From positions 62,001-126,000 of the forward strand of contig JAKBMB010000028.1 of assembly GCA_021831785.1 (NCBI GenBank): DNA of 64,000 bases, read 5' to 3'. The DNA comes from Deltaproteobacteria bacterium (GTDB lineage Bacteria > Desulfobacterota > Binatia > Binatales > Binataceae). The translations under genes were made by a program, and so were the position numbers. Below, one piece after another: positions 1-64,000 of this stretch (the stretch's first letter is position 1; each line of letters starts with the position of its first letter). A model generated the notes under the pieces. It was not told the DNA's origin and ran no database searches. It saw nothing but the letters and a program-made list of their open reading frames with translations.

Positions 1-49
1 GGCGAATTTCATTATGTCCGCAAGGGGCGCGGGCGGTTAGCGCAAAGAG

Positions 50-1159
50 ATGACCTACAAAGTTCTGGTTCTTAAGGGTGACGGAATCGGGCCCGAGGTT
101 ATAGGCGAGGCCGTGCAGGTGCTCAAGGTAGTCGCGCGGCGAGCGGCGGTTGACTTCGCCTTTGAAGAGGCAGTGGTGGGCGGTGCAGCGATCGATGCCT
201 ACGGTGTTCCGATGCGCGCCGAGACGCTCAAACTGGCGAGCGAATGCGATGCGGTCCTGTTCGGCGCCGTCGGCGGCCCGAAGTGGGACAACCCGAATGC
301 CAGCCATAGACCGGAGCAGGCGCTGCTGACGCTGCGCAAGGAACTGGGTCTTTACGCCAATCTCCGGCCGGTCAAAACCGTGAAGGAGTTGCTCAACACC
401 TCTCCCTTGCGCCCCGAAATAGTCTCAGGGGTTGACCTGGTCGTGTTGCGCGAACTCACCGGCGGGCTTTACTACGGCCAGCCAAGCGAAAAACGCCAGG
501 GGCGCGAGGGACGCGAGGCGGTGGACACGTGCTTCTATACCGAAGCCGAGGTCGCCCGCGCGGTGCGCTTCGGCTTCGAGCTCGCGCGCAGGCGACGCAA
601 GCACCTGACGCTGGTGGACAAGGCCAACGTGCTCTCCACATCGCGTCTCTGGCGCGAGGTTGCAACCGAGATCGCCGCAGAGAACAAGGACGTGGCCTTC
701 CAAGCCGTTCTGGTCGACGCCATGGCGATGTATCTTTTGCGCCGGCCCAGGGACTTCGACGTAATCGTCACCGAAAACATGTTCGGCGACATCCTGACTG
801 ACGAGGCCTCGATGCTGGCGGGCTCGATGGGTCTGCTGCCGTCGGCGTCGGTGGGCAGCGAAATGAACAGCGTTGGCGGCCACATCGGCCTGTACGAGCC
901 GATTCATGGCACCGCGCCGGACATCGTTGGACGCGACCGCGCAAATCCAATCGCGGCGATCCTGTCCGCGGCAATGATGCTGGACCTTTCATTCGGCATG
1001 CGCGCCGAGGCCGACTGGATAAACGACGCGGTCGCGGCCGTGTTGCGCGAGGGCTACCGCACCCCGGACCTCGCCGCGCCCGGGACCAAAATGGCCGGAT
1101 GCAAGGCGATGGGCCGCCTGGTGCGCGAGCGGCTGGAGAGCATGGAGCGGGACAGTTAA
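50..1159 (+). CDS. leuB: 3-isopropylmalate dehydrogenase
   Basis: Oxidatively decarboxylates 3-isopropylmalate to 2-oxoisocaproate with NAD+ in leucine synthesis. In organisms using citramalate, as cimA at 57452 suggests here, it usually also handles the methylmalate step of isoleucine synthesis. The 369 residues match the family (about 350-370). Seen: the nucleotide-binding start KGDGIGPEV, the substrate-loop motif ELTGGLYYGQP near residue 135, and the metal-binding motif NMFGDILTDE near 243. The ATG follows AAAGAG. The 40 bases before it could hold the end of an upstream gene (one frame stops at 38-40), too short to identify. The next gene on the same strand starts 148 bases downstream. Confidence 0.96.
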   Translation: MTYKVLVLKGDGIGPEVIGEAVQVLKVVARRAAVDFAFEEAVVGGAAIDAYGVPMRAETLKLASECDAVLFGAVGGPKWDNPNASHRPEQALLTLRKELGLYANLRPVKTVKELLNTSPLRPEIVSGVDLVVLRELTGGLYYGQPSEKRQGREGREAVDTCFYTEAEVARAVRFGFELARRRRKHLTLVDKANVLSTSRLWREVATEIAAENKDVAFQAVLVDAMAMYLLRRPRDFDVIVTENMFGDILTDEASMLAGSMGLLPSASVGSEMNSVGGHIGLYEPIHGTAPDIVGRDRANPIAAILSAAMMLDLSFGMRAEADWINDAVAAVLREGYRTPDLAAPGTKMAGCKAMGRLVRERLESMERDS

Positions 1160-1307
1160 ACATGCGTCACCGCGCTCGCCGCTCGCTAAACCCGCGTCCG
1201 CCGGAAATAAGCAGCGAGGCAGCAGCCTTGACGACGACAGGCAGCGCCGCTGACGAATCGCGCGACGGCGCGCCGGGCCACAAGCCGAGCGCAGGGCGGC
1301 AGGCCTG

Positions 1308-2288
1308 ATGGCGACTAATCGGCCGCAAGGTCCGCGGGTGGCCGTGGTCGGCGCAAGCGGCGCCGTCGGAAGCCAGCTGGTCGAGCTTATTTTCGAGCGC
1401 GGCCTAAACTTTGGCTCGCTCGGATTGTTCGCTTCGTCGGCCAACGACGCGCCAAACGTCGAAAGCGCGGGCCAAGAGCAGCGCGTAGAGCACTTGGAAG
1501 ATTTCCAAGCGCTGGCCGAGTTCGATCTTGCTTTCCTGGCCGTGCCCGCACAAGTTGCCTTGGAGATTGCCGCCGCGCGCCTGGGCTCGATGCTTATCGA
1601 CATAAGCGGCGCTTGTGAAGATCACCCTGGGGCCGCCCTCGTCGCCCCGGGCTTCACGCCGCGCCAGCGCCTGCTTGAGTTGCAGGCAAGGGGGGCCGTC
1701 TTTGTCACTCCCCATCCGGTTGCGTTGGTGACGGCAACGATTTTGCGCGCCCTCGGGGTCGAGAGCGGATTGGTTAGCGCGGTTGCGATGCTCGGCGCGA
1801 GCTCGCTCGGCAAGCACCGCGCGCGTCAGGCCATCATCCAGTCCGCGGCGGCGCTAAACGGCGAGCTCGACCTCGCTGACGGCGAAACGCAACTGGCCTT
1901 CAACCTATGCTTAAGCCCCGACCGCGATCGTTTGGCGCGCACTGTCTCGCGCCAGGTTGCGGGACTTGTCGGTCGAGCGCCCGAGTTGGCGCTTCAATCC
2001 GTTCAGGTGCCGGTACTCCATGGCGCGGCGCTTTCCCTATGTGTACCGCAAGCCCAGGGCGCGGCGGACTGGCGCGAAAGATTGCGTAGCGCGCCTGGCG
2101 TTCTATTCGAGAAAGGCGAGCCGGCGGGGCTTATCGATGCCGTTAACCAGGAAGCGATCGTGGTCAGCGTGGCCGAAGAAAAATCGGCACGCCTTTTATG
2201 GTGCGTGTTCGACAATCTGCGTCTGGCTGCGCTTGCCGCGCTTTGGACCGCCGAGAACGCAATCTTCGCAGGCCAAGCCGCGACATAG
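1308..2288 (+). CDS. Aspartate-semialdehyde dehydrogenase family protein lacking the catalytic cysteine (Usg-1-like)
   Basis: A 326-residue member of the Asd fold. The N-terminal Rossmann motif is clear (VAVVGASGAVGSQLVE, residues 12-27), as are conserved Asd-type stretches SSLGKHRARQ and LAFNL. Where true Asd has the nucleophile in an N-x-C-[ST] motif, this protein reads FVTPHPVALVTAT, with no cysteine. That pattern, and the overall likeness, recall the E. coli Usg-1 paralogue, whose role is unknown. I therefore do not assign Asd activity. A genuine Asd would be needed elsewhere to serve LysC at 56211. It lies downstream of leuB in the position where asd often sits, so it may be a diverged paralogue that replaced or followed asd. 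Confidence 0.75.
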   Translation: MATNRPQGPRVAVVGASGAVGSQLVELIFERGLNFGSLGLFASSANDAPNVESAGQEQRVEHLEDFQALAEFDLAFLAVPAQVALEIAAARLGSMLIDISGACEDHPGAALVAPGFTPRQRLLELQARGAVFVTPHPVALVTATILRALGVESGLVSAVAMLGASSLGKHRARQAIIQSAAALNGELDLADGETQLAFNLCLSPDRDRLARTVSRQVAGLVGRAPELALQSVQVPVLHGAALSLCVPQAQGAADWRERLRSAPGVLFEKGEPAGLIDAVNQEAIVVSVAEEKSARLLWCVFDNLRLAALAALWTAENAIFAGQAAT

Positions 2289-2378
2289 ACGCGGCGTCTG
2301 CCGGCTACGGGCAGGTTCAGCCCGGTTTTGGAACTCCCGTGCGGTCCAGGAGAGCGTAGCGCAGCAAGTCGGATTGCG

Positions 2379-2924
2379 ATGAAATGCTCGCGATGCGGTT
2401 TCGAGGCTCCGCCGGACGCGGGATTCTGTGCGCGATGCGGTCTTGCATTGCACGCCCAAGCGCCGCCGGCGGGGCGCGAGTATGCGGTGGCCCGGTTTCT
2501 GGTTTCCTGGTGGCACTTTCGCGGCACGCTGTTTTTGGGATTTCTCTGCTTGGCCCTCGCGTTCGCAAGCGTGCTCGCGCGGCCGCGCCCGCGTCCGGCG
2601 ACGGCGCCGGTCATCCTGGTGTTCCTCAGCGGGCTAATCTTTCTAGGCGCGTTGCTGGCGCGGCGCTATATGCTGTGGCGGCTCACCTCGGAGCGTCTGA
2701 TAGAGCGGCGCGGCGTGCTGAGCATTCATCGCCGCGAGCTCGAATTAACGGACATCCGCTCCGTCGAAGTTTATCGTAGTCTTTTTCAGCGGCTCGCCGG
2801 TCTAGGAGACGTTACGGTCTCATCCGCCGCGAGCACTGATTTCGCGATCAAACTTAAAGACATTCGCGGCCCGGAACAGATTGCGGCGCAGATCCGCCAG
2901 GCACGGGTGAGACGCTTGCGCTAG
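2379..2924 (+). CDS. Zinc-ribbon membrane protein with bacterial PH (DUF304-like) domain
   Basis: A 181-residue protein of unknown function. The ATG at 2379 puts a zinc ribbon at the very N terminus (two CxxC pairs, CSRCG and CARCG, residues 3-22); an upstream in-frame ATG at 2328 would add 17 unconvincing residues. Two hydrophobic segments follow (about residues 49-65 and 72-90 from this start), then a region typical of bacterial PH domains: RYMLWRLTSERLIERRGVLS, followed by ELTDIRSVEVYRSLFQRLAGLGDV. The layout zinc ribbon, two membrane helices and a cytoplasmic PH domain is widespread and uncharacterised. It probably sits in the inner membrane. It lies between the Asd-like gene and tRNA-Ser without obvious operon partners. 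Confidence 0.75.
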   Translation: MKCSRCGFEAPPDAGFCARCGLALHAQAPPAGREYAVARFLVSWWHFRGTLFLGFLCLALAFASVLARPRPRPATAPVILVFLSGLIFLGALLARRYMLWRLTSERLIERRGVLSIHRRELELTDIRSVEVYRSLFQRLAGLGDVTVSSAASTDFAIKLKDIRGPEQIAAQIRQARVRRLR

Positions 2925-3117
2925 CGGCTAGCCGCGAAAGTTCGCGCACTTGGGTCGCCGCGAAAAACATTGCGCGGGCCTGGCAGGGCTTCGCCGCCGA
3001 CGGGTATCCGGCGGCGCTGTCCCGTTTCGGCACGCCGCGGGACGCGCCAAGAGACCGGATTGCTTGTCTTGCAGCTTGCCCGAAGGAGGGCAAAATTGTT
3101 CTGATTGAGTTTAGCGC

Positions 3118-3209
3118 GGAGAGGTGGCCGAGCCCGGTTTAAGGCGCACGCCTGGAGAGCGTGTAAACTCGAAAGGGTTTCGGGGGTTCAAATCCCCCCC
3201 TCTCCGCCA
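3118..3209 (+). tRNA. tRNA-Ser (anticodon GGA)
   Basis: The acceptor stem GGAGAGG (3118-3124) pairs with CCTCTCC (3199-3205), followed by discriminator G and an encoded CCA (3207-3209). The anticodon stem CACGC/GCGTG closes the loop CTGGAGA with anticodon GGA at 3154-3156. A long variable arm (about 3164-3180) and the T-loop GTTCAAATC make it a class II serine tRNA reading UCC and UCU. Confidence 0.95.
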
Positions 3210-3433
3210 ACAATTGGCGGTCTCGCATGCGGCGCGGCGAGGGTGGCTTTAGAGGGCCGCGCTGGTGGGTTCTTTGCTCACGCCGGCGCATAATTAGGAT
3301 AAGTAGGCGAGCGATTCGTTCGCGCTTGGGGAGCGAACGCTGACGGACGGGCGCGCCGCGGCCTTGATGTCGGCCAGCGCCATCGGATGCGCCCGCGCAC
3401 CAACGCCATGTAGCTTTAAGGGGGGAATCGTTA

Positions 3434-5116
3434 GTGATGAAGGTTGACCCCGTCTTGCCGCAATCGCGATTGCTTGCCATGAAGAGCGCGGGCTTGTGGC
3501 GCGACCAGCTGCTGCTGGAAGACCTCGACCGCTGGGTCGCGCGCGTGCCGGAGCGCATCGCGGCCGTCGACCATAATAGCCAGACCGGCGAGCGCACCGT
3601 GCTCAGTTACGCCGAGCTCGGCCAACGCGCCGATAAGCTGGCGATTGGCCTCGCGCAACTGGGCATCAGGCGCGGCGACGTCATCTCATACCAGTCGCCG
3701 AATTGGTGGCAGTTCGTGGCGCTGCATCTGGCCGCTCTGCGCGTGGGCGCGATCAGCAATCCCCTGATGCCCATTTTCCGCGAGCGCGAGCTAAGCTTCA
3801 TGCTGCGCCAGGCCGAATCGCGGCTCCTGGTGGTGCCGCGCCGCTTCCGCGGTTTCGATCACTATGCGATGGCCGAGGCGTTGCGCGCGGCGCTCCCGAT
3901 GCTCGAGCATGTTCTGGTGGTCGGCGGCGAGGGCGAGGCGGCGTTCGAGAACCTGCTGGACGGCTCGGTAGACACGCGTGGGGAGCAAGCGCAGGCGCTG
4001 TTTGCCGAACGGCGGCCAACGCCTGACGATGTGATCCAGCTTCTCTATACGTCGGGGACGACCGGCGAGCCCAAGGGCGTGATGCACACGTCGAACACCC
4101 TGTTCAGCGCTTTCATGCCGATGGTCGAGCGCTTCGCTCTCGGCTCGTCGGACGCGGTGCTGATGGCCTCGCCGATCGCGCATCAGACGGGCTTTATTTA
4201 CGGCATGATGATGCCGATCCATTTGGGCTGCAAAGCGGTCTTTCAAGACCTCTGGGACCCAAAGCAAGCGTTCGACCTGATCGCCGCCGAACAGGTGACG
4301 TTTACCATGGGCGCGACGCCGTTTCTCTCCGATTTGACCGACGAAGCGGAGCGCCGAGGGGCGCAGCCGCAAAGCCTGCGCGTCTTCGTCTCGGCCGGAG
4401 CGCCCATCCCGCGCGCGCTGGTTAGGCGAGCCAACGCCGCGCTGGACGCGCACATCATCTCCGCCTGGGGCATGACCGAAAACGGCGCCGTGACGACGAC
4501 GCGGCCGGGCGATCCCCCGCAAAAGACTTTCGAGACCGACGGCTGCCCCATCGCCGGGATGGAGTTGCGCGCGGTAGACGAAAACGGACGGCCTCTGCCG
4601 CCTGACCGCGAGGGGCGGCTGCAGGTTCGCGGGAGCTCCAACTTCGTGGGTTACCTCAAGCATCCCGAGTGGTACGGCACCGACGCCGGTGAATGGTTCG
4701 ACACCGGCGACCTGGCGCGAATCGACGCCGACGGCTACGTCCGCATCACCGGCCGCACCAAGGACATCATCATCCGCGGCGGCGAGAATATTCCGGTGGT
4801 CGAGGTCGAGCAGTTGATCTACCAGCATCCCGCGATACTCGAGGTCGCGGTGGTCGCGATGCCCGACCCGCGCCTGGGCGAGCGGGCGTGCGCCTTCGTG
4901 ACACTGCGCGAGGGCGCGGCGCTGACGCTGCGGGAGCTGATCGATTTTCTCGAGCGACGCAAGCTTGCGCGCAACTACCTGCCGGAGCGGCTTGAGGTGC
5001 TTCCAAACCTGCCCAAAACTCCAAGCGGGAAGATCCAAAAGGTGATGCTGCGCGTGACCGCGAAGGAACTCGCCGTAGCCGGCGCGCCGGACCGCGGCCA
5101 GCGCCAGCAGGAGTAA
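3434..5116 (+). CDS. AMP-dependent acyl-CoA synthetase/ligase (cyclohexanecarboxylate/fatty-acid CoA ligase type)
   Basis: Activates a carboxylic acid to its CoA thioester via an acyl-adenylate; the substrate cannot be read from sequence. At 560 residues it fits class I ANL ligases. Seen: P-loop YTSGTTGEPKG (about residue 204), the A5-like segment SAWGMTENG, the A7 motif WFDTGDLARID (about 420), the hinge GRTKDIIIRGGENI (about 440) and the C-terminal catalytic lysine in KTPSGKIQK (about 530). A purine-rich AAGGGGGGAA precedes a GTG-ATG pair, so the start is GTG 3434 or ATG 3437. It opens an apparent operon: the LLM oxidoreductase starts 55 bases later and is translationally coupled to an MpaB-type oxygenase. 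The context suggests activation of a lipid or alicyclic acid for oxidation. Confidence 0.9.
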   Translation: MMKVDPVLPQSRLLAMKSAGLWRDQLLLEDLDRWVARVPERIAAVDHNSQTGERTVLSYAELGQRADKLAIGLAQLGIRRGDVISYQSPNWWQFVALHLAALRVGAISNPLMPIFRERELSFMLRQAESRLLVVPRRFRGFDHYAMAEALRAALPMLEHVLVVGGEGEAAFENLLDGSVDTRGEQAQALFAERRPTPDDVIQLLYTSGTTGEPKGVMHTSNTLFSAFMPMVERFALGSSDAVLMASPIAHQTGFIYGMMMPIHLGCKAVFQDLWDPKQAFDLIAAEQVTFTMGATPFLSDLTDEAERRGAQPQSLRVFVSAGAPIPRALVRRANAALDAHIISAWGMTENGAVTTTRPGDPPQKTFETDGCPIAGMELRAVDENGRPLPPDREGRLQVRGSSNFVGYLKHPEWYGTDAGEWFDTGDLARIDADGYVRITGRTKDIIIRGGENIPVVEVEQLIYQHPAILEVAVVAMPDPRLGERACAFVTLREGAALTLRELIDFLERRKLARNYLPERLEVLPNLPKTPSGKIQKVMLRVTAKELAVAGAPDRGQRQQE

Positions 5117-5171
5117 GCGCCCGGACGCGGGACGTAATTCGTCGGTCCCCAGCGCCGGGGACGTTCGCGCC

Positions 5172-6458
5172 ATGATCAAAGTGATTCTCCAGCTCTATCC
5201 GATGATTTCCGCCGCCGGCGAACACGAGCGCGCGGCGCTAAGACCGATCGGGCGCAACCGCGAGCGCTATCAGGAGACGCTCACCGGTTGGCACGAGATC
5301 ATCAAAGCCGCCGACGAAATGGGCCTGTGGGGCGTAGCGACGATCGAGCACCATTTCTGGTCCGAGGGCTACGAATGCGGCCCGAGCCCGGGCGTGCTCA
5401 ACGCCTACTGGGCCGCGCTCACAAAAAACGTCCGCGTCGGACAGCTCGGCTACGTGATGAGCACGCAGAACCCGATTCGCGTCGCCGAAGAGACGGCCAT
5501 CCTCGACCATTTGACGCGCGGGCGATGTTTTGTCGGCTTCGCGCGCGGCTACCAGTCGCGATGGACCGACGTGCTCGGCCAGCATCTCGGGACCCGCGCC
5601 ACGACCTCGCCCGCGGCCGCCAGCCTCGATCCTACCCATCTATTCGGCAAGCACGTGAAGCCGAAGGACTTCACCGACGATGAGATCAATCGCCGCCTGT
5701 TCGAGGAGGAGGTCGATATCGTCATCAAAGCGTGGACCGAAGACAGCATCGAGCACAACGGGCCTGTATGGCAGATTCCGTATCCCCACGCCACCGGGGT
5801 AGAAGACTGGCCGCTGGCCAAGTTCGGCGTGACCGGGCGCTTCGGGGCCCCGGGCGAGGTTGACGAGCAAGGTAACGTGCGGCGGATCAGCGTGGTGCCC
5901 GCGCCTTACACGCGACCGCATCCGCCGGTCTTCGTGGCTACCAGCGGCTCACCGCAAAGCGTGGAGTACGTCGCCAGGCGCGGTTTTATACCCCTTTACT
6001 TCACTGCGCTGCCCACCGCGCTTAAGCTCGGGCGCATCTACGTCGAGGCCAGCGCCGAGGCCGGACGCGAGCTTGCGCTGGGGCAAAACCAGGCGATGGT
6101 GCGCATCCCCCATATCGCGCCGTCGCGGGCCGCCGCCGAGGAGTCGGTGATGAAGTACGACTCGGACATCTTCCGCAACTTTTACGCCGCGATGGGCCGG
6201 CATCGCGTCGAACCGCGTGACGTGGTCAAAGCGGTGACCAGATATGGCCTCTGGACGATTGGCACCGCCGAAGAAGTGCGCCGCCATCTGGTCGAAGAAT
6301 GGAAGCAGTTCCCGGCCGAGTACCTGACACTGATCTACCATTACGCGCAAATGCCCAAAGAGGCAGTGATCGCCGCTCTTTACACGTTCATGACCCAAAT
6401 CAAGCCGGCCTTGGATGAACTGGTGGCCTATCGTGAAGCAGCGAGCGGCGCCACATGA
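5172..6458 (+). CDS. LLM-class (luciferase-like) flavin-dependent oxidoreductase
   Basis: A 428-residue protein of the bacterial luciferase-like TIM-barrel superfamily, which uses FMN or F420 in monooxygenation or hydride transfer. Seen: an N-terminal barrel with ATIEHHFWSEG (about residues 57-67), the segment VRVGQLGYVMSTQNPIRVAE, the family-typical DHLTRGRCFVGFARGYQ (about 113-130), and a C-terminal SPQSVEYVARRGF. Specific cofactor and substrate cannot be inferred. It lies 55 bases after an acyl-CoA ligase, and its stop overlaps the ATG of the MpaB-type gene (ATGA at 6455-6458), a strong sign of co-translation. Such LLM proteins are abundant in lineages attacking alkanes, terpenoids and one-carbon compounds. 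Confidence 0.88.
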   Translation: MIKVILQLYPMISAAGEHERAALRPIGRNRERYQETLTGWHEIIKAADEMGLWGVATIEHHFWSEGYECGPSPGVLNAYWAALTKNVRVGQLGYVMSTQNPIRVAEETAILDHLTRGRCFVGFARGYQSRWTDVLGQHLGTRATTSPAAASLDPTHLFGKHVKPKDFTDDEINRRLFEEEVDIVIKAWTEDSIEHNGPVWQIPYPHATGVEDWPLAKFGVTGRFGAPGEVDEQGNVRRISVVPAPYTRPHPPVFVATSGSPQSVEYVARRGFIPLYFTALPTALKLGRIYVEASAEAGRELALGQNQAMVRIPHIAPSRAAAEESVMKYDSDIFRNFYAAMGRHRVEPRDVVKAVTRYGLWTIGTAEEVRRHLVEEWKQFPAEYLTLIYHYAQMPKEAVIAALYTFMTQIKPALDELVAYREAASGAT

Positions 6459-7366
6459 GCCGAAAAGGCGCCCATCACAACCGAGCCGGGATCAAACGAA
6501 CAGCGCGAGGAGTCGGCACACGCGAGCAGTTAGACGCGCTCGGCGTCCGGCCGGGGCCTAACAGCATGTCATGGCGCGTGAACCGGGAAGCGGCGCTGCT
6601 GCTTGGCGGCGGCCGCGCGCTATTGATGCAGATCGCGCATCCGCTGGTAGCAGCCGGCGTAGCGGACCATAGTGATTTCAAGAACGACCCACTTGGGCGA
6701 CTGCGGCGCACGCTGGACACGATGTTCAGCCTGACCTTCGGCAGCCGCGAAGAAGCCGGCGCGGCCTGCGAGCGAATCAACTCGGTGCACGCGAGCATAC
6801 GCGGAAGGCTCTCCCGGCCTTGCTCCGGCTTTCCTGCCGGCACGACGTACGACGCCCGCGACCCGCAGCTTTTGTTCTGGGTGTACGCGACGCTGATGGA
6901 CACGGCGATGGTGGTTTATCGGCGCTACGTGCGGGAATTGTCGGCGGACGAGTGCGAACAATACTATCAGGAGAGCAAGGCGCGCGCATCGCTGTTCGGC
7001 ATCCCGGATTCGCTTGTGCCCAAAGACGCGGAGTGCTTTCGCGCCTACATGCATGAGATGATCGCGCACGGCCCGGTCGTCGTCAGCGCTACGGCCCGCA
7101 AGCTTGCCAGAAGCATTCTAAACCCCACTGTTCCGGCGGTCTATGCTTGGGCGTTCCAGATGCTGAATTTTGTTACCGTGGGGCTTTTGCCGCCCGAGCT
7201 GCGCGCGGGTTTCGGCCTTCGCTGGAGCCCGGTAAGACAGTTGCTGCTGGATGCCTCGGGTGCGGCCATCCGCGCGATGCTGCCGTTGTTGCCGGATCTG
7301 CTGCGCGCCGTGCCGGCGGGGCGCAAGGCCGAACGGGCGTGGCAGGACCGTTCTCGGCACAGCTAA
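6455..7366 (+). CDS. Oxygenase MpaB family protein (DUF2236)
   Basis: A 303-residue protein of the DUF2236/MpaB family, which includes heme-b oxygenases such as rubber-cleaving latex clearing protein. Seen: SWRVNREAALLLGGGRALLM followed by QIAHPLVAAGVADHSDF (about residues 38-75), DPLGRLRRTLDTMF, and the core DPQLLFWVYATLMDTAMVVY (about 137-156), all hallmarks of the family. No signal peptide is evident, so it is probably cytoplasmic or membrane-associated. The start codon overlaps the stop of the LLM gene by four bases. With the upstream ligase and LLM protein it forms an oxidative set for an unknown hydrophobic substrate. A strong hairpin at 7450-7489 follows. Confidence 0.87.
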   Translation: MSRKGAHHNRAGIKRTARGVGTREQLDALGVRPGPNSMSWRVNREAALLLGGGRALLMQIAHPLVAAGVADHSDFKNDPLGRLRRTLDTMFSLTFGSREEAGAACERINSVHASIRGRLSRPCSGFPAGTTYDARDPQLLFWVYATLMDTAMVVYRRYVRELSADECEQYYQESKARASLFGIPDSLVPKDAECFRAYMHEMIAHGPVVVSATARKLARSILNPTVPAVYAWAFQMLNFVTVGLLPPELRAGFGLRWSPVRQLLLDASGAAIRAMLPLLPDLLRAVPAGRKAERAWQDRSRHS

Positions 7367-7449
7367 ACGCCGCAGCGCCGGCCCTCATGCAACGGGGTTC
7401 ACGCGCGCGGCGATATTGGGTGCGCCGAGCCCGAGGAATGACAGAACTA

Positions 7450-7489
7450 GCGACAGTAAGGGCCGTTCACGAATGGCCCTTACTGTCGC
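7450..7489. terminator. Perfect 15-bp (18 with inner pairs) inverted repeat between convergent genes
   Basis: GCGACAGTAAGGGCC (7450-7464) is exactly mirrored by GGCCCTTACTGTCGC (7475-7489). The ten-base gap adds a G-T pair and two A-T pairs, leaving the tetraloop CACG. It sits between the end of the MpaB gene (+) and the end of the hexapeptide gene (-), where a shared terminator is expected. There is no T-tract on either side, so it is not a classical intrinsic terminator; it could stall or protect transcripts instead. Confidence 0.6.
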
Positions 7490-7558
7490 AGCAGCGCAAG
7501 GCGCTAAACCGCCTTTTTCATGCCGCGTCAGCTCCACAACTTCCGGCCAGATCTCTGC

Positions 7559-8185
7559 TCATTCCGGAACGACCCGGTCCTGACGATGGATGGCAAGTCC
7601 CCGCGTGTAGCGTTCGAGCATCTCGTGATAAGTGTCGGCGAACGTACGGTCTCCGGTCTCGATGCCGAAGACCTTGCGGCGGAAAAGCTTCATGTCGTCC
7701 AGACCGTTTCGAATTTCATCCCACTGGCTGGGATTGTAGATGCGCCCCGGATTGCCCACAGCCACGTGCTGGATCGGCACTACCGAGCCCTCGGGGAGCA
7801 GCGTGTCCGTGTGCACGATCCCGTTCAAGGCCACAACGGAGCCGGCCCCAATCCGCGCACCGTTGAAGACGATGCAGCCGGTGGCGATGAAGGAGTTGGC
7901 GCCGATGGAACAGCCGGAGAGATGCGCATGCGGGCCAACTAAAACGTGATCACCAATCTCCGCGGGAAACCGGGAGCTCCGGCTCCCTGCCCCCCGGATT
8001 ACGGCATGCTCCATGATTACGCAGCGGGCGCCTACCTTCACCGGAGCGCCCTCGGATGTGAGAACGGCCCCGTAGAGGACGCGGGTCTCCTCGCCAACCT
8101 CCACGTCTCCCGAGATCACGGCATTGGGAGCAATCCATGCCGTGCGGTGAATACGAGGAACCACGCCCCGGTGCTCGATAATCAT
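7559..8185 (-). CDS. Left-handed beta-helix hexapeptide-repeat protein, gamma-carbonic-anhydrase-like
   Basis: A 208-residue protein with continuous hexapeptide repeats (IAPNAVISGDVEVGEETRV onward to about residue 140) and an alpha-helical C terminus, as in the gamma-carbonic anhydrase/YrdA group. YrdA-type proteins coordinate metal with three histidines. Aligned by eye with E. coli YrdA, the first position is Arg (HAVIRG) and the other two read GPHAHLSG, with Pro and Ser at the canonical sites and histidines one and two residues displaced. It therefore belongs to a divergent subgroup; neither carbonic anhydrase nor acyltransferase activity can be assumed. AAAGGGTGGTG precedes the ATG. It is transcribed convergently with the MpaB operon. 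Confidence 0.8.
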   Translation of the reverse strand: MIIEHRGVVPRIHRTAWIAPNAVISGDVEVGEETRVLYGAVLTSEGAPVKVGARCVIMEHAVIRGAGSRSSRFPAEIGDHVLVGPHAHLSGCSIGANSFIATGCIVFNGARIGAGSVVALNGIVHTDTLLPEGSVVPIQHVAVGNPGRIYNPSQWDEIRNGLDDMKLFRRKVFGIETGDRTFADTYHEMLERYTRGLAIHRQDRVVPE

Positions 8186-8227
8186 CGCACCACCCTTTCC
8201 CTGTCACTGAACCAGGGATTTCCATAT

Positions 8228-8470
8228 TTAGCCCTGAAGCGAAAATAAATCTTAGTGGGGCGGGCCGGAGCCTGCTCTGAGCGAAGCCGAAGAATGCCCG
8301 CCCGTGCCCAGCGCGGGCAGGGCCGCCCGCGCCACCGAGGCCCGCGGACCGGGCAACCTCCAACGCACCAAAAACCCGCAGGCCGGTCCTCTGCCTTTCG
8401 GGTATGGCACCGGCATAGGGCGCGGACTTCCGAGTCTTCATCGATGAAGTTATTTTCGCTTCAGGGTTAG
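8228..8470. mobile_element. MITE-like element with 17-bp terminal inverted repeats and TTAG target duplication
   Basis: CCCTGAAGCGAAAATAA (8232-8248) and its exact reverse complement TTATTTTCGCTTCAGGG (8450-8466) bound a 235-bp stretch. Both ends are flanked by the same four bases TTAG (8228-8231 and 8467-8470). The interior carries no protein. It contains a GC-rich hairpin near 8300 (TGCCC/GGGCA), a motif close to 8272-8295 (CTGCTCTGAGCGAAGCCGAAG), and a 14-bp palindrome CTTCATCGATGAAG (about 8437-8450). Size, perfect ends and target-site duplication fit a non-autonomous element mobilised in trans. TTAG fits the YTAR target described for some IS5-family elements, but no transposase is present to confirm that. 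Confidence 0.7.
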
Positions 8471-8490
8471 CAGGTTGCGGAAAAAGCCGC

Positions 8491-9525
8491 CTAGACTTCG
8501 CTCGTGCCGAGCCGCTCGCCTTCGGAGAGCGGCAGTGGGAAATGGATTCGCTCCGTGGCAACGCTTAAGAGCTCGACCTTCGCGCCGCTCCGTTCAAAGG
8601 CGTCGATTATCTCTTCGACCAGCCATTCGGGCGATGAGGCGCTGGCCGTCAGTCCCAGCGTGCGGACACCGCTGAGCATTTCAGGCCTTAGATCGCGGAT
8701 TGAATCGACCAGGTAAGAGGACGTCCCGTGCGCCCGCGCCACTTCCACCAAACGGCTGGCGTTCGAGCTTTGCGGCGAGCCGACGACCAGAATCGCGTCG
8801 GCGAGCTGCGCGAGTTCCTTGACCGCATTTTGGCGGTTTTGAGTCGCGTAGCAAATATCGTCGCTTTTAGGCGTAATCAGTTCGGGAAAGCGACGCTTGA
8901 GCGCTTCGATGATGTGCCGGGTGTCATCGATACTCAATGTGGTTTGCGTCACCGCGGCAACGCGAGCCGCATCCGGCACCTGTAAGGCCAACGCCTCTTG
9001 CTCGTTGCCCACCAACAACACCTGACCCGGCGCGACGCCCAAGGTTCCCTTCACTTCCTCATGGCCGGCATGTCCCACCAGAATCACGGTTCGGCCCTCG
9101 CGCGCGTATCGCTCGACTTCCAGATGCACCTTGGTCACCAGCGGGCAGGTGGCGTCGATTACCTTGAGCGCGCGCTCTTTGGCACGCTCCCACTCGCTGG
9201 GCGCGACGCCATGCGCGCTGAAGATCACGCGCTGGCCGCTCGGCACTTCGTCAAGGTTCTCGACGAACACCGCGCCTTCGGCTTCCAGCGCTTCGAGCAC
9301 GAAGCGGTTGTGAACAATCTGATGCCTCACATAAAGCGGCCGCCCGTAGACGCCGAGCGCCGAGCGCACGGCTTGCACCGCGCGCTCCACCCCGGCGCAA
9401 AAGCCGCGCGGTTGCGCAAGCAAGATCTTTTCGACCGTATGGCCGGCAAAAACACTCGACGCTTCAGAACTCGGATTTGTTCGTTTGGTTGACAATATTC
9501 TTTCGCCCGCGTTGATTTCGTTCAC
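8491..9525 (-). CDS. ispH: 4-hydroxy-3-methylbut-2-enyl diphosphate reductase
   Basis: The last step of the MEP isoprenoid pathway: an iron-sulfur enzyme that converts HMBPP to IPP and DMAPP. The three conserved cluster cysteines are visible in PRGFCAGVERA (C43), DATCPLVTKVH (C127) and SDDICYATQNRQ (about 223), along with the substrate-binding SSNASRLVEVA. At 344 residues it is longer than the usual 310-320 because of an N-terminal extension of about 30. The listed start is GTG, and a TTG at residue 11 is an alternative. It is transcribed alone on the minus strand, with the MITE-like element immediately downstream. Confidence 0.95.
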   Translation of the reverse strand: MNEINAGERILSTKRTNPSSEASSVFAGHTVEKILLAQPRGFCAGVERAVQAVRSALGVYGRPLYVRHQIVHNRFVLEALEAEGAVFVENLDEVPSGQRVIFSAHGVAPSEWERAKERALKVIDATCPLVTKVHLEVERYAREGRTVILVGHAGHEEVKGTLGVAPGQVLLVGNEQEALALQVPDAARVAAVTQTTLSIDDTRHIIEALKRRFPELITPKSDDICYATQNRQNAVKELAQLADAILVVGSPQSSNASRLVEVARAHGTSSYLVDSIRDLRPEMLSGVRTLGLTASASSPEWLVEEIIDAFERSGAKVELLSVATERIHFPLPLSEGERLGTSEV

Positions 9526-9627
9526 GTTAAGCGCCGCAAGCCGGATCGGCTGTCGTTCACCACAAGCTAAAGATTCTCTCGACTCGCCCCCCCGGTCAGA
9601 CCAGCCGGGTTCGGCTGCGGCCGCGCC

Positions 9628-10347
9628 CTAGTTGCCAACGGCGCGGCTTAAGCGCGGCGGATGAGAAGTCTGGCATCCGACCCAAAGCTCGCCGCCTTCG
9701 AAATGCTCTTTTTTCCAAATCGGCGCGGCTTCCTTGACGCGGTCGATGGCAAACCGGCACGCGTCGAAGGCCGGCGCGCGATGCGCCGCGCAGACGGCGA
9801 TCGCCACCGAAGCCTCGCCGAGCTCCACCACGCCGACACGGTGGCGCATCGCAATCCTGAGAATGCGGAACCGCCGGCCGGCATCGACCGCGATCTTGCG
9901 CATCTCGCGCAGCGCCATCGGCAAGTACGCGTCGTACTCCAGCCGCACTACGCGCCGGCCGGCATTTTCTTCGCGCGTACTGCCGACAAACGTCACCACG
10001 GCGCCGGCCGCGCGGCAGGCCACTTCGCATTCGAGCGCGCCAACGTCAATCGGTTCACTGCCGATCGCCACTGTACCCACCCATGGCTCGCCGCCCTCGA
10101 CACCGCCGCTTACCGGCGGAATGAAGGCCACTTCGTCGCCGTCGCGCGGCTTAAACTCAGGCGTGACGTATTCATAATTGACCGCGCACGAGACCGCATC
10201 GCGCGCCTGCATTAGAGCCGGAAACTCTTCGCCGAGCCGGCGCCAGATCTGGCCGATCGTAGCGCCGTCGGGAAACTCGCGCTCCAGCTCGCCGGCTTTG
10301 GCGCGCTCGCGCAGCACGGCGAACAGCTTCACCGTCACCCGCATCAT
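9628..10347 (-). CDS. Fused molybdopterin synthase MoaD-MoaE
   Basis: A 239-residue protein carrying both molybdopterin synthase subunits, which insert two sulfurs into cyclic pyranopterin monophosphate. Residues 1-80 are MoaD (ubiquitin fold, VTVKLFAVLRERA to the GDEVAFIPPVSGG end). Residues from about 88 are MoaE (VAIGSEPIDVGAL, the TFVGSTREEN arginine motif, VKEAAPIWKKEHF with catalytic lysines). The MoaD Gly-Gly that must be thiocarboxylated is internal here, as in mycobacterial MoaX, which is cleaved after it. I chose the ATG at 10347 because it overlaps the moaB stop (ATGA); a longer frame reaching 10413 would overlap moaB further. Cytoplasmic. Confidence 0.9.
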   Translation of the reverse strand: MMRVTVKLFAVLRERAKAGELEREFPDGATIGQIWRRLGEEFPALMQARDAVSCAVNYEYVTPEFKPRDGDEVAFIPPVSGGVEGGEPWVGTVAIGSEPIDVGALECEVACRAAGAVVTFVGSTREENAGRRVVRLEYDAYLPMALREMRKIAVDAGRRFRILRIAMRHRVGVVELGEASVAIAVCAAHRAPAFDACRFAIDRVKEAAPIWKKEHFEGGELWVGCQTSHPPRLSRAVGN

Positions 10348-10844
10348 AGGTTCAAAAGGTACGCGATATGGCCCAACTCGGGCAAGAGCAGCTTTTCCAT
10401 CGCCAAGCGGCAAGCTTTAGGCGAGCCGGGCAATGACACCACGAGCTTGCCGGCGCTAATCCCGGCCGTCGCGCGGCTGAGGAAGGCCGCGGGCCCGATT
10501 TCCTTATAGGACAACATCCGAAACAACTCGCCAAACCCCTCCAGCTCCTTGTCGAGCAGCCGGCGAATAGCTTCAAACGTGGTGTCGCGCGCGGCGATAC
10601 CGGTGCCGCCGCTGATGATGACACCGTCGAGCGCCGGCAAGCGCCGCTGGACCGCGCTGGCGATTTGCTGCGGGTCATCCGGTAGCATCTCGTAGTGCGC
10701 GGCCTGATGTCCCGCGTTGAGGAGCAGCTCGATGATAAGTTTGCCGCTTTCGTCCGACTCCGGCGTTCGCGTGTCACTGGCCGTGATCACACCGAGCCTA
10801 AGCCCGCGCTTGGCGGAAAGATGATGATGTTCGGGAGTCGGCAT
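10344..10844 (-). CDS. moaB: Molybdenum cofactor biosynthesis protein MoaB/MogA
   Basis: A 166-residue MoCF-domain protein that adenylates molybdopterin before molybdate insertion. Seen: SAKRGLRLGVITASDTRT at the N terminus, the signature DGVIISGGTGIAARD (about residues 75-89), and LPGSPKACRLAMEKLLLPEL near the C terminus. MoaB and MogA cannot be told apart safely by eye; the short single-domain length suits either. The stop codon overlaps the start of the moaD-moaE fusion by four bases, so the two are probably co-translated as a cofactor operon. Other moa genes (moaA, moaC, moeA) are not in the window. Confidence 0.9.
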   Translation of the reverse strand: MPTPEHHHLSAKRGLRLGVITASDTRTPESDESGKLIIELLLNAGHQAAHYEMLPDDPQQIASAVQRRLPALDGVIISGGTGIAARDTTFEAIRRLLDKELEGFGELFRMLSYKEIGPAAFLSRATAGISAGKLVVSLPGSPKACRLAMEKLLLPELGHIAYLLNL

Positions 10845-10937
10845 GGCGCAGAAGTCTTGGCGTACAGAAAAACCGCGCGGGCGGCCGAGCCCGCGAATAC
10901 CTGCCCCGGCCTATCGCGCGAGCTTGCGGCGGCGAGT

Positions 10938-11141
10938 TTAGCGCAGCCGGAGGTTGAATGCCTGGCGCCCTTTTTCGCCGGCCTTTACGTCGAACTGGAC
11001 CTCGCTTCCCTCGCGCAGGTCCTCGAAGTAGAGCTTGGGTGAAAGCCGCGAGCGATGGAAGAAGACCTCGTCGCCACCGTCGTCAGGGGTTATAAAGCCA
11101 AAGCCTTTATCCTTGACGATTTTCTTTACCGTACCATACAT
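10938..11141 (-). CDS. Cold-shock-domain protein
   Basis: A 67-residue OB-fold RNA-binding protein. It has both RNP motifs: KGFGFITPD (RNP1, about residues 12-20) and VFFHRSRL (RNP2, about 26-33). The spacer after RNP2 is long and charged (SPKLYFEDLREGSEVQF), differing from E. coli CspA and closer to the variant small cold-shock proteins of deltaproteobacteria. GGAG lies upstream of the ATG (complement). It probably acts as an RNA chaperone; a cold response cannot be inferred. Monocistronic, transcribed away from the small gene at 11434. Confidence 0.9.
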   Translation of the reverse strand: MYGTVKKIVKDKGFGFITPDDGGDEVFFHRSRLSPKLYFEDLREGSEVQFDVKAGEKGRQAFNLRLR

Positions 11142-11433
11142 CGTTGTCTCCGCAGCGTCCGCGCCGTTGCGGTCCGGACCGCGACGACAGTCCTTAAGTA
11201 TCCCAGAGCGATGCTCTTGCCTTCAAGTCAGCCGCTTGGAAGATTACTGGACACGAGCACTCGCGAGGATCGAGCGGCGCTACCCCCGGGTTGTTGAGTT
11301 TTGCGGATCGGCTTCAATCGCCACCGCCGTGTCGCCGATGCGCCAAGCGAACGGACGAGTCTTGCGCGCGCGGCGAAAACTCGCCGCCGCATAGTCCGAG
11401 AACATGCGCCGGCGCGCACGCTGAGGCAAGCTG

Positions 11434-11658
11434 ATGACGCGCGTGACGCTTAGAGAGATTGAAAGAATTTTCGAGATCACCGACGCTTTGGGCCTCTCGC
11501 GCGAGGCCTTGGTAATTCCGCTGCGCCCGCGACATCCCGGCAGCGTCCGCAAGCTCGCCAACGGGACTTACGAGATCGTGGTGGACGCGCAGGCGGACTT
11601 CGATCAATGGCTTAACTGGTTGCGCTCTCGGCTGTCGGAGGTGGCGGCAGCGGGCTGA
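11434..11658 (+). CDS. Small conserved-looking hypothetical protein
   Basis: 74 residues of unknown function. The first half is amphipathic (VTLREIERIFEITDALGLSR). The second half (RKLANGTYEIVVDAQADFDQW, then LNWLRSRL) looks like a compact beta-hairpin plus helix seen in small proteins of uncertain role. Codon use and composition look coding rather than like the shadow frames nearby. GAGGCAAGCTG precedes the ATG. Its last 47 bases overlap the end of the biotin carrier gene on the other strand, unusual in a region with spare intergenic DNA. It could still be a chance frame. Confidence 0.5.
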   Translation: MTRVTLREIERIFEITDALGLSREALVIPLRPRHPGSVRKLANGTYEIVVDAQADFDQWLNWLRSRLSEVAAAG

Positions 11659-12151
11659 GTTCGATCAGCACGCTGCCGGCTTCGACCTGCGCGCCGACGA
11701 CAGCCCGCACGCTGACGACCGTGGCCGGAAACTCCGCGCTGAGCACGGTCTCCATCTTCATTGCCTCAAGCACCACCAGCGGCTGACCGCTTTGGACTGT
11801 CGCGCCCTGGTCAACGAGGATTTTTACGACCCGTCCCGGCATCGGCGCCACAACCTCCGGCTCCGAGGCGTCAGAAACGCGCCGCCTGACTGCATCAGCT
11901 TCGCTCGCCGTGAACACAAAACTATGCGGCCCGACGGCGACTAATATGACATCGCCAACTTGCTGCGCAAAAACATGATGGCGCTGCTCGCCGCCGCTTA
12001 GAAGGAGCGTGCCGTCAGCTAGGCGCGTAAGCTCGACTTCAAGCGTTTTCGCTCCTATACGAGCGTGCGCCCTCGTCTCGCCGACGCGTTCGACTTCTAT
12101 TTCCAGGTCTTCGTTTTTCCCGCGCTGCCTTAGCTTCATCGTGGCGCTCAC
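11612..12151 (-). CDS. Biotin carboxyl carrier subunit of an acyl-CoA carboxylase
   Basis: A 179-residue protein with a C-terminal biotinyl domain. The biotin-accepting lysine is in VLEAMKMETVLSAE, preceded by VVAPMPGRVVKILVDQGATV. The N-terminal 80 residues resemble the linker/BT region of propionyl- or methylcrotonyl-CoA carboxylase alpha chains rather than the Ala/Pro-rich linker of AccB, so a propionyl/acyl-CoA carboxylase role is more likely than fatty-acid AccB. Starts are GTG 12151 or ATG 12139. The biotin carboxylase lies immediately upstream on the same strand. No carboxyltransferase gene is nearby, so the complex must be completed from elsewhere. Confidence 0.85.
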   Translation of the reverse strand: MSATMKLRQRGKNEDLEIEVERVGETRAHARIGAKTLEVELTRLADGTLLLSGGEQRHHVFAQQVGDVILVAVGPHSFVFTASEADAVRRRVSDASEPEVVAPMPGRVVKILVDQGATVQSGQPLVVLEAMKMETVLSAEFPATVVSVRAVVGAQVEAGSVLIELSPLPPPPTAESATS

Positions 12152-12213
12152 TTTAAGTACGCCTGAAGCACGCCCGCTCAGCGCCCGCTCGTCTTACGGC
12201 GCGCAGCCGCCGC

Positions 12214-13704
12214 TCACCTGCTCCACGGCGAAAAGCGGGCAAGCTCGCGCCAGGGCGAGCGCTCGGGCTGCGTGCGCGCGTCTTGGCGCACGCCGCGGCC
12301 GTCCGAGGACGCCGTTTGACGCGCCAGAGCGGCCGCCACCAGAGCTATTTCGACCTGCTCTTGCGCCGGACGCCACGCGGCAAAATGCTCCGCGATAAGG
12401 CGCGTCGAAAGCTCGCCGGCGGCGAAAGGCGCGCTGCGCACGACGTCGCGCAGAAACCCGGCCGTATGCGTCACGCCGGCGAGCACAAACTCCTCCAGCG
12501 CGCGCGCCATTCGCCGGCGCGCCTGCTCGCGCTCCTCGCCCCAGGTGATCACTTTGGCCAGCAGTCCGTCGTAAAAACTGGTGACCTCAACTCCGCTGGC
12601 CAGCCATGTATCGACGCGTACGCCCGGCCCTGCCGGCTGCTGGAAGTAGAGTACTTTGCCGGCGGCGGGGCGGAAGTCGGCCTCGGCGTCTTCGGCGTAC
12701 ACGCGACATTCCATCGCGTGGCCGCGCGGCCGCCGGCGCTGCTCGACCCGCTCGCCCATCGCAAGCTTTAACTGTTCAGCCACCAGGTCGCAGCCGAAGC
12801 GCAACTCGCTTACCGGATGCTCCACTTGAAGACGAGCGTTCACTTCCAGGAAGTAAAACTCGCGGCCGTCGAGCAGGAACTCGATGGTTCCCGCGTTGAC
12901 ATAGTTAGCGCGAGCGGCAAGCTTGATAGCCGCCTCGGCGATCTGCGATCTTAAGCCGTCGTCGAGCGCCGGAGATGGCGCCTCTTCGATGAGTTTCTGA
13001 TGGCGCCGCTGAACCGAACATTCGCGCTCCCCCAGAGCGACCACGCGGCCGTGCTGGTCGGCGAGAATTTGCACCTCGAGATGGCGCGGACGGGCGAGGT
13101 ATTTTTCCAGATATACGCGGCCGTCGCCGAACGCGGCCGTGGCCTCGCGCGCGCCCGCCTCCAGCGCCTGCTCAAGCTCCGACTCGCTGCGCGCCACGCG
13201 CATGCCGCGGCCGCCGCCGCCGGCTGCCGCTTTGACTAGCACCGGATAACCGATATCGGCGGCGAGCGCGCGCGCCGCGCTTAGGCTATCAGGCGCGGCC
13301 CCCGGCACGAGTGGAACTCCCAGCTCAAGCGCCATCTTTCGCGCCGCCAGCTTGTCGCCTACCGCAGCCAAGACCGGCGCCGGCGGGCCGACGAAGATTA
13401 ACCCAGCTTCGGCCACGGCGCGCGCGAACGGCGCCTGCTCGGAAAGAAAGCCGTAGCCCGGATGAATCGCGTCGGCGCCGGATTTGAGCGCCGCTGCCAA
13501 AATGGACTCGATGCTGAGATAGCTTCGCGCCGCTTCAGCCGGACCGATGGGAAGGGCGTCGTCGGCAGCAGCGACATGGGCCGCACCGGCGTCAGCCTGG
13601 GAGTAAACCGCAACGGTCTTAAGACCCATCGCCTGGGCGCTGCGAATGATGCGCAGAGCGATCTCACCGCGATTTGCAATCAGAAGCCGCCTGATACGTC
13701 TCAT
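12214..13704 (-). CDS. Biotin carboxylase subunit of an acyl-CoA carboxylase
   Basis: An ATP-grasp enzyme that carboxylates biotin on the carrier protein. From the ATG at 13704 it has 496 residues and begins RRIRRLLIANRGEIALRIIR, the usual family start; an open frame extends to 13767 but adds no conserved sequence. Seen: the ATP-binding glycine loop KAAAGGGGRGMRVA, the active-site ERECSVQRRHQKLIEEAPSP, and NARLQVEHPVSE. The C-terminal 50 residues (QVEIALVAAALARQ) match the extension of propionyl-CoA carboxylase alpha subunits. It is followed 62 bases later by the biotin carrier gene. Together they are a split version of the usual fused alpha chain. Confidence 0.93.
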   Translation of the reverse strand: MRRIRRLLIANRGEIALRIIRSAQAMGLKTVAVYSQADAGAAHVAAADDALPIGPAEAARSYLSIESILAAALKSGADAIHPGYGFLSEQAPFARAVAEAGLIFVGPPAPVLAAVGDKLAARKMALELGVPLVPGAAPDSLSAARALAADIGYPVLVKAAAGGGGRGMRVARSESELEQALEAGAREATAAFGDGRVYLEKYLARPRHLEVQILADQHGRVVALGERECSVQRRHQKLIEEAPSPALDDGLRSQIAEAAIKLAARANYVNAGTIEFLLDGREFYFLEVNARLQVEHPVSELRFGCDLVAEQLKLAMGERVEQRRRPRGHAMECRVYAEDAEADFRPAAGKVLYFQQPAGPGVRVDTWLASGVEVTSFYDGLLAKVITWGEEREQARRRMARALEEFVLAGVTHTAGFLRDVVRSAPFAAGELSTRLIAEHFAAWRPAQEQVEIALVAAALARQTASSDGRGVRQDARTQPERSPWRELARFSPWSR

Positions 13705-14033
13705 GGGCTCGCGCACCGCCATGCCGCGCGCCGGAGCGCCGGACAAGCTGCCCGCCCAAGCTTCCAAGTGTTTGACAAACGCCTCGCGGCCGCTAATGGC
13801 GCCCGCGCTGGGTCTCAGGCTTGCGCCTTGCGCTGCGCCTACACATGGATACCTTTGGCGCGAATAAATTTTTTTACTCTACCGTCGAAAAAGCATTGAT
13901 CGAGATTTCAAATTGACTATCTTGAGACGCTGAGGAGTTTCTCCACCCTGGTCTTCAACCGGCCGAGGGTGGGCGTATCAAGGGCACTTTAATCACCAAG
14001 GGTATTTTCTGCATGAGGGAGCTTTAGGATTAG

Positions 14034-14249
14034 ATGACGCACAACGGAACCGTGCTTCGCACCGTCTACGACTTCCCGGTCGCTGCGCACATTTGCAGCG
14101 ACGGCACCGTTCATTACACCAGGCTCGTCCGGCGCGCCGGCAGCGAGCCGCAGGGTGTCTGTCACGACTGTAACATTACCTTCCAGTATAGAAAGCCTAA
14201 ACCCTCGCGCGTCAGGCATCCTAGCAGCCACGACGCGTCTCACTTCTAA
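14034..14249 (+). CDS. Small Cys/His-containing hypothetical protein
   Basis: 71 residues, function unknown. The order AHIC, then VHYTRLVRR, then GVCHDCNITFQY suggests a small zinc-binding fold with one Cys or His pair near residue 20 and a CHDC pair near 43-46. The C terminus is basic and His/Ser-rich. TTAGGA sits seven bases before the ATG. A short hairpin (CCACCCT 13943-13949 with AGGGTGG 13976-13982) lies in the leader. The opposite strand is also open here, so coding status rests on the Cys/His pattern and the ribosome site. Confidence 0.4.
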   Translation: MTHNGTVLRTVYDFPVAAHICSDGTVHYTRLVRRAGSEPQGVCHDCNITFQYRKPKPSRVRHPSSHDASHF

Positions 14250-14400
14250 ACCGTTCGGCCCGGCGCCGGTGCGCCCGGGTCAAAAAGCTCTCGGTCATAA
14301 GGTCTGCGGGCCGGCGCCGCACAGCGCGGCGCCGGCGGCGGCGCATCCGGGTCAAGGCCCGGTCGCGACGGGGAAAACTCGGGGCGCTCTCACCGTTAAA

Positions 14401-15510
14401 TCACTCGGTAAAGAGCGCCGCGAACTCTTCCGGCGACAAGGGCGGACGCCCCGCGGTTTCGAGGTTTTCGCGCACGTGAGCCGGCGATCTCATGCCGACG
14501 AGCGCCACGCCCACGCCAGGGCTGGAGCGCACGAACTGGATCGCGCGCTGTGCGTCGGTGCGCAGTTCGCCAAAGGCCGCCCTCAAGCGCTCCGGAAGCC
14601 CGCGCGTCAGGCGTCCCTGAAAAAGCGCCGCGCTGACGCATACCCCCACCTCCAGCTCTTGCGCTGCTTGGAATAGCGTGCGCGAGCGCCCGCCCACCTG
14701 CTGATTAGCGTGCGCGAGCGCCTCCGGCATTGCCAGGTTGTAGGGCAGTTGAATCACTGCGAAATGATGGCGCGGGCCGCCCACTTCGCGCGCTAGTTGG
14801 ACCATCTCTTCAAGCGATAGGTAGTCTCGGGCGTCGGGCGCGGCGCGATAGCCGCTCCAGGTGGCGGCGCCGTAAACGCCGATCTTCCGTTCGGCCACCT
14901 TGCGCTCAAGCAACTCAAAGGCCGCGCGCATCCGGCGCAAGAATTCCTGCCGGTCAACCGCCGCGAGCTGCGTCTCGGGATTGTGCAGATAATAGATGTC
15001 GATCGTCTCCAGGCCCAAGTTCCGGCGGCTCATCTCGAGCATCGCGTCGAGATATCCGGGCGCGATACAATGGCAGGACTCCACCCATTCGTCCGGCCGG
15101 ATCAGACCGGTGCGGATAAAGCGCTCTTCGATCTCGCGCGAAGGATTCCCGTCAAACGGGACAAAGCCGCCCTTGGTGGCAATTATCACTTGCTCGCGCG
15201 CCAGGCTTGCGCCGGCCACAAGCTGCGCGAGCACCTTGCCAATTACGCGCTCGCTGCGCTGCAACCGATAGTTGATCGCGCTGTCAACCAGATTAATTCC
15301 ACCGAGCAGCGCGGCCTTGAGCGCCTGCGCGTAAGCCTCATCGTCGCGCTCGTCGTCGCTGCCGAGGTAAGTTCCAAGACCGATCGAAGACGCCGGGATA
15401 TCCAAGAGCGGGCGGAAGTGATTGGGCAGCGCCGAAAAGCGCCGCGCGTAATCAGCGGCGGCTTGAGCCAAAGCGCGGCCTTTTATCACGTGGCTTTTCT
15501 CCCTGGCCAA
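14401..15510 (-). CDS. Aldo/keto reductase family oxidoreductase
   Basis: A 369-residue NADPH-type TIM-barrel reductase. Seen: SSIGLGTYLGS at the N terminus, the catalytic tyrosine region LVDSAINYRLQRSERVIGK (about residues 95-113), a lysine in VIIATKGGFVPF, and IDIYYLHNPETQL (about 191-203). Near the C terminus FVRSSPGVGVALVGMRSPAHV matches the cofactor-binding end of the family. It is longer than the typical 320 residues, with insertions around 115-160. The substrate is unknown. It stands alone; the promoter-like stretch on the far side serves the divergent IclR gene. Confidence 0.88.
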   Translation of the reverse strand: MAREKSHVIKGRALAQAAADYARRFSALPNHFRPLLDIPASSIGLGTYLGSDDERDDEAYAQALKAALLGGINLVDSAINYRLQRSERVIGKVLAQLVAGASLAREQVIIATKGGFVPFDGNPSREIEERFIRTGLIRPDEWVESCHCIAPGYLDAMLEMSRRNLGLETIDIYYLHNPETQLAAVDRQEFLRRMRAAFELLERKVAERKIGVYGAATWSGYRAAPDARDYLSLEEMVQLAREVGGPRHHFAVIQLPYNLAMPEALAHANQQVGGRSRTLFQAAQELEVGVCVSAALFQGRLTRGLPERLRAAFGELRTDAQRAIQFVRSSPGVGVALVGMRSPAHVRENLETAGRPPLSPEEFAALFTE

Positions 15511-15907
15511 AAGGCCGGTTGAGGGTTAGCTGTCGCTCGTCGCCGCGCGCGTAGGCCGAAGCCGCGCGCTACCAATCACCGATCGCCTCAGAAACCGCCG
15601 GCCATCATCCATCATATCGCACAGCGCCGACAAATCACGCTTTCTTAAGGATCGCGCTAAGCCCTCACCAGAGATCCGGCTATGGCAGCCGTTAGCGACT
15701 CCTTCGAACTTACGTTTGATCGAGTTGACACATCATTGTTGCTCTACGGGCGGGCGATCTGTGGCCGTTTAAGAACCAGAACCGGCGGGTTGACACCTTG
15801 AACCTGGGACGATTAGATTAAAACAGTTTTTCACGGCGTGCGACGGTTTAGCTGCCGGCCGAGAGAAAGAGACCGAAGCACGTGCCGGCAGGTCAAGGAA
15901 GAAAACT
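15511..15907. other. Intergenic region between divergent aldo/keto reductase and IclR genes
   Basis: 397 bases without a gene. It includes AT-richer DNA from 15600 to 15830 and two TTGACA hexamers (15724-15729 and 15790-15795). It probably carries the promoters of both divergent genes and, by analogy with other IclR regulators, an operator. No repeat or RNA gene was recognised. Confidence 0.6.
15790..15819 (+). promoter_or_regulatory. Candidate sigma-70 promoter of the IclR-family gene
   Basis: TTGACA (15790-15795), an 18-base spacer, then TAGATT (15814-15819; four of six matches to TATAAT). It lies about 90 bases before the IclR start. The -35 is perfect; the -10 is weak, so activation or autoregulation is possible. 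Confidence 0.4.
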
Positions 15908-16690
15908 ATGGTGAGGCGAGAAAAGGCCAACTACCTAATCCAGTCCGTGGCACACGCCCTCGATGTCTTGGAACAATTTTTCGGCGAACAGGACGAACTC
16001 GGCGTGACCGAGCTTTCAAAGCGTCTGAAGCTCCACAAGAACAACGTTTTTCGCTTGCTGGCGACCTTGGAAGCGCGGGGATACATCGAACAAAACAAAA
16101 CAAACGAGAACTACCGTCTCGGGATACGGTGCTTACACCTGGGATGCGGCTACGTCAAGCAGATGGGTCTTGTGAGGCAGGCCCGCCCGATCCTAGTCGA
16201 GCTCGCGCGCAAGTGCCGCGAAAGCTCCTTCGTCGCCGTCGCGCGACGCGAAGGCGTCGTAGCGCTTGAAGCTGCGGAGCCCAAGGACCGCGTGGTTAGG
16301 ATCACGTCGCCGGTGGGCGAATTGCTGCCGCTTCACTGCACGGCAGCCGGCAAGGCGCACCTGGCTTTCGAGGCTGAAGAGCAGTTAAACGCCGAACTCG
16401 CTCAGGACTTGCAGCGCTACACGGAGCGCACGATCGTGAGCCGCTCGGCGCTCATCGAGCAGCTTCGCGCGGCGGCGCACGCCGGCTATGCGATTGACGC
16501 GGGCGAATTCTTGGAAGACGTAGCCTCCATCGCGACGCCGATTCGCGATTACACCCGCTCGGTGGTCGCTTCGCTGGCGGTGGCCGGGCCCGCCTATCGC
16601 ATCTCGTCCGAGCGCATCAAAGCGGAACTGGCGCCGCTGGTCGTGGAAGCGGGACGCGAGCTTTCCGAAAAACTGGGCTACTACCCCTAA
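15908..16690 (+). CDS. IclR-family transcriptional regulator
   Basis: 260 residues with an N-terminal winged helix-turn-helix (VTELSKRLKLHKNNVFRLLA, about residues 35-54, and wing ARGYIEQ). A C-terminal IclR ligand-binding domain follows (LLPLHCTAAGKAHLAF about 139-154, YAIDAGEFLEDVASIATPI about 195-213). AGGAAGAAAACT precedes the ATG. It is 70 bases upstream of etfB on the same strand and divergent from the aldo/keto reductase, so either could be its target. IclR regulators typically bind aromatic or short organic acids; the ligand here is unknown. Confidence 0.92.
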   Translation: MVRREKANYLIQSVAHALDVLEQFFGEQDELGVTELSKRLKLHKNNVFRLLATLEARGYIEQNKTNENYRLGIRCLHLGCGYVKQMGLVRQARPILVELARKCRESSFVAVARREGVVALEAAEPKDRVVRITSPVGELLPLHCTAAGKAHLAFEAEEQLNAELAQDLQRYTERTIVSRSALIEQLRAAAHAGYAIDAGEFLEDVASIATPIRDYTRSVVASLAVAGPAYRISSERIKAELAPLVVEAGRELSEKLGYYP

Positions 16691-16760
16691 CCTGAAGCAG
16701 GCTGCTACCCTAAAACCTAAGCCCCAACCAACGCCTTTACGGCTGGAAAGGAACCGTATC

Positions 16761-17510
16761 ATGAAGATCCTAGTTCCGACTAAGCGCGTACCCGACCCCG
16801 CCACCAATATCCAGGTTCTCCCTGACGGGTTGGGAATCGCCACCGAGAACGTCAAGTGGGTGATCAATCCGTTCGACGAGATAGCCATCGAAGAGGCGCT
16901 GCGAATCAAGGAACGATTGGGAACTGGCGAGGTCGTCCTGGCCGCCGTCGGACAGAAGAGCTGGCAGGAGCAGTTGCGCACCGGTCTTGCGATGGGCGCC
17001 GATCGGGCCATTTTGGTGCTCAACGAGAAGGCGCTGGACAGCATCGCCGTCGCGAGCCTGCTGGCAAAGATCGTCGCTGACGAGAAGCCCGAGCTAATTA
17101 TTATGGGCAAACAGGCTATCGACGATGATTCGAACCAGATCGGGCAGATGCTGGCCGAAATGCTGGGATGGCCGCAGGCGACGTTTGCCTCCAAAGTGGA
17201 GATCAAGGAGCGCCGCTGCACGGTCGTGCGCGAGGTTGACGGCGGCCTGGAAACGCTCGCCTTCGCCCTGCCCGCCGTGATCACGACCGATTTGCGCCTC
17301 AACGAGCCGCGCTACGCCTCCTTGCCCGGGATCATGAAAGCACGCAAAAAAGAGCTCAAAGAGGTGCCGGCCGAAAGCCTGGGAGTAGAACTTACCCCGC
17401 GGCTAAAGGTGCGCGCGCTTAGGCCGCCGTCCAAGCGTCAAGCGGGACGTAAAGTATCCTCGGTCGCCGAGCTGGTGAATCTACTGCATAGTGAAGCCAA
17501 GCTAATCTGA
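16761..17510 (+). CDS. etfB: Electron transfer flavoprotein beta subunit
   Basis: A 249-residue subunit that binds AMP and docks acyl-CoA or other flavin dehydrogenases. Seen: MKILVPTKRVPDPATNIQV at the start, WVINPFDEIAIEEALRIKE (about 33-51), the adenine-nucleotide loop MGKQAIDDDSNQIGQMLAE (about 115-133), and RYASLPGIMKARKKEL. A good ribosome site (AAAGGAAC) precedes the ATG. etfA follows 91 bases later. Together they pass electrons from flavoprotein dehydrogenases to ETF-quinone oxidoreductase, consistent with acid or lipid oxidation. Confidence 0.96.
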   Translation: MKILVPTKRVPDPATNIQVLPDGLGIATENVKWVINPFDEIAIEEALRIKERLGTGEVVLAAVGQKSWQEQLRTGLAMGADRAILVLNEKALDSIAVASLLAKIVADEKPELIIMGKQAIDDDSNQIGQMLAEMLGWPQATFASKVEIKERRCTVVREVDGGLETLAFALPAVITTDLRLNEPRYASLPGIMKARKKELKEVPAESLGVELTPRLKVRALRPPSKRQAGRKVSSVAELVNLLHSEAKLI

Positions 17511-17601
17511 CGCCAGCATCGTCGCCGGCCTATCAGCCGTTTATCGGCGGCGTCGAGGATCGAACCACATTGCGCGCGAAGATTGACGGAGCAAAAAAAC
17601 A

Positions 17602-18576
17602 ATGAGCGACGTTTTGGTATTCGCCGAACACAAAAATGGGCATTTGCCCAAAACCACGCTGGTCGCGCTCGGCGCCGGCCTTGAGTTGGCCGCCAAGCAG
17701 GCGGGCAAATGCGTCGTAGTCGCCGCGGGGGAAGGGACCGAAGAGCTCGCGGCGCATCTCGCCGGTTACGGAGTGGCGGAGGTGATCGCGCTTGAGCATC
17801 CGGCGCTGAAGAATTACGTGGCCGACGCCCATGCTCAAGCACTGGCGGCGCTAGCTAAAGAGCTGGGCGTGCAAGCCGTGCTCGCCAGCGCCACCGCGGT
17901 GGGCAAAGACCTGATGCCGCGGCTCGCGGCGCGGCTTGGGGCGCCGATGGCTTCGGAGGTTATCGCCTTCGGCGAGGACGGCACGCTGGTCCGCCCGATG
18001 TACGCCGGCAACGTTCTCGCCACCGTGGAGCTCAGCGGGCCGCTGAGGGTCATTACCGTGCGCGCCACGGCGTTCGAAGTCGCGGCCCGCGGTCAGAGCG
18101 CGGCGCCGGTGCGCAAGGTCGCCGCAGCCATCGACCCCAGCGCGCTTAAGACGGAACTAGTCTCCTTCGAGGAAACCAAAAGCGAACGTCCCCAGCTCTC
18201 CGAGGCGCGGATCGTCGTTTCGGGCGGCCGCGGCCTGAAAGCGGGCGAGAACTTTAAGACCGTACTCGAGCCGCTAGCCGATGCGCTCGGCGCCGCGATG
18301 GGCGCGAGCCGCGCCGCGGTCGATGCCGGCTTCGTGCCCAACGACCTTCAGGTGGGTCAAACCGGCAAGGTGGTAGCTCCGCAGCTTTACCTCGCGGTCG
18401 GCATCTCGGGCGCGATTCAGCATCTGGCCGGCATGAAAGACTCCAAGGTGATCGTCGCCGTCAACAAGGACGAAGAGGCACCGATTTTCAACGTTGCCGA
18501 CTACGGGCTGGTCGCCGACCTTTTCAAAGCCGTGCCGGAGATGGTCGAGGAAATAAAGAAACTCAAGCATTCCTGA
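17602..18576 (+). CDS. etfA: Electron transfer flavoprotein alpha subunit
   Basis: A 324-residue FAD-binding partner of EtfB. The C-terminal FAD domain has the expected SGGRGLKAGENF (about residues 209-220), ASRAAVDAGF, QVGQTGKVVAPQLYLAVGIS (about 253-272), GAIQHLAGMKDSK and IVAVNKDEEAPIFNVADYGL. ACGGAG lies upstream of the ATG. It completes an iclR-etfB-etfA transcription unit. GC-rich inverted sequence downstream (18620-18680) may end transcription. Confidence 0.96.
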   Translation: MSDVLVFAEHKNGHLPKTTLVALGAGLELAAKQAGKCVVVAAGEGTEELAAHLAGYGVAEVIALEHPALKNYVADAHAQALAALAKELGVQAVLASATAVGKDLMPRLAARLGAPMASEVIAFGEDGTLVRPMYAGNVLATVELSGPLRVITVRATAFEVAARGQSAAPVRKVAAAIDPSALKTELVSFEETKSERPQLSEARIVVSGGRGLKAGENFKTVLEPLADALGAAMGASRAAVDAGFVPNDLQVGQTGKVVAPQLYLAVGISGAIQHLAGMKDSKVIVAVNKDEEAPIFNVADYGLVADLFKAVPEMVEEIKKLKHS

Positions 18577-18712
18577 ACCTTCCGCCGACGCCCCATCTCG
18601 GAAACTCCCGCCTCTCCTTAAGCGCGCGCCGCCGGCGGGTGTACGTGTACGGGCGCATGCCGGGCCGCCCGGCGGCGCAACCGACATCCGAGCGCCGCCG
18701 CTTAGCGCTCGG

Positions 18713-21271
18713 TCAGGGCGCCCAGGGCGCCCAGAAGATCTGCGGCGCCTCGATGGAACTCACCAGCTCCGGATGGTAAGGAACGATGCGCGGCACGTAG
18801 CTACCCACCGGCTGTGTGGAGGGAATTACGGCGCGGTACAAATAGCGGTTGGCCGTGCCTAGCAGTTTCTCTGCGCGCTCCATCGGCACCCGCACCGGTA
18901 TTTCTTCTTCGACCGTCTCCGTGCATAGCTCGACGCGCACGCCATCAGGGTCGATCGCGCCCAGATGCACCTCGACTTCCATCACATAGTGGGTGTCGCC
19001 ACCCTTGATATTTAGCCTGCCGAAGGAGAGTTCGCCCCAGTGGGCCTTGAGCGAAACGCTCCAGTTTTCCAGCGCGGCCGCCAGTGCGCCGTCTTGCGCG
19101 GCGCGGCGCTCGAACGCCGCCTCGGCCGGCAAGTAGTAGCGCTCTACGTACTCCCGCATCATTCGCCAGCTCGAGACCCACGGCGCGAGCCGCATCATGC
19201 TCTCTCTGATTCTCGCGACCCACTCGGTCGCCAGTCCCTGCGCGTCGCGGTTGTAAAACGTTGGGATCACTTCGTGTTCGAGCAGCCAATACAGGGTTTC
19301 CGCATCCGCCCGGTCGCGCTGCGCGATGTCCGCATGTTCGGCGCGGTCCCCCAGCGCCCATCCCACCTCGGGGGAGTACGCCTCGTCCCACCATCCGTCG
19401 AGGGTGGACAAATTAAGCCCGCCGTTCAGCACCACTTTCATCCCGCTCGTGCCGCATGCTTCCCATGGCCGGCGCGGATTGTTAATCCACACATCGACGC
19501 CACGCACCAGCGCGGCGCCGTCCGCAAGATCGTAGTCTTCGACGAAGATTACACGCCCGTTTACCTCGGGCCGGCGGAGATAATCCAGCCAGCGGCGCAC
19601 CGCGCCCTTGCCCACGTGGTCGCCCGGATGGGCCTTGCCGGCGATCACCAACTGCACCGGACGTTCGCGGTTGGTAAGGATTCGGGTCAGCCGCGCGGGG
19701 TCGTAGAGCAAAAGGTCGGGGCGCTTGTAAGCGACGAAGCGCCGCGCAAAGCCTAAAGTGAGGGTTTGAGAATCGAAGCCGAACGGCTGCTTAACCGCGC
19801 TTAGCTGCGCGCCGGCAGCAAAGCCCCGCGGCTGCGCCTGTCGCCGGCGCAAAAAATCGACCAGCGACTTGCGGGCATTGTTGCGCAGTTCCCACAGCGC
19901 CTCGTCACTCACGTGCTCCAGGCTGAAGACCAGCGTCGGCGGATGTCCGGGGCCGTGGTCGCGAGCGCCGGCCTCCTGCCACAACGAACCGGTCTGCGCC
20001 GAAACCCATGAAGGAACGTGCACGCCGTTGGTCAGATAGTCGACCGGCACCTCGCGCTCGGGCCAATGCGGGAAAGCGGGATGGAACAGACGCCGGCTGA
20101 CCTTGCCGTGCAGTCGGCTCACGGCGTTCGAATAGGCGCAGGCACGCAGCGCCAAGTACGCCATCTTGAAGGGCTCTTGGCTGTTGGCCGCGTCCGCCCG
20201 ACCCAGAGCTATCAGCTCCTCGAAGGACAGCCCCAGCTTGGCCGCATAGTCGTGAAAGTACCAGCCGAAAAGCTCGGGCAAGAAGTTGTCGAGTCCTTCA
20301 GGCACCGCCGTATGCGTGGTGAAGATGTTGCCCGCCCGGGTGCAGCGCAGCGCAGTGGCAAATGGTTTGCCGCTGCGCGCCATAAAGCTGCGGGCGCGCT
20401 CGAGCATCGCAAACGCGGTGTGCCCCTCGTTGAAATGGCACACGTTGGGGCGCAGATCCAACGCCTCCAACAGCCGCCATCCTCCGATGCCGAGTACGAT
20501 TTCTTGCTTGATACGGAGGTCCGTGTCGCCGCCGTAGAGCCTGCCGGTAATCTCGCGGTCGTCGGCTGAATTAAGCGTGTCATTGCTGTCCAGCAGAAAG
20601 AGCGTCGCGCACCCCGCTTGAAGCTGCCAGGCCCGCAGGTACACCACTCGCCCGGGCATTTCCACGCCCACCCGCAGCCATTCCCCGCCGGGGTCACGCA
20701 CCGGGCGAATCGGGAGCTCGGACGGGTCGTAGCTCGGGTAGACCTCCTGTTGCTCTCCTTCGGCGTTGAGCGCCTGGCGAAAGTAGCCCGACCGACAAAA
20801 CAGCGTAACGCCGGTCAGAGGCACGCCCAGATCGCTGGCCGACTTGAGATGGTCGCCGGCGAGCACGCCAAGGCCGCCCGCGTAAACCGGAAACCCGGCG
20901 CTCAAGCCGAACTCCATGCTGAAATAGCTCACTCGCAGCGCGCGTGTCTGGTACGTACGCTCGAACCATTTCGGTCGGCTCAAGTACTCCTGACGCGCGC
21001 GAAGTTGGCGCTGCGCCTGCTCAACAAAGTCGGGCTCGCGTATGAGCGCCTCGATCTTCTCCGCGCGAGCCGCGGTCAGCGCCTGCCACGGACTGTGCGT
21101 TGCGCGCCATCGCTCGGGAGCAAGCGCCTCCCAGATCGCCTCACTGTTTCGGTCATGGCTCCACCGTAGGTCCAGCGCAAGTTCGGCCAGCCCCTCCAGT
21201 TCCGCGGGCAAGGCGCGGCTCAAGCCATGACCGGAAGAAACCACCTGCATGTTGTCGCCCAAAGTGCTCAT
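18713..21271 (-). CDS. glgP: Alpha-glucan phosphorylase (DUF3417-containing short family)
   Basis: Releases glucose-1-phosphate from glycogen or maltodextrin using pyridoxal phosphate. At 852 residues it is the archaeal/bacterial alpha-glucan phosphorylase type with an N-terminal DUF3417 region (LPAELEGLAELALDLRWSHD). Seen: FSMEFGLSAGFPVYAGGLGVL, CHFNEGHTAFA, and the PLP-lysine region EACGTSGMKVVLNGGLNLS. Residue 8 (ATG at 21250) is an alternative start. It stands alone and is divergent from the kdp operon, with a 728-base intergenic region between. Glycogen turnover is inferred; no other glg gene is present. Confidence 0.93.
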   Translation of the reverse strand: MSTLGDNMQVVSSGHGLSRALPAELEGLAELALDLRWSHDRNSEAIWEALAPERWRATHSPWQALTAARAEKIEALIREPDFVEQAQRQLRARQEYLSRPKWFERTYQTRALRVSYFSMEFGLSAGFPVYAGGLGVLAGDHLKSASDLGVPLTGVTLFCRSGYFRQALNAEGEQQEVYPSYDPSELPIRPVRDPGGEWLRVGVEMPGRVVYLRAWQLQAGCATLFLLDSNDTLNSADDREITGRLYGGDTDLRIKQEIVLGIGGWRLLEALDLRPNVCHFNEGHTAFAMLERARSFMARSGKPFATALRCTRAGNIFTTHTAVPEGLDNFLPELFGWYFHDYAAKLGLSFEELIALGRADAANSQEPFKMAYLALRACAYSNAVSRLHGKVSRRLFHPAFPHWPEREVPVDYLTNGVHVPSWVSAQTGSLWQEAGARDHGPGHPPTLVFSLEHVSDEALWELRNNARKSLVDFLRRRQAQPRGFAAGAQLSAVKQPFGFDSQTLTLGFARRFVAYKRPDLLLYDPARLTRILTNRERPVQLVIAGKAHPGDHVGKGAVRRWLDYLRRPEVNGRVIFVEDYDLADGAALVRGVDVWINNPRRPWEACGTSGMKVVLNGGLNLSTLDGWWDEAYSPEVGWALGDRAEHADIAQRDRADAETLYWLLEHEVIPTFYNRDAQGLATEWVARIRESMMRLAPWVSSWRMMREYVERYYLPAEAAFERRAAQDGALAAALENWSVSLKAHWGELSFGRLNIKGGDTHYVMEVEVHLGAIDPDGVRVELCTETVEEEIPVRVPMERAEKLLGTANRYLYRAVIPSTQPVGSYVPRIVPYHPELVSSIEAPQIFWAPWAP

Positions 21272-21999
21272 GATGATAGCGCGCAGAACGCTCCATTATT
21301 TCCGCTGTTTACGCGGCTCAGGTTTGCCTGAGCTTCGCTCGGATGACTTGTCGCCAAAAGACTAACCGAAAAAACCTGTCGCTACGGACTTGCGCGAGCG
21401 GTTGCCGGCCCCATGGTCGAGCCCAACCGCCAGCATCTGCGGAACTGAAGTTACTCGCCGCCTCGGTGGCCGATACTATCGCGCTATGGGTGAGGTGTAA
21501 ATCGCCCGCAACCGCCTCGATCCGAACCGAAGTAGGCGGTAACTTTCGATTATCCTGGAAGAAATAGAAAACAGTGAGAAAGAAAGGCTATCCTTAAGGC
21601 GTGTACGCACTGATGCCGGCGCCTCGAACCGCGACGAAGCCCCAATCCTGGCGTCTTGCGCTGAAGGGGCTTTTTTGATGAAGTCGCACATGTTGCCATC
21701 ATGACACTAACCACCTGGGCGACGCGAGCGCCGCGCAGGAGCGCCAGTTGGCGCGCAGGCTCCGTTGAACCCAACGATAGCCTCTTGAGGGCCGCTTCTC
21801 CAACGCCCGGGCGTGCTGTATTTCGTGAGCAGCCGGCAGTGTTTGCTCGTATCCGCCAGCGCGCTCCGCGACGTTCGCTGCTTTTACGGGATGAGAACTC
21901 GAACTACTCCGCTCAGCAAACGGGTGGCACGCTGCGGGGACCGTCGAGATTCCTGGTCGTGAGGCAGGTTAGGGCGTAAAGCCCCTGACCGAGCGCCGT
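21272..21999. other. Long intergenic region upstream of the kdp operon
   Basis: 728 bases without a supported gene, between divergent glgP and the kdp genes. It contains a plus-strand intrinsic terminator (21637-21676), implying that something is transcribed and stopped before kdp. The AT-richer part around 21540-21600 could hold a promoter. I looked for c-di-AMP (ydaO) riboswitch consensus blocks and did not find a convincing match. Confidence 0.6.
21637..21676 (+). terminator. Intrinsic terminator in the kdp leader region
   Basis: AAGCCCC (21637-21643) pairs with GGGGCTT (21666-21672), with a 22-base loop, and the stem runs into a tract of six T (21671-21676). There is no annotated plus-strand gene before it for several kilobases, so it ends either a short leader RNA (attenuation of kdp) or an independent small RNA. 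Confidence 0.6.
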
Positions 22000-22083
22000 A
22001 TGGCGGACGTACTTATCATATTGGCCGTAGCGGCTTTTTTCTTGGTTTGCTTCGCATACGTTGAGGGATGCAAGCGGCTATGA
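22000..22083 (+). CDS. 27-residue membrane microprotein upstream of kdpF
   Basis: An ATG frame encoding 27 residues: MADVLIILAVAAFFLVCFAY, then VEGCKRL. It is one hydrophobic helix followed by a short polar tail with a Glu-Gly-Cys-Lys-Arg-Leu end. Very short proteins of this design, ending in a similar Gly-Cys-(D/E/K)-Arg-Leu tail, occur next to kdpF in other bacteria as I recall. The stop overlaps the kdpF start by four bases (ATGA at 22080-22083), so translation of the two is probably coupled. It may be an accessory single-pass peptide of the Kdp complex; its function is unknown. Confidence 0.65.
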   Translation: MADVLIILAVAAFFLVCFAYVEGCKRL

Positions 22084-22172
22084 CCCCCTGGGACGTCATC
22101 CTCGGCAGCATCGTCGCCGTCGCCCTGACGGCCTATCTCATTTACGCCATGCTGCGCGCCGAGAAGTTCTGA
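22080..22172 (+). CDS. kdpF: Potassium-transporting ATPase KdpF subunit
   Basis: A 30-residue single-span peptide: MTPWDVILGSIVAVALTAYL, then IYAMLRAEKF. The sequence and the Arg-(A/P)-Glu-Lys-Phe end are typical of KdpF, which sits in the membrane and stabilises KdpABC. It overlaps the upstream 27-residue frame by four bases and precedes kdpA by 21 bases. Confidence 0.92.
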   Translation: MTPWDVILGSIVAVALTAYLIYAMLRAEKF

Positions 22173-22193
22173 GCTTTCCCGAGAGTCTCATCC

Positions 22194-23921
22194 GTGCTTT
22201 TGAATTCGCTTCTGCGCATTGGACTGTTTTACGCCGTGTTGATCGCGTTGAGCGTTCCGCTCGGTCTTTACATGGCCCGAGTCTTCAGCGAGCAGAGAAC
22301 CTTTCTGGACTTCCTGTTGGGACCGGTCGAGCGGTCAATTTACCGTGTGTGCGGGGTTCAACGCAGCCAGGAGATGACCTGGGCGGAATACGCCGGCGCG
22401 GCGCTGCTTTTTGGCGCGGCAAGCTGGTTGCTGCTCTATCTAATACAACGCGCGCAGTACCTGATGCCGTTTAATCCCCAGCGCTTGGGAGCCGTCGAAC
22501 CTTTGCTCGCGTTCAACACCGCGGCGAGCTTCACCACCAACACCAACTGGCAGGCCTACGGCGGCGAGTCGACGATGAGCTACATGAGCCAGATGCTCGG
22601 GCTGACGTCGCAAAATTTTCTCTCCGCTGCGACAGGTATCGCCATCTCCATCGCCGTAATCCGCGGCTTTGTTCGCCACAGCGTCAAAACCCTGGGCAAT
22701 TTCTGGGTAGACCTGACGCGGGCGGCGCTGTGGGTGCTGATGCCGCTGTGCGTGGCGCTGACCCCGGTTTATGTCTGGCAAGGAGTGCCGGACAACCTGA
22801 ACGCGTACACTGAGGCCAAAACCCTGGAAGGGACAACGCAAATTATCGCCCAAGGCCCGGTCGCCTCGCAGGAGGCGATCAAGGAGCTCGGCACCAACGG
22901 CGGCGGCTTTTTCAATGCCAATTCGGCGCATCCTTACGAAAACCCAACCCCGCTCACCAACTTGCTTGAAGTGTTGTCGATCATGCTGATCGCGGCCGCG
23001 CTGACTCACACCTTCGGCAAGCTCTGTGGTGACCGGCGCCAAGGGTGGACGCTTTTCGCCGCCATGTCGCTGTTTTTTCTCGCCGCATACGCGCTGGCGC
23101 TTTGGGCCGAGCAGGCCGGCAATCCGAAGTTTCCCGCGATGGGCATCGAGCAGCGCGCGGTTGCCGGGCAGGGCGGAGGCAACATGGAGGGCAAGGAAGT
23201 CCGCTTCGGGACTATCGACTCCACGCTTTTTGCCGCCGCAACCACTGACACTTCGTGCGGGGCCGTCAACTCGATGCTCGACAGCTATACGCCGCTGGGC
23301 GGCCTGATTCCGATGTTCAACATGCAGCTCGGCGAGGTAATCTTCGGCGGCGTCGGCTCGGGGCTCTACGGAATGATCGTAATGGCGGTCATGGCGGTGT
23401 TCGTCGCCGGGCTGATGGTCGGACGCACGCCCGAGTACCTGGGCAAGAAAATCGAGGCGCGAGAGATGAAGCTGGTGATGCTCTACGTATTGATCTTTCC
23501 CGCGCTGATTCTGCTGCCGGCCGCCGCGGCCAGCGTCACCCGCGCCGGTTTGTCGGGGATCGCCAACCCGGGGCCGCACGGCTTTTCCGAGATTCTATAC
23601 GCCTTCACCGAAGCCGCCGCCAACAACGGTTCCGCTTTCGCCGGGCTCAACGCCAACACGCCCTTTTATAATCTGCTGATCGGCTTTGTGATTCTGGCCG
23701 GGCGCTTCATGATGGCAATCCCGGCGCTCGCGATAGCGGGCTCGATGGCGGAGAAGAAGGCGGTGGCGTCGAGCGCGGGCACCTTCCCTACCACCGGCGT
23801 CACCTTCGTCGTTCTGCTCGGCGCCGTAATCTTGATCGTCGGGGCGCTGATTTTCTTTGCCGGGGACGCTCTGGGCCCGATCGTCGAGCATTTCGCGATG
23901 ACCAGCGGAAGGCTCTTCTGA
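22194..23921 (+). CDS. kdpA: Potassium-transporting ATPase subunit A
   Basis: The K+-selective channel-like subunit, 575 residues with about ten membrane helices. Seen: the first filter region [20 protein letters not shown] (about 104-123), [20 protein letters not shown] (about 229-248), the third filter [20 protein letters not shown] (about 350-369), and [20 protein letters not shown] (about 470-490). These four loops provide the K+ selectivity filter. The start is a GTG with only a weak purine-rich stretch before it; no downstream ATG keeps the first helix. Second large gene of kdpFABC. Confidence 0.97.
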
Positions 23922-23941
23922 GGAGCAGGGGAAAGTCCACG

Positions 23942-25984
23942 ATGGCGCGACAGAAAGCACCCGCGTTATGGAGCCGCGAGATCGCCGGGCGGGCGGTTGT
24001 CGAGTCGCTGCGCAAGCTCGACCCGCGCACGCTGGTCCTCAACCCGGTGATGTTCGTGGTTGAGGTCACCAGCGCGCTTACCACCGTGGTCTTGGTCCGC
24101 GACATCGTGGAGGGTAGACACGGGCTGATCGGCTTCGAACTTCAGGTCGCGCTATGGCTTTGGTTCACGGTCCTGTTCGCCAATTTCGCCGAAGCGATGG
24201 CTGAGGGGCGCGGCAAAGCGCAGGCCGCAACCCTGCGCCAGGCGCGCACCCAGACCCAAGCCAAGCTGATCGACGAGACGGGCGAGACCAAAGTCGTCAA
24301 CGCGACCTCGCTCAGGCGCGAAGACGTGGTACTGGTCCAGGCGGGCGACATCATTCCTGCCGACGGCGAGGTGATTGAGGGCGTGGCAGCGGTGAACGAA
24401 GCGGCCGTGACCGGCGAATCGGCGCCCGTCATTCGCGAGAGCGGCGGCGACCGCAGCGCGGTGACCGGCGGCACGACCGTAATCTCGGATTGGATCAAAG
24501 TGCGCGTCACGGCCAACCCGGGCGAGACCTTTCTCGACCGCATGATCGCGCTCGTGGAAGGCGCGGAGCGGCGCAAGACGCCCAACGAAATCGCGCTCAC
24601 GATCCTGCTCACCGGGTTGACCATCACCTTTATGCTGGTGGTGGTCACGCTCTATCCGTTCGCGCTCTACAGCACGACCAGGCTCGACCTCCCGGTGCTG
24701 GTCGCGCTGCTGGTGTGTCTGGCGCCGACGACCATCGGCGGGTTGCTCTCCGCTATCGGCATCGCGGGCATGGACCGGTTGGTGCAGCACAACGTGCTGG
24801 CGCTCTCCGGCCGTGCGGTCGAAGCGGCGGGCGATGTCGATACTCTTTTGCTTGACAAGACCGGCACGATCACGCTGGGCAATCGGATGGCGACCGAATT
24901 TATCCCGGTCAACGACATCCACGCCGCCGAACTCGCCGACGCGGCGCAGTTGGCCTCGCTCGCCGACGAAACCCCGGAAGGGCGCTCAATAACCGTGCTG
25001 GCCAAGCGCGAGTACAATTTGCGCGGACGCGAGTTTTCGGAGCGCGAAGCCAAGTTTATCCCCTTTTCGGCGCATACTCGCATGAGCGGCGTGGATTTGA
25101 ACGGGCGCAGCATCCGCAAAGGCGCGGCCGACGAGATAATCAAGTTCGTCCGCGAACGGCAGGGGCCGATACCGGCGGAGCTCGACTCCATCGTCGAGCG
25201 CATCGCGCGCGACGGCGGCACGCCTTTGGTGGTCGCCGACGGCGCCCGCGCTCTCGGCGTGATCCACCTCAAGGACATAGTCAAGGAAGGGATCCGTCAT
25301 CGCTTCGAGCGCTTGCGCGCGATGGGCTTGCGCACGGTGATGATCACCGGCGACAATCCGCTCACCGCCCACGCCATCGCGCAGGAGTCGGGCGTTGATG
25401 ACTTCGTCGCCGAAGCCACGCCGGAGACCAAGCTGCGCCTGATCCGCGAGGAGCAGGCGCGCGGGCGGCTGGTGGCGATGATCGGAGACGGCACCAACGA
25501 CGCGCCGGCCCTGGCCCAGGCCGATGTCGGAATCGCGATGAACGCGGGCACCCAGGCGGCGCGCGAGGCCGGCAATATGGTGGACCTCGACTCCAACCCG
25601 ACCAAGATTATTGAGGTGGTCGAGATCGGCAAACAGCTACTGATGACGCGCGGCGCGCTGACCACCTTCTCGATTGCCAACGATGTCGCCAAGTACTTCG
25701 CTATCATTCCGGCGCTCTTCATGGTCACCTATCCGGAGTTGGACGCGCTCAACGTTATGCGTCTGGCTACGCCGCAAAGCGCTATCCTGTCCGCGGTGAT
25801 CTTCAACGCTCTCATAATCGTCGCGCTCATCCCGCTGGCGCTTCGGGGCGTAACGTACCGCCCGATCGGAGCGGCGCCGCTTCTGCTGCGCAACCTGTTG
25901 ATTTACGGCGGCGGCGGCGTGGTCGTCCCGTTCGTTGGGATTAAGGCGATCGACTTGCTGATCGAAGCCTTGCATTGGGCCTAG
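23942..25984 (+). CDS. kdpB: Potassium-transporting ATPase ATP-binding subunit B
   Basis: The P-type ATPase catalytic subunit, 680 residues. Seen: the actuator motif [10 protein letters not shown] (TGES, about residue 156), the phosphorylated aspartate in [14 protein letters not shown] (about 303), the nucleotide-binding [11 protein letters not shown], and the hinge [20 protein letters not shown] (about 514-533). Membrane helices are present at 35-80, 215-275 and the C terminus. A strong ribosome site (GAGGAGCAGGGG) lies 20 bases after the kdpA stop. It couples ATP hydrolysis to K+ uptake with KdpA. The following 221 bases before kdpC are unusually long for this operon. Confidence 0.97.
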
Positions 25985-26205
25985 CGAGAGGCGCCGAGCG
26001 CGAGTGAACGAGAACACGCACTTTTCCGACCATCTGCCGGCAATTCCTTGGGCAGGCCCGCAGGGCATTGAGCGTTCGCCTTGCGCAGCCAGGCGCGCCG
26101 CTTGGCGCGAGGTCCGACCGATAGACGCGCTTAAGTTATTCGCGGATTGGTTTGCGCAAGCCGTTGCGCGGACTTCCGGTCGGGGGCGTTAAAAGGGGAC
26201 GGCCG

Positions 26206-26802
26206 ATGCGTTTCATCTTCACCGCGGTTAAGCTGACTATCGTTCTGACCCTCCTCACCGGGCTCGCCTATCCGCTGGCGATGTACGGGCTTGCGAACCT
26301 CTTTTTCCCGGCGCAGGCGCTAGGCAGCCTAACCTCGCGCGCCGGCCGTGTAGTCGGATCACGGCTAATCGGCCAGAACTTCTCCTCCCCCCGCTACTTT
26401 CATGGCCGGCCGTCGGCCGCCGGCGACAAAGGTTACGACGCGGCCGCCTCGGGCGGCTCGAACCTCGGGCCGACCAATCGCGCCCTGATCAACGCCGTCG
26501 CGCAGCGGGCCAAAGCCGTGCTCGCGCAGAACCCTGGTGCGCGCGCCGGCCAGATTCCGGTCGATCTGGTGACCGCCTCGGGCAGCGGACTCGACCCCGA
26601 GATCAGCCCCGCCGCAGCAGAGCTCCAGGTGACGCGCGTAGCCACCGCGCGTCACCTCAGCGTGCAGCAGGTGCGCGAGCTGGTGCGGCGCAACACCCGG
26701 GCGCGATGGGCCGGCATCCTTGGCGAGCCGGGCGTAAACGTGCTGATGCTCAATCTGGCGCTTGATCAGGCCGGCACCGCAGCGCCCGTGCGGGGTGAAT
26801 AG
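26206..26802 (+). CDS. kdpC: Potassium-transporting ATPase subunit C
   Basis: A 198-residue accessory subunit with one N-terminal membrane helix (FIFTAVKLTIVLTLLTGLAY) and a periplasmic domain. Seen: GSRLIGQNFSSPRYFHGRPS (about residues 50-69), GGSNLGPTNRAL (about 83-94), and LVTASGSGLDPEISPAAAEL (about 122-141), all KdpC hallmarks. I chose the ATG at 26206, preceded by AAAAGGGGAC, over an upstream frame at 26152. KdpC helps ATP binding by KdpB. Confidence 0.96.
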   Translation: MRFIFTAVKLTIVLTLLTGLAYPLAMYGLANLFFPAQALGSLTSRAGRVVGSRLIGQNFSSPRYFHGRPSAAGDKGYDAAASGGSNLGPTNRALINAVAQRAKAVLAQNPGARAGQIPVDLVTASGSGLDPEISPAAAELQVTRVATARHLSVQQVRELVRRNTRARWAGILGEPGVNVLMLNLALDQAGTAAPVRGE

Positions 26803-27047
26803 GCGCAATGGCGCCCGCCGTGGGCCGACCCGCCGGCAGGGCAAAAGCGTAAGCTATAATTTCAAAAGCGGCTGTTTACTCGATAGCGGCCGTTTTATAA
26901 ATGGTTTTAGCAGCGAAGGGCCGTACAGGGCCCAACAGAGGCCAAGATTGGCCAGCTTATGCAGCGCCGGCGGCAGCGGCCCGACGAAATTAATCTCTCG
27001 CGCCGGCGGCGCGGGCGCGCGGCGGCCACGGCCTCAGCGCGCGTAGC

Positions 27048-28205
27048 ATGATGGGCGACGAAGAGCGGCCTGAACCGGAGAGCTTTCTCGACCTGGTTCC
27101 AAGCCGCCAAAAGGGCCGGCTCAAGGTCTACATCGGCGCTGCCGCCGGCGTGGGTAAGACCCATCAGATGCTCGAAGAAGCCCACCAGCTCAAGCAGCGG
27201 GGCGTCGATCTGGTGCTGGGCGTGATCGAGACTCACGGACGCGCCGATACCGCGGCGCTGATCGACGGCCTCGAAGTCATCCCTTTGCGCGAGGTGGCGT
27301 ACCGCGGCATCACGCTCAAGGAGATGGACCTCGACGCGCTGCTGGCGCGCAAGCCGGAGACGGCGATCGTTGACGAACTGGCCCATTCCAACGCCCCCGG
27401 GTCGCGCCATCCTAAGCGTTACCAGGACGTCGAGGAGCTGGTTGCCGGCGGGATTAACGTAATCACCGCGGTAAACGTTCAGCACATTGAAAGCCTCAAC
27501 TCGCTGATCCGCGATATCACCGGGGTCGAGGTGCGGGAGACCGTGCCCGACAGCTTTCTCGCCCGCGCCAACGAGATCGTCACCGTGGACCTTTCGGCGG
27601 AAGAGCTGCGCGCGAGGCTACGCGACGGCAAGATTTATCCGCCGGCCCAGATCGAGCAGGCGCTCAAGAGCTTCTTCCGGCCGCGTAATCTTGCCGCGCT
27701 GCGCGAACTCGCGCTGCACGAGGTGGCCCGGGTCATCAACCGCAAGCGCCGCGACCAGGTGCGGCTTGGCGGCGACGGGGTGCCGACACCGGTCGCCGAG
27801 CGCATCATGGTGTGCCTGTCCTCGAATCCGCCCAACAGCAAAAAGCTCCTGCACAAGAGCGCCCGTCTGGCAAACCAGGTCGAAGCGGACTGGGAGGCGG
27901 TGTATGTGGAGACGCCCGCCGAGTCGGTGAAAAAGATCAGCACGCGAGACTTCCGCGCCTTGCTCGACAATATCGAGCTGGTTCAGCGCCTGGGCGGCGA
28001 TACGGTGTGGCTCAAGTCCGACAACGTGGTTCAGGCGCTGCTCGACTACGCCCGCGACAACGGAGTGACGAAGATCATCATCGGCCGCACTCGAGAGCCG
28101 CTCTGGAAGCGCTGGCTTCGCGGCTCCATACCGATGCGCCTGGTGGCCGGCGCGCGCGGTATCGACGTCGAGGTCATTGACACCGACGACGAGGAGGAAA
28201 CATGA
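27048..28205 (+). CDS. kdpD: Short KdpD: sensor domain plus universal-stress domain, no kinase
   Basis: 385 residues equal to only the cytoplasmic N-terminal part of KdpD. Seen: Walker A GAAAGVGKTHQM (residues 30-41), the conserved DELAHSNAPGSRHPKRYQDV (about 109-128), NVQHIESLNSLI, and a USP domain (about 245-375) with the ATP-type motif GRTREPLWKRWLRGS. The membrane helices and histidine-kinase core of E. coli KdpD (894 residues) are absent; the frame ends in an acidic tail. Its stop overlaps the next gene, a separate histidine kinase (ATGA at 28202-28205). Short KdpD forms are known in cyanobacteria and Deinococcus. In Staphylococcus the KdpD USP domain binds c-di-AMP, made here by CdaA. 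Confidence 0.93.
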   Translation: MMGDEERPEPESFLDLVPSRQKGRLKVYIGAAAGVGKTHQMLEEAHQLKQRGVDLVLGVIETHGRADTAALIDGLEVIPLREVAYRGITLKEMDLDALLARKPETAIVDELAHSNAPGSRHPKRYQDVEELVAGGINVITAVNVQHIESLNSLIRDITGVEVRETVPDSFLARANEIVTVDLSAEELRARLRDGKIYPPAQIEQALKSFFRPRNLAALRELALHEVARVINRKRRDQVRLGGDGVPTPVAERIMVCLSSNPPNSKKLLHKSARLANQVEADWEAVYVETPAESVKKISTRDFRALLDNIELVQRLGGDTVWLKSDNVVQALLDYARDNGVTKIIIGRTREPLWKRWLRGSIPMRLVAGARGIDVEVIDTDDEEET

Positions 28206-30007
28206 ACGCGCCGTCGCTGCGCACGCGCATCCGCAACGGCGCCCTCGCCCTGCTTGCGCTGGCGGTGCTGCTGGGGCTCGCGGTGCTGCCCCGCGTGTAC
28301 TGGCTCGGCCAGGCGATCCGCGAGACCCTGTACAATAACTACCGCAGCATCGCCGCCGCTCGGCACATGGACCTGGTGGCGTGGCAATTGCAGTTGGCCG
28401 AGCGCGACGGCGCGCTTGCTACGGTACTCGGCAAAGAACGCGACCGCTTCACGCGCTGGCTGAAGCTGGAAGAAGCTAACCTCACCGAGCCGGGCGAGTC
28501 GCAGCTCGCGGCCGAGATCGGCCGGCAGGCGGGACAGCTTTTTGCCGACCTCGCGGCGGGCCGGCCGGCGGGCGAAGTCGACCCCGAGTTCGCCCTGTTA
28601 CGCGAACGGCTCGATACGCTGGTTAGGACCAACGAGGCGGCGATGTTCCGCGCCGACAGCCGCGCGGCGCGGTTGAGCGTTCGCCTTAGCTACGAGTTCG
28701 CCCTCGGCTTGGGTCTCTTGCTGGTCGCCGGCGTCGCGCTGTCATGGGGGTTAGGCTGGGCCCTAGCCAAGCCCTTGACCGAGGTCGCAGAGCGCTTGCG
28801 CGGCGTCAGCCAACGCAAAGGCTATGTACGCTTGGGGCCGCAGAAGCTGGCCGAGCTCGACGCGGTTGCCCGCGAGTTCAACGCCATGATGGAGCGCCTG
28901 GAAGAGTTCGAGGAGCTTAAAGTCGGGCGGCTGCTCCACGAGAAAGCCAAGACCGAGGCCATCATCGAAAGCCTGGAGGACGGCGTAGTCCTGATCGACC
29001 CGGACGGCCGCGTGACCTATATCAACGAGAGCGCGGCCATTATCTTAGGCCTCGAGCCGAAGGAAGCTTTGGGCGACCCCTTCGACGATCTCAGCAGCAA
29101 TCATCCGCATTACCTCAAGGTTCAGGCCGCGCTGCGCTCGCTCAACAAGACACCGCAGCCCGAGGGCCAGCGCGTGGAAGTGCAGCTTCACGTGCGCGGG
29201 CGCGACCACAGCTACATCCTGAGATCAGTCCCGCTGCGCCATACCGAAGGAGAATCGTTGGGGACGATTCTGATATTGCAGGACGTGACCTTTGTGAGAG
29301 ACCAGCACCGCGCGCGCACCAATCTCGTTGCCGATCTCTCCCACGAGCTCGGAACCCCGCTGTGCTCGCTCAGTCAAGCGGCCGAACTTCTTAGCTCCGA
29401 CAAGGCGGGCCTCGGCCCGCGCCAACAAGAGCTGCTCCAGACAATACTGGAGCAGTGCCGGCGGATCACCCAACTGGCCGATAACCTGTTCAACCTAGCG
29501 CACGGCGAGGCCGCCGCGATCGGCCTGCGACGCGAATTGCTCAACGTAGAGCGCATAGTCGCCGAAACGACAGACCGCTTCGCCACCCAGGTCGCGGAAA
29601 AAGAGCTGACCCTTAAAAGCAAGACCTCGCGGCCGGCCTCGGCCGACGGTGCATTGCGCGTCAGGGGCGACCCGCTCAAGCTTTCATGGGTGGTAGCTAA
29701 CCTCGTCGGCAACGCGCTGCGCCGCACGCCCCGAGGCGGCACAATAGAGATTCGCGCCTGCCGGCGGGGCGAGCACGTGCGCCTTGAAGTCGCCGACTCG
29801 GGGCCGGAGATCGATCCCAAGCTGCGCCGATTCATTGCGGATGAGTTTGCCCCGTCCGCCGTCAACGGACAGCAATCGGCCGCCGGTCTTGGCCTGGCGA
29901 TCGTCAAAGAAATAATCGAAGCCCACGGCGGCCGACTATTCGTCGAGAGCACCGCTGAGGCGGGTAACTGCTTTGCGCTCGAACTGCCGGCCGCGGCGCA
30001 AGCTTAA
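28202..30007 (+). CDS. Membrane histidine kinase paired with short KdpD
   Basis: 601 residues. A membrane helix (about 12-34), a helical periplasmic sensor region (about 40-160), a second helix (about 164-188), HAMP (about 188-240), PAS (about 250-365), HisKA with the phospho-acceptor in DLSHELGTPLCSL (His381), and an HATPase domain: VVANLVGNALRRTPRGG (N box), ADSGPEI (G1, the second glycine of DxGxG is Glu), GLGLAIVKEIIEAHGG (G2). It overlaps kdpD by four bases, so kinase and sensor appear split across two proteins. No response regulator gene (kdpE) follows, so its partner lies elsewhere. It could alternatively be a NtrY/PhoR-like kinase that merely follows kdpD. Confidence 0.88.
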   Translation: MNAPSLRTRIRNGALALLALAVLLGLAVLPRVYWLGQAIRETLYNNYRSIAAARHMDLVAWQLQLAERDGALATVLGKERDRFTRWLKLEEANLTEPGESQLAAEIGRQAGQLFADLAAGRPAGEVDPEFALLRERLDTLVRTNEAAMFRADSRAARLSVRLSYEFALGLGLLLVAGVALSWGLGWALAKPLTEVAERLRGVSQRKGYVRLGPQKLAELDAVAREFNAMMERLEEFEELKVGRLLHEKAKTEAIIESLEDGVVLIDPDGRVTYINESAAIILGLEPKEALGDPFDDLSSNHPHYLKVQAALRSLNKTPQPEGQRVEVQLHVRGRDHSYILRSVPLRHTEGESLGTILILQDVTFVRDQHRARTNLVADLSHELGTPLCSLSQAAELLSSDKAGLGPRQQELLQTILEQCRRITQLADNLFNLAHGEAAAIGLRRELLNVERIVAETTDRFATQVAEKELTLKSKTSRPASADGALRVRGDPLKLSWVVANLVGNALRRTPRGGTIEIRACRRGEHVRLEVADSGPEIDPKLRRFIADEFAPSAVNGQQSAAGLGLAIVKEIIEAHGGRLFVESTAEAGNCFALELPAAAQA

Positions 30008-30316
30008 ACTCGACCGCGCCGAGGTCGGGAGCTTTTACGCCGCGGCCAACGCCCGATACGCTCCTACCGGCGCCGATACACGGGGACGTGGGTCAGAGCA
30101 CCAACGAGGGAGGCTCGGCCTCAGGGGCCACAAACTCAGAGTCATTCGTCAGATCGTGTGGGCCACGCTGCCCGCTCCGCCATCGCCGTAGACGTAGACG
30201 TTGTAGACCGCCGGCGGTGCCGGACGGAGCGCGCCGCGTTAACGCGCGCCCACATAATCGCCTTCACCGCTTAGCCTTGCACGCCAAACGAGGCGGTTTC
30301 ATCCCACACCGCGCGG
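30008..30316. other. Intergenic region between convergent kinase and lptE genes
   Basis: 309 bases with no supported gene. kdpE, often next, is absent. The minus strand holds a 29-codon open stretch (30152-30238) including VYNVYVYGDGGAG but no start, possibly a gene remnant or chance from the GTCTAC micro-repeat near 30188-30207. Confidence 0.5.
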
Positions 30317-30952
30317 TCAGAAACCTTCGGACATCTGGTCGTAGATCTCGCTTGCCGCCGCTTGCAGCGACTGCTGCTCCCCGTAATACGACTCCGCGTA
30401 GTAGACCTGATAGTCGGTCATTTTCTGCAGGTCCCGCGCCCGCAAGTTCTGCAGCAAAAACTGCGGCGAGCTGGCGGCGACCGCCTGAGCTACGCCGCCG
30501 ACCTGGCCTTGAGTACTCAGGCCCGAACTGGTCCACAGCACCTTTTTGTCGCGGTTGTCGACAAGTGAGGCGTTGACCGAGACCGAGTAATTCCAGGTGG
30601 TCGGCTCGAGCGCTCCGTTGAAGCCGGCCGGCATCTCTTCGATATCGCTGATCGTGCCGGAAAGGACCAAATCCGCGTCAGCCGGATTCTTGACGATGGT
30701 TAGCCGCTTGTGCTTGGCGATCTCGTCCTTCATGTAGACGGTGAGCAGCTCGGAGGCTCCCGGAGTGCGCGAGTGATTGCCGAACGGGGTCACGTAGACG
30801 GTCTGCGCCGAAGGGGGCAGCGCCGTACCCGAAGCGGCGAAATGGTAGCCGCAGCCGGTTCCCGCCAGGGCGAGGAGCGCCGTTAAGACGCGCGCAAGCC
30901 TAATCTGATTTGACCGCAACGGCCTGATCCTCGAGCGCGATGGTCTCATCAC
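30317..30952 (-). CDS. lptE: LPS-assembly lipoprotein LptE-like protein
   Basis: 211 residues. A basic N region and hydrophobic stretch end in the lipobox LAGTGC, immediately followed by GYHFAASGTALPPSAQTVYV. This GYHF.....LP.....V start and the following TPFGNHSRTP are typical of LptE, the outer-membrane lipoprotein that plugs LptD during lipopolysaccharide insertion. The remaining domain has alternating strands (ADLVLSGTISDIEE) as expected. The first 53 bases overlap the end of nusB; I found no internal ATG/GTG that keeps the signal peptide. It is the last gene of the minus-strand cluster. Confidence 0.82.
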   Translation of the reverse strand: MMRPSRSRIRPLRSNQIRLARVLTALLALAGTGCGYHFAASGTALPPSAQTVYVTPFGNHSRTPGASELLTVYMKDEIAKHKRLTIVKNPADADLVLSGTISDIEEMPAGFNGALEPTTWNYSVSVNASLVDNRDKKVLWTSSGLSTQGQVGGVAQAVAASSPQFLLQNLRARDLQKMTDYQVYYAESYYGEQQSLQAAASEIYDQMSEGF

Positions 30953-31370
30953 CCTTACCCTTGAGCCCCAATTGCTCGGCCAGCCGGTCGAGCACGCCGT
31001 TGACGAATTGCCCGGAGTCGCGGTCGCCGTAACGCTTGGCCAGCTCGATCGCCTCGTCCATCGTCACCCGCGCCGGCACGTCGCTTAGGCGGGTCAACTC
31101 GAACAGCGCAAGGCGCAGGATGTTGTGATCGATGCGCGACAGGCGGCCGATCGACCAGTGCTCGAGGACGCCCGTAAGATGCCGGTCGAGAACGTCTTTC
31201 TCGGCCAGCGTACCCCGCACTAGCACGCGCGCGAACTCGCGCGCCTTGTCGTGGGCCGGAAAATTGTCGAAGAACAGCGACAGCGACCGGCCCAGATCGG
31301 GGTCTCCGCACAGGTCGAGCTGGTAAAGCGCCTTGAGCGCGAGCTCGCGGCCCAGATGTCTTTGCCCCAT
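30900..31370 (-). CDS. nusB: Transcription antitermination protein NusB
   Basis: A 156-residue all-helical protein that binds boxA RNA with NusE/S10 in rRNA antitermination. Seen: RHLGRELALKALYQLDLCGD at the N terminus, RLSRIDHNILRLALFEL (about residues 75-91), the conserved VTMDEAIELAKRYGDRDSGQ followed by FVNGVLDRL (about 100-128). The C-terminal 20 residues are an extra polar tail. It sits downstream of ribBA, as in many proteobacteria, but ribH, which usually separates them, is missing. Confidence 0.96.
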   Translation of the reverse strand: MGQRHLGRELALKALYQLDLCGDPDLGRSLSLFFDNFPAHDKAREFARVLVRGTLAEKDVLDRHLTGVLEHWSIGRLSRIDHNILRLALFELTRLSDVPARVTMDEAIELAKRYGDRDSGQFVNGVLDRLAEQLGLKGKGDETIALEDQAVAVKSD

Positions 31371-31448
31371 GAACCCTCTAGCCTCGGACCAAGCCTGCCG
31401 GCAGTCGCGCGGCCCGCGACTCAGCCTATCACGAGCGGCGAGAATCTC

Positions 31449-32675
31449 TTAGCGGGAATCGAACGGCTCAAGCCGCGACAAAAGATGGCCGAGTTTCTCC
31501 TTTTTGGCTCGCAGGTATTTGATATTGTGCGGCCGCGGCTCGGCCTCCAGCGGCACGCGCGCCACGTTAATCCCGTACGAGCGCAACCCGCCGATCTTGC
31601 GCGGGTTGTTGGTCAAAAGTCTGACTTGTCCGACCTCGAGGTCGCGCAGAATCTGCGCGCCGATTCCATAGTCGCGCAGGTCCTCGGCGAAGCCCAGCTC
31701 CAGGTTGGCCTGCACGGTGTCAAGCCCGCGCTCCTGCAGCGCGTAGGCGCGCAGCTTGTTGCCAAGGCCGATGCCGCGGCCCTCCTGATGCAGATAGATG
31801 ATCACGCCAGCCTGCGACCTGAGGATAGCCGCCAGCGCCTGCTCCAACTGCGCTCCGCAATCGCAGCGCAGCGAGCCGAACACGTCGCCGGTCAGACATT
31901 CGGAATGGAGCCGCACCAAGGCCGGACGACCCCCGCCGACCTCGCCGTGGATTAGCGTCAGATGCTCGCGGCCGTCGACTATGTTGCGATAGACGATCGC
32001 GCGCAACTCGCCGGCCGGGGTCGGAAACGGGGCTTGCTTGGCGCGCTGAACCAGCATCTCATGGGTCAGACGATACGCGATAATTTCAGACGCGCTCACC
32101 AGAGGCAGGCCGTGGCTTTCGGCAAAGGCCTCCAGCTCTTGACCGCGCGCGGCTTCCCCGTCGGCGCCCAGAATTGCGCACAGCGCGGCGCATGGACGCA
32201 TCCCGGCCAGCCTCACCAAGTCTATCGCGGCCTCGGCGCGCCCGCCCTTGGCCATCACGCCACCCGGCAGCGCCAACAGCGGCGGCACGTGACCCGGCAT
32301 CGTCAAGTCCTGCGGCCCGGAGCCCTCGGCGGCCAAGGTCTGAATCGTTCGCGCGCGGTCGGCAGCCGAGATTCCGGTGGTCACGCCATGGCGCGCTTCC
32401 ACCGAGGCGCCGACCACGTCGGCGTAGGGGTCGCTGCCTTTGGCCGGCAGCAGCGGGATGGCGAGTTCGCGCATGCGTTGTTCGGCCAGGGCCACCGAGA
32501 CGATGCCGCGCGCCCATCGCACCATGAACGTCACGTGCTCCGGGCCTACCTTCTCCGCCGCCATGACTAGCTCGCCCTCGCCATGGGGCTGCGCGCCGCC
32601 CAGGGCGACGACCGCCATCTGTCCGGCGCGTATCCGCGCGAGCGTCTCTACAAAAGGTACGCGGCAACTCCTCAT
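31449..32675 (-). CDS. ribA: RibBA-type protein: GTP cyclohydrolase II with degenerate DHBP synthase domain
   Basis: 408 residues with the two-domain RibBA layout. The C-terminal half (from about residue 205) is canonical GTP cyclohydrolase II: zinc ligands in ECLTGDVFGSLRCDC, catalytic YLHQEGRGIGLGNKL, and DYGIGAQILRDL. The N-terminal DHBP-synthase half has lost its active site. The metal/phosphate motif DDEDRENEGD of E. coli RibB reads GGAQPHGEGE, the metal-binding GGHTEA reads GGRAEA, and the CEL glutamate reads CAI. So it should make the pyrimidine precursor of riboflavin but probably not the butanone phosphate. Similar pseudo-RibB fusions (RibBX) are known in other bacteria. The cell needs another RibB. 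Confidence 0.9.
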   Translation of the reverse strand: MRSCRVPFVETLARIRAGQMAVVALGGAQPHGEGELVMAAEKVGPEHVTFMVRWARGIVSVALAEQRMRELAIPLLPAKGSDPYADVVGASVEARHGVTTGISAADRARTIQTLAAEGSGPQDLTMPGHVPPLLALPGGVMAKGGRAEAAIDLVRLAGMRPCAALCAILGADGEAARGQELEAFAESHGLPLVSASEIIAYRLTHEMLVQRAKQAPFPTPAGELRAIVYRNIVDGREHLTLIHGEVGGGRPALVRLHSECLTGDVFGSLRCDCGAQLEQALAAILRSQAGVIIYLHQEGRGIGLGNKLRAYALQERGLDTVQANLELGFAEDLRDYGIGAQILRDLEVGQVRLLTNNPRKIGGLRSYGINVARVPLEAEPRPHNIKYLRAKKEKLGHLLSRLEPFDSR

Positions 32676-32882
32676 CGGACCCGTCCCAAAGGGGGAAAAG
32701 ACGGCAAAAGGCTCGTCTTAGCGCGCTCGCCTTCGGCGCCCACGAGGCCATCGCCCCCGCTATCCCCAACTCATCTTATGCCTGCTTTTGCGCGCGGCCA
32801 AGCGTTCACTGCGGTTCGGCTTCCCAGCGACGCCGGCGCCGGTCGGGCGTATGCGCGCGGGCGCGCCTGCGCTCGGGCCGCC

Positions 32883-34058
32883 TCAGAACGGCGGACGGGC
32901 GGCGTTAAGCCGCAAACCGCGGCGGCGTACGATACGCCGGCGCCCGCTCGGGGCCACTCGTCCTTCGATGAGCCAGTCGGCGCCCACAGCGCGCGCGCGC
33001 AGGTCATTGAGCCGTATCGACTCGCCCACGCTGAAGTCGAGTCCCTCTACCGCCGCCAGCCCGCCGCCGAGAATCTTCGGCGCGACGAAAAACGCCACCC
33101 GATCGACGACCTTGGCCGCCAACGCCGAGCCCCCCAGATGGGCGCCGCCTTCGAGCAGCACCGTGCAAAAGCCGCGGCGCGCAAGCTCCCGCATCACGGC
33201 TTCCGGCGCCAGCCCGCCATCACGCACCGGCGCGCTGAGAACATCGACGCGGTCGCCGGCGTGGCGCCGGCGCGCTCGCTCCAGATTGTGAGGCGCCGTA
33301 AACAGCAGCGCCGGCGCCGTCGAAGACTGGCGAAAGACCCTCGCGGCGGCGCTCGTGCGCAGCGCTCCGTCGAGCACGACACGCACCGGGTCGCGACCCG
33401 GCCGCACGCGGCAGGTGAGCCGCGGATCGTCGGCGATAACCGTGTTCGCGCCCACCATCACCGCGTCGCATTCGCCACGCCAACGATGAACCAGTTGGCG
33501 TGACTGGGGCGAGCTTATCCAGCGCGAATCGCCGCGCGCCGAGGCGATCCGGCCGTCAAGCGTCAGCGCGAGCTTTAGGATGACAAAAGGACGCCCTTTG
33601 GTCACCCGGGTGATAAAGCCCTCGTTCAGCCGCTTGCACTCGTCCTCGAGAACGCCGACCGCAACCTCGATCCCCGCGCGCCGAAGATGCGCCACGCCGC
33701 GTCCGCGCACCGGCGGGTAAGGGTCGCGGCAGCCGATCACCACCCGCTTGACGCCGGCCTGCACCAGCGCCTGGACGCACGGCGGCGTGCGGCCGAAATG
33801 GGCGCAAGGCTCAAAGGAAACATAGGCCGTGGCCCGGCGGGCGCGTTCTCCCGCGCCGGCCAGGGCCAGCGTCTCGGCGTGGGGCCTGCCGCCGGCGCTG
33901 GTGACCCCCTCGCCAACGACGCAGCCGCCATTGACAATAACGCATCCGACGGTGGGATTCGGGCGCGTGCGGCCCAGATTCATTCGCGCCAGTTCGAGGG
34001 CGCGGCGCATGAAGCCTTGGTCGACGTCAAGCGCGTGGCCCAATGATCGGGGCCTCAA
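32883..34058 (-). CDS. ribD: Bifunctional diaminohydroxyphosphoribosylaminopyrimidine deaminase / 5-amino-6-(5-phosphoribosylamino)uracil reductase
   Basis: Two consecutive riboflavin steps in one 391-residue protein. The N-terminal deaminase domain has zinc motifs [11 protein letters not shown] and [12 protein letters not shown] (about 58-97). The C-terminal reductase domain has [20 protein letters not shown] (about 163-182), the NADPH-binding [16 protein letters not shown], and [20 protein letters not shown]. The start overlaps the nrdR stop by four bases (ATGA at 34055-34058). ribE, which usually follows, is absent; the next gene is ribBA after 207 non-coding bases. Confidence 0.95.
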
Positions 34059-34573
34059 GCTATCGCGCCGTTCTTCTTTCCGGCAGGCGCGCCTTCACCC
34101 GGGACCGCTGTCTGCTTGCGCCGGCGTATCAGTTCCTCGACCTCGCGCATGAACTCATCAAGGTCCTTGAACGAGCGATAGACCGAAGCGAAGCGCACAT
34201 AGGCGACCTGGTCGGTCTCGCGCAACGCCTCCATCACCGCGCCGCCGATGAACGAGCTCGCCGCCTCCCGGCCGCCTTGCTCAAAAAGCGCGCGCTCCAC
34301 GCGGTCGGCGATTCGCTCGATTGTCTCCATCGATATCGGCCGCTTCTCACACGCCTTTCTCAGGCCGGCAACGATTTTGCTCCGGTCGTACGGCTCGCGC
34401 CGGCCGTCTTTTTTCACCACCATCGGCGCGGCCTCTTCGACCCGCTCGTAGGTGGTGAAGCGCCGCCCGCAACCGCTGCAGACGCGCCGGCGGCGAATCG
34501 CGAAGGCGTCCGCGGCAACCCGCGAATCCACTACCCGGTTCGCGTTATGGCGGCAGAAAGGGCAACGCATCAC
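34055..34573 (-). CDS. nrdR: Transcriptional repressor NrdR
   Basis: A zinc-ribbon and ATP-cone repressor of ribonucleotide reductase genes, 172 residues. The zinc ribbon ([17 protein letters not shown] and [18 protein letters not shown]) occupies residues 1-45; the ATP cone begins [20 protein letters not shown] and ends near [17 protein letters not shown]. The C terminus has a 25-residue Lys/Gly/Ala-rich tail beyond the usual 150-160 residues. No NrdR box was recognised here; its targets are elsewhere. It is co-translated with ribD. Confidence 0.96.
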
Positions 34574-34933
34574 AGGCTCGGCAACGAGTATCGCAAATTA
34601 TAGCCGCACGCGCTAATCGTTCGCCCGCCCCATCATCGGCCTTGGGCGGTGAACCGAATCGCCTCGTGTCCGCGCAAGGTTCTAGAAGTGGGGGACGGGC
34701 TCGGCGCCGGCGGGTTTCACGCCGGGGATCGCGCATGCGGCCGTCAAGAAGTGTCGCACAGGCAGGAGTCGAGCACACCGGCACCGGCCGGTCAAAAAAA
34801 AAGACCTCCGATTCGTAAGCCGGCTGTAAAGGTGAGCGGCGTTGTTTCGCGGCACCGGCGCACGGCAAGATCCGCGCGGTATGACAAGGTCCGACTTCCC
34901 GCCGCGGATTTCAACCGGGGCTTGCATTCCGGC
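34574..34933. other. Intergenic region between acpP and nrdR
   Basis: 360 bases where fabF commonly lies; no FabF-like sequence is present. A run of nine A (34794-34802; T-run on the transcribed minus strand) lies about 130 bases after the acpP stop. It follows only a weak possible stem (TCCGA/TCGGA-type), so it is a doubtful terminator for the fatty-acid genes. Confidence 0.5.
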
Positions 34934-35173
34934 CTAGCTCTTATGAGCCTCTATATAGTCGACAACGTCTTTGACGGTGCGGATTTTCTCGGCGTCCTCG
35001 TCCGAGATCTCCATCCCGTATTCTTCCTCCAGAGCCATCACCAGCTCGACGATGTCGAGCGAGTCGGCGCCCAGATCCTCGATAAACGACGCCTCCGGCG
35101 TGACCTGATCCGCCGCTACGCCAAGTTGCTCGCTGATTATCTCTTGAACCCTGCTGCCTACGTCTCCAGCCAT
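34934..35173 (-). CDS. acpP: Acyl carrier protein
   Basis: A 79-residue acidic four-helix carrier for fatty-acid synthesis. The phosphopantetheine serine is in [20 protein letters not shown] (Ser38). The rest, including [18 protein letters not shown], is typical AcpP. GGAACGGGGGC precedes the ATG. It lies directly after fabD, with fabG absent; AcpP and FabD products work together to make malonyl-ACP. Confidence 0.97.
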
Positions 35174-35278
35174 CTTGCCCCCGTTCCTTTCACCTTCATG
35201 AGCTAACCTAAGTCTGTTGCCGAACGCAACCAGGGCGCCGGGGCGAGCGTGAACGGCTCGCGCGCCGGCCCTTTTACG

Positions 35279-36244
35279 TCAGTCCAGACCAACAGCCTGC
35301 CTAAGCGCCTTGAGCGATTCAAGGTCTTCGCATGGCATCGCCCTAATCCGTTTGTCAATCCGGCGCATCATCCCGGTCAGCACTTTTCCCACGCCAAGTT
35401 CGACGGCAAGGTCGATGCCGCTGTCGGCCAGCACGCGCATCGACTCCGCCCATCGCACGGGCGCGGTGATCTGCTCGATCAGCAGCGGGATGACCTGCGC
35501 CGGGTCGCGAACTATCTGCGCGTTGACATTGGCGATCACGCCGACGGCAAGCGGCTTCACTTCAAGCTTTTCCAACACCTGCGCCATCGCTACGCGCGCC
35601 GGTTCGAGCAGCGAACAATGGAAAGGCGCGCTGACGTTGAGCTCGAGCGCCATCTTGGCGCCCCGCGTCTTGGCCTCGGCTACCGCCCGGCGCACCGCCG
35701 CGGTATGTCCGGCGATCGCCGCCTGGCCCGGCGCGTTGAGGTTGGCGGGCGCCGCCAACTCCTCGGCGGTAGATGCCCCGCGGCAAATCTCGGCTACCTG
35801 CTCGAGCTCGAGGCCAACGATCGCGGCCATCGTCCCATAGCCGGGCGGCACCGCCTGCTGCATGTGATAGCCGCGCGCGCGCACGGCGCGCAAGGCGTCC
35901 GCGAAGTCGAGCGCACCCGCGGCCACCAGAGCGCCGTATTCGCCGAGGCTGTGGCCGGCGGCCAGCTCGGGCTTCATTCCCAACTCGTCTTCGAGCACGC
36001 GCAAAGCCGCAATCGAGGTCGCCAGCAGCGCCGGCTGGGTGTTGACGGTCAACCGCAGCTCCTGCTCGGGCCCGTCGAAGCAAAGCCGCGAGAGGGCAAA
36101 GCCGAGCGTCTGGTCAGCCTGCGCATACACCTCGCGCGCCGGCGCGAAGTTGCGCGCGAACTCTTGACCCATTCCGACGCGTTGGGAGCCTTGACCCGGA
36201 AACAGAAAGGCAAGGCGCGGTCGCTTTGAAGCCTGCGCGTTCAT
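35279..36244 (-). CDS. fabD: Malonyl CoA-acyl carrier protein transacylase
   Basis: Transfers malonyl from CoA to AcpP. From the ATG at 36244 it has 321 residues; the open frame extends to 36391 but the extra 49 residues are low-complexity and precede the true start RPRLAFLFPGQGSQRVGMGQ. The catalytic serine is in AAGHSLGEYGALVAAG (about residue 96), with the arginine in RAVRARGYHMQQAVPPG, His in SAPFHCSLL (about 206) and VELGVGKVLTGMMRRI near the end. fabH, which normally separates plsX and fabD, is absent. Confidence 0.96.
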   Translation of the reverse strand: MNAQASKRPRLAFLFPGQGSQRVGMGQEFARNFAPAREVYAQADQTLGFALSRLCFDGPEQELRLTVNTQPALLATSIAALRVLEDELGMKPELAAGHSLGEYGALVAAGALDFADALRAVRARGYHMQQAVPPGYGTMAAIVGLELEQVAEICRGASTAEELAAPANLNAPGQAAIAGHTAAVRRAVAEAKTRGAKMALELNVSAPFHCSLLEPARVAMAQVLEKLEVKPLAVGVIANVNAQIVRDPAQVIPLLIEQITAPVRWAESMRVLADSGIDLAVELGVGKVLTGMMRRIDKRIRAMPCEDLESLKALRQAVGLD

Positions 36245-36418
36245 CTCAATAGAGCCTCGCGCCGGTGCCTGTGCCGGACCAAGCGATCGCCGCTGAGCTC
36301 CGCCGCCCAGCGTCGCCGACGGATAGGTCGCTTCGGCACCGCACGGCGCTATGGCAAAAGCGCGACCAGGGCCGCACGGACACGCGGGCACCGGGTCTCC
36401 GATTGCAGTGGGATTCTC

Positions 36419-37771
36419 TCAAGAGCGCTCTGGCTCGGTGTTTTCGCGCTGCGCCGTGTCTTGGCCCTGCGGGTTTGCCCGTTCGGCGCGCCACTTCGCG
36501 CCGCTCTCGGCGCCGGCGCCCCGCTGCGGGCCCGAGCGATGGTTGGCGGTACGGCCATCGGCGGACCCCACGCTGCTCGCCTGCGCGGACAATGCTTCAC
36601 CCGGCGTGGCTCCGGGCGCCTCATGACCGCCGGCCGCGCGATCGTGGTCGACCGAGGCCGCGAGGTCGCCGCTTTTTACGCCGTCGAGCCTGGGTTGGCG
36701 ATGGAGCCGCTCACGCATCCGGCTGAACAGGGAGCGGAAGCCCTTGCCCGAAGCCTTGACCCGAGCCTCGGCGGGAATCTCGCGGATAAGCTCGACCAGC
36801 TCCCGGTTGACCTGCTTCACTACCGCTTCGTCGGCCGCCACGCGCAGCGCGTTGCGAATCGCGCGCGCGCTGGATGAGCCGTGCGCGACAAAGGCGACGC
36901 CGCTGAGGCCGAGCAGCGGCGCGCCGCCGTATTCGGACTTGTCCAGCGCGCGGCGCATCGCGGCAAACTGCCGGCTGATCAACAGGTAGGCGAGGCGCCC
37001 GCGCATATTCGTCCCGAAGAGGCCGCGCACGTGGCCGACCACGAATTCGGCGAAGCCTTCCATGGTTTTTAGCGCGACGTTGCCGGTAAAGCCGTCGGTT
37101 ACGATCACGTCGGCCTTGTGATTGTTGATATCGCGCCCCTCGACGTATCCGATATAATTCATGCGCTCACCCATCTGGCGCAAGAGCGCCGCTGCGCCGC
37201 GAGTCAATTCCGTGCCCTTGGATTCCTCCTCGCCGTTGGCAAGAATGCCGACCCGCGGATTGGCGACGTTGGCCACGTGGCGCCAATAAACGGTTCCCAT
37301 GGCGGCGAATTGCGCGAGGTGATAGGGCTTGACCTCCACGTTGGCGCCCGCGTCGAGCAACAACGCAAAACCGTCGCCGCTCGGCACGGTCGAGGCAATC
37401 GCGGGACGTTCAACCCCGGGCAAAGTGCCCAGAATAGCCATCCCGGCCGCCATCACCGCGCCGGAATTCCCCGCGCTTACCAGCGCGTCAACCTCGCCTT
37501 GCTTATAGAGTTCAAAGCAGCGATGAATCGAGGAATCAGGCTTGTACAACAGCGACTCGATGGGCGAATCGTCCATCGCCACCGCTTCGGCCGCGTGGAC
37601 GATCGTAAGCTTAAGCCCCGCGGTGGCATGTTCGCCGAGCTCCCGCTCGACCTTCTCCTTGTCGCCGACGAGCATCACTTCAAGGCCGAGCTCGCGGGCG
37701 GCGAGCACCGCGCCTTCAACGGTGGCGCGGGGGGCAAAGTCCCCGCCCATGGCATCAAGCGCTATTCTCAC
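36419..37771 (-). CDS. plsX: Phosphate acyltransferase PlsX with a C-terminal extension
   Basis: Makes acyl-phosphate from acyl-ACP for phospholipid synthesis. The catalytic region is residues 1 to about 335: IALDAMGGDFAPRATVEGAV, VSAGNSGAVMAAGMAILGT (about 100-118), DAGANVEVKPYHLAQFA, VTDGFTGNVALKTMEGFAEF (about 217-236) and GVAFVAHGSSSARAIRNAL. At 450 residues the protein is about 110 longer than typical. The tail is Arg/Gly/Ala/Ser-rich with no predicted fold and covers the site where fabH often starts. The tail may be a fused remnant or a real disordered extension. Confidence 0.94.
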   Translation of the reverse strand: MRIALDAMGGDFAPRATVEGAVLAARELGLEVMLVGDKEKVERELGEHATAGLKLTIVHAAEAVAMDDSPIESLLYKPDSSIHRCFELYKQGEVDALVSAGNSGAVMAAGMAILGTLPGVERPAIASTVPSGDGFALLLDAGANVEVKPYHLAQFAAMGTVYWRHVANVANPRVGILANGEEESKGTELTRGAAALLRQMGERMNYIGYVEGRDINNHKADVIVTDGFTGNVALKTMEGFAEFVVGHVRGLFGTNMRGRLAYLLISRQFAAMRRALDKSEYGGAPLLGLSGVAFVAHGSSSARAIRNALRVAADEAVVKQVNRELVELIREIPAEARVKASGKGFRSLFSRMRERLHRQPRLDGVKSGDLAASVDHDRAAGGHEAPGATPGEALSAQASSVGSADGRTANHRSGPQRGAGAESGAKWRAERANPQGQDTAQRENTEPERS

Positions 37772-37791
37772 TGTGCTCTCTCGCCTTCAGC

Positions 37792-37971
37792 CTAGCCCGC
37801 AATCCCGGCCAGTTGGCGGCCGCGATAGGAGCCGCACCGCCGGCATACGCGATGCGGTAGGGAGGGCTCTCCGCATTGCGGACAGGCGACCGGCTGGGGC
37901 GCGCTCAGCGCGTCGTGCGCGCGCCGCTTGTTGCGCTTGGATTTCGACGTTCGGCGTTTGGGTACAGGCAT
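37792..37971 (-). CDS. rpmF: 50S ribosomal protein L32
   Basis: 59 residues: [20 protein letters not shown] at the start, then [14 protein letters not shown] with the first zinc CxxC pair, and the second pair in [18 protein letters not shown]. The [18 protein letters not shown] start is diagnostic of L32. It ends 20 bases before plsX on the same strand, and DUF177/YceD lies just upstream, the conserved yceD-rpmF-plsX order. Confidence 0.96.
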
Positions 37972-37998
37972 CGTGATTGAGCCCCTTTACGGATTCGG

Positions 37999-38541
37999 TT
38001 AGTGCAAAACGCGAGACGCGTTAAGGCTTCGCACGGCTGTCGGTCTGGCGCCGGTTGGCCGCGTCTCGCATCGGCAACTGTCGCGATTCAGATTGACGCC
38101 GCAGCCCGCACAAAGACCACGACAGCTCTCCGCACAGAGCGGACGGATTGGCAAAGAAAGTATAACCTGCTCGTTAAGCAGTGGCGATAAGTCTATCTGG
38201 TCGCCGCTGTAGTACGAAAATTCCACGTCTTCGATGCGCGCTTCGCGCCTTCCACCCCCGCCGGCCGTCGCGGGCGCGGCCACAAAGCGGAAGTGGCGCC
38301 GGCTCACGGCATGGAACGGCTCGGCACATCTGCCGCACACGCCGATCGCCGGCGTGCTGAGCACACCTTCGAAAATTAGGTCCGCGCCGGACCGATAGTG
38401 CGAAAGCTCGACCGCGACCGCTCCCTCGAGCCGATAATCCTGAGCCGGGCCCTGCGCGAGCAGGCGGTTAATCTCGCCCTCAGGCTCGCTAAAGGCAATA
38501 TGCTTCACCTGGCTGGTGATGTCTTCGATTCGCAGTTTCAC
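37999..38541 (-). CDS. DUF177 (YceD) family protein
   Basis: 180 residues. YceD proteins are linked with 23S rRNA accumulation. Seen: VCGRCAEPFHAVSRRHF (about residues 69-85), FSYYSGDQIDLSPLLNEQVI (about 108-127) and a C-terminal cysteine pattern CAESCRGLCAGCGVNLNRDS with CRC, all typical of DUF177. The final 20 residues (RPTGARPTAVRSLNASR) are an extra basic tail. It is immediately upstream of rpmF in the conserved position, 27 bases apart. Confidence 0.9.
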   Translation of the reverse strand: MKLRIEDITSQVKHIAFSEPEGEINRLLAQGPAQDYRLEGAVAVELSHYRSGADLIFEGVLSTPAIGVCGRCAEPFHAVSRRHFRFVAAPATAGGGGRREARIEDVEFSYYSGDQIDLSPLLNEQVILSLPIRPLCAESCRGLCAGCGVNLNRDSCRCETRPTGARPTAVRSLNASRVLH

Positions 38542-38711
38542 GGCTGCAACCTCGCGGGCTCGGAATACTGACGCGCGGACGACCGGCCCTAGCTCAAGCC
38601 TGATGAAGCTATTCCACCTAACATAAGCGCCAAACGCAAGTCTCTGGCGAACAACAGGCGAAGCAAAATCTTCTTTCCCTACTTAGGCGCCGAGGCCGGC
38701 CGGCGGCGGTA

Positions 38712-39653
38712 CTAGACCTGAGCAAGAATCTTTTTGGCGTGCTCGATGTCGCCGGCGATCTGGCGCGCCAAGTGCCCCGCCGAGTCGAATTTTTTTTCCC
38801 CACGCACGCGCTCGACAAGCTCAAGCCGAACGCGCAGGCCGTAAAGGTCGCCCGCGAAATCAAAAATATAAGCCTCGATTACGCGTTCCGTTTCATCGAA
38901 AGTCGGGCGAGTCCCGATATTGACGATCGCCGGATAAGCGGACCCAAAGACCACGACACGCGCGGCGTAGACGCCGTCAGGAGGGACGCATTCGGTTGCG
39001 GCAGCGAGATTGGCCGTAGGAAAACCGATTTTGCGCCCGCGCCCGCGTCCCTTGACGACAACGCCGCTCAGAAAGTGCGGACGGCCGAGCATCAGCGCGG
39101 CGCGCTTCACTTCCCCGGCAGCGATCAGCTCGCGAATTCTGCTCGAACTCACTTCAATCCGGTCGGCCGCCACTGGTTCCACCACGGTCGTCGTGAAACC
39201 GAACTCACGGCCGAACTCGACCATCGCCGCGGCGTCGCCCCCGCGATCATGGCCGAAGGTAACGGTGCGCCCGACCACGACCGCGTGCGCGCCGATCGCG
39301 CCGGCCAGGTATTGGCGCACAAACTCACGCGGCGCAAGCATGCTCAGCTCGCGCGTGAAGTTCATCACCAACACCCCGTCGAGACCGATCCGGGTGAGCA
39401 GATCGAGCTTATCCTCGGGAGTCGTAATCAAGGGCGGCGCCTGTGCCGGGAACAGCACCTTGGCCGGAGGAGGGTCGAAGGTCAGAGCGAACGCGCGGCC
39501 GCCGGCCTCATGGGCGTGCTTGCGCGCGGTGTTGAGTATCGCCTGATGGCCCAGGTGAACGCCGTCAAAGTTGCCCAGCGCAACCACCGGATAAGGTCCG
39601 GCCGGCAATTCGCTTGGGTCGCGAAAAACGCTTTTTACCGCCACCTCCCGCAA
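38712..39653 (-). CDS. ribF: Bifunctional riboflavin kinase / FAD synthetase
   Basis: Converts riboflavin to FMN and FAD. 313 residues: the N-terminal nucleotidyltransferase domain has VVALGNFDGVHLGHQAIL (about 22-39), FDPPPAKVL and VVGRTVTFGHDRGG; the C-terminal kinase domain has GRGRGRKIGFPTANLAA (about 200-216), YPAIVNIGTRPTF and VIEAYIFDF followed by DLYGLRVRLELVERVRGEKK. It is 170 bases upstream of yceD on the same strand and supplies flavin cofactors for ETF and LLM proteins. Confidence 0.96.
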   Translation of the reverse strand: MREVAVKSVFRDPSELPAGPYPVVALGNFDGVHLGHQAILNTARKHAHEAGGRAFALTFDPPPAKVLFPAQAPPLITTPEDKLDLLTRIGLDGVLVMNFTRELSMLAPREFVRQYLAGAIGAHAVVVGRTVTFGHDRGGDAAAMVEFGREFGFTTTVVEPVAADRIEVSSSRIRELIAAGEVKRAALMLGRPHFLSGVVVKGRGRGRKIGFPTANLAAATECVPPDGVYAARVVVFGSAYPAIVNIGTRPTFDETERVIEAYIFDFAGDLYGLRVRLELVERVRGEKKFDSAGHLARQIAGDIEHAKKILAQV

Positions 39654-39695
39654 CTTCGCTCCTTTCGGCTGCGACTCCCGCCCGGGTGCTTCGGG

Positions 39696-40580
39696 CTAGT
39701 CGCTTTCCAAGGACTTCATCAGCTCGCGGGCGGCCGAGGCCTGAGGCGAATCGCCGTGATCGGCGATTAACTTTTGCAGGGTCAGACGCGCGTCAATCTT
39801 GTCGTTAATTTTCAAGAACGCCCGCGCCTCGTAGAGCAGTGCCGGAACGGCAAAGCGCCCCTTAGGATAGCGCATCCCTAGGTCGTTAAACTGGAGTATC
39901 GACTCGTCGAATTTTCCCTGCTGATAGAGGGCGACGGCCGAGAAATACTGCGCCGGCTCATTGAGGGTGGATTTGGGGAATCGCTTTTTGAGCAGGGCGA
40001 ACTGCGATATTGCCGGCGTGTATTTATGCTGTTTCATCCCCTCCAAGCCCGCGGCGTAGAGCCTCCCATCCGCGCCGGCCGCACCTCTGGCCCGGCTCAG
40101 CTCCTGGTTGAGCAAGGCGTTGAGGTCGGGGGCGGCCGCCGCCGCGACCGCCGGCGCGGCCTCAACGGGCGCCGGCACCGGCGCGGCCAGCGGTCGGGCC
40201 GTCGAGGGAGCGGCCGGCGGCGCGAAGGCCCCTTCGCCGGGCCCGCCGGTAACCGGCGGCAGCGCGCCTTCCGGCGAGGTCCGGTTTACCGTTGCTTCGA
40301 GCCGGCTCAATCTTTGCTCGAGGCTGTTAAGCCGCCGATTTGCCAGCCGCCCCGGCATGCGGGTCGGCGGGCCGCCCTGACCCATCTCCTTGACCAGGTT
40401 CTCCGTCTGGCTCATGCGGTCTTGGAGCTGCTGCATCTGCTGGCGGTCCTCGGCGATCATGCTGCGCAGTTGGAGCTCGTTGCGCTGAATCTGCTCCAGA
40501 TCGGCCTGCGAGGCGCAGCCGGCAAAAACCAGGGCCGCGGCAGGCACAAAAAAACTTCGCGCCAAATTGCGTGCGGTCAA
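39696..40580 (-). CDS. cpoB: Tol-Pal system periplasmic protein CpoB (YbgF)
   Basis: 294 residues. The start has a signal with lipobox-like VFAGCAS (Cys22), so here it is probably a lipoprotein. A coiled-coil region follows (about 25-62, QADLEQIQRNELQLRSMIAE), then a Pro/Ala-rich linker (about 95-150), then TPR repeats from about 160 (YAAGLEGMKQHKYTPAISQF, FPKSTLNEPAQYFSAVALY, LYEARAFLKINDKIDARLTL). Known CpoB links Tol energy to peptidoglycan synthesis. It is the last gene of the tol cluster. Confidence 0.93.
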   Translation of the reverse strand: MTARNLARSFFVPAAALVFAGCASQADLEQIQRNELQLRSMIAEDRQQMQQLQDRMSQTENLVKEMGQGGPPTRMPGRLANRRLNSLEQRLSRLEATVNRTSPEGALPPVTGGPGEGAFAPPAAPSTARPLAAPVPAPVEAAPAVAAAAAPDLNALLNQELSRARGAAGADGRLYAAGLEGMKQHKYTPAISQFALLKKRFPKSTLNEPAQYFSAVALYQQGKFDESILQFNDLGMRYPKGRFAVPALLYEARAFLKINDKIDARLTLQKLIADHGDSPQASAARELMKSLESD

Positions 40581-40596
40581 GCTAGGCCTCCTCCCC

Positions 40597-41172
40597 TCAC
40601 TTCTGGAGCACTACGAAGTGTGCACGGCGGTTTTGCGCGTAGCAGTCGTCGGTTTGCTCGGTGCACAACGGCAGTTCCTTACCGTAGCTGATGGTTGACA
40701 GCCGGTCAGCCGGTACCCCCAGGGTAGCGAGGTAGTCTTTGGTTGCTTGAGCGCGCTTGGCGCCCAGAGCGATATTGTACTCTTCGGAGCCGCGTTGGTC
40801 GCAATGGCCCTCGATCTGCACCGGCGGGCCGCCATGGCTCGTGACCCATTGCGCGTTGCGCCGCAGGATCGCCGAATCTTGCGGCCGCACAGCATAGTCG
40901 TCGAAATCGAAATGGATGTCGGTGAGCGGACCCGCGGTCCCGCCGGCGCCCAGCTTTCCTCGCTGGAATTGCGCCAACGAGGAAGAGCTGCCGGCTGCGC
41001 CGACGCCTTGTTCGTTCAGCCCCGCCGCTGAGCCGCCGGCGCCGGCGGGCGCGGTTTTCTTCGATGAGCATCCCGCCAACAACCCGACCGCTGCGAGCAG
41101 CGCGGCTGCGGCGAGGGCGGCTCGTCGCTTACTCGGCCAACCACCACGACCACGTGGGATCGCTGTCATCAC
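40597..41172 (-). CDS. pal: Peptidoglycan-associated lipoprotein Pal
   Basis: 191 residues with signal peptide, lipobox LLAGCSS (Cys35), a Gly/Ala-rich linker, then an OmpA-like peptidoglycan-binding domain: IHFDFDDYAVRPQDSAIL, QIEGHCDQRGSEEYNIALGA and KRAQATKDYLATLGVPADRL, ending RRAHFVVLQK. The key Asp and Arg residues of OmpA domains (GHCDxRG) are present. The start overlaps the end of tolB by 44 bases. Outer-membrane anchor of Tol-Pal. Confidence 0.97.
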   Translation of the reverse strand: MMTAIPRGRGGWPSKRRAALAAAALLAAVGLLAGCSSKKTAPAGAGGSAAGLNEQGVGAAGSSSSLAQFQRGKLGAGGTAGPLTDIHFDFDDYAVRPQDSAILRRNAQWVTSHGGPPVQIEGHCDQRGSEEYNIALGAKRAQATKDYLATLGVPADRLSTISYGKELPLCTEQTDDCYAQNRRAHFVVLQK

Positions 41173-42487
41173 TGTTTCCCTCCGTCAAAGCCGAAATAGC
41201 CCTTCCCCCATCGACCTGCATCAGATAGAGGCGCGAGTGGCCGCCGCGCGCGGCGGCGTAGACCAGGTAGCGCCCGTCCGGCGACCAGCAAGGCTGCTGA
41301 TCGGACGCGTCGTCGTTGGTCAGACGCGCCGGGTCGCCGCCATTGAGACTGACCACATAGATGTCGAACTTGCCGCCGTTGCGGCCCTGGTAAGCGATGC
41401 GATCGCCCTTGGGCGCGAACGCCGGAGTAGTGTTGTAATTGCCCTGGTAGGTCACCCGGCGCACGGCGCCGCCGTCCACGCTCATGACGTAGATCTGCGG
41501 GGAGCCGGCGCGGTCCGAGGTAAAAGCCAGCATCCGGCCGTCACGAGAAAACGCGGCCCCCACGTTGATCGAGTTGGTCTGGGTGAGCACGCGGACCAAT
41601 CCGCCCGAGCGGTCGAGGAGATACAAATTGGTGGCTCCGGCGCGCTCGATCGCGGCAACGATGGTGCGGCCGTCGGGCGACAAAGCGCCGTCGATTATAT
41701 GGCCGCCCTGGCTGCGAATCCGTATCTCGCTGCGCTGGCTCAGGTCGGCTAGATAGAGCGCCGGCGCGCCGCTCTTGTACGACGTGTACAAAAGCTCGTT
41801 GGCCCCGCGCCCAAAACTGGGGAACAGATTGATCGTATTGTTGTTCGTGACCCGATAAATATCGCGCCCGTCCACCGACATCATGAAGATTTCCTTGAAC
41901 TGGCCGCCGCCGGTCGAGACCATCGCAAGCTTGGTGTCGAACGGCCCGCGCTCGCCGGTCGTCACCTGCAAGACGGCGTCCACAAAGCGGCGCGCCATCT
42001 CGGCCACGTTGGTCCTGGCTCCCGTGTAGCGCTTGCCCAGCGCCTGGCGTTGTTGGGTCACGTCGTACAGGAAGGCTTCGACCACCAGCTTACCGCTTTG
42101 ATCGCGGCTCATCGCGCCTTTGACCAAGAACTGCGCGTTGATCGAGCTCCAATCACCGAAATTGAACTCGCCCAGGCGATATCCGGACTGCTGCGCGTCC
42201 TCGATATAGGCCTGCGTGGGTATGACTTTAAAGAAGCCCGAGAGCTGCAAGTCGCGCAAAACGACCTCGTCAAACTCGCCGGAGATTGCGTGATCGTCAT
42301 CGCCGCGGAGATTTTTCAGCGCCGAGACCGCGATCGGGAACCGCTTGGAGCCGGGCCCGACGATCTCCATCTTGATTTGCGCGCAAACCGCGCAGGCAAA
42401 CCCCGCGAACAGCGTCGCCCAGGAGGCCAAAAGCATCCCCACCACTAAGCCGCGCAGCGCTCGTCTCGCCGAAAACCTCGCGTTCAT
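41129..42487 (-). CDS. tolB: Tol-Pal translocation protein TolB
   Basis: 452 residues from the ATG at 42487 (GAGAAAAGG before it); a longer frame to 42571 is unlikely to be used. A signal peptide (RRALRGLVVGMLLASWATLF to ACA), an N-terminal domain (IAVSALKNL, FKVIPTQAYI), then a beta-propeller with TolB repeats: SPDGRTIVAAIE, SRDGRMLAFTSDRAGSPQIY, APKGDRIAYQGR, SPDGRYLVYAA. It is periplasmic and interacts with Pal. Confidence 0.95.
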   Translation of the reverse strand: MNARFSARRALRGLVVGMLLASWATLFAGFACAVCAQIKMEIVGPGSKRFPIAVSALKNLRGDDDHAISGEFDEVVLRDLQLSGFFKVIPTQAYIEDAQQSGYRLGEFNFGDWSSINAQFLVKGAMSRDQSGKLVVEAFLYDVTQQRQALGKRYTGARTNVAEMARRFVDAVLQVTTGERGPFDTKLAMVSTGGGQFKEIFMMSVDGRDIYRVTNNNTINLFPSFGRGANELLYTSYKSGAPALYLADLSQRSEIRIRSQGGHIIDGALSPDGRTIVAAIERAGATNLYLLDRSGGLVRVLTQTNSINVGAAFSRDGRMLAFTSDRAGSPQIYVMSVDGGAVRRVTYQGNYNTTPAFAPKGDRIAYQGRNGGKFDIYVVSLNGGDPARLTNDDASDQQPCWSPDGRYLVYAAARGGHSRLYLMQVDGGRAISALTEGNSDDSDPTWSWWLAE

Positions 42488-42874
42488 CGGCCTTTTCTCA
42501 CCCCACCAAGCGCGGTTGACGGCCAAAGCCTGCCGCCGTGAGTTCGAAGCTCGGCAAATAAACCAGGCCATCGGCCGCCTCTTTTATGAAAATCGCCCAT
42601 CCGATTTCGCGCCCGGCGCGCCAACGCCGGTCCAATAACCACTCCTCCGCGCGCCGTTTTAGGGCCGGCGAGCGGCACCCAAGCGCCGTGGCGTGACGGA
42701 CACTCCGGTCTCGATCGCGCGACGATTTTTCGCTTCGCTCCGAACGACAACCGCGGGCCTCGGCCGAATCGGCAGGCGCAAAAGCGGTGCGCTCTATCTG
42801 CATACTCTTCGTCCGGAGCGTTCAATGAACTCTAACCGCTCAATGAGCTCTCACCACGGCTGATTACACCGGGC
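42488..42874. other. Intergenic gap inside the tol cluster
   Basis: 387 bases between tolA and tolB, where other bacteria have only a short spacer. Overlapping open frames on the minus strand have no convincing coding character, start signal or family likeness; no repeat or hairpin was recognised. Confidence 0.5.
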
Positions 42875-44230
42875 CTAGCCTTGCGAGCTCAACTCGCCGA
42901 GCTTGAACACCGCCTCGATGCCTTGCTGGAACTGCTCGCGATACTTCTGGGGCGGCGCTGGGAAGGGCGCCGCGGAGCGGATCGCGCGCACCACGGAATT
43001 GTCGAAGGCGCGGTCATTCGAGCTCCTGACGATTCTAGTCGATGTCACGTTGCCGTCAGCGTTAATTGAAAATGTCACAACGGTCGTAAGTTCACTATTT
43101 CCGCCGTAGAAAGTCCATTGCCGTTTAATTCTTTCTCTGATCGCCTGGTAATAGTAAAGGAACGCCGGGTCAGTTTGAATTCCACTGCTCCCTGAACCTT
43201 CGCCGATGCCTTCGCCATGAGCTGTAGCTGACGCCGCTTCCTCGCTTCGGCGTTTTTCCGCCATCGCCAGGTGTTCGGCCAGCAGCCGGCGGCGCAAGGC
43301 TTCCAAACGCTCGCGGACGTCGGGCGTCGGCTGCGGCTCGGCGCTAGGCGTGTTGGCGGCGGCCGCAGAGGAGGCGCGAGAACGGTTTTCAGGCGGCCGA
43401 CGCGCGGCCTTAGCGCCCCCCGTCGCAGCGGCGCGAGCACTGGGTTGGGCGGCGGGTTTGCTATGCGCGGAGCCGGCCGTTCGCCCGCCGCCGACAGCCT
43501 TAGCCCGCACGGCGGGCGTGGCGGCAGGCTTGGGCATCGGCGAATGTCGCAGGCTCGCGCGGCTGGGCGTCGCCGATCGCTTCGGGGTCGGCGTGGAGGT
43601 TGGTGTCGGCGTTGGTGTCGGCGTTGGTGTCGGCGTTGGCGTCGGCGTTGGCGTCGAGGCCGGGGTTGCCCGAGTTGTAGGCTTAACGCTGGCCAGCGCA
43701 AGTTTTACGGGTTGCGGCGTGGGCGTGACGGCCGCTTTGCTCGGCTCCGGTGTGGGAGTCGGCGGCGGAGTCGGCGGCGGGGTGGCGGCTTTGCTAGGCG
43801 GGGGCGTAGGTGTCGCCGGTTTGGCGGGCGTGGCGCTTAGGCTTGTGCTAGGCGCCCTGCTGGGCGCCGGCGTAGGGGTCTGGTGAAGGGCCAACGCGAC
43901 AGCGCTCTTTTCGCGCGCGGCTGGCGGGGTGGGAGCAGCCGAGAAACTTGGCTTAGGCTTATGCGCAACCTTAAGCTTAGCCATCGTGGGCCGGGCCGAG
44001 GGCGCCAGTGGCGGCAGCCGGGCCGCAAGCTCGCCGGCCGGAAGACTGTCGACCATCTTTACCGTGTAAGCCGGGGGCGTGATCCGCCGTGGTTCGAAAT
44101 AACGCGGCAACAGAACCAGCACAAGATACGCCAGCAGGGCATGCGCTAGGGCCGAGAGGGCAATCGCGCCGGCAAAGCCGTGGGCGTCGCTGTGTGTCGC
44201 GGTCTCGGCTTCAGGGGGCACCACGCTCAC
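42875..44230 (-). CDS. tolA: TolA/TonB-type energy-transducer protein
   Basis: 451 residues. One N-terminal membrane helix (LSALAHALLAYLVLVLLPRY), a long Pro/Thr/Ala/Lys-rich periplasmic spacer (about 60-310) including (TP)n runs encoded by a 12-bp repeat, a short coiled region (about 320-350), and a C-terminal TonB/TolA domain: AIRERIKRQWTFYGGNSELT, VTFSINADGNVTSTRIVRSS, NSVVRAIRSAAPFPAPPQ. It fits TolA by location between tolR and tolB. It starts 20 bases inside the end of tolR. Spans the periplasm and contacts Pal/TolB. Confidence 0.9.
   Translation of the reverse strand: MSVVPPEAETATHSDAHGFAGAIALSALAHALLAYLVLVLLPRYFEPRRITPPAYTVKMVDSLPAGELAARLPPLAPSARPTMAKLKVAHKPKPSFSAAPTPPAAREKSAVALALHQTPTPAPSRAPSTSLSATPAKPATPTPPPSKAATPPPTPPPTPTPEPSKAAVTPTPQPVKLALASVKPTTRATPASTPTPTPTPTPTPTPTPTPTSTPTPKRSATPSRASLRHSPMPKPAATPAVRAKAVGGGRTAGSAHSKPAAQPSARAAATGGAKAARRPPENRSRASSAAAANTPSAEPQPTPDVRERLEALRRRLLAEHLAMAEKRRSEEAASATAHGEGIGEGSGSSGIQTDPAFLYYYQAIRERIKRQWTFYGGNSELTTVVTFSINADGNVTSTRIVRSSNDRAFDNSVVRAIRSAAPFPAPPQKYREQFQQGIEAVFKLGELSSQG
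43599..43656. repeat. 12-bp tandem repeat in tolA (about 4.8 copies)
   Basis: Units GTTGGTGTCGGC (three times) then GTTGGCGTCGGC and a partial GTTGGCGTCG. On the coding (minus) strand this encodes (ThrPro)n. The number of units is likely to vary between strains by slippage while keeping frame. Confidence 0.85.
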
Positions 44231-44663
44231 GCTCGTTCGGTGCCGGCTGTTGGGTGGCGGCGGGAACCTCGGTAACCATGCTCACGTTCTCGATCCCGGC
44301 GGCCTTGATCGCGGCCATGGTTTGCATCACCTGCCCGTAAGGTACGGCTTCGTCAGCCCGAACAAAGACCTGACGGTCGGGGCGCTGCAGAGCGATCGCC
44401 TGAAGCTTGCGGGTTAGCTGGTGCAAATCCATCTTGGCGTCGTTCAAATAAACGTCCTGCCGGCGCGTGATCGAGACCACGAACTGCTCTTCGGTTCCCG
44501 GCAAGGCGGCCGCGTGTACGCGCGGCAGGTTGACCTGGACTCCTTGCTGCAGAATGGGCGCCGTCACCATAAAGATGATGAGCAGCACCAGCATTACGTC
44601 CACCAAGGGCGTGACGTTTATCTGCGAGACCAGCGCGCCGCGTTGTGCGGGTTCCCCTGCCAT
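44211..44663 (-). CDS. tolR: Biopolymer transport protein TolR (ExbD family)
   Basis: 150 residues with a short cytoplasmic start, a membrane helix carrying the proton-path Asp (VTPLVDVMLVLLIIFMVTAP, Asp at about residue 23), and a periplasmic domain (VNLPRVHAAAL, VFVRADEAVPYGQVMQTMAA). The C terminus is extended by a short charged tail that overlaps tolA by 20 bases. It partners with TolQ at the inner membrane. Confidence 0.95.
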   Translation of the reverse strand: MAGEPAQRGALVSQINVTPLVDVMLVLLIIFMVTAPILQQGVQVNLPRVHAAALPGTEEQFVVSITRRQDVYLNDAKMDLHQLTRKLQAIALQRPDRQVFVRADEAVPYGQVMQTMAAIKAAGIENVSMVTEVPAATQQPAPNERERGAP

Positions 44664-44681
44664 AATCGTTGCGGCCTTAAG

Positions 44682-45389
44682 CTAGTTGAGAAAGTGGCGC
44701 TCCGCGATGTTGACGAATTCGGAGGTGAAATTGTCCATCTCCGTCGCCAGCACGCGCACGCGGGCAATGAAATAATTGTAGAACATCTGCGCCGGGATCG
44801 CGGCGACCAGTCCGACCGCGGTGGTGATCAGCGCCTCGGCGATTCCCGGGGCGACCGCCTGGATGTTCGACGAATGGGCCGCTGAAAGGCCGAGAAAAGC
44901 GGTCATTATACCCCACACGGTGCCGAACAGGCCGATGAACGGACAGGTTGATCCGGTGGTGGCGAGAAAGGTGATTCCGTTCTCGAGCTTGGTCAACTCC
45001 ACGTTGGCCGCGCGGCGCATCGCGCGCAAAACGTTGTCAACTCCGCCCAACTCGGTGGAAAAACCGCTCTCGGCGTTGACAACTTGACGCTTAGCCCGCG
45101 TCAGGCGCAAAAGCTCTTGATAGCCCGCGCGAAAGACTTGCGCCACCGGGCTTTGACGCAGGCCGACGCTGGCGCCATGGATCGCGGATAAATTGCGCGA
45201 CTCCCAGAAGATTGCGGTAAAACGATCCGACTCCTTGCGCGCACGCGAAATCTGCCGCAGCTTGAATAGGATTATTCCCCAACTTCCGACCGAAAATGCG
45301 ATCAGCAAGAGCAGCACCGCCTGGACCGTCGGCCCGGTATCGAGCAAAAGCTGTAGGACGTTGGTGACGCTTACCCCGCTCTCGAACAT
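44682..45389 (-). CDS. tolQ: Proton channel subunit TolQ (ExbB family)
   Basis: 235 residues with three membrane segments (about 17-37, 138-160, 178-200). Seen: FLATTGSTCPFIGLFGTVWG (about 140-159), GIAEALITTAVGLVAAIPAQ and MFYNYFIARVRVLATEMDNF, all ExbB/TolQ motifs. First gene of the tol-pal cluster; its promoter should lie in the 381-base region shared with gap on the other strand. Confidence 0.95.
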   Translation of the reverse strand: MFESGVSVTNVLQLLLDTGPTVQAVLLLLIAFSVGSWGIILFKLRQISRARKESDRFTAIFWESRNLSAIHGASVGLRQSPVAQVFRAGYQELLRLTRAKRQVVNAESGFSTELGGVDNVLRAMRRAANVELTKLENGITFLATTGSTCPFIGLFGTVWGIMTAFLGLSAAHSSNIQAVAPGIAEALITTAVGLVAAIPAQMFYNYFIARVRVLATEMDNFTSEFVNIAERHFLN

Positions 45390-45770
45390 AAAAAATTACA
45401 CGCCTTTTATCGCCACGCAGCGCGAATACTCATACCGCGCCACGCGGCGCCACCTTGTACGGTATCGCTCATGGTAGCTAACGTCCCTATTATAGACGAC
45501 CTTATTACAGGCCAAATTATAGGCAAGCTATGAGCAGCACAGCAAAAGCCGCGCCAACCGAAGGCCCCGCGGCCCGGCCTTAGCTGGAGTTTGCCCAGAT
45601 GTAGCTAAAGGCCGCTTGCGGCCGCAACATGGGCATGCAGATATTGCCACGAGACCCGACGCGATTTAGCTTGCCGCAAAAATTATGTGATAAATTTGAG
45701 CGCGTAGAGTCCAGGGCGCTGAATCGGGGTCGCGGCGGCGACGCTTACGGTAAGGAGGTATCCAACAGGC
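45390..45770. other. Divergent promoter region between tolQ and gap
   Basis: 381 bases without a gene, containing AT-rich patches at 45485-45525 and 45660-45700. It is presumed to carry the promoters of the tol cluster (minus) and the glycolytic genes (plus). No RNA gene or repeat was recognised. Confidence 0.6.
45489..45521 (-). promoter_or_regulatory. Candidate -10 elements for the tol-pal cluster
   Basis: On the minus strand TATAAT occurs twice, at 45494-45489 and 45521-45516, about 100-130 bases before tolQ. No good -35 accompanies either, so the assignment is weak. Confidence 0.3.
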
Positions 45771-46775
45771 ATGGCTACAAAGATCGCAATTAATGGGTTC
45801 GGGCGCATCGGTCGAATACTTTTTCGCGCGCTGCTCAATAAACCCGAGCTTGAAGTGGTCGCCGTGAACGACATCACTGACGCGCGCACGCTGGCTCATT
45901 TGCTCAAGTATGACTCGGTACACGGAGCGCTTAAAGATCACGTCGACGCGAAAGACCACCGGATAACCGTAGGAGGGCGCGAGATTGAGGTCTTGAGCGA
46001 GCGCGAGCCGGCCAAATTGCCGTGGGCCAAGCTGGGCGTGCAGGTAGTGGTCGAGTCAACCGGCTTATTCACCAAGCGCGAGCGCGCCGCCGCGCATCTC
46101 AGCGCCGGGGCGAAAAAAGTCGTGATCAGCGCGCCCGCCGAGGGCGCGGACGTCACGCTCTGCATGGGCGTGAATCACGACTCCTACCGCCCGCGGGAGC
46201 ATGACGTTATCTCCAACGCCTCGTGCACGACGAATTGCTTGGCGCCGTTAGCCAAAGTGGTGCATGAAAGCTTCGGCATCGCGCACGGCTTGATGACTAC
46301 GGTGCACGCCTACACCGCGGACCAAAGACTCCAAGACGCGCCGCATAGCGACCTGCGCCGCGCGCGGGCGGCGGGGCTTTCGATGGTTCCGACTTCGACC
46401 GGGGCGGCGCGCGCCATCGGCTTGGTTTTGCCCGCGCTCAACGGCAAGCTCGACGGAATCGCGGTGCGCGTGCCGGTCGCCAACGTGTCGATCGTGGACC
46501 TGACCGCGACCCTCGAGCGCGAGGCCGACGCGAAAGCCGTTAACGCCACCATGAAGCGGGCCGCCGAAGGCGAGTTGCGCGGGGTACTGGAGTATCGCGA
46601 CGAGCCGTTGGTGTCGATCGACTTTAACGGCAACCCGCATTCGTCGATCTTCGACGCCCCGCTGACCAAGGTAATGGACCGGCGCCTGGTTAAGGTCTTC
46701 TCGTGGTACGATAATGAATGGGGCTACTCCAACCGGCTCGCCGATGTCACGGCGCTGGTCGCAAGCAAGCTCTAA
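45771..46775 (+). CDS. gap: Glyceraldehyde-3-phosphate dehydrogenase
   Basis: 334 residues, the standard length. Seen: KIAINGFGRIGRILFRAL (NAD-binding start), the active-site cysteine in SNASCTTNCLAPLAKV (Cys about 150), GLMTTVHAYTADQRLQD, and WYDNEWGYSNRLADV at the end. A near-perfect ribosome site TAAGGAGGT lies 12 bases before the ATG, suggesting high expression. Position 34 is Asp (NDITDAR), favouring NAD over NADP. Next gene on the strand is tpiA, 217 bases away, with pgk missing. Confidence 0.97.
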   Translation: MATKIAINGFGRIGRILFRALLNKPELEVVAVNDITDARTLAHLLKYDSVHGALKDHVDAKDHRITVGGREIEVLSEREPAKLPWAKLGVQVVVESTGLFTKRERAAAHLSAGAKKVVISAPAEGADVTLCMGVNHDSYRPREHDVISNASCTTNCLAPLAKVVHESFGIAHGLMTTVHAYTADQRLQDAPHSDLRRARAAGLSMVPTSTGAARAIGLVLPALNGKLDGIAVRVPVANVSIVDLTATLEREADAKAVNATMKRAAEGELRGVLEYRDEPLVSIDFNGNPHSSIFDAPLTKVMDRRLVKVFSWYDNEWGYSNRLADVTALVASKL

Positions 46776-46992
46776 CTGTATGCGCGGCGAGGGTTCTTGG
46801 ACTGTTCCCGGGCGGGAGGTCCTAAATGACGGGTCGGCCAAGGCGCGGATGGGTTTGCGTCCGCGGTTCGGCTCGGCCCTGTTGCGCGGACTTCTGAAGG
46901 CTCGCTCGCCGCACCTTAGAGTTTACGGATTTGCGCCTTGCGTGCAGGAGCGTACGGCGCTGCACGATCTAGTTTTTGAGCGATGACCAGCA

Positions 46993-47766
46993 ATGCGTAA
47001 GAGGCTTTTTGCCGGCAACTGGAAGATGCATCTGGACCACCTTGGGGCGCGCGCGCTGATCCGGGAGATTCGCGCGGCCCTTGACGGCAGCGCCCGGGCA
47101 CTCGCCGCCAGCCGCGAGGTGATAGTGGCGCCGCCGTTGGCGCTGCTCTACGCCGCGGCGCAGGCGCTGGCCGGCTCCGATATCCTGCTCGGCGCCCAAA
47201 ATATGCATTACGAAGACCGCGGCGCCTACACCGGGGAGGTCTCGCCTTTGATGCTAAAGCCGTTCGGAGTGCGCTACGTTATCCTCGGCCACTCCGAGCG
47301 GCGCAAGCTGTTCGGCGAGAGCGACGAGTTCATCAACAAGAAGGTCGAAGCTGCGCTCAGGCATCGGCTTAATCCGATAGTGTGCGTGGGCGAAAGCGAA
47401 CAGGAACGGCACGCGGGGCGCACGCTCGAGGTCATCTTGGGTCAGCTCGAAGGGGCGCTGGAGGGAATTGAGTCGGCGCAGATGGCGGCGATTACGGTCG
47501 CCTACGAACCGGTCTGGGCGATCGGGACCGGCGTCAACGCTACTCCCGAGCAAGCGCAGGAGGTTCACGGCTCGATCCGCTACACGCTGGAGAGCCGCTA
47601 CGGCAAAGACACAGCCGGCGCGACGCGGATTTTGTACGGCGGGAGCGTCAGCCCCGGCAACATCGAAGCGCTTTTGGCCAAACCTGATATTGACGGAGCA
47701 CTCGTCGGCGGGGCAAGCTTGAAGGCCGATTCGTTTAGCAAGATAGTCAAGGCGAGGCTCGATTAG
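46993..47766 (+). CDS. tpiA: Triose-phosphate isomerase
   Basis: 257 residues. Seen: KRLFAGNWKMHLD with the catalytic Lys (about residue 12), ILGHSERRKLFGE (His about 98), AYEPVWAIGTGVNATPEQAQ (Glu about 170), and YGGSVSPGNIEALLAKPDID, then GALVGGASLK. Interconverts dihydroxyacetone phosphate and glyceraldehyde 3-phosphate. Followed 11 bases later by secG, the usual arrangement. Confidence 0.97.
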   Translation: MRKRLFAGNWKMHLDHLGARALIREIRAALDGSARALAASREVIVAPPLALLYAAAQALAGSDILLGAQNMHYEDRGAYTGEVSPLMLKPFGVRYVILGHSERRKLFGESDEFINKKVEAALRHRLNPIVCVGESEQERHAGRTLEVILGQLEGALEGIESAQMAAITVAYEPVWAIGTGVNATPEQAQEVHGSIRYTLESRYGKDTAGATRILYGGSVSPGNIEALLAKPDIDGALVGGASLKADSFSKIVKARLD

Positions 47767-47777
47767 AGGCCGCGGCG

Positions 47778-48143
47778 ATGGTTTCAATCATTATTGGACT
47801 GCACATTGTGGTATGCGTTGTTCTCGCCGTCGTCGTCCTTCTTCAGCAGGGCAAAGGGGCCGATATCGGGGCCGTTTTTGGTGGCTCGAGCCAGACGCTG
47901 TTTGGCGCCAGCGGAGCGGGAAACCTGCTCACCAAGCTGACCGGGATTCTGGCGCTCATCTTCTTCACCACCTCGCTCTATCTGGCCTATTTTTCCAATG
48001 CTCGCGTGACTTCGAGCATCTTTGATCGTCCGCTACGGGGCGTGTCGCCGGCGCCGACGACGCCCGGCGCCGCTCGCGGGCCATCAAAGTCCGCGGGCGC
48101 CGCGGCGCATACGCAGCCGGCAGCTCCGCCGGCCAAGAAGTGA
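47778..48143 (+). CDS. secG: Preprotein translocase subunit SecG
   Basis: 121 residues with two membrane helices (about 4-24 and 53-73). Between them is the conserved LLQQGKGADIGAVFGGSSQT and LFGASGAGNLLTKLT. The C terminus is a Pro/Ala-rich tail. Part of the SecYEG channel; the tpiA-secG-tRNA-Leu order is common in proteobacteria. Confidence 0.94.
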   Translation: MVSIIIGLHIVVCVVLAVVVLLQQGKGADIGAVFGGSSQTLFGASGAGNLLTKLTGILALIFFTTSLYLAYFSNARVTSSIFDRPLRGVSPAPTTPGAARGPSKSAGAAAHTQPAAPPAKK

Positions 48144-48248
48144 CTCTGCGAGGCGAGCTACTCCTGACCCCGCGTCGCGGTGTTTGGCGCACCGGGAACG
48201 GCAGCCTAGTTTGGGAAACGCGCTAGGTCGGGTTTAATCGAGCGCTGT

Positions 48249-48335
48249 GCGAGGGTGGTGGAACTGGCAGACACGCGAGTTTGAGGGGCTCGTGGTAGAA
48301 ATACCGTGCGGGTTCAAGTCCCGCCCCTCGCACCA
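48249..48335 (+). tRNA. tRNA-Leu (anticodon GAG)
   Basis: Acceptor GCGAGGG (48249-48255) pairs with CCCTCGC (48325-48331), discriminator A, and CCA is encoded (48333-48335). The anticodon stem CGAGT/GCTCG closes the loop TTGAGGG, with GAG at 48283-48285. A long variable arm and the T-loop GTTCAAGTC make it class II leucine tRNA for CUC/CUU. It follows secG, as in many proteobacteria. Confidence 0.95.
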
Positions 48336-48701
48336 CAGGATTTCGCCTGTGACCCAACCATAGGACTGACCGCGACCGCGGGACTCTCGCCCCAAGGCTC
48401 GCTGCGCGAAAGCCTGCTGGGGGTCTGCTCAGCGGGCGTGCTTCGCCGAATTAAATTGCGCGCGAGATGTCTTCCAGCCGCCGGTTCGCGCTCCGGCCTT
48501 ACCTTTATCTTTTCGAAACCGTTCTCGGCGCCGGTCATCCGGCTATCGCACGCTTCTTGGAGCGCTCGGTTCGCCGCTCTCGGTGAGATACACAACCGGG
48601 CGCGAATTTGCGGGGCGCGCGCCGTGGCACCGATATTTTCCTTGGGCCCAACCGGCTGGGCGCTATAATGAAGAAGCGCTTGTTCGCCGCGCTTTGAAGA
48701 G
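48336..48701. other. Intergenic region between tRNA-Leu and folP
   Basis: 366 bases without a gene. It ends in a plausible promoter (48642-48669) for the folP operon. No repeat or further RNA was recognised. ftsH, which often precedes folP, is absent. Confidence 0.6.
48642..48669 (+). promoter_or_regulatory. Candidate promoter of the folP-cdaA-cdaR-glmM operon
   Basis: TTGGGC (48642-48647), a 16-base spacer and a perfect TATAAT (48664-48669), 33 bases before the folP ATG. The -35 matches only at TTG, so strength is uncertain. Confidence 0.45.
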
Positions 48702-49634
48702 ATGAGACGCAGGCTGCGCCTCCCAGGCCAATCGGACCCGTCAACTCGCCCGCGGCCAGCGCCGTCGGGTGGTCAGAACGAAATCCCTTACCGGCGCGCG
48801 CTGCGCCTGGCCGGCAACCATATTGTCCGCCTTCCGGCGATCATGGGGATACTGAACGTGACGCCGGACTCGTTCGCCGACGGAGGATGCTATCTGGAGC
48901 CGGCGCGCGCCGCCGAGCACGCGATAGAAATGGCCGAGGCGGGTGCCACGCTAATCGACATCGGCGGAGAATCGACCAGGCCGGGCGCGCTCGAGGTGGC
49001 CGCGCAGGAGGAGCTGCGCCGCGTTCTGCCGGTGCTCAAGGCGCTACGCGCCAGACTTAAGTGTCCGCTTTCCGTAGACACGCGCAAGGCCTCAGTGGCC
49101 GAAGCCGCCCTCGGCGAAGGCGCGTCGCTGATCAACGATGTGAGCGGCCTTCAGTTCGACCCTGCGATGGCGGCGACGGTTGCCCGCTTCAAGGCCGGGC
49201 TGGTCATCATGCACATGCGCGGGACGCCGGCGACAATGGCGCGAATGGCGCGCTACCGCGATGTTGTCACCGAGGTAAAGTCGAGTCTCAGCAGGCAGGC
49301 TGCGCTGGCGCTTGACGCGGGGGTAGCGCGGTCGCGAATCATCATCGATCCCGGTATCGGTTTTGCTAAGAAACCCAGCCATAATATTAGGCTACTGGCG
49401 GCATTGGCGATGCTCGCCGAATTGGGTTATCCGGTGATGGTGGGAGTTTCGCGCAAGAGCTTCGTGCGCGCGATCAGCGGGGGACAAGACGAGGAACTTG
49501 TTCTCGGGACCGCCGCAGCGGTTGCCGTGGCGGTCTTCAATCGGGCCGCGATCGTTCGCGTGCACGACGTCGGCGCGATGGTGCCGGTGGTAAAGATGGC
49601 CGCGGCATTGGCCGACGGTCGCGCTCGCAGGTAG
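48702..49634 (+). CDS. folP: Dihydropteroate synthase
   Basis: Condenses p-aminobenzoate with the dihydropterin diphosphate in folate synthesis. 310 residues. Seen: IMGILNVTPDSFADGGCY (about 47-64), GATLIDIGGESTRPGA (about 84-99), SVDTRKASVAEAALGEGA, LINDVSGLQFD, IDPGIGFAKKPSHN and VGVSRKSFVRAI. The N-terminal 45 residues are poorly conserved, so the true start may be internal, though the promoter at 48642 suits this ATG. The stop abuts the cdaA ATG (TAGATG). Confidence 0.95.
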   Translation: MRRRLRLPGQSDPSTRPRPAPSGGQNEIPYRRALRLAGNHIVRLPAIMGILNVTPDSFADGGCYLEPARAAEHAIEMAEAGATLIDIGGESTRPGALEVAAQEELRRVLPVLKALRARLKCPLSVDTRKASVAEAALGEGASLINDVSGLQFDPAMAATVARFKAGLVIMHMRGTPATMARMARYRDVVTEVKSSLSRQAALALDAGVARSRIIIDPGIGFAKKPSHNIRLLAALAMLAELGYPVMVGVSRKSFVRAISGGQDEELVLGTAAAVAVAVFNRAAIVRVHDVGAMVPVVKMAAALADGRARR

Positions 49635-50444
49635 ATGCAAAAGGATCTGGGGCTCATACTGGAACTTAGGTGGCAAGACCTGCTCGACATTCTTATCGTT
49701 GCCTACCTTATCTATCGCATCGCCCTGTTGATGCGCGGGACGCGGGCGATGCAGATGGCGTTCGGGTTCGCGCTCTTAGCAGTGGCTTATGTGGCCTCGC
49801 AAGGGCTCGGTTTGTTTACGCTCAACTGGCTTTTGGGCAATTTCTTTGGCTCATTAATCGTTATTTTGGTGGTGTTGTTTCAAGACGACATTCGGCTCGC
49901 CTTGACGCAGGTTGGTGCCGGTCCCTTTTTCGGCTTTCACGCGAGTACTTCTGGGGCAACGGAAGCATTGACGCAGGCTGCGGCTTGGCTTTCGGCGCGC
50001 CGAATAGGCGGCTTAGTGGCGATCGAGCAGGATATCCGGCTGACCGAGTATGCGCAGAAGGGGCGCGCGATTCGCGGGCGCATCTCGGCCGAATTACTCG
50101 AGACGATCTTCATGCCGGGTTCTCCGCTGCACGACGGCGCAGTGGTGGTCAGGAATGACGAGGTAGTGGCCGCGGCATGCGTGCTGCCGCTCTCGAGCCG
50201 GCCTGACGTTAGTTCCTCGCTCGGCACCCGCCACCGCGCCGCGCTCGGGTTGAGCGAGCACACCGACGCCTTCGTAATCGTGGTCTCCGAAGAGACCGGA
50301 CGGATCTCCGTGGCGCGCGCCGGCCGTTTGACCAGTCCGCTCGAGCCGGCCGCTCTGCGCGCGATGCTCTTGACGTTGCCCGGATTTTCGCTCCCCGCCG
50401 GCAGACCATGGTTCGCAAGACTGGGACGGAATGCGGCTCGCTGA
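49635..50444 (+). CDS. cdaA: Diadenylate cyclase CdaA
   Basis: Makes cyclic di-AMP from two ATP. 269 residues: three N-terminal membrane helices (about 12-95) then a DAC domain with GSPLHDGAVVVRNDEVVAAA (DGA motif, about 157-160) and SLGTRHRAALGLSEHTDAF (RHR motif). It overlaps cdaR by 14 bases and precedes glmM, the canonical cdaA-cdaR-glmM operon in which CdaR and GlmM tune cyclase activity. c-di-AMP controls potassium uptake in many bacteria, which ties this gene to the kdp locus. Confidence 0.96.
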   Translation: MQKDLGLILELRWQDLLDILIVAYLIYRIALLMRGTRAMQMAFGFALLAVAYVASQGLGLFTLNWLLGNFFGSLIVILVVLFQDDIRLALTQVGAGPFFGFHASTSGATEALTQAAAWLSARRIGGLVAIEQDIRLTEYAQKGRAIRGRISAELLETIFMPGSPLHDGAVVVRNDEVVAAACVLPLSSRPDVSSSLGTRHRAALGLSEHTDAFVIVVSEETGRISVARAGRLTSPLEPAALRAMLLTLPGFSLPAGRPWFARLGRNAAR

Positions 50445-51381
50445 ACTAAGATCGGCGCTGACGCGAAATCTTGGCCTGCGGGCGGTCGCGTTGTTGCTGG
50501 CCACGATTCTTTGGCTGTTTGTCAATGCGGGCAACCCGCAGGCGGAAAGCTCCCTAAAGATCCCGGTCCAGTACGTTGGCCTTCAGCCTGGGCTGATGAT
50601 CACGAATTTTCATCCCGACTCGCTTGAGCTGCAAATTAGCGGTCCGCGCACGCTGCTCTCGCTGCTTAACCCAGAGCGCTTAACGCTCAGGCTCGACTTG
50701 CGCGGAATCGGCCCCGGGCAGGCTCATTTCGACATCACGCCGGCCGAGTTTTCGCTTCCGCGTCAGACGGCGATCTCCCGCATCTCGCCCTCCGAGATCA
50801 ATTTGAACATCGACCAAGTCGTAAGCCGCCAACTGCCGGTCCAGTTGATGATCGACGGCGAGGTGGCAGCGGGCTATGGCATCGGCTCAATCGCGCTCTC
50901 GCCGCCTTCGGTGACGGTCACCGGTCCGAGCCACGATGTAAGCGCGCTCAAGAGCATCGCGACCGAGCCCTTTGTGGTCAAGGGCGCGACCAAAGAGGTG
51001 ACGCAAACGATCAGGCTGTTCAATCCAGGCGGGCTGCTCAAGGTCTCGACCGACGAGGTCTTGGCCACAGTTACCGTCCATGAAATAGTAGCCGACCGCG
51101 AGTTCCGTGGCCTGCCGGTAAAGGTGCGAGACGCGCGTTACCGTTTCTCATTGCAGCCGCGCAAAGTTGACGCCAAGGTGCGCGGTCCGGCGCGCGGACT
51201 TGCCGCGCTCGACCTCTCGGGCTCGGCTTACGTCGATGCCGCCAGCACGACGCTTCCCGGGGTCTACAATTTGCCGGTCATGATTGACCTGCCCGAGGGG
51301 TTCGAACTGGTCGACGAAAAGCCCGACAACGTGCGGTTTCGAATGTATCGATCGAGAGCGCGAGAATCGGCGGAGCCATGA
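50431..51381 (+). CDS. cdaR: YbbR-domain protein CdaR
   Basis: 316 residues. One N-terminal membrane helix (LGLRAVALLLATILWLFVNA) and repeated YbbR domains outside the cytoplasm: IPVQYVGLQPGLMITNFHPD, LPVQLMIDGEVAAGYGIGSI, VTGPSHDVSALKSIATEPF. It regulates CdaA in Gram-positives. The stop overlaps the glmM start by four bases. Confidence 0.93.
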   Translation: MRLAELRSALTRNLGLRAVALLLATILWLFVNAGNPQAESSLKIPVQYVGLQPGLMITNFHPDSLELQISGPRTLLSLLNPERLTLRLDLRGIGPGQAHFDITPAEFSLPRQTAISRISPSEINLNIDQVVSRQLPVQLMIDGEVAAGYGIGSIALSPPSVTVTGPSHDVSALKSIATEPFVVKGATKEVTQTIRLFNPGGLLKVSTDEVLATVTVHEIVADREFRGLPVKVRDARYRFSLQPRKVDAKVRGPARGLAALDLSGSAYVDAASTTLPGVYNLPVMIDLPEGFELVDEKPDNVRFRMYRSRARESAEP

Positions 51382-52844
51382 ACAAGCCTAACGACGAGAT
51401 GGCGGCGCGGCAAATCGACGCCACCGCGCCGCGACAGCCGGACGCCATGATGGATGCGGACCGCGCATACGCTCCGGCGCCGAGGCTATTCGGCACTGAC
51501 GGCGTGCGCGGGGTCGCCAACGTCGAACCGATTACCCCGCAGACTACGCTCAAGCTCGGCCGCGCCCTGGCCTACGTGTTCAAGAGCGCCTCCAAGCGGC
51601 GCCATCGCGTGCTGATCGGCAAAGACACGCGCCTTTCCGGCTACATGCTGGAGACGGCGCTGGCTTCGGGAATCTGCTCGATGGGTGTGGACGTGATGCT
51701 GGTGGGTCCGATGCCGACTCCCGCAATCGCCTTTTTGACGCGCAGTATGAGGGCGGATGCGGGGGTCGTCATCTCGGCCTCCCACAACCCGTTTTACGAC
51801 AACGGGATCAAGTTTTTCTCCGGCCAGGGCTTCAAGCTTGACGATGAGATCGAGCGGCGGATCGAAACTCTGGTGTTTGACGAACGCGAGCTCGCGCGCG
51901 CGCGCCCTTCTGCCGAAGGAATCGGCAAGGCTTCTCGAATCGACGACGCCCTCGGACGCTACCAGGTGTTTCTCAAGGCATGTCTGCCGCGTACGCTGAA
52001 CTTCGACGGCCTCAAAGTGGTCGTTGACTGCGCCAACGGCGCCGCCTATCGCGCGGGGCCCGAGGTGTTTGAAGAGTTGGGCGCCGAGGTGACCGCGATC
52101 GGCGTGCTGCCCGACGGCAGGAACATCAACGCCGAGTGCGGCGCGCTCTACCCCCTGGCCCTGCGGGAAACCGTCAGGAGCACGGGCGCCGACGTCGGCA
52201 TAGCCCTGGACGGCGACGGCGATCGCGCTATTCTAGTAGATTCAAGCGGCGCCCTATTCGACGGAGACGACGTGCTGGCCATGATGGGACGCAAGCTGGC
52301 GCGTCAAGGCCTGCTCGCCGGCAATCGGGTGGTCGCCACCACGATGAGCAACCTCGGGCTCGAACGCTCGCTGGCGGAAGTAGGCGTGGGCCTGGTTCGC
52401 ACCGAGGTCGGCGACCCGGCAGTGGTGCGCGAGATGCTGGTGAATTCCTATAATCTGGGCGGCGAGCAGTCGGGACACATTATCTTCATGGATCATTCGA
52501 CCACCGGCGACGGCCTGATGACGGCGATAATGGTCCTGGCCTACATGATCGAAACCAACAAGCCGCTGAGCGCGCTTCGCGCGATGCGCAAAGCGCCGCA
52601 GGTGACGCGCAGCGTTCCCGTGCGGCGCAAAGTCGGCTTCGACGAAATCCCCGAACTGAAGCGCAAGATCGCTGCCGCCGAGGCCAAACTGGGCACTTCG
52701 GGACGGCTGCTCGTTCGTTACTCGGGCACCGAGATGGTAGCCAGGGTGATGGCTGAGGGCGAAGACCCGGACGAGATAAAGCTTGTCGTCGACGAGCTCA
52801 GCGCCGAGATCGAGCAGCGCTTGGGCGCGAATTCGCCCGCCTGA
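51378..52844 (+). CDS. glmM: Phosphoglucosamine mutase
   Basis: Converts glucosamine-6-phosphate to glucosamine-1-phosphate for peptidoglycan and LPS. The conserved core starts at LFGTDGVRGVAN (about residue 36), the catalytic serine is in VVISASHNPFYDNGIKFF (Ser about 136), metal ligands in ALDGDGDRAILVD (about 278), and the sugar-binding GGEQSGHII (about 361). The phosphate-binding RYSGTE is near the end. At 488 residues it has an extra N terminus of about 35; an ATG at 51447 is possible, but the ATGA overlap with cdaR favours 51378. Confidence 0.96.
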   Translation: MNKPNDEMAARQIDATAPRQPDAMMDADRAYAPAPRLFGTDGVRGVANVEPITPQTTLKLGRALAYVFKSASKRRHRVLIGKDTRLSGYMLETALASGICSMGVDVMLVGPMPTPAIAFLTRSMRADAGVVISASHNPFYDNGIKFFSGQGFKLDDEIERRIETLVFDERELARARPSAEGIGKASRIDDALGRYQVFLKACLPRTLNFDGLKVVVDCANGAAYRAGPEVFEELGAEVTAIGVLPDGRNINAECGALYPLALRETVRSTGADVGIALDGDGDRAILVDSSGALFDGDDVLAMMGRKLARQGLLAGNRVVATTMSNLGLERSLAEVGVGLVRTEVGDPAVVREMLVNSYNLGGEQSGHIIFMDHSTTGDGLMTAIMVLAYMIETNKPLSALRAMRKAPQVTRSVPVRRKVGFDEIPELKRKIAAAEAKLGTSGRLLVRYSGTEMVARVMAEGEDPDEIKLVVDELSAEIEQRLGANSPA

Positions 52845-52865
52845 AGGCATGCGAGGCCGAAGCCC

Positions 52866-53663
52866 ATGGTGAAACTCGGCGTTAACGTGGACCACTTCGC
52901 CACCCTGCGCCAGATACGCCGCACCGCTTATCCCGACCCGGTCCAGGCCGCCCTCGCCGCCGTGGGGGCGGGCGCCGACGCCATCACGGTGCATCTGCGC
53001 GAGGACCGCCGGCATATCCAGGATGACGACCTCGTCCGCCTGCGCAACGCGCTCAAGACCCATCTCAATCAGGAGCTGGCGCCGGTCGCGGAGATGGTGG
53101 AAATCGCCGCGCGAATCCGCCCCAACGAGGTCTGTTTCGTCCCCGAACGGCGCGAAGAGCTGACTACCGAGGGCGGTTTAGACGTGGAGCGCTGGAGCGC
53201 GCGGCTCGAACCTATGGTCGAGCGGCTTAAGCGGAGCAGGATCAAGGTCAGTTTGTTCATCGAACCGCAAGCTGAGCAGATCGAAGCGGCCGCCAAACTC
53301 GGCGTCGACTCGGTTGAAGTCCATACCGGCGCCTATTCCAACCTGGCCGACCAAGACACGCTGGGCGCCAAAGCCAAGGATCTGAGAATCAAGTTTAGCG
53401 TCCTGACCCGAACCGAGCTCGACAAACTAATCGCCGCGACGCGGCTTGCGCGCTCGCTTGGGCTTAAGGTCAACGCCGGACACGGGCTTAACTATCACAA
53501 CGTCGGACCAGTGGCGGCGATCGCGGGGCTTAGCTGGCTGCATATCGGCCATTCAATCGTCGCGCGCGCCACCTTGGTCGGCATCGCGCGCGCGGTGCGC
53601 GAAATGAAGATGCTAATCCAGCGCTTCGCGACCCGCTCCCAGCTCAAGCACGTAACGCACTAG
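52866..53663 (+). CDS. pdxJ: Pyridoxine 5'-phosphate synthase
   Basis: Forms the pyridoxine ring. 265 residues. Seen: KLGVNVDHFATLRQIRRTAY (residues 2-21), AVGAGADAITVHLREDRRHI, VCFVPERREELTTEGGLDV (about 89-107), VKVHTG-type SVEVHTGAYSN (about 151-161), LKVNAGHGLNYHNVGPVAAI. It usually precedes acpS in deltaproteobacteria, but here the next gene is the NAD(P)HX repair enzyme after 238 bases. Supplies PLP for GlgP and IscS. Confidence 0.96.
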   Translation: MVKLGVNVDHFATLRQIRRTAYPDPVQAALAAVGAGADAITVHLREDRRHIQDDDLVRLRNALKTHLNQELAPVAEMVEIAARIRPNEVCFVPERREELTTEGGLDVERWSARLEPMVERLKRSRIKVSLFIEPQAEQIEAAAKLGVDSVEVHTGAYSNLADQDTLGAKAKDLRIKFSVLTRTELDKLIAATRLARSLGLKVNAGHGLNYHNVGPVAAIAGLSWLHIGHSIVARATLVGIARAVREMKMLIQRFATRSQLKHVTH

Positions 53664-53880
53664 CTTTCGAGCTCGAAGCTCGGCACCTCAGTAGGCACTG
53701 ATTTGGCGTCGTGGTCAGTTTGGGTTTTCACGCTGTCTTTTGCTGCCACTCCGAACGAGGCGGAGAAAGCGAGCTTGGAAATTTGCTTCGAGTCGTCCGC
53801 GCTGGCCGAAGAGCGTGGGCGCGCAAGGACAGAGAAAGGCTTCGCACGCCTCAAACGAGGGCAAGCTAGCCGGTATCCGG

Positions 53881-53886
53881 TATAAT
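53881..53886 (+). promoter_or_regulatory. Candidate -10 box just before nnrDE
   Basis: A perfect TATAAT 15 bases before the GTG start. If used, the transcript would have a leader of only about 9 bases. No matching -35 was seen at 16-18 bases. Confidence 0.35.
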
Positions 53887-53901
53887 GATAGGCCGATTTG
53901 C

Positions 53902-55497
53902 GTGAAGCTGCTAAACGTGCAGGAAAGCCGCGAGCTGGACCGGCTTAGCCGAGATAAGTACGGTATCCCGTCATATCGGCTCATGACCTCTGCGGGCGAG
54001 GCGGTGGCGCGCTCCTGCGTGCGCGAATTTTTCGGCGCCTTTCTTCGGCCCCTTTTGGTAGTCGCGGGCAAAGGCAATAACGGCGGCGACGGAATGGTCG
54101 CCGCCCGCCGCCTCAAGCAGGACGGCGCACGGGTGACGGTGGCGCTGTTGGCCCGCGCGGCCGAGCTTAAGGGCGATGCTGCCCGGGCGTTGGCCGAATG
54201 GAAGCAGGCCGGCGGAGAGACCGAGGAGATCGCCGGCACGGGCCGGCCGCTCCAGACCGCGAGCGGCGCGGGATTGATTATCGACGCGATCTTCGGCACC
54301 GGCCTTAACGCTCCGGTCAGCGCACCGGCAGGGGCGGCGATCGATTTGATCAACGAAAGCGCCGTGCCGGTGGTGGCGGTAGACATCGCCTCAGGCGTCA
54401 ATGCCGATACCGGGGCGATCATGGGCAACGCCGTCAGAGCAGCGCTTACCGTTACCTTCGGACTGCCTAAATTTGGCCATATCAGCTACCCCGCAGCCGA
54501 CTGCTGCGGACGGCTCGAAGTCGTTGACATCGGCTTCGCTCCACAGGCGCTGGCAGAAATAGCGCCGAAGGGACGATGGCTGGAGCTCGCCGAAATGAGC
54601 AGCCTGTGGCCGACTCGGGCGGCCGCCTCGCACAAGGGCATGTTCGGCCATCCCTTGATAATCGCGGCAAGCCGCGGGAAGTCCGGGGCCGCGCTCCTGG
54701 CCGCGCGCGGCGCGCTCAGGGTGGGCGCCGGCCTGGTCACCGTCGCTGCGCCCGAAACGGCGCTCCCGGGCCTAACCACGGCGTGCCCGGAGTTGATGAG
54801 CGAGCCGATGCCGGAGCGCGAGGGACATTTCGCCGCCGCCGCAACAGCGTCGCGGCTGGGCGCTGTTTTGAGCGGAAAAAACGTGCTGGTCGCCGGACCG
54901 GGCATCGGTGTCAGCGCCGATACCAAGGAGCTTATCGAGTATTTGATCAGCGAGGGCGCTGCGCCCAATCGCCCGCTGGTGCTCGACGCGGACGGGCTTA
55001 ACGCCGTGGCGGAAATCGGCTGCCGCATCGTGCTTCGAGCTAAGGGCCCGGTCCTGCTGACGCCCCATCCCGGCGAGATGGCCCGTTTGCTTAAGCGGGG
55101 CACGGCCGAGGTCAACGCCGACCGAATCGGCGCGGCGCGCCGGCTATGCGAGCATACCGGCGCGGTTACCCTGCTCAAGGGCGCGCGCTCAGTGATCGCC
55201 AGTCCGGATGGGGCAGTTTACGTGAACTCGAGCGGCAACCCGGGCATGGGAACCCCGGGCATGGGCGACGTGCTCTCGGGAGTGCTCGGCGGGCTGCTCG
55301 CCCAGGGGCTTGCCGCGCGCGACGCGATGGCGCTGGGCGTGTTTGTCCACGGGTATGCCGCCGACCGAGTGGCGCGGCGGCTGGCGCCGGTAGGCTTTAT
55401 CGCCGGCGACGTTATCGAGGAATTGCCGCGCGCCCTTGCTGACGCGACGCTCGGCGAAATCGGCAGGCCGCCATGCGGCCCCATGACCGGCCTTTAA
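53902..55497 (+). CDS. nnr: Bifunctional NAD(P)H-hydrate repair enzyme (epimerase plus dehydratase)
   Basis: Repairs hydrated NADH and NADPH. From the GTG at 53902 it has 531 residues and begins VKLLNVQESRELDRLSRDKY, the family start; a longer frame to 53740 is unlikely. N-terminal YjeF domain (1 to about 215): VVAGKGNNGGDGMVAARRL (about 52-70), DAIFGTGLNAPV. C-terminal dehydratase: HKGMFGHPLIIAASRGKSGA, VVTPHPGE-like LLTPHPGEMARLL, and GNPGMGTPGMGDVLSGVLGG. Followed 142 bases later by tsaE, the usual neighbour. Confidence 0.94.
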   Translation: MKLLNVQESRELDRLSRDKYGIPSYRLMTSAGEAVARSCVREFFGAFLRPLLVVAGKGNNGGDGMVAARRLKQDGARVTVALLARAAELKGDAARALAEWKQAGGETEEIAGTGRPLQTASGAGLIIDAIFGTGLNAPVSAPAGAAIDLINESAVPVVAVDIASGVNADTGAIMGNAVRAALTVTFGLPKFGHISYPAADCCGRLEVVDIGFAPQALAEIAPKGRWLELAEMSSLWPTRAAASHKGMFGHPLIIAASRGKSGAALLAARGALRVGAGLVTVAAPETALPGLTTACPELMSEPMPEREGHFAAAATASRLGAVLSGKNVLVAGPGIGVSADTKELIEYLISEGAAPNRPLVLDADGLNAVAEIGCRIVLRAKGPVLLTPHPGEMARLLKRGTAEVNADRIGAARRLCEHTGAVTLLKGARSVIASPDGAVYVNSSGNPGMGTPGMGDVLSGVLGGLLAQGLAARDAMALGVFVHGYAADRVARRLAPVGFIAGDVIEELPRALADATLGEIGRPPCGPMTGL

Positions 55498-55639
55498 GGC
55501 GAGTCCGGAAGTGGTACACTCCGGTCTGCTCGTTGACCAGGCCGGCGCGCAACTCCAGCAACCAGCTAAGGAATAACTAGAATAGCCCGATTGGGCCCCG
55601 CTTGCCGCAAGTCTATGCTAAGGCTAAACGATAGAGCTG

Positions 55640-56155
55640 ATGGACGTGATTTTGCACAGCAACTCGGCGCGCGAGACCAAGGCCTGGGGCCGGCGCCTCG
55701 GCTCGCTACTTGAGGGCGGCGAACTATTGGCGCTGACCGGCGACCTCGGGGCGGGCAAAACCTGCTTCGTTAAGGGAGTGGCCAAGGGTCTAAGCCTGCG
55801 TGAGGAGGAGATTTTAAGCCCGACCTTTACGATTATCCAAGAACACCGCGGGCGCCTTCCCCTCTACCATATCGACCTCTATCGTCTGGAAACGGTGGAA
55901 GTCGAGGAGCTCGGCCTGCGCGAGTACCTTTTCTCGGCGGCGATCGCGGCGGTCGAATGGTTTGAGCGTCTGCGCGAGGCCGCGGAGTTGGACTGCCTTG
56001 AAATAAAGATAGTGCTTGAGGGCGCCAACCGCCGGCGAATCGAGCTTCGTGCCAAGGGCGCGCCTTACGTCGCCGTTCTCGAGCGACTGGAACAATGTTT
56101 TGTTGCATCCGGCAGTCAGGCGCCATACCCGTCTTCTTGCGCTAAAATCGGTTGA
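55640..56155 (+). CDS. tsaE: tRNA threonylcarbamoyladenosine biosynthesis protein TsaE
   Basis: P-loop ATPase of the t6A complex. 171 residues: Walker A GDLGAGKTCFVKGVAKGL (about residues 34-51), SPTFTIIQEHRGRLPLYHID (about 60-79), LYRLETVEVEELGLREYL and AAVEWFERL. t6A at position 37 is the substrate of MtaB encoded at the end of the window. The C-terminal tail is slightly longer than usual. It ends 55 bases before lysC. Confidence 0.94.
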   Translation: MDVILHSNSARETKAWGRRLGSLLEGGELLALTGDLGAGKTCFVKGVAKGLSLREEEILSPTFTIIQEHRGRLPLYHIDLYRLETVEVEELGLREYLFSAAIAAVEWFERLREAAELDCLEIKIVLEGANRRRIELRAKGAPYVAVLERLEQCFVASGSQAPYPSSCAKIG

Positions 56156-56210
56156 GCGAGAAACGTCGCTTTGCTCGCCGGGGCCGCTCTTGACCTCGGA
56201 TGGTTGGCAC

Positions 56211-57452
56211 GTGCCTTTAGTCGTACAGAAATATGGCGGAACCTCCGTAGGCTCTGTTGAGCGAATCAAGGCGGTCGCCGATCGGGTTCGCCGCAGCGCC
56301 GCAGGCGGTGACCGGATCGTCGTGGTGGTCTCAGCGATGGCGGGCGAGACCGACCGGCTGTTCGCTCTGGCCGGACAACTCGGGGCCCACCCGAATCCTC
56401 GGGAAACGGATGTTTTGGTTTCAACGGGAGAGCAGGTTTCGGCGGCTTTGTTGGCAATTCGGCTGCAGGCGCTGGGACTTCCCGCCGTGTCCCTTCTCGC
56501 TTCGCAGTTGAGGCTCACCACTGACTCCAATCATGGGCGCGCAAGGATCAAATCAATCGACGTAAGGCGTGTCTTGCAGGCGCTAGAGGACGGCAATATT
56601 GTAGTTGCGGCTGGGTATCAAGGAGTCGATTCGCTCGGCAATATCACGACCCTGGGCCGCGGGGCATCCGACCTGTCGGCGGTTGCGCTGGCCGCGGCGC
56701 TGCGGGCGCATCGCTGCGAAATCTGCACCGATGTCGAGGGAGTCTTTACCGCCGATCCGAACATATGCCCGCCGGCGCGCAAGCTCAGTCGCATCTCGTA
56801 CGACGAGATGCTGGAGTTGGCCGGATTGGGGGCCAAGGTGCTGCAGGCGCGCTCGGTCGAGCTGGCCAAACGCTTCAAGGTACCCGTGGTCGTTCGCTCA
56901 AGCTTCACCGACGCCCCGGGAACATGGGTTGGCGAGGAAGACAAGGCCATGGAAGATGTGCTGGTCTCAGGCGTGACACTCGACCGCAATCAGAGCAAGA
57001 TCACGCTTACCGGCGTCGAGGACCGGCCGGGGCTGGCGGCCAAAATCTTCGGACCGATCGCCAAGGCCGGAATCGTCGTCGACATGATTATTCAGAACGC
57101 GAGCGCCGAGGGACGTACCGATTTGACCTTTACCGTCAGCCGCGGAGATTTACTGCGCGCGCTCGAGCTGGTGAAGGAAGTCGCCGCGCAGATCGGCGCC
57201 GGCGGGGTACGCTACGAGGAGCAGGTGGCAAAGGTCTCGGTCGTGGGATGCGGGATGCGCAGTCACGCCGGGGTGGCGGCGCGGATGTTCGAAGTGCTGG
57301 CGCGAGAGGGAATTAATATCGAGATGATAGCCACTTCCGAAATCAAGATTTCTTCGGTGGTTAATATTAAATACGGCGAGCTTGCGGTAAGGGTGCTTCA
57401 CGACGCCCTTGTGGGCAACTGCGGCGCGGGCTCGTACAAAGAGGAGCGCTGA
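56211..57452 (+). CDS. lysC: Aspartate kinase
   Basis: Phosphorylates aspartate in the lysine, threonine and methionine pathways. From the GTG at 56211 it has 413 residues, the typical size, and starts PLVVQKYGGTSVGSVERIKA; the longer frame to 56016 overlaps tsaE and is not used. Seen: VVVSAMAGETDRLFAL, ITTLGRGASDLSAVALAAAL (about 148-167), the ASR-like region FTADPNICP, and two C-terminal ACT domains (GVEDRPGLAAKIFGPIAKAG and VGCGMRSHAGVAARMFEVLA) for feedback control. Its stop shares one base with cimA (TGATG). Confidence 0.95.
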   Translation: MPLVVQKYGGTSVGSVERIKAVADRVRRSAAGGDRIVVVVSAMAGETDRLFALAGQLGAHPNPRETDVLVSTGEQVSAALLAIRLQALGLPAVSLLASQLRLTTDSNHGRARIKSIDVRRVLQALEDGNIVVAAGYQGVDSLGNITTLGRGASDLSAVALAAALRAHRCEICTDVEGVFTADPNICPPARKLSRISYDEMLELAGLGAKVLQARSVELAKRFKVPVVVRSSFTDAPGTWVGEEDKAMEDVLVSGVTLDRNQSKITLTGVEDRPGLAAKIFGPIAKAGIVVDMIIQNASAEGRTDLTFTVSRGDLLRALELVKEVAAQIGAGGVRYEEQVAKVSVVGCGMRSHAGVAARMFEVLAREGINIEMIATSEIKISSVVNIKYGELAVRVLHDALVGNCGAGSYKEER

Positions 57453-59095
57453 TGGCAACGTGCGGCAAGCAAAGGGTTTACCTGTATGACACGACGCTTC
57501 GCGACGGCTGCCAGTCCGAAGAGGTCTCGCTCACGGTGGCCGACAAGCTCAGGATCGCCCAGCGTCTGGACGATCTCGGCATCGACTACATCGAGGGCGG
57601 CTGGCCCGGCTCCAACGAGCGCGACGCCGCATTTTTCGCCGAAGTGAAAAAGCTCAAGTTGCACCACGCCAAAGTGGCCGCCTTCGGTTCGACTCGGCGC
57701 GCCAATCTGAAGGCGGAGCAGGACCACAACCTCGAGCTGTTGCTGACGGCGCAGACGCCGGTGGCAACGGTGGTGGGAAAGACCTGGGATTTGCATGTCA
57801 AAGAGGCGCTGCGCATAAGCAACCAGGCTAATCTCGAGGTAATCGCCGACACGATTGCCTACCTCAAGGCGCGCGTGGACGAGGTAATCTTCGACGCCGA
57901 ACATTTTTTCGACGGCTTCGCGGATAATCCCGAGTTCGCGCTTCAATGCTTAAAGGCCGCCGCCGAGGCGGGCGCCGACGTAATATGCCTGTGCGATACC
58001 AACGGCGGGCGGCTGCCCGACGAGATCGCCGCCGGCGTAAACGCCGCGCGCGCCGCGCTGTCGTGCACGCTCGGGATTCATTGCCACAACGACTGCGAGC
58101 TGGCGGTAGCCAACTCCCTGGCCGCGGTCAAGGCCGGGGCGCGCCACGTCCAGGGCACAATCAACGGGCTCGGCGAACGCTGCGGCAACGCCAACCTGGT
58201 CTCGATTATCGCCAACCTCGAGCTTAAGCTGGGCTGCCGATGCGTGGGGACGGAAAAGCTCAAGCTCTTGCGCGAGGTTTCGCTGGTGGTCTACGAGCTC
58301 GCCAATCTGGCGCCGCTTGCGCGCCAGGCGTTTGTCGGACGCAGCGCGTTCGCGCATAAGGGCGGGCTCCACGTCTCGGCAATCCAGCGCAACGTGCGCA
58401 CCTACGAGCATATGGAGCCGAAACTCGTCGGCAACAACCGGCGCGTGCTGCTTTCGGACCTCGCCGGGCGCGCCAACATCGTCTACAAGGCGCGCGAATT
58501 CGGCCTTGCGCTCGACCCCGACAACGAGAAGATTGGCTTGCTCTTGGAGGAACTGAAAAGGCTCGAAGGCGAAGGCTATCTTTACGAGGGAGCTGAGGCG
58601 TCGTTCGAGTTGGTGATGTTGCGCGCGCTGGGCATGCTCGAGCGCTCGTACTTCGAGTTCGTGAGCTTCCGCGTGTTCGACGACAAATGGCACGAAGAGC
58701 ACGCCCCGTTCAGCGAGGCGGTGGTCGTGATCGACGGCCCCGACGGACAGCGCTCGCGCAGCTCGGCTTCCGGCAACGGCCCGGTCAACGCGCTGGACTC
58801 GGCCCTGCGCAAGGCCTTGCTGCCTTACTATCCGACGCTTGAGCCAATGCATCTTGCCGACTACAAGGTCCGCGTGCTCGACAACGGCGCGGGCACCGCG
58901 GCGCGGGTCCGCGTCTTGATCGAGTCTACCGACGGCAAGCTGCGCTGGGGCACGGTGGGCGTATCAAGTAACGTACTCGAGGCGAGCTGGCAGGCCCTGG
59001 TCGACGCGGTCGAATACAAGCTGTACAAGGACATCGCGATTCCCGCCGTCGTGAATAGCCCGAAAGGCCGGCTCGCGGTGGGCGCCGAGCTATAG
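57452..59095 (+). CDS. cimA: (R)-citramalate synthase
   Basis: Condenses pyruvate and acetyl-CoA to citramalate, the threonine-independent entry to isoleucine. 547 residues: [20 protein letters not shown] (about residues 10-29), [18 protein letters not shown] (diagnostic of the CimA branch, about 48-65), [19 protein letters not shown] (about 208-226), [16 protein letters not shown], and a C-terminal regulatory LeuA-dimer domain ([20 protein letters not shown]). It overlaps lysC by one base, so both are likely co-transcribed. Citramalate would then be processed by LeuCD and LeuB (start of the window). Confidence 0.95.
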
Positions 59096-59380
59096 CGAGC
59101 TATAGCAATGTTGCCGGCGAAGATACTCGGCGCAGGCAATCCCGGGCTCTTGCGGACAAACCGCATGCAATCGGATTTCGAGGACAACCGCGCGATTCAC
59201 CCGCCATCTTGTTCGCCCCAGCCGGCGCTTTTCGATCCTAGGAAGCATCGGTGCCGGAGGCTCCCGGGGCGCGTGGGGCCGGGCGCATCCGGCCGACGCA
59301 CGAGAGCTAAGCGCGGCTGCGGTTTACCCTCGTTGCGCGGCGCTGCTATGCTGTTTCGAGGCAAGGGCGTGGAGTAAACG

Positions 59381-60100
59381 ATGGGCTTTTTCAGCCGCCT
59401 GCGCGAAGACGTTAATGCCGCCTTCGAGCGCGATCCTGCTGCGCGCAGCACGCTTGAAGTACTGCTCGCTTACCCGGGCATTCACGCCGTATGGTGCTAT
59501 CGGCTGGCCCATTGGCTTTGGGAACACAACTTAAAGCTGCTGGGCCGATTGGCGAGCGAACTGGCGCGCTGGCTGACCGGGATCGAAATCCATCCGGGAG
59601 CGAAGATCGGCCGCCGGCTTTTTATCGACCACGGGATGGGCGTAGTGATCGGCGAGACCTGCGAGATCGGAGACGACGTGCTCATCTATCAGGGGGTGAC
59701 GCTCGGCGGCACCAGCCTCAGCAAGGGCAAGCGCCACCCGACGATCGAAGACGGCGTGATGGTCAGCGCGGGCGCCGCGGTCATCGGGCCGGTCACCATC
59801 GGGCGCGGCAGCCGCATCGGGGCCGGCGCGGTAGTGGTATCCTCGGCGCCGGCTGACTCCACCATCGTCGGCATCCCGGGAAAAATCGTCGAGGGTGAAT
59901 ACATCAGGCGCCCGGTAGGTCAACTTGATCACGCCCATCTACCCGACCCAGTGGCCCGCGCCCTGAGCGAGCTTGCGGGCAAATTGGAGCACATCGCAAA
60001 TCAACTCGCTGAAATCGAAGAGCGGCAAAATTGCCTCGAAGAGAAGCTCATGGAACAAAGCTACCCGGCCAACCTAGCCACGATGGTGAAACATCAGTAG
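59381..60100 (+). CDS. cysE: Serine O-acetyltransferase
   Basis: Acetylates serine for cysteine synthesis. 239 residues. N-terminal helical region ([39 protein letters not shown]), then hexapeptide repeats: [20 protein letters not shown] (about 66-85), [20 protein letters not shown] (about 89-108), [20 protein letters not shown]. The catalytic His pairs in IDHG and KRHPT are present. The C-terminal 60 residues form an extra helix. GCGTGGAG precedes the ATG. It feeds cysteine to the IscS encoded next. Confidence 0.94.
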
Positions 60101-60530
60101 AGCGGCCGGCGCATCGCAGCGCGCCGCGCGCGAAAGCATACAGCAGCCTAAAACGGTCCGTCGGGCACGTCAGACCGCTTCGCGGGTCGGCCGGCCGCAC
60201 GCCGGACAGCGCGGCGCGGCGCTTGAACGGCGCGCCGGACCGGCGCGCAGCGGCAAAAGCCACGCCGATGCGCGTAGCGCCTTTGAAGCGGTCATAAATA
60301 CGTGCCTCGGGCCGTCTGCTCCAAGCCGGCGCGCCGTGCGGACCGCCGGACCAACCGCCCCGCGAGCGAAATCAAAACGCGGTGAAGGCGGCAAGGAGCG
60401 GACGGACGACTCGCGCGTGCGGCTGCGCGCCGCCAAAACGCTGTCGGGAAGCGGCGGCGGCCGCGAGTTGGAGCCAGCGCCAGATGCCGGGCTAGCTGGA
60501 CTAGCTAAGGTAACTTTCAAGCAATCGGCA
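60101..60530. other. Intergenic region between cysE and the cysteine desulfurase
   Basis: 430 GC-rich bases. An open frame leads into the desulfurase but has no conserved residues before ATG 60531. No IscR gene or repeat was recognised. Confidence 0.5.
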
Positions 60531-61694
60531 ATGGAAATTTATCTGGATTATAACGCCGGCGCTCCCTTGCGCCCCGAAGCTCGCGAGGCGCTGGCCGAAT
60601 TTTTGGCCGCTGAGGAGGGGAATCCCGCCTCGGTTCATCGCAGCGGCCAACGGGCGCGGCGCGCGCTTGAGCGGGCCCGCGCGCAGGTCGCGGCGCTAAT
60701 TGACGCGGCGGCGCGCCGGCTTGTCTTCACCAGCGGCGGTACGGAGGCGAACAATCTCGCCATCTTCGGCGCGGTCAGGACGCAAAACGGGCGGCGTAAG
60801 ATTATCAGCTCACTGATCGAGCATTCCTCGATTCTGGGCCCGCTGCGGGCCCTCGCACAGGCCGGGTTTCTTGTGCGCCGGCTTGCGCCCGACGACAAAG
60901 GACGCATCAGCGCGGAGCAGGTCCTCGCCGAGCTTGACGACAATACCGCGCTAGTCACGCTCGGACTAGCCAATTCGGAGACCGGCGCGATTCAGGACCT
61001 GGCGCCGCTTGCGCAGCCGGTCCGGCAAGCCGGCGCATTGCTCCATATCGACGCGGCCCAGGCTGCGGGAAGGATGGGCCTGAGCGCAAGCCGTCTCAAC
61101 TGCGACTTCATGAGCTTGAGCGGCCACAAGCTTGGCGCGCTTGCCGGAGTGGGCGCGCTCTACGCGCGTGATGAGCGCCGGGTAAGCCCGCTGATGTTCG
61201 GCGGACCTCAGGAGCGCGGCGTCCGGCCGGGGACGCCCAACGTTTTGGGCGCCGTGAGCATGGGCGCGGCCGCCGAGACCGTTAGCTCGCGGTTGAGCCA
61301 CGAAATCAACCTGATGTCGGTCCTGACCGAGCGCCTACGTTCACGGCTGTGCGCGTCGATCCCGGGACTCGCGCTCAACGGGCCATTGTTCGGCAGAATC
61401 CCCAACACGCTCAACCTGACCTTTCCCGCAGCGCGCGGCGAGAGCCTGTTGATCGCGCTCGACCTGGAAGGGGTTCGCGTCTCGATGGGCTCGGCATGCG
61501 CCGCGGGAGCGGTTGAGCCCTCGCACGTGCTGATGGCCATGGGGCGCTCGGAGAGCGAGGCGCGCAGCTCGCTGAGGCTCAGTTTGGGGCCGCAGCTCGC
61601 GCTGGAGGAAATTGAGCGCGCGGCGGTGATCTTCGCCCGCGTCTGGCAGCGGGTCGCCGAGGTGGAAGCCGCCGAAGGCGAGGCTCGCGGATGA
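60531..61694 (+). CDS. iscS: Cysteine desulfurase (IscS/NifS family)
   Basis: PLP enzyme that moves cysteine sulfur to an enzyme persulfide. From ATG 60531 it has 387 residues starting MEIYLDYNAGAPLRPEAREA; the longer frame to 60336 adds noise. Seen: FTSGGTEANNLAIFGAV (about 64-80), the PLP lysine in SLSGHKLGALAGVGALY (about 201), and the active cysteine in MGSACAAGAVEPSHVLMAMG (Cys about 324). No iscR or iscU is adjacent; mnmA follows after 67 bases, so one role is likely sulfur supply for tRNA 2-thiouridine. Confidence 0.93.
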   Translation: MEIYLDYNAGAPLRPEAREALAEFLAAEEGNPASVHRSGQRARRALERARAQVAALIDAAARRLVFTSGGTEANNLAIFGAVRTQNGRRKIISSLIEHSSILGPLRALAQAGFLVRRLAPDDKGRISAEQVLAELDDNTALVTLGLANSETGAIQDLAPLAQPVRQAGALLHIDAAQAAGRMGLSASRLNCDFMSLSGHKLGALAGVGALYARDERRVSPLMFGGPQERGVRPGTPNVLGAVSMGAAAETVSSRLSHEINLMSVLTERLRSRLCASIPGLALNGPLFGRIPNTLNLTFPAARGESLLIALDLEGVRVSMGSACAAGAVEPSHVLMAMGRSESEARSSLRLSLGPQLALEEIERAAVIFARVWQRVAEVEAAEGEARG

Positions 61695-61761
61695 GCCGCC
61701 CGCGGGCCGCATTGCGGGTTTTACGGGCCGGCGCGCCGGAGGCCGTCAGGCGGGCGCTCCG

Positions 61762-62859
61762 ATGAAGCCGCGGGTGGTGGTCGCAATGTCGGGCGGCGTC
61801 GACAGTTCGGTTGCCGCGGCGCTGCTGCACGAGAGCGGCCACGAGGTGGTCGGCATCGCGATGCGGCTGACCGCCGACGGCGCGGAACCGAGCGCCGGCG
61901 AGCATCGACGATGCTGCTCTTATGAAGATTTCGAGGACGCGCGACGGGTCGCGGAAGAGATGGATTTCCCGTTCTATACCGTCGATCTGCGCGAAGACTT
62001 CGCGCGCAGCGTTATCGACCCGTTTGTCAACGAATATCTTGCCGGCCGCACGCCCAACCCGTGTCTGTCATGCAACCGGTGGATAAAGTTCGATCGGCTC
62101 CGGCGGCGCGCCCGCGCGCTCGGCGCGGATTACGTCGCCACCGGCCACTACGCGCGTATTGAGCGCGCGGGCGACGGCCGCTTTCGTCTGCGGCGGGCGC
62201 TTGACCTGCAGAAGGATCAATCATACTTCCTCTTCGCGCTCGAGCAGGAAGAACTTGCGCGCACGCTGTTCCCACTCGGCGCGATGACCAAGGGCGAGGT
62301 TCGGGCCAAGGCGCGGGCGCTGGGCCTGGCGAACGCCGACAAGCCGGAAAGCCAGGAGATTTGTTTCGTCTCGGAGCCCGGCGGTTATGGGGATTTCGTC
62401 GGTCGGCGAGCCGATCCGGCGCGGATCAGGCCCGGGCGCATCGTCGGCACCGACGGCGGGATGCTCGGGGTCCACGGCGGAATCCATCGCTTCACTATCG
62501 GCCAGCGCCGCGGTCTCGGCCTGTCCGGGGCGGCGCCGTTGTACGTGCGCGAGATCAGGCCGCAGAGCGCCGAGGTCGTCGTCGGCGCGCGCGAACACTT
62601 AGGCGATCGCGGACTGCGGGCGCGCGGCGTGAGCTTGACCGATCCGGCGCGCGCGCCCGCGCGCCCGTTGGCCGTGGAGGTAAAGATACGCTATCGCCAT
62701 CCGCTCATCCCGGCCACGCTCACGCTGCTGGACAGCAGCTCGGCCGCCGTGCGCTTCGCCGCTCAACAGCCGGCGGTCACCCCTGGGCAGGCGTGCGTTT
62801 TCTACGTCGGCGACGAGGTGCTCGGTGGCGGCATCATCGAAGCGCCGCTTAAGGAGTAG
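61762..62859 (+). CDS. mnmA: tRNA 2-thiouridylase MnmA
   Basis: Thiolates uridine 34 of Lys, Glu and Gln tRNAs. 365 residues. Seen: the PP-loop VVAMSGGVDSSVAAALL (residues 6-22), catalytic cysteines in TPNPCLSCNRWIKFDRL (about 96-112) and SQEICFVSEPGGYGDFVG (about 197-214), and GQRRGLGLSGAAPLYV (about 249-264). Directly follows the cysteine desulfurase and precedes mtaB by five bases. Confidence 0.96.
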   Translation: MKPRVVVAMSGGVDSSVAAALLHESGHEVVGIAMRLTADGAEPSAGEHRRCCSYEDFEDARRVAEEMDFPFYTVDLREDFARSVIDPFVNEYLAGRTPNPCLSCNRWIKFDRLRRRARALGADYVATGHYARIERAGDGRFRLRRALDLQKDQSYFLFALEQEELARTLFPLGAMTKGEVRAKARALGLANADKPESQEICFVSEPGGYGDFVGRRADPARIRPGRIVGTDGGMLGVHGGIHRFTIGQRRGLGLSGAAPLYVREIRPQSAEVVVGAREHLGDRGLRARGVSLTDPARAPARPLAVEVKIRYRHPLIPATLTLLDSSSAAVRFAAQQPAVTPGQACVFYVGDEVLGGGIIEAPLKE

Positions 62860-62864
62860 ACCGG

Positions 62865-64000
62865 ATGCGCTTTGCGATCGCGACCATGGGATGCAAGGTC
62901 AACCAGTACGATTCCGCGATGATCGAGCGCCGGCTGGCCGCCGCCGGCATGGAACGAGTCGAGTTCGGCCAAGCCGCCGACGTTTATGTGGTCAACACCT
63001 GCACCGTCACCGACCGCGCCGACAGCGAAAGTTTGCGCATCGCGCGCCGCGCCCGCCGGCTCAATCCGGCGGCGCGGGTTCTGATGACCGGCTGCCTGGC
63101 GCAGGCGAATCCGCAGGCTTTGGCGCCCTCGGCCGCGGTCGACCGGGTGATCGGCCTGGGGCGCCTCGATGATCTCGTGCGCGCGGCGCTCGGCGAAGAT
63201 GCCGGGGGCGCCAAGGTGGCGGTCTCCAATCTGCGCAAGGAAAAAATTGCACTTGATTCGGCCGGGGTGACGCTGGCCGGACGCACCCGGGCGTTTCTTA
63301 AGCTGCAGGAAGGCTGCGACCGCTTTTGCGCCTTTTGCATCGTTCCCTTCTCGCGCGGCCGTTCGCGCAGCCTGCCCCCGCGCCAGGTCCTGGCGGCACT
63401 CGACGAGCTTGACAGCAGAGGGATCAAGGAAGTCGTGCTGTGCGGAGTCCAGCTCGGCGGCTATGGCCGCGACCTCGATCCTCCACTGGCACTCGTCGAA
63501 CTGCTCGAGTTAATCGCCCAGCGCAGCCGCATCGCGCGCCTGCGGCTGAGCTCGATCGAGCCCGACGAATTAGGCGAGCCGATCCTCAAGCTGATGGCGA
63601 GCGAGCGCCGGTTTTGCCCGCACTTCCATCTCCCGTTGCAGTCGGGCGCGGATGAGGTCCTGAGCCGGATGCGCCGGCCTTACACGACCGGATACTACCG
63701 CAAGCTGGCGTGGAGAATCCTCGAGCTGATGCCCGATGCGGCGCTGGGCGTCGATCTTATCGCCGGTCTACCCGGCGAGAGCGCGCAGCATTTCGCGCGG
63801 AGCATGGAATTCTTGTCCACTCTGCCGCTCGCCTATTTTCACGTTTTCCCCTATTCGGTAAGATCTGGCACGACGGCGGCTAAGCTTGCGGGCAAGGTCA
63901 ATCCGGGCGAGATTAAGCGTCGCGCGGAGCTGATGCGCTCGCTCGGAGCACGTAAGCGCAGGGACTTCCTGGGGGGATTCCAAGGCGCCCGCCTCGATGT
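62865..64000 (+). CDS. mtaB: tRNA t6A37 methylthiotransferase MtaB, cut by the window end
   Basis: Radical-SAM enzyme that converts t6A to ms2t6A at tRNA position 37. The first 378 residues are present (typical full length about 420-440). Seen: N-terminal cluster cysteines in TMGCKVNQYDSAMIERRL (Cys10), VVNTCTVTDRADSE (Cys46) and LMTGCLAQANP (Cys80), and the radical-SAM CxxxCxxC in LQEGCDRFCAFCIVPFSRG (about 146-153). HFHLPLQSGADEVLSRMRRP is the expected MiaB-family stretch. The TRAM domain would lie beyond the edge. AAGGAG lies 8 bases before the ATG. Substrate t6A depends on TsaE, also in this window. Confidence 0.94.
   Translation, partial: MRFAIATMGCKVNQYDSAMIERRLAAAGMERVEFGQAADVYVVNTCTVTDRADSESLRIARRARRLNPAARVLMTGCLAQANPQALAPSAAVDRVIGLGRLDDLVRAALGEDAGGAKVAVSNLRKEKIALDSAGVTLAGRTRAFLKLQEGCDRFCAFCIVPFSRGRSRSLPPRQVLAALDELDSRGIKEVVLCGVQLGGYGRDLDPPLALVELLELIAQRSRIARLRLSSIEPDELGEPILKLMASERRFCPHFHLPLQSGADEVLSRMRRPYTTGYYRKLAWRILELMPDAALGVDLIAGLPGESAQHFARSMEFLSTLPLAYFHVFPYSVRSGTTAAKLAGKVNPGEIKRRAELMRSLGARKRRDFLGGFQGARLD

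Follow-up and report, generated by a model that had tools for sequence, protein, structure and literature searches.

A stretch of 235 bp between two genes in the genome of a Deltaproteobacteria bacterium (NCBI GenBank assembly GCA_021831785.1) raises the question of whether it is a transposon that cannot move by itself and, if so, which transposase moved it. The stretch lies in a window, by which we mean the whole piece of DNA that was analysed, of 64,000 nucleotides (contig JAKBMB010000028.1, positions 62,001 to 126,000). A sequence-only reading of the window had described a MITE-like element with perfect 17-bp inverted ends and TTAG on both sides, inserted between ispH and a hexapeptide protein gene and without a transposase inside. 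All of these structural points held up, and the ends, the length and the flanking TTAG proved to be exact to the base (Table 1). The inverted pair was also recovered independently, as 20-nt arms that are 95% complementary and spaced 201 nt apart. With up to three mismatches allowed, the 17-mer of the terminal inverted repeat (TIR) occurs twice in the window, just at the two ends of the element, compared with an expectation of 0.08 from shuffles, and two matches were seen in none of 100 shuffles. The genes on either side of the element, which code for the hexapeptide protein and for IspH/LytB, are both located on the minus strand. Because the element measures 235 bp, it has no room for a transposase gene; the listing of open reading frames for the window covered frames of at least 80 aa. 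The window also contains two tRNA genes, for tRNA-Ser and tRNA-Leu, which are included in Table 1.

Table 1. Features of the window around the element and loci outside the window that are discussed in the text. G000 is the genome to which the window belongs; positions without a genome handle are those of the window. Handles for genomes, contigs and loci are our own.
Feature	Position	Strand	Basis
tRNA-Ser (gga) gene	3118-3209
Hexapeptide protein gene, one side of the MITE	7559-8185	-
Left target-site duplication TTAG	8228-8231	.
MITE, 235 bp, copy L001 (= G000:C4:70232-70466)	8232-8466	+
Left terminal inverted repeat CCCTGAAGCGAAAATAA, 17 bp	8232-8248	+
Optional 24-bp module	8271-8294	+	copy alignments
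Dispersed motif CTGAGCGAAGCCGAAG, within the module	8277-8292
G+C-rich inner hairpin, alignment columns 65-92	8296-8323	+
Right terminal inverted repeat, exact reverse complement of the left, 17 bp	8450-8466	-
Right target-site duplication TTAG	8467-8470	.
IspH/LytB gene, other side of the MITE	8491-9525	-
tRNA-Leu (gag) gene	48249-48335
Decayed IS1380 element	G000:C15:8480-10083
Rhodanese-domain reading frame, L068 2908-3705	G000:C15:8907-9704	-
IS701-type (DDE_5) gene, L109	G000:C25:49985-50806
Second ispH-like stretch, L207	G001:C141:747-1102
CCCTGAAACGAAAATCA/CTGTRAATTTTTAG locus L061	G000:C6:8760
CCCTGAAACGAAAATCA/CTGTRAATTTTTAG locus L062	G000:C11:36713
CCCTGAAACGAAAATCA/CTGTRAATTTTTAG locus L063	G000:C19:3656
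CCCTGAAACGAAAATCA/CTGTRAATTTTTAG locus L064	G000:C22:21763
CCCTGAAACGAAAATCA/CTGTRAATTTTTAG locus L065	G000:C32:321

The element is present in many copies in its own genome, a draft assembly of 3,680,359 bases in 34 contigs. A search with the 235 bp gave 51 whole and partial matches (E 0.001 or better), several of which are two parts of a single copy and about 12 of which span just the stretch around the inner module (element positions 20-69). The TIR, with up to two mismatches, was found 58 times in the genome, whereas the reversed control gave a single hit. Both ends, with at most four mismatches each, are kept in 25 of the 28 loci that were inspected, which amounts to about 25 copies; L005, L013 and L028 have one end missing and were excluded from the 25, and L027, a single end inside a composite repeat, was excluded from the 28. 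The most common length of the two-ended copies is 211 bp (11 copies), followed by 235 bp (four copies) and by 210, 209 and 186 bp (two copies each), and there are single copies of 212, 177, 164 and 94 bp; the interior is about 130-200 bp long in 24 of the 25. An alignment of 24 copies, from which the 94-bp copy was left out, shows a divergence from the consensus of 1.9-11.4%, with 4.3% for the window copy, and this range suggests that the amplification was probably not very recent. When the element was searched against 56 relatives, some match was obtained in 11 and no copy in the same-genus genome G001. The sole long match came from G031, which belongs to the same family; it spans 159 bp with 80% identity and lies at a contig end. 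The remaining matches were short. The TIR, with up to three mismatches, was matched in 17 of 115 relatives. Among the 16 of these loci that we viewed, G031:C139 and G026:C41 are IS ends, and G031:C36 and G003:C37 are MITE remnants, with an identity of 88% along 32 bp for G003:C37. The remaining viewed matches were taken for chance. A lone copy, conserved with its flanks in distant relatives, is thus not what we found.

The flanks of the copies follow a clear pattern. YTAR is found on the left of 23, on the right of 21 and on both sides of 20 of the 25 two-ended copies, and TTAA stands on both sides of six. Identical left and right tetranucleotides are present in 15 of the 25, and when the right flanks were shuffled among the 20 YTAR/YTAR copies, a mean of 6.8 identical pairs was obtained, and the number 15 was reached or exceeded in 3 of 20,000 shuffles (p about 1.5e-4). 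As the identity of the flanks exceeds the shuffle expectation, the four flanking bases are a duplication and not a mere target preference. In nine of the ten pairs with unequal flanks, the difference is a single base, which later mutation would explain, and one pair differs by three of the four. The flanks of copies L019-L021 were not read in the reference orientation, which has no effect on the left/right identity.

The sequence-only reading had also named empty sites as a mark of insertion, and for 15 of the 25 two-ended copies we joined the two flanks and compared them with seven relatives. The query also took the 38 bases beside a 16th copy, L008, which was left out as a tandem at a contig start. 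Two of the 15 copies gave a gapless join in a relative: copy C25:39816 aligns to G001:C21 with 69% identity over 336 bp, at a position inside an open 403-aa frame in G001, and copy C14:110227, which is flanked by CTAG on both sides, aligns to G031:C172 with 74% identity over 200 bp. The four target bases at these two sites are now CTCA and CTGG and not YTAR, as is expected at most after divergence, the relatives being 69-74% identical. For L012 in G016 and L004 in G001, the flanks lie close together without the element, but the join is gapped. Empty sites were therefore seen for two other copies but not for the window copy, for which none was found in G001 or in the ispH flanks of other relatives, because G001 has a different neighbour upstream of ispH and because tblastn did not find the hexapeptide gene in the 1.5-kb flanks of 29 ispH loci from relatives. 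G001 also contains a second ispH-like stretch (L207), the alignment of which to the window runs on for longer beyond the end of the gene, from CTAGACTTCG; this stretch may be a paralogue or a foreign contig.

Which transposase might have recognised the ends of the element? The genome contains a decayed IS1380 element at C15, which is flanked by CTAG and CTAA and the left end of which is the same as the MITE end over 14 bp, whereas the right end differs by one mismatch in 17. The left part of the C15 element codes for an N-terminal transposase piece in two frames, which are 57-59% identical to a reading frame in G031:C139, and for this piece no relatives were found on plasmids or among solved structures. 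The right part codes for a C-terminal piece, in which 68 residues are 49% identical to the 458-aa transposase of G047. In G047, the IS1380 element is complete, with a length of 1514 bp, the ends CCTCGATGTGACA and the duplication TTAG/TTAG. The two pieces at C15 are separated by about 1 kb of other DNA, which includes a rhodanese-domain reading frame. In G031:C139, the exact TIR follows CTAA and is itself followed by a 206-aa frame that stays open to the contig end. This frame matches the NCBIfam IS1380 transposase NF033539 with an E value of 1.4e-16 and a score of 60 bits, which is under the whole-protein cut-off of 180, as a truncated protein may give, and no Pfam transposase match was obtained for it. 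The same IS end is found in G026:C41, also at a contig end. When the G031 IS end was used as a DNA query against the genome of the window, it matched just the remnant at C15 and a fragment of 83 bases. The autonomous partner that the sequence-only reading had suspected in this genome is thus probably represented by a decayed IS1380 element, the ends of which are almost those of the MITE. An intact partner transposase with MITE ends was not found in the draft assembly, where just remnants were seen; contig breaks may hide one.

Two further observations concern the transposase loci of this genome. The rhodanese frame at C15 (PF00581, E 2e-8) contains an in-frame TGA (YCRDSL*DMSGRAA) at a position where rhodanese relatives may have a second cysteine, and this codon may be a nonsense mutation or code for selenocysteine. 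In addition, eleven PF13701 stretches (L143-L153) in G000 C29, C3, C26, C13 and C25 are other IS1380-type transposases, several of which have stops, and no end within four mismatches of the MITE TIR was found around them.

The ends and the target can also be compared with those of IS1380 elements across the class, in which 31 of 148 genomes have an IS1380 transposase at E 1e-30 or better. We took 30 loci, 16 of which are near full length (match over 1.1 kb). Inverted ends that start with CC, together with YTAR on both sides, were found at five of these 16 loci; in both its ends and its target rule, the MITE thus agrees with some of the IS1380 elements that its class contains. The flanks of the five are CTAG/CTAG, CTAA/CTAA, CTAG/CTAA, TTAA/TTAA and TTAG/TTAG; the inverted repeat of L243 is weak and the flanks of L232 are unequal. 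The four IS1380 elements with clear ends have lengths of 1514-1742 bp. The other 11 near-full-length loci have no YTAR-flanked CC ends, and three of them show weak CC pairs with unrelated flanks. When the best end pairs at all 30 loci were sorted by their start dinucleotide, YTAR flanks were found for 4 of 15 pairs with CC and for 0 of 162 pairs with any of the 15 remaining dinucleotides. The fifth CC case, L228, comes from a second-ranked pair, since the best pair at that locus extends into the CTAG duplication, which is palindromic.

Taken together, we propose, with a probability of about 0.88, that the element is a MITE that was mobilised by the IS1380-family transposase of a sister IS and inserted at YTAR with a 4-bp duplication. 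The MITE is a non-autonomous DNA transposon, in which two 17-bp inverted ends enclose a non-coding, G+C-rich interior. The sister IS would supply the IS1380-family DDE transposase, which would recognise the MITE ends in trans and insert the MITE into a YTAR tetranucleotide, the four bases of which would be duplicated in the process. We infer that the acting enzyme was this IS1380 transposase and not a different one, and that the MITE moved by cut-and-paste. Given the divergence of the copies from their consensus and the lack of an intact partner in the assembly, the family appears to be quiet now in its own genome. The many copies and the presence of similar ends on a broken IS1380 element in the same genome mean that the earlier description of a non-autonomous, MITE-like transposon was right, as is also borne out by the YTAR duplications and the two empty sites of other copies, and that its likely partner can be named. 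For an uncultured lineage, a guess made from the letters alone has in this way become a likely pair, in which a family of MITEs is matched with the family of transposases that mobilised it. The CC(C) end and the YTAR rule of some IS1380 elements of the class provide a usable signature for IS1380-driven MITEs elsewhere.

The MITE could instead owe its movement to a different transposase that targets YTAR, such as one from the IS701 family, and our search for partners in this genome covered IS701-type as well as IS1380-type transposases. The genome does encode an IS701-type transposase in a gene without stops, and by eye the element is flanked by CTAG. However, the ends of this IS701-type element, again by eye, lie near CTACTGTGTCATAAAGTT and are unlike the MITE end, no TIR match within five mismatches is present in the loci around the gene, and it is the IS1380 remnant at C15 that has nearly the TIR of the MITE. 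We rejected IS701 as the partner, as its ends do not fit the MITE TIR, and consider it very unlikely that another YTAR-targeting enzyme was at work. We give even less credence to the idea that the sequence is not a transposon at all, but a REP/BIME-like hairpin repeat or a structured RNA under selection. The element folds better than shuffles (z -3.95), and the inner module and hairpin arms of the GGGCGGGC type are found in other dispersed repeats, as such an origin might lead one to expect, but the defined ends, the YTAR duplications and the empty sites contradict it. In an alignment of 20 copies (the 24 aligned copies minus the shortened L020 and L024-L026), 0 of 47 predicted pairs show a compensatory change, with a covariation term of +0.2, and the inner hairpin likewise has no compensatory changes across the copies. 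A comparison of window positions 7600-9100 with Rfam gave a sole match with E up to 1, which is under its gathering score. Since the 20 copies show no compensatory base changes, there is no evidence for an RNA function, and a structured RNA was rejected on account of these pairs and of the Rfam result.

Mobilisation of the MITE by an IS1380 transposase is compatible with two origins of its interior, namely an IS1380 element that was deleted internally or IS ends that came to surround unrelated DNA. An origin by deletion would agree with ends that are identical or nearly so to those of the IS over about 20 bp. Beyond these ends, the interior does not clearly resemble the parts of the IS that could be compared, which are the first 640 bp of the G031 copy and the two C15 pieces, and the middle of the IS subfamily is not among them. 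Because just the outer 20 or so bases are common to both, descent of the MITE interior from the IS cannot be claimed, and we regard the deletion derivative as a rather doubtful origin.

The interior also contains the motif CTGAGCGAAGCCGAAG, which the sequence-only reading had likened to a motif dispersed in many environmental genomes. The motif is dispersed in this genome: with up to one mismatch, it occurs 25 times, once of these in the window, compared with 0 for the reversed control. Among the relatives, several members of the same family have short stretches that match the module part of the element. Five of the 25 genomic motifs fall in MITE copies by position, and the 24-bp module is present in four of the 24 aligned copies, the window copy included. 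As it is found in this minority of the copies and also in other dispersed repeats, this motif is not part of the core element, and the module gives the impression of being a separate repeat in its own right that sits inside the MITE.

Bacterial MITEs that are driven in trans by an IS are well known. One of them, MITEPye1 of Paracoccus yeei, has been tied to IS1182 (PMC11578231). MITEPye1 resembles the MITE studied here in that it is small and gene-less, has TIRs, direct repeats and fold-back potential, and is accompanied by an IS with matching ends. It differs in the family of its partner, which is IS1182 and not IS1380, and in its number, with 1-3 copies per chromosome compared with the 25 two-ended copies inspected here. 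Members of the IS1380 family include IS1247, ISPme1 and ISEcp1 (PMC3281130, PMC9330008), and IS1380 elements are described as moving neighbouring DNA via end misrecognition (PMC9330008). The MITE is similar to IS1380 elements in its CC(C) outer ends, its short target duplication and its TIR, which is nearly the same in the C15 remnant and exact in the G031 copy. In contrast to them, it has no transposase gene and is 235 bp and not 1514-1742 bp long, and its duplication is 4 bp, whereas the duplication of IS1247 is listed as 5 bp (PMC3281130). In the literature on IS1380 with MITEs or non-autonomous elements, of which our coverage was partial and thus no proof of novelty, we found no bacterial MITE tied to IS1380, and we found no literature joining IS1380 with TTAA, CTAG and direct repeats.

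A more distant likeness is that to eukaryotic piggyBac. IS1380 and piggyBac are paired among the transposase superfamilies in one study (PMC5718144), and another lists CCC-type ends (CCCTT, CCCTC, CCCAT) and a 4-bp TTAA duplication for piggyBac, with TTAG and CTAA as rare cases (PMC10813416). The MITE shares the CCC-type outer end and a TTAA-like 4-bp duplication with piggyBac as described in these sources, but it is bacterial and its tetranucleotide is relaxed from the strict TTAA to YTAR. The five IS1380 elements with CC ends and YTAR flanks conform to the piggyBac pattern in the same relaxed form. By analogy, one might tentatively speculate that the IS1380 elements and the MITE of this lineage use a piggyBac-like chemistry, with CCC ends, a palindromic YTAR target and possibly seamless excision, and that the MITE is a natural minimal substrate of 235 bp, which might be the first MITE to be linked with IS1380. 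Such a minimal substrate could serve for testing the piggyBac-likeness of the bacterial enzyme.

Some copies of the MITE family are found in more complex arrangements. At the start of G000:C2 (L008 and L078), the end of one copy lies immediately before a complete two-ended copy, the two being separated by TTAA, an arrangement that looks like a tandem or nested insertion. A variant MITE end, CCCTGAAACGAAAATCA, occurs directly after CTGTRAATTTTTAG at five loci (Table 1), four of which are near contig ends, and these loci are a composite of a MITE end and another repeat.
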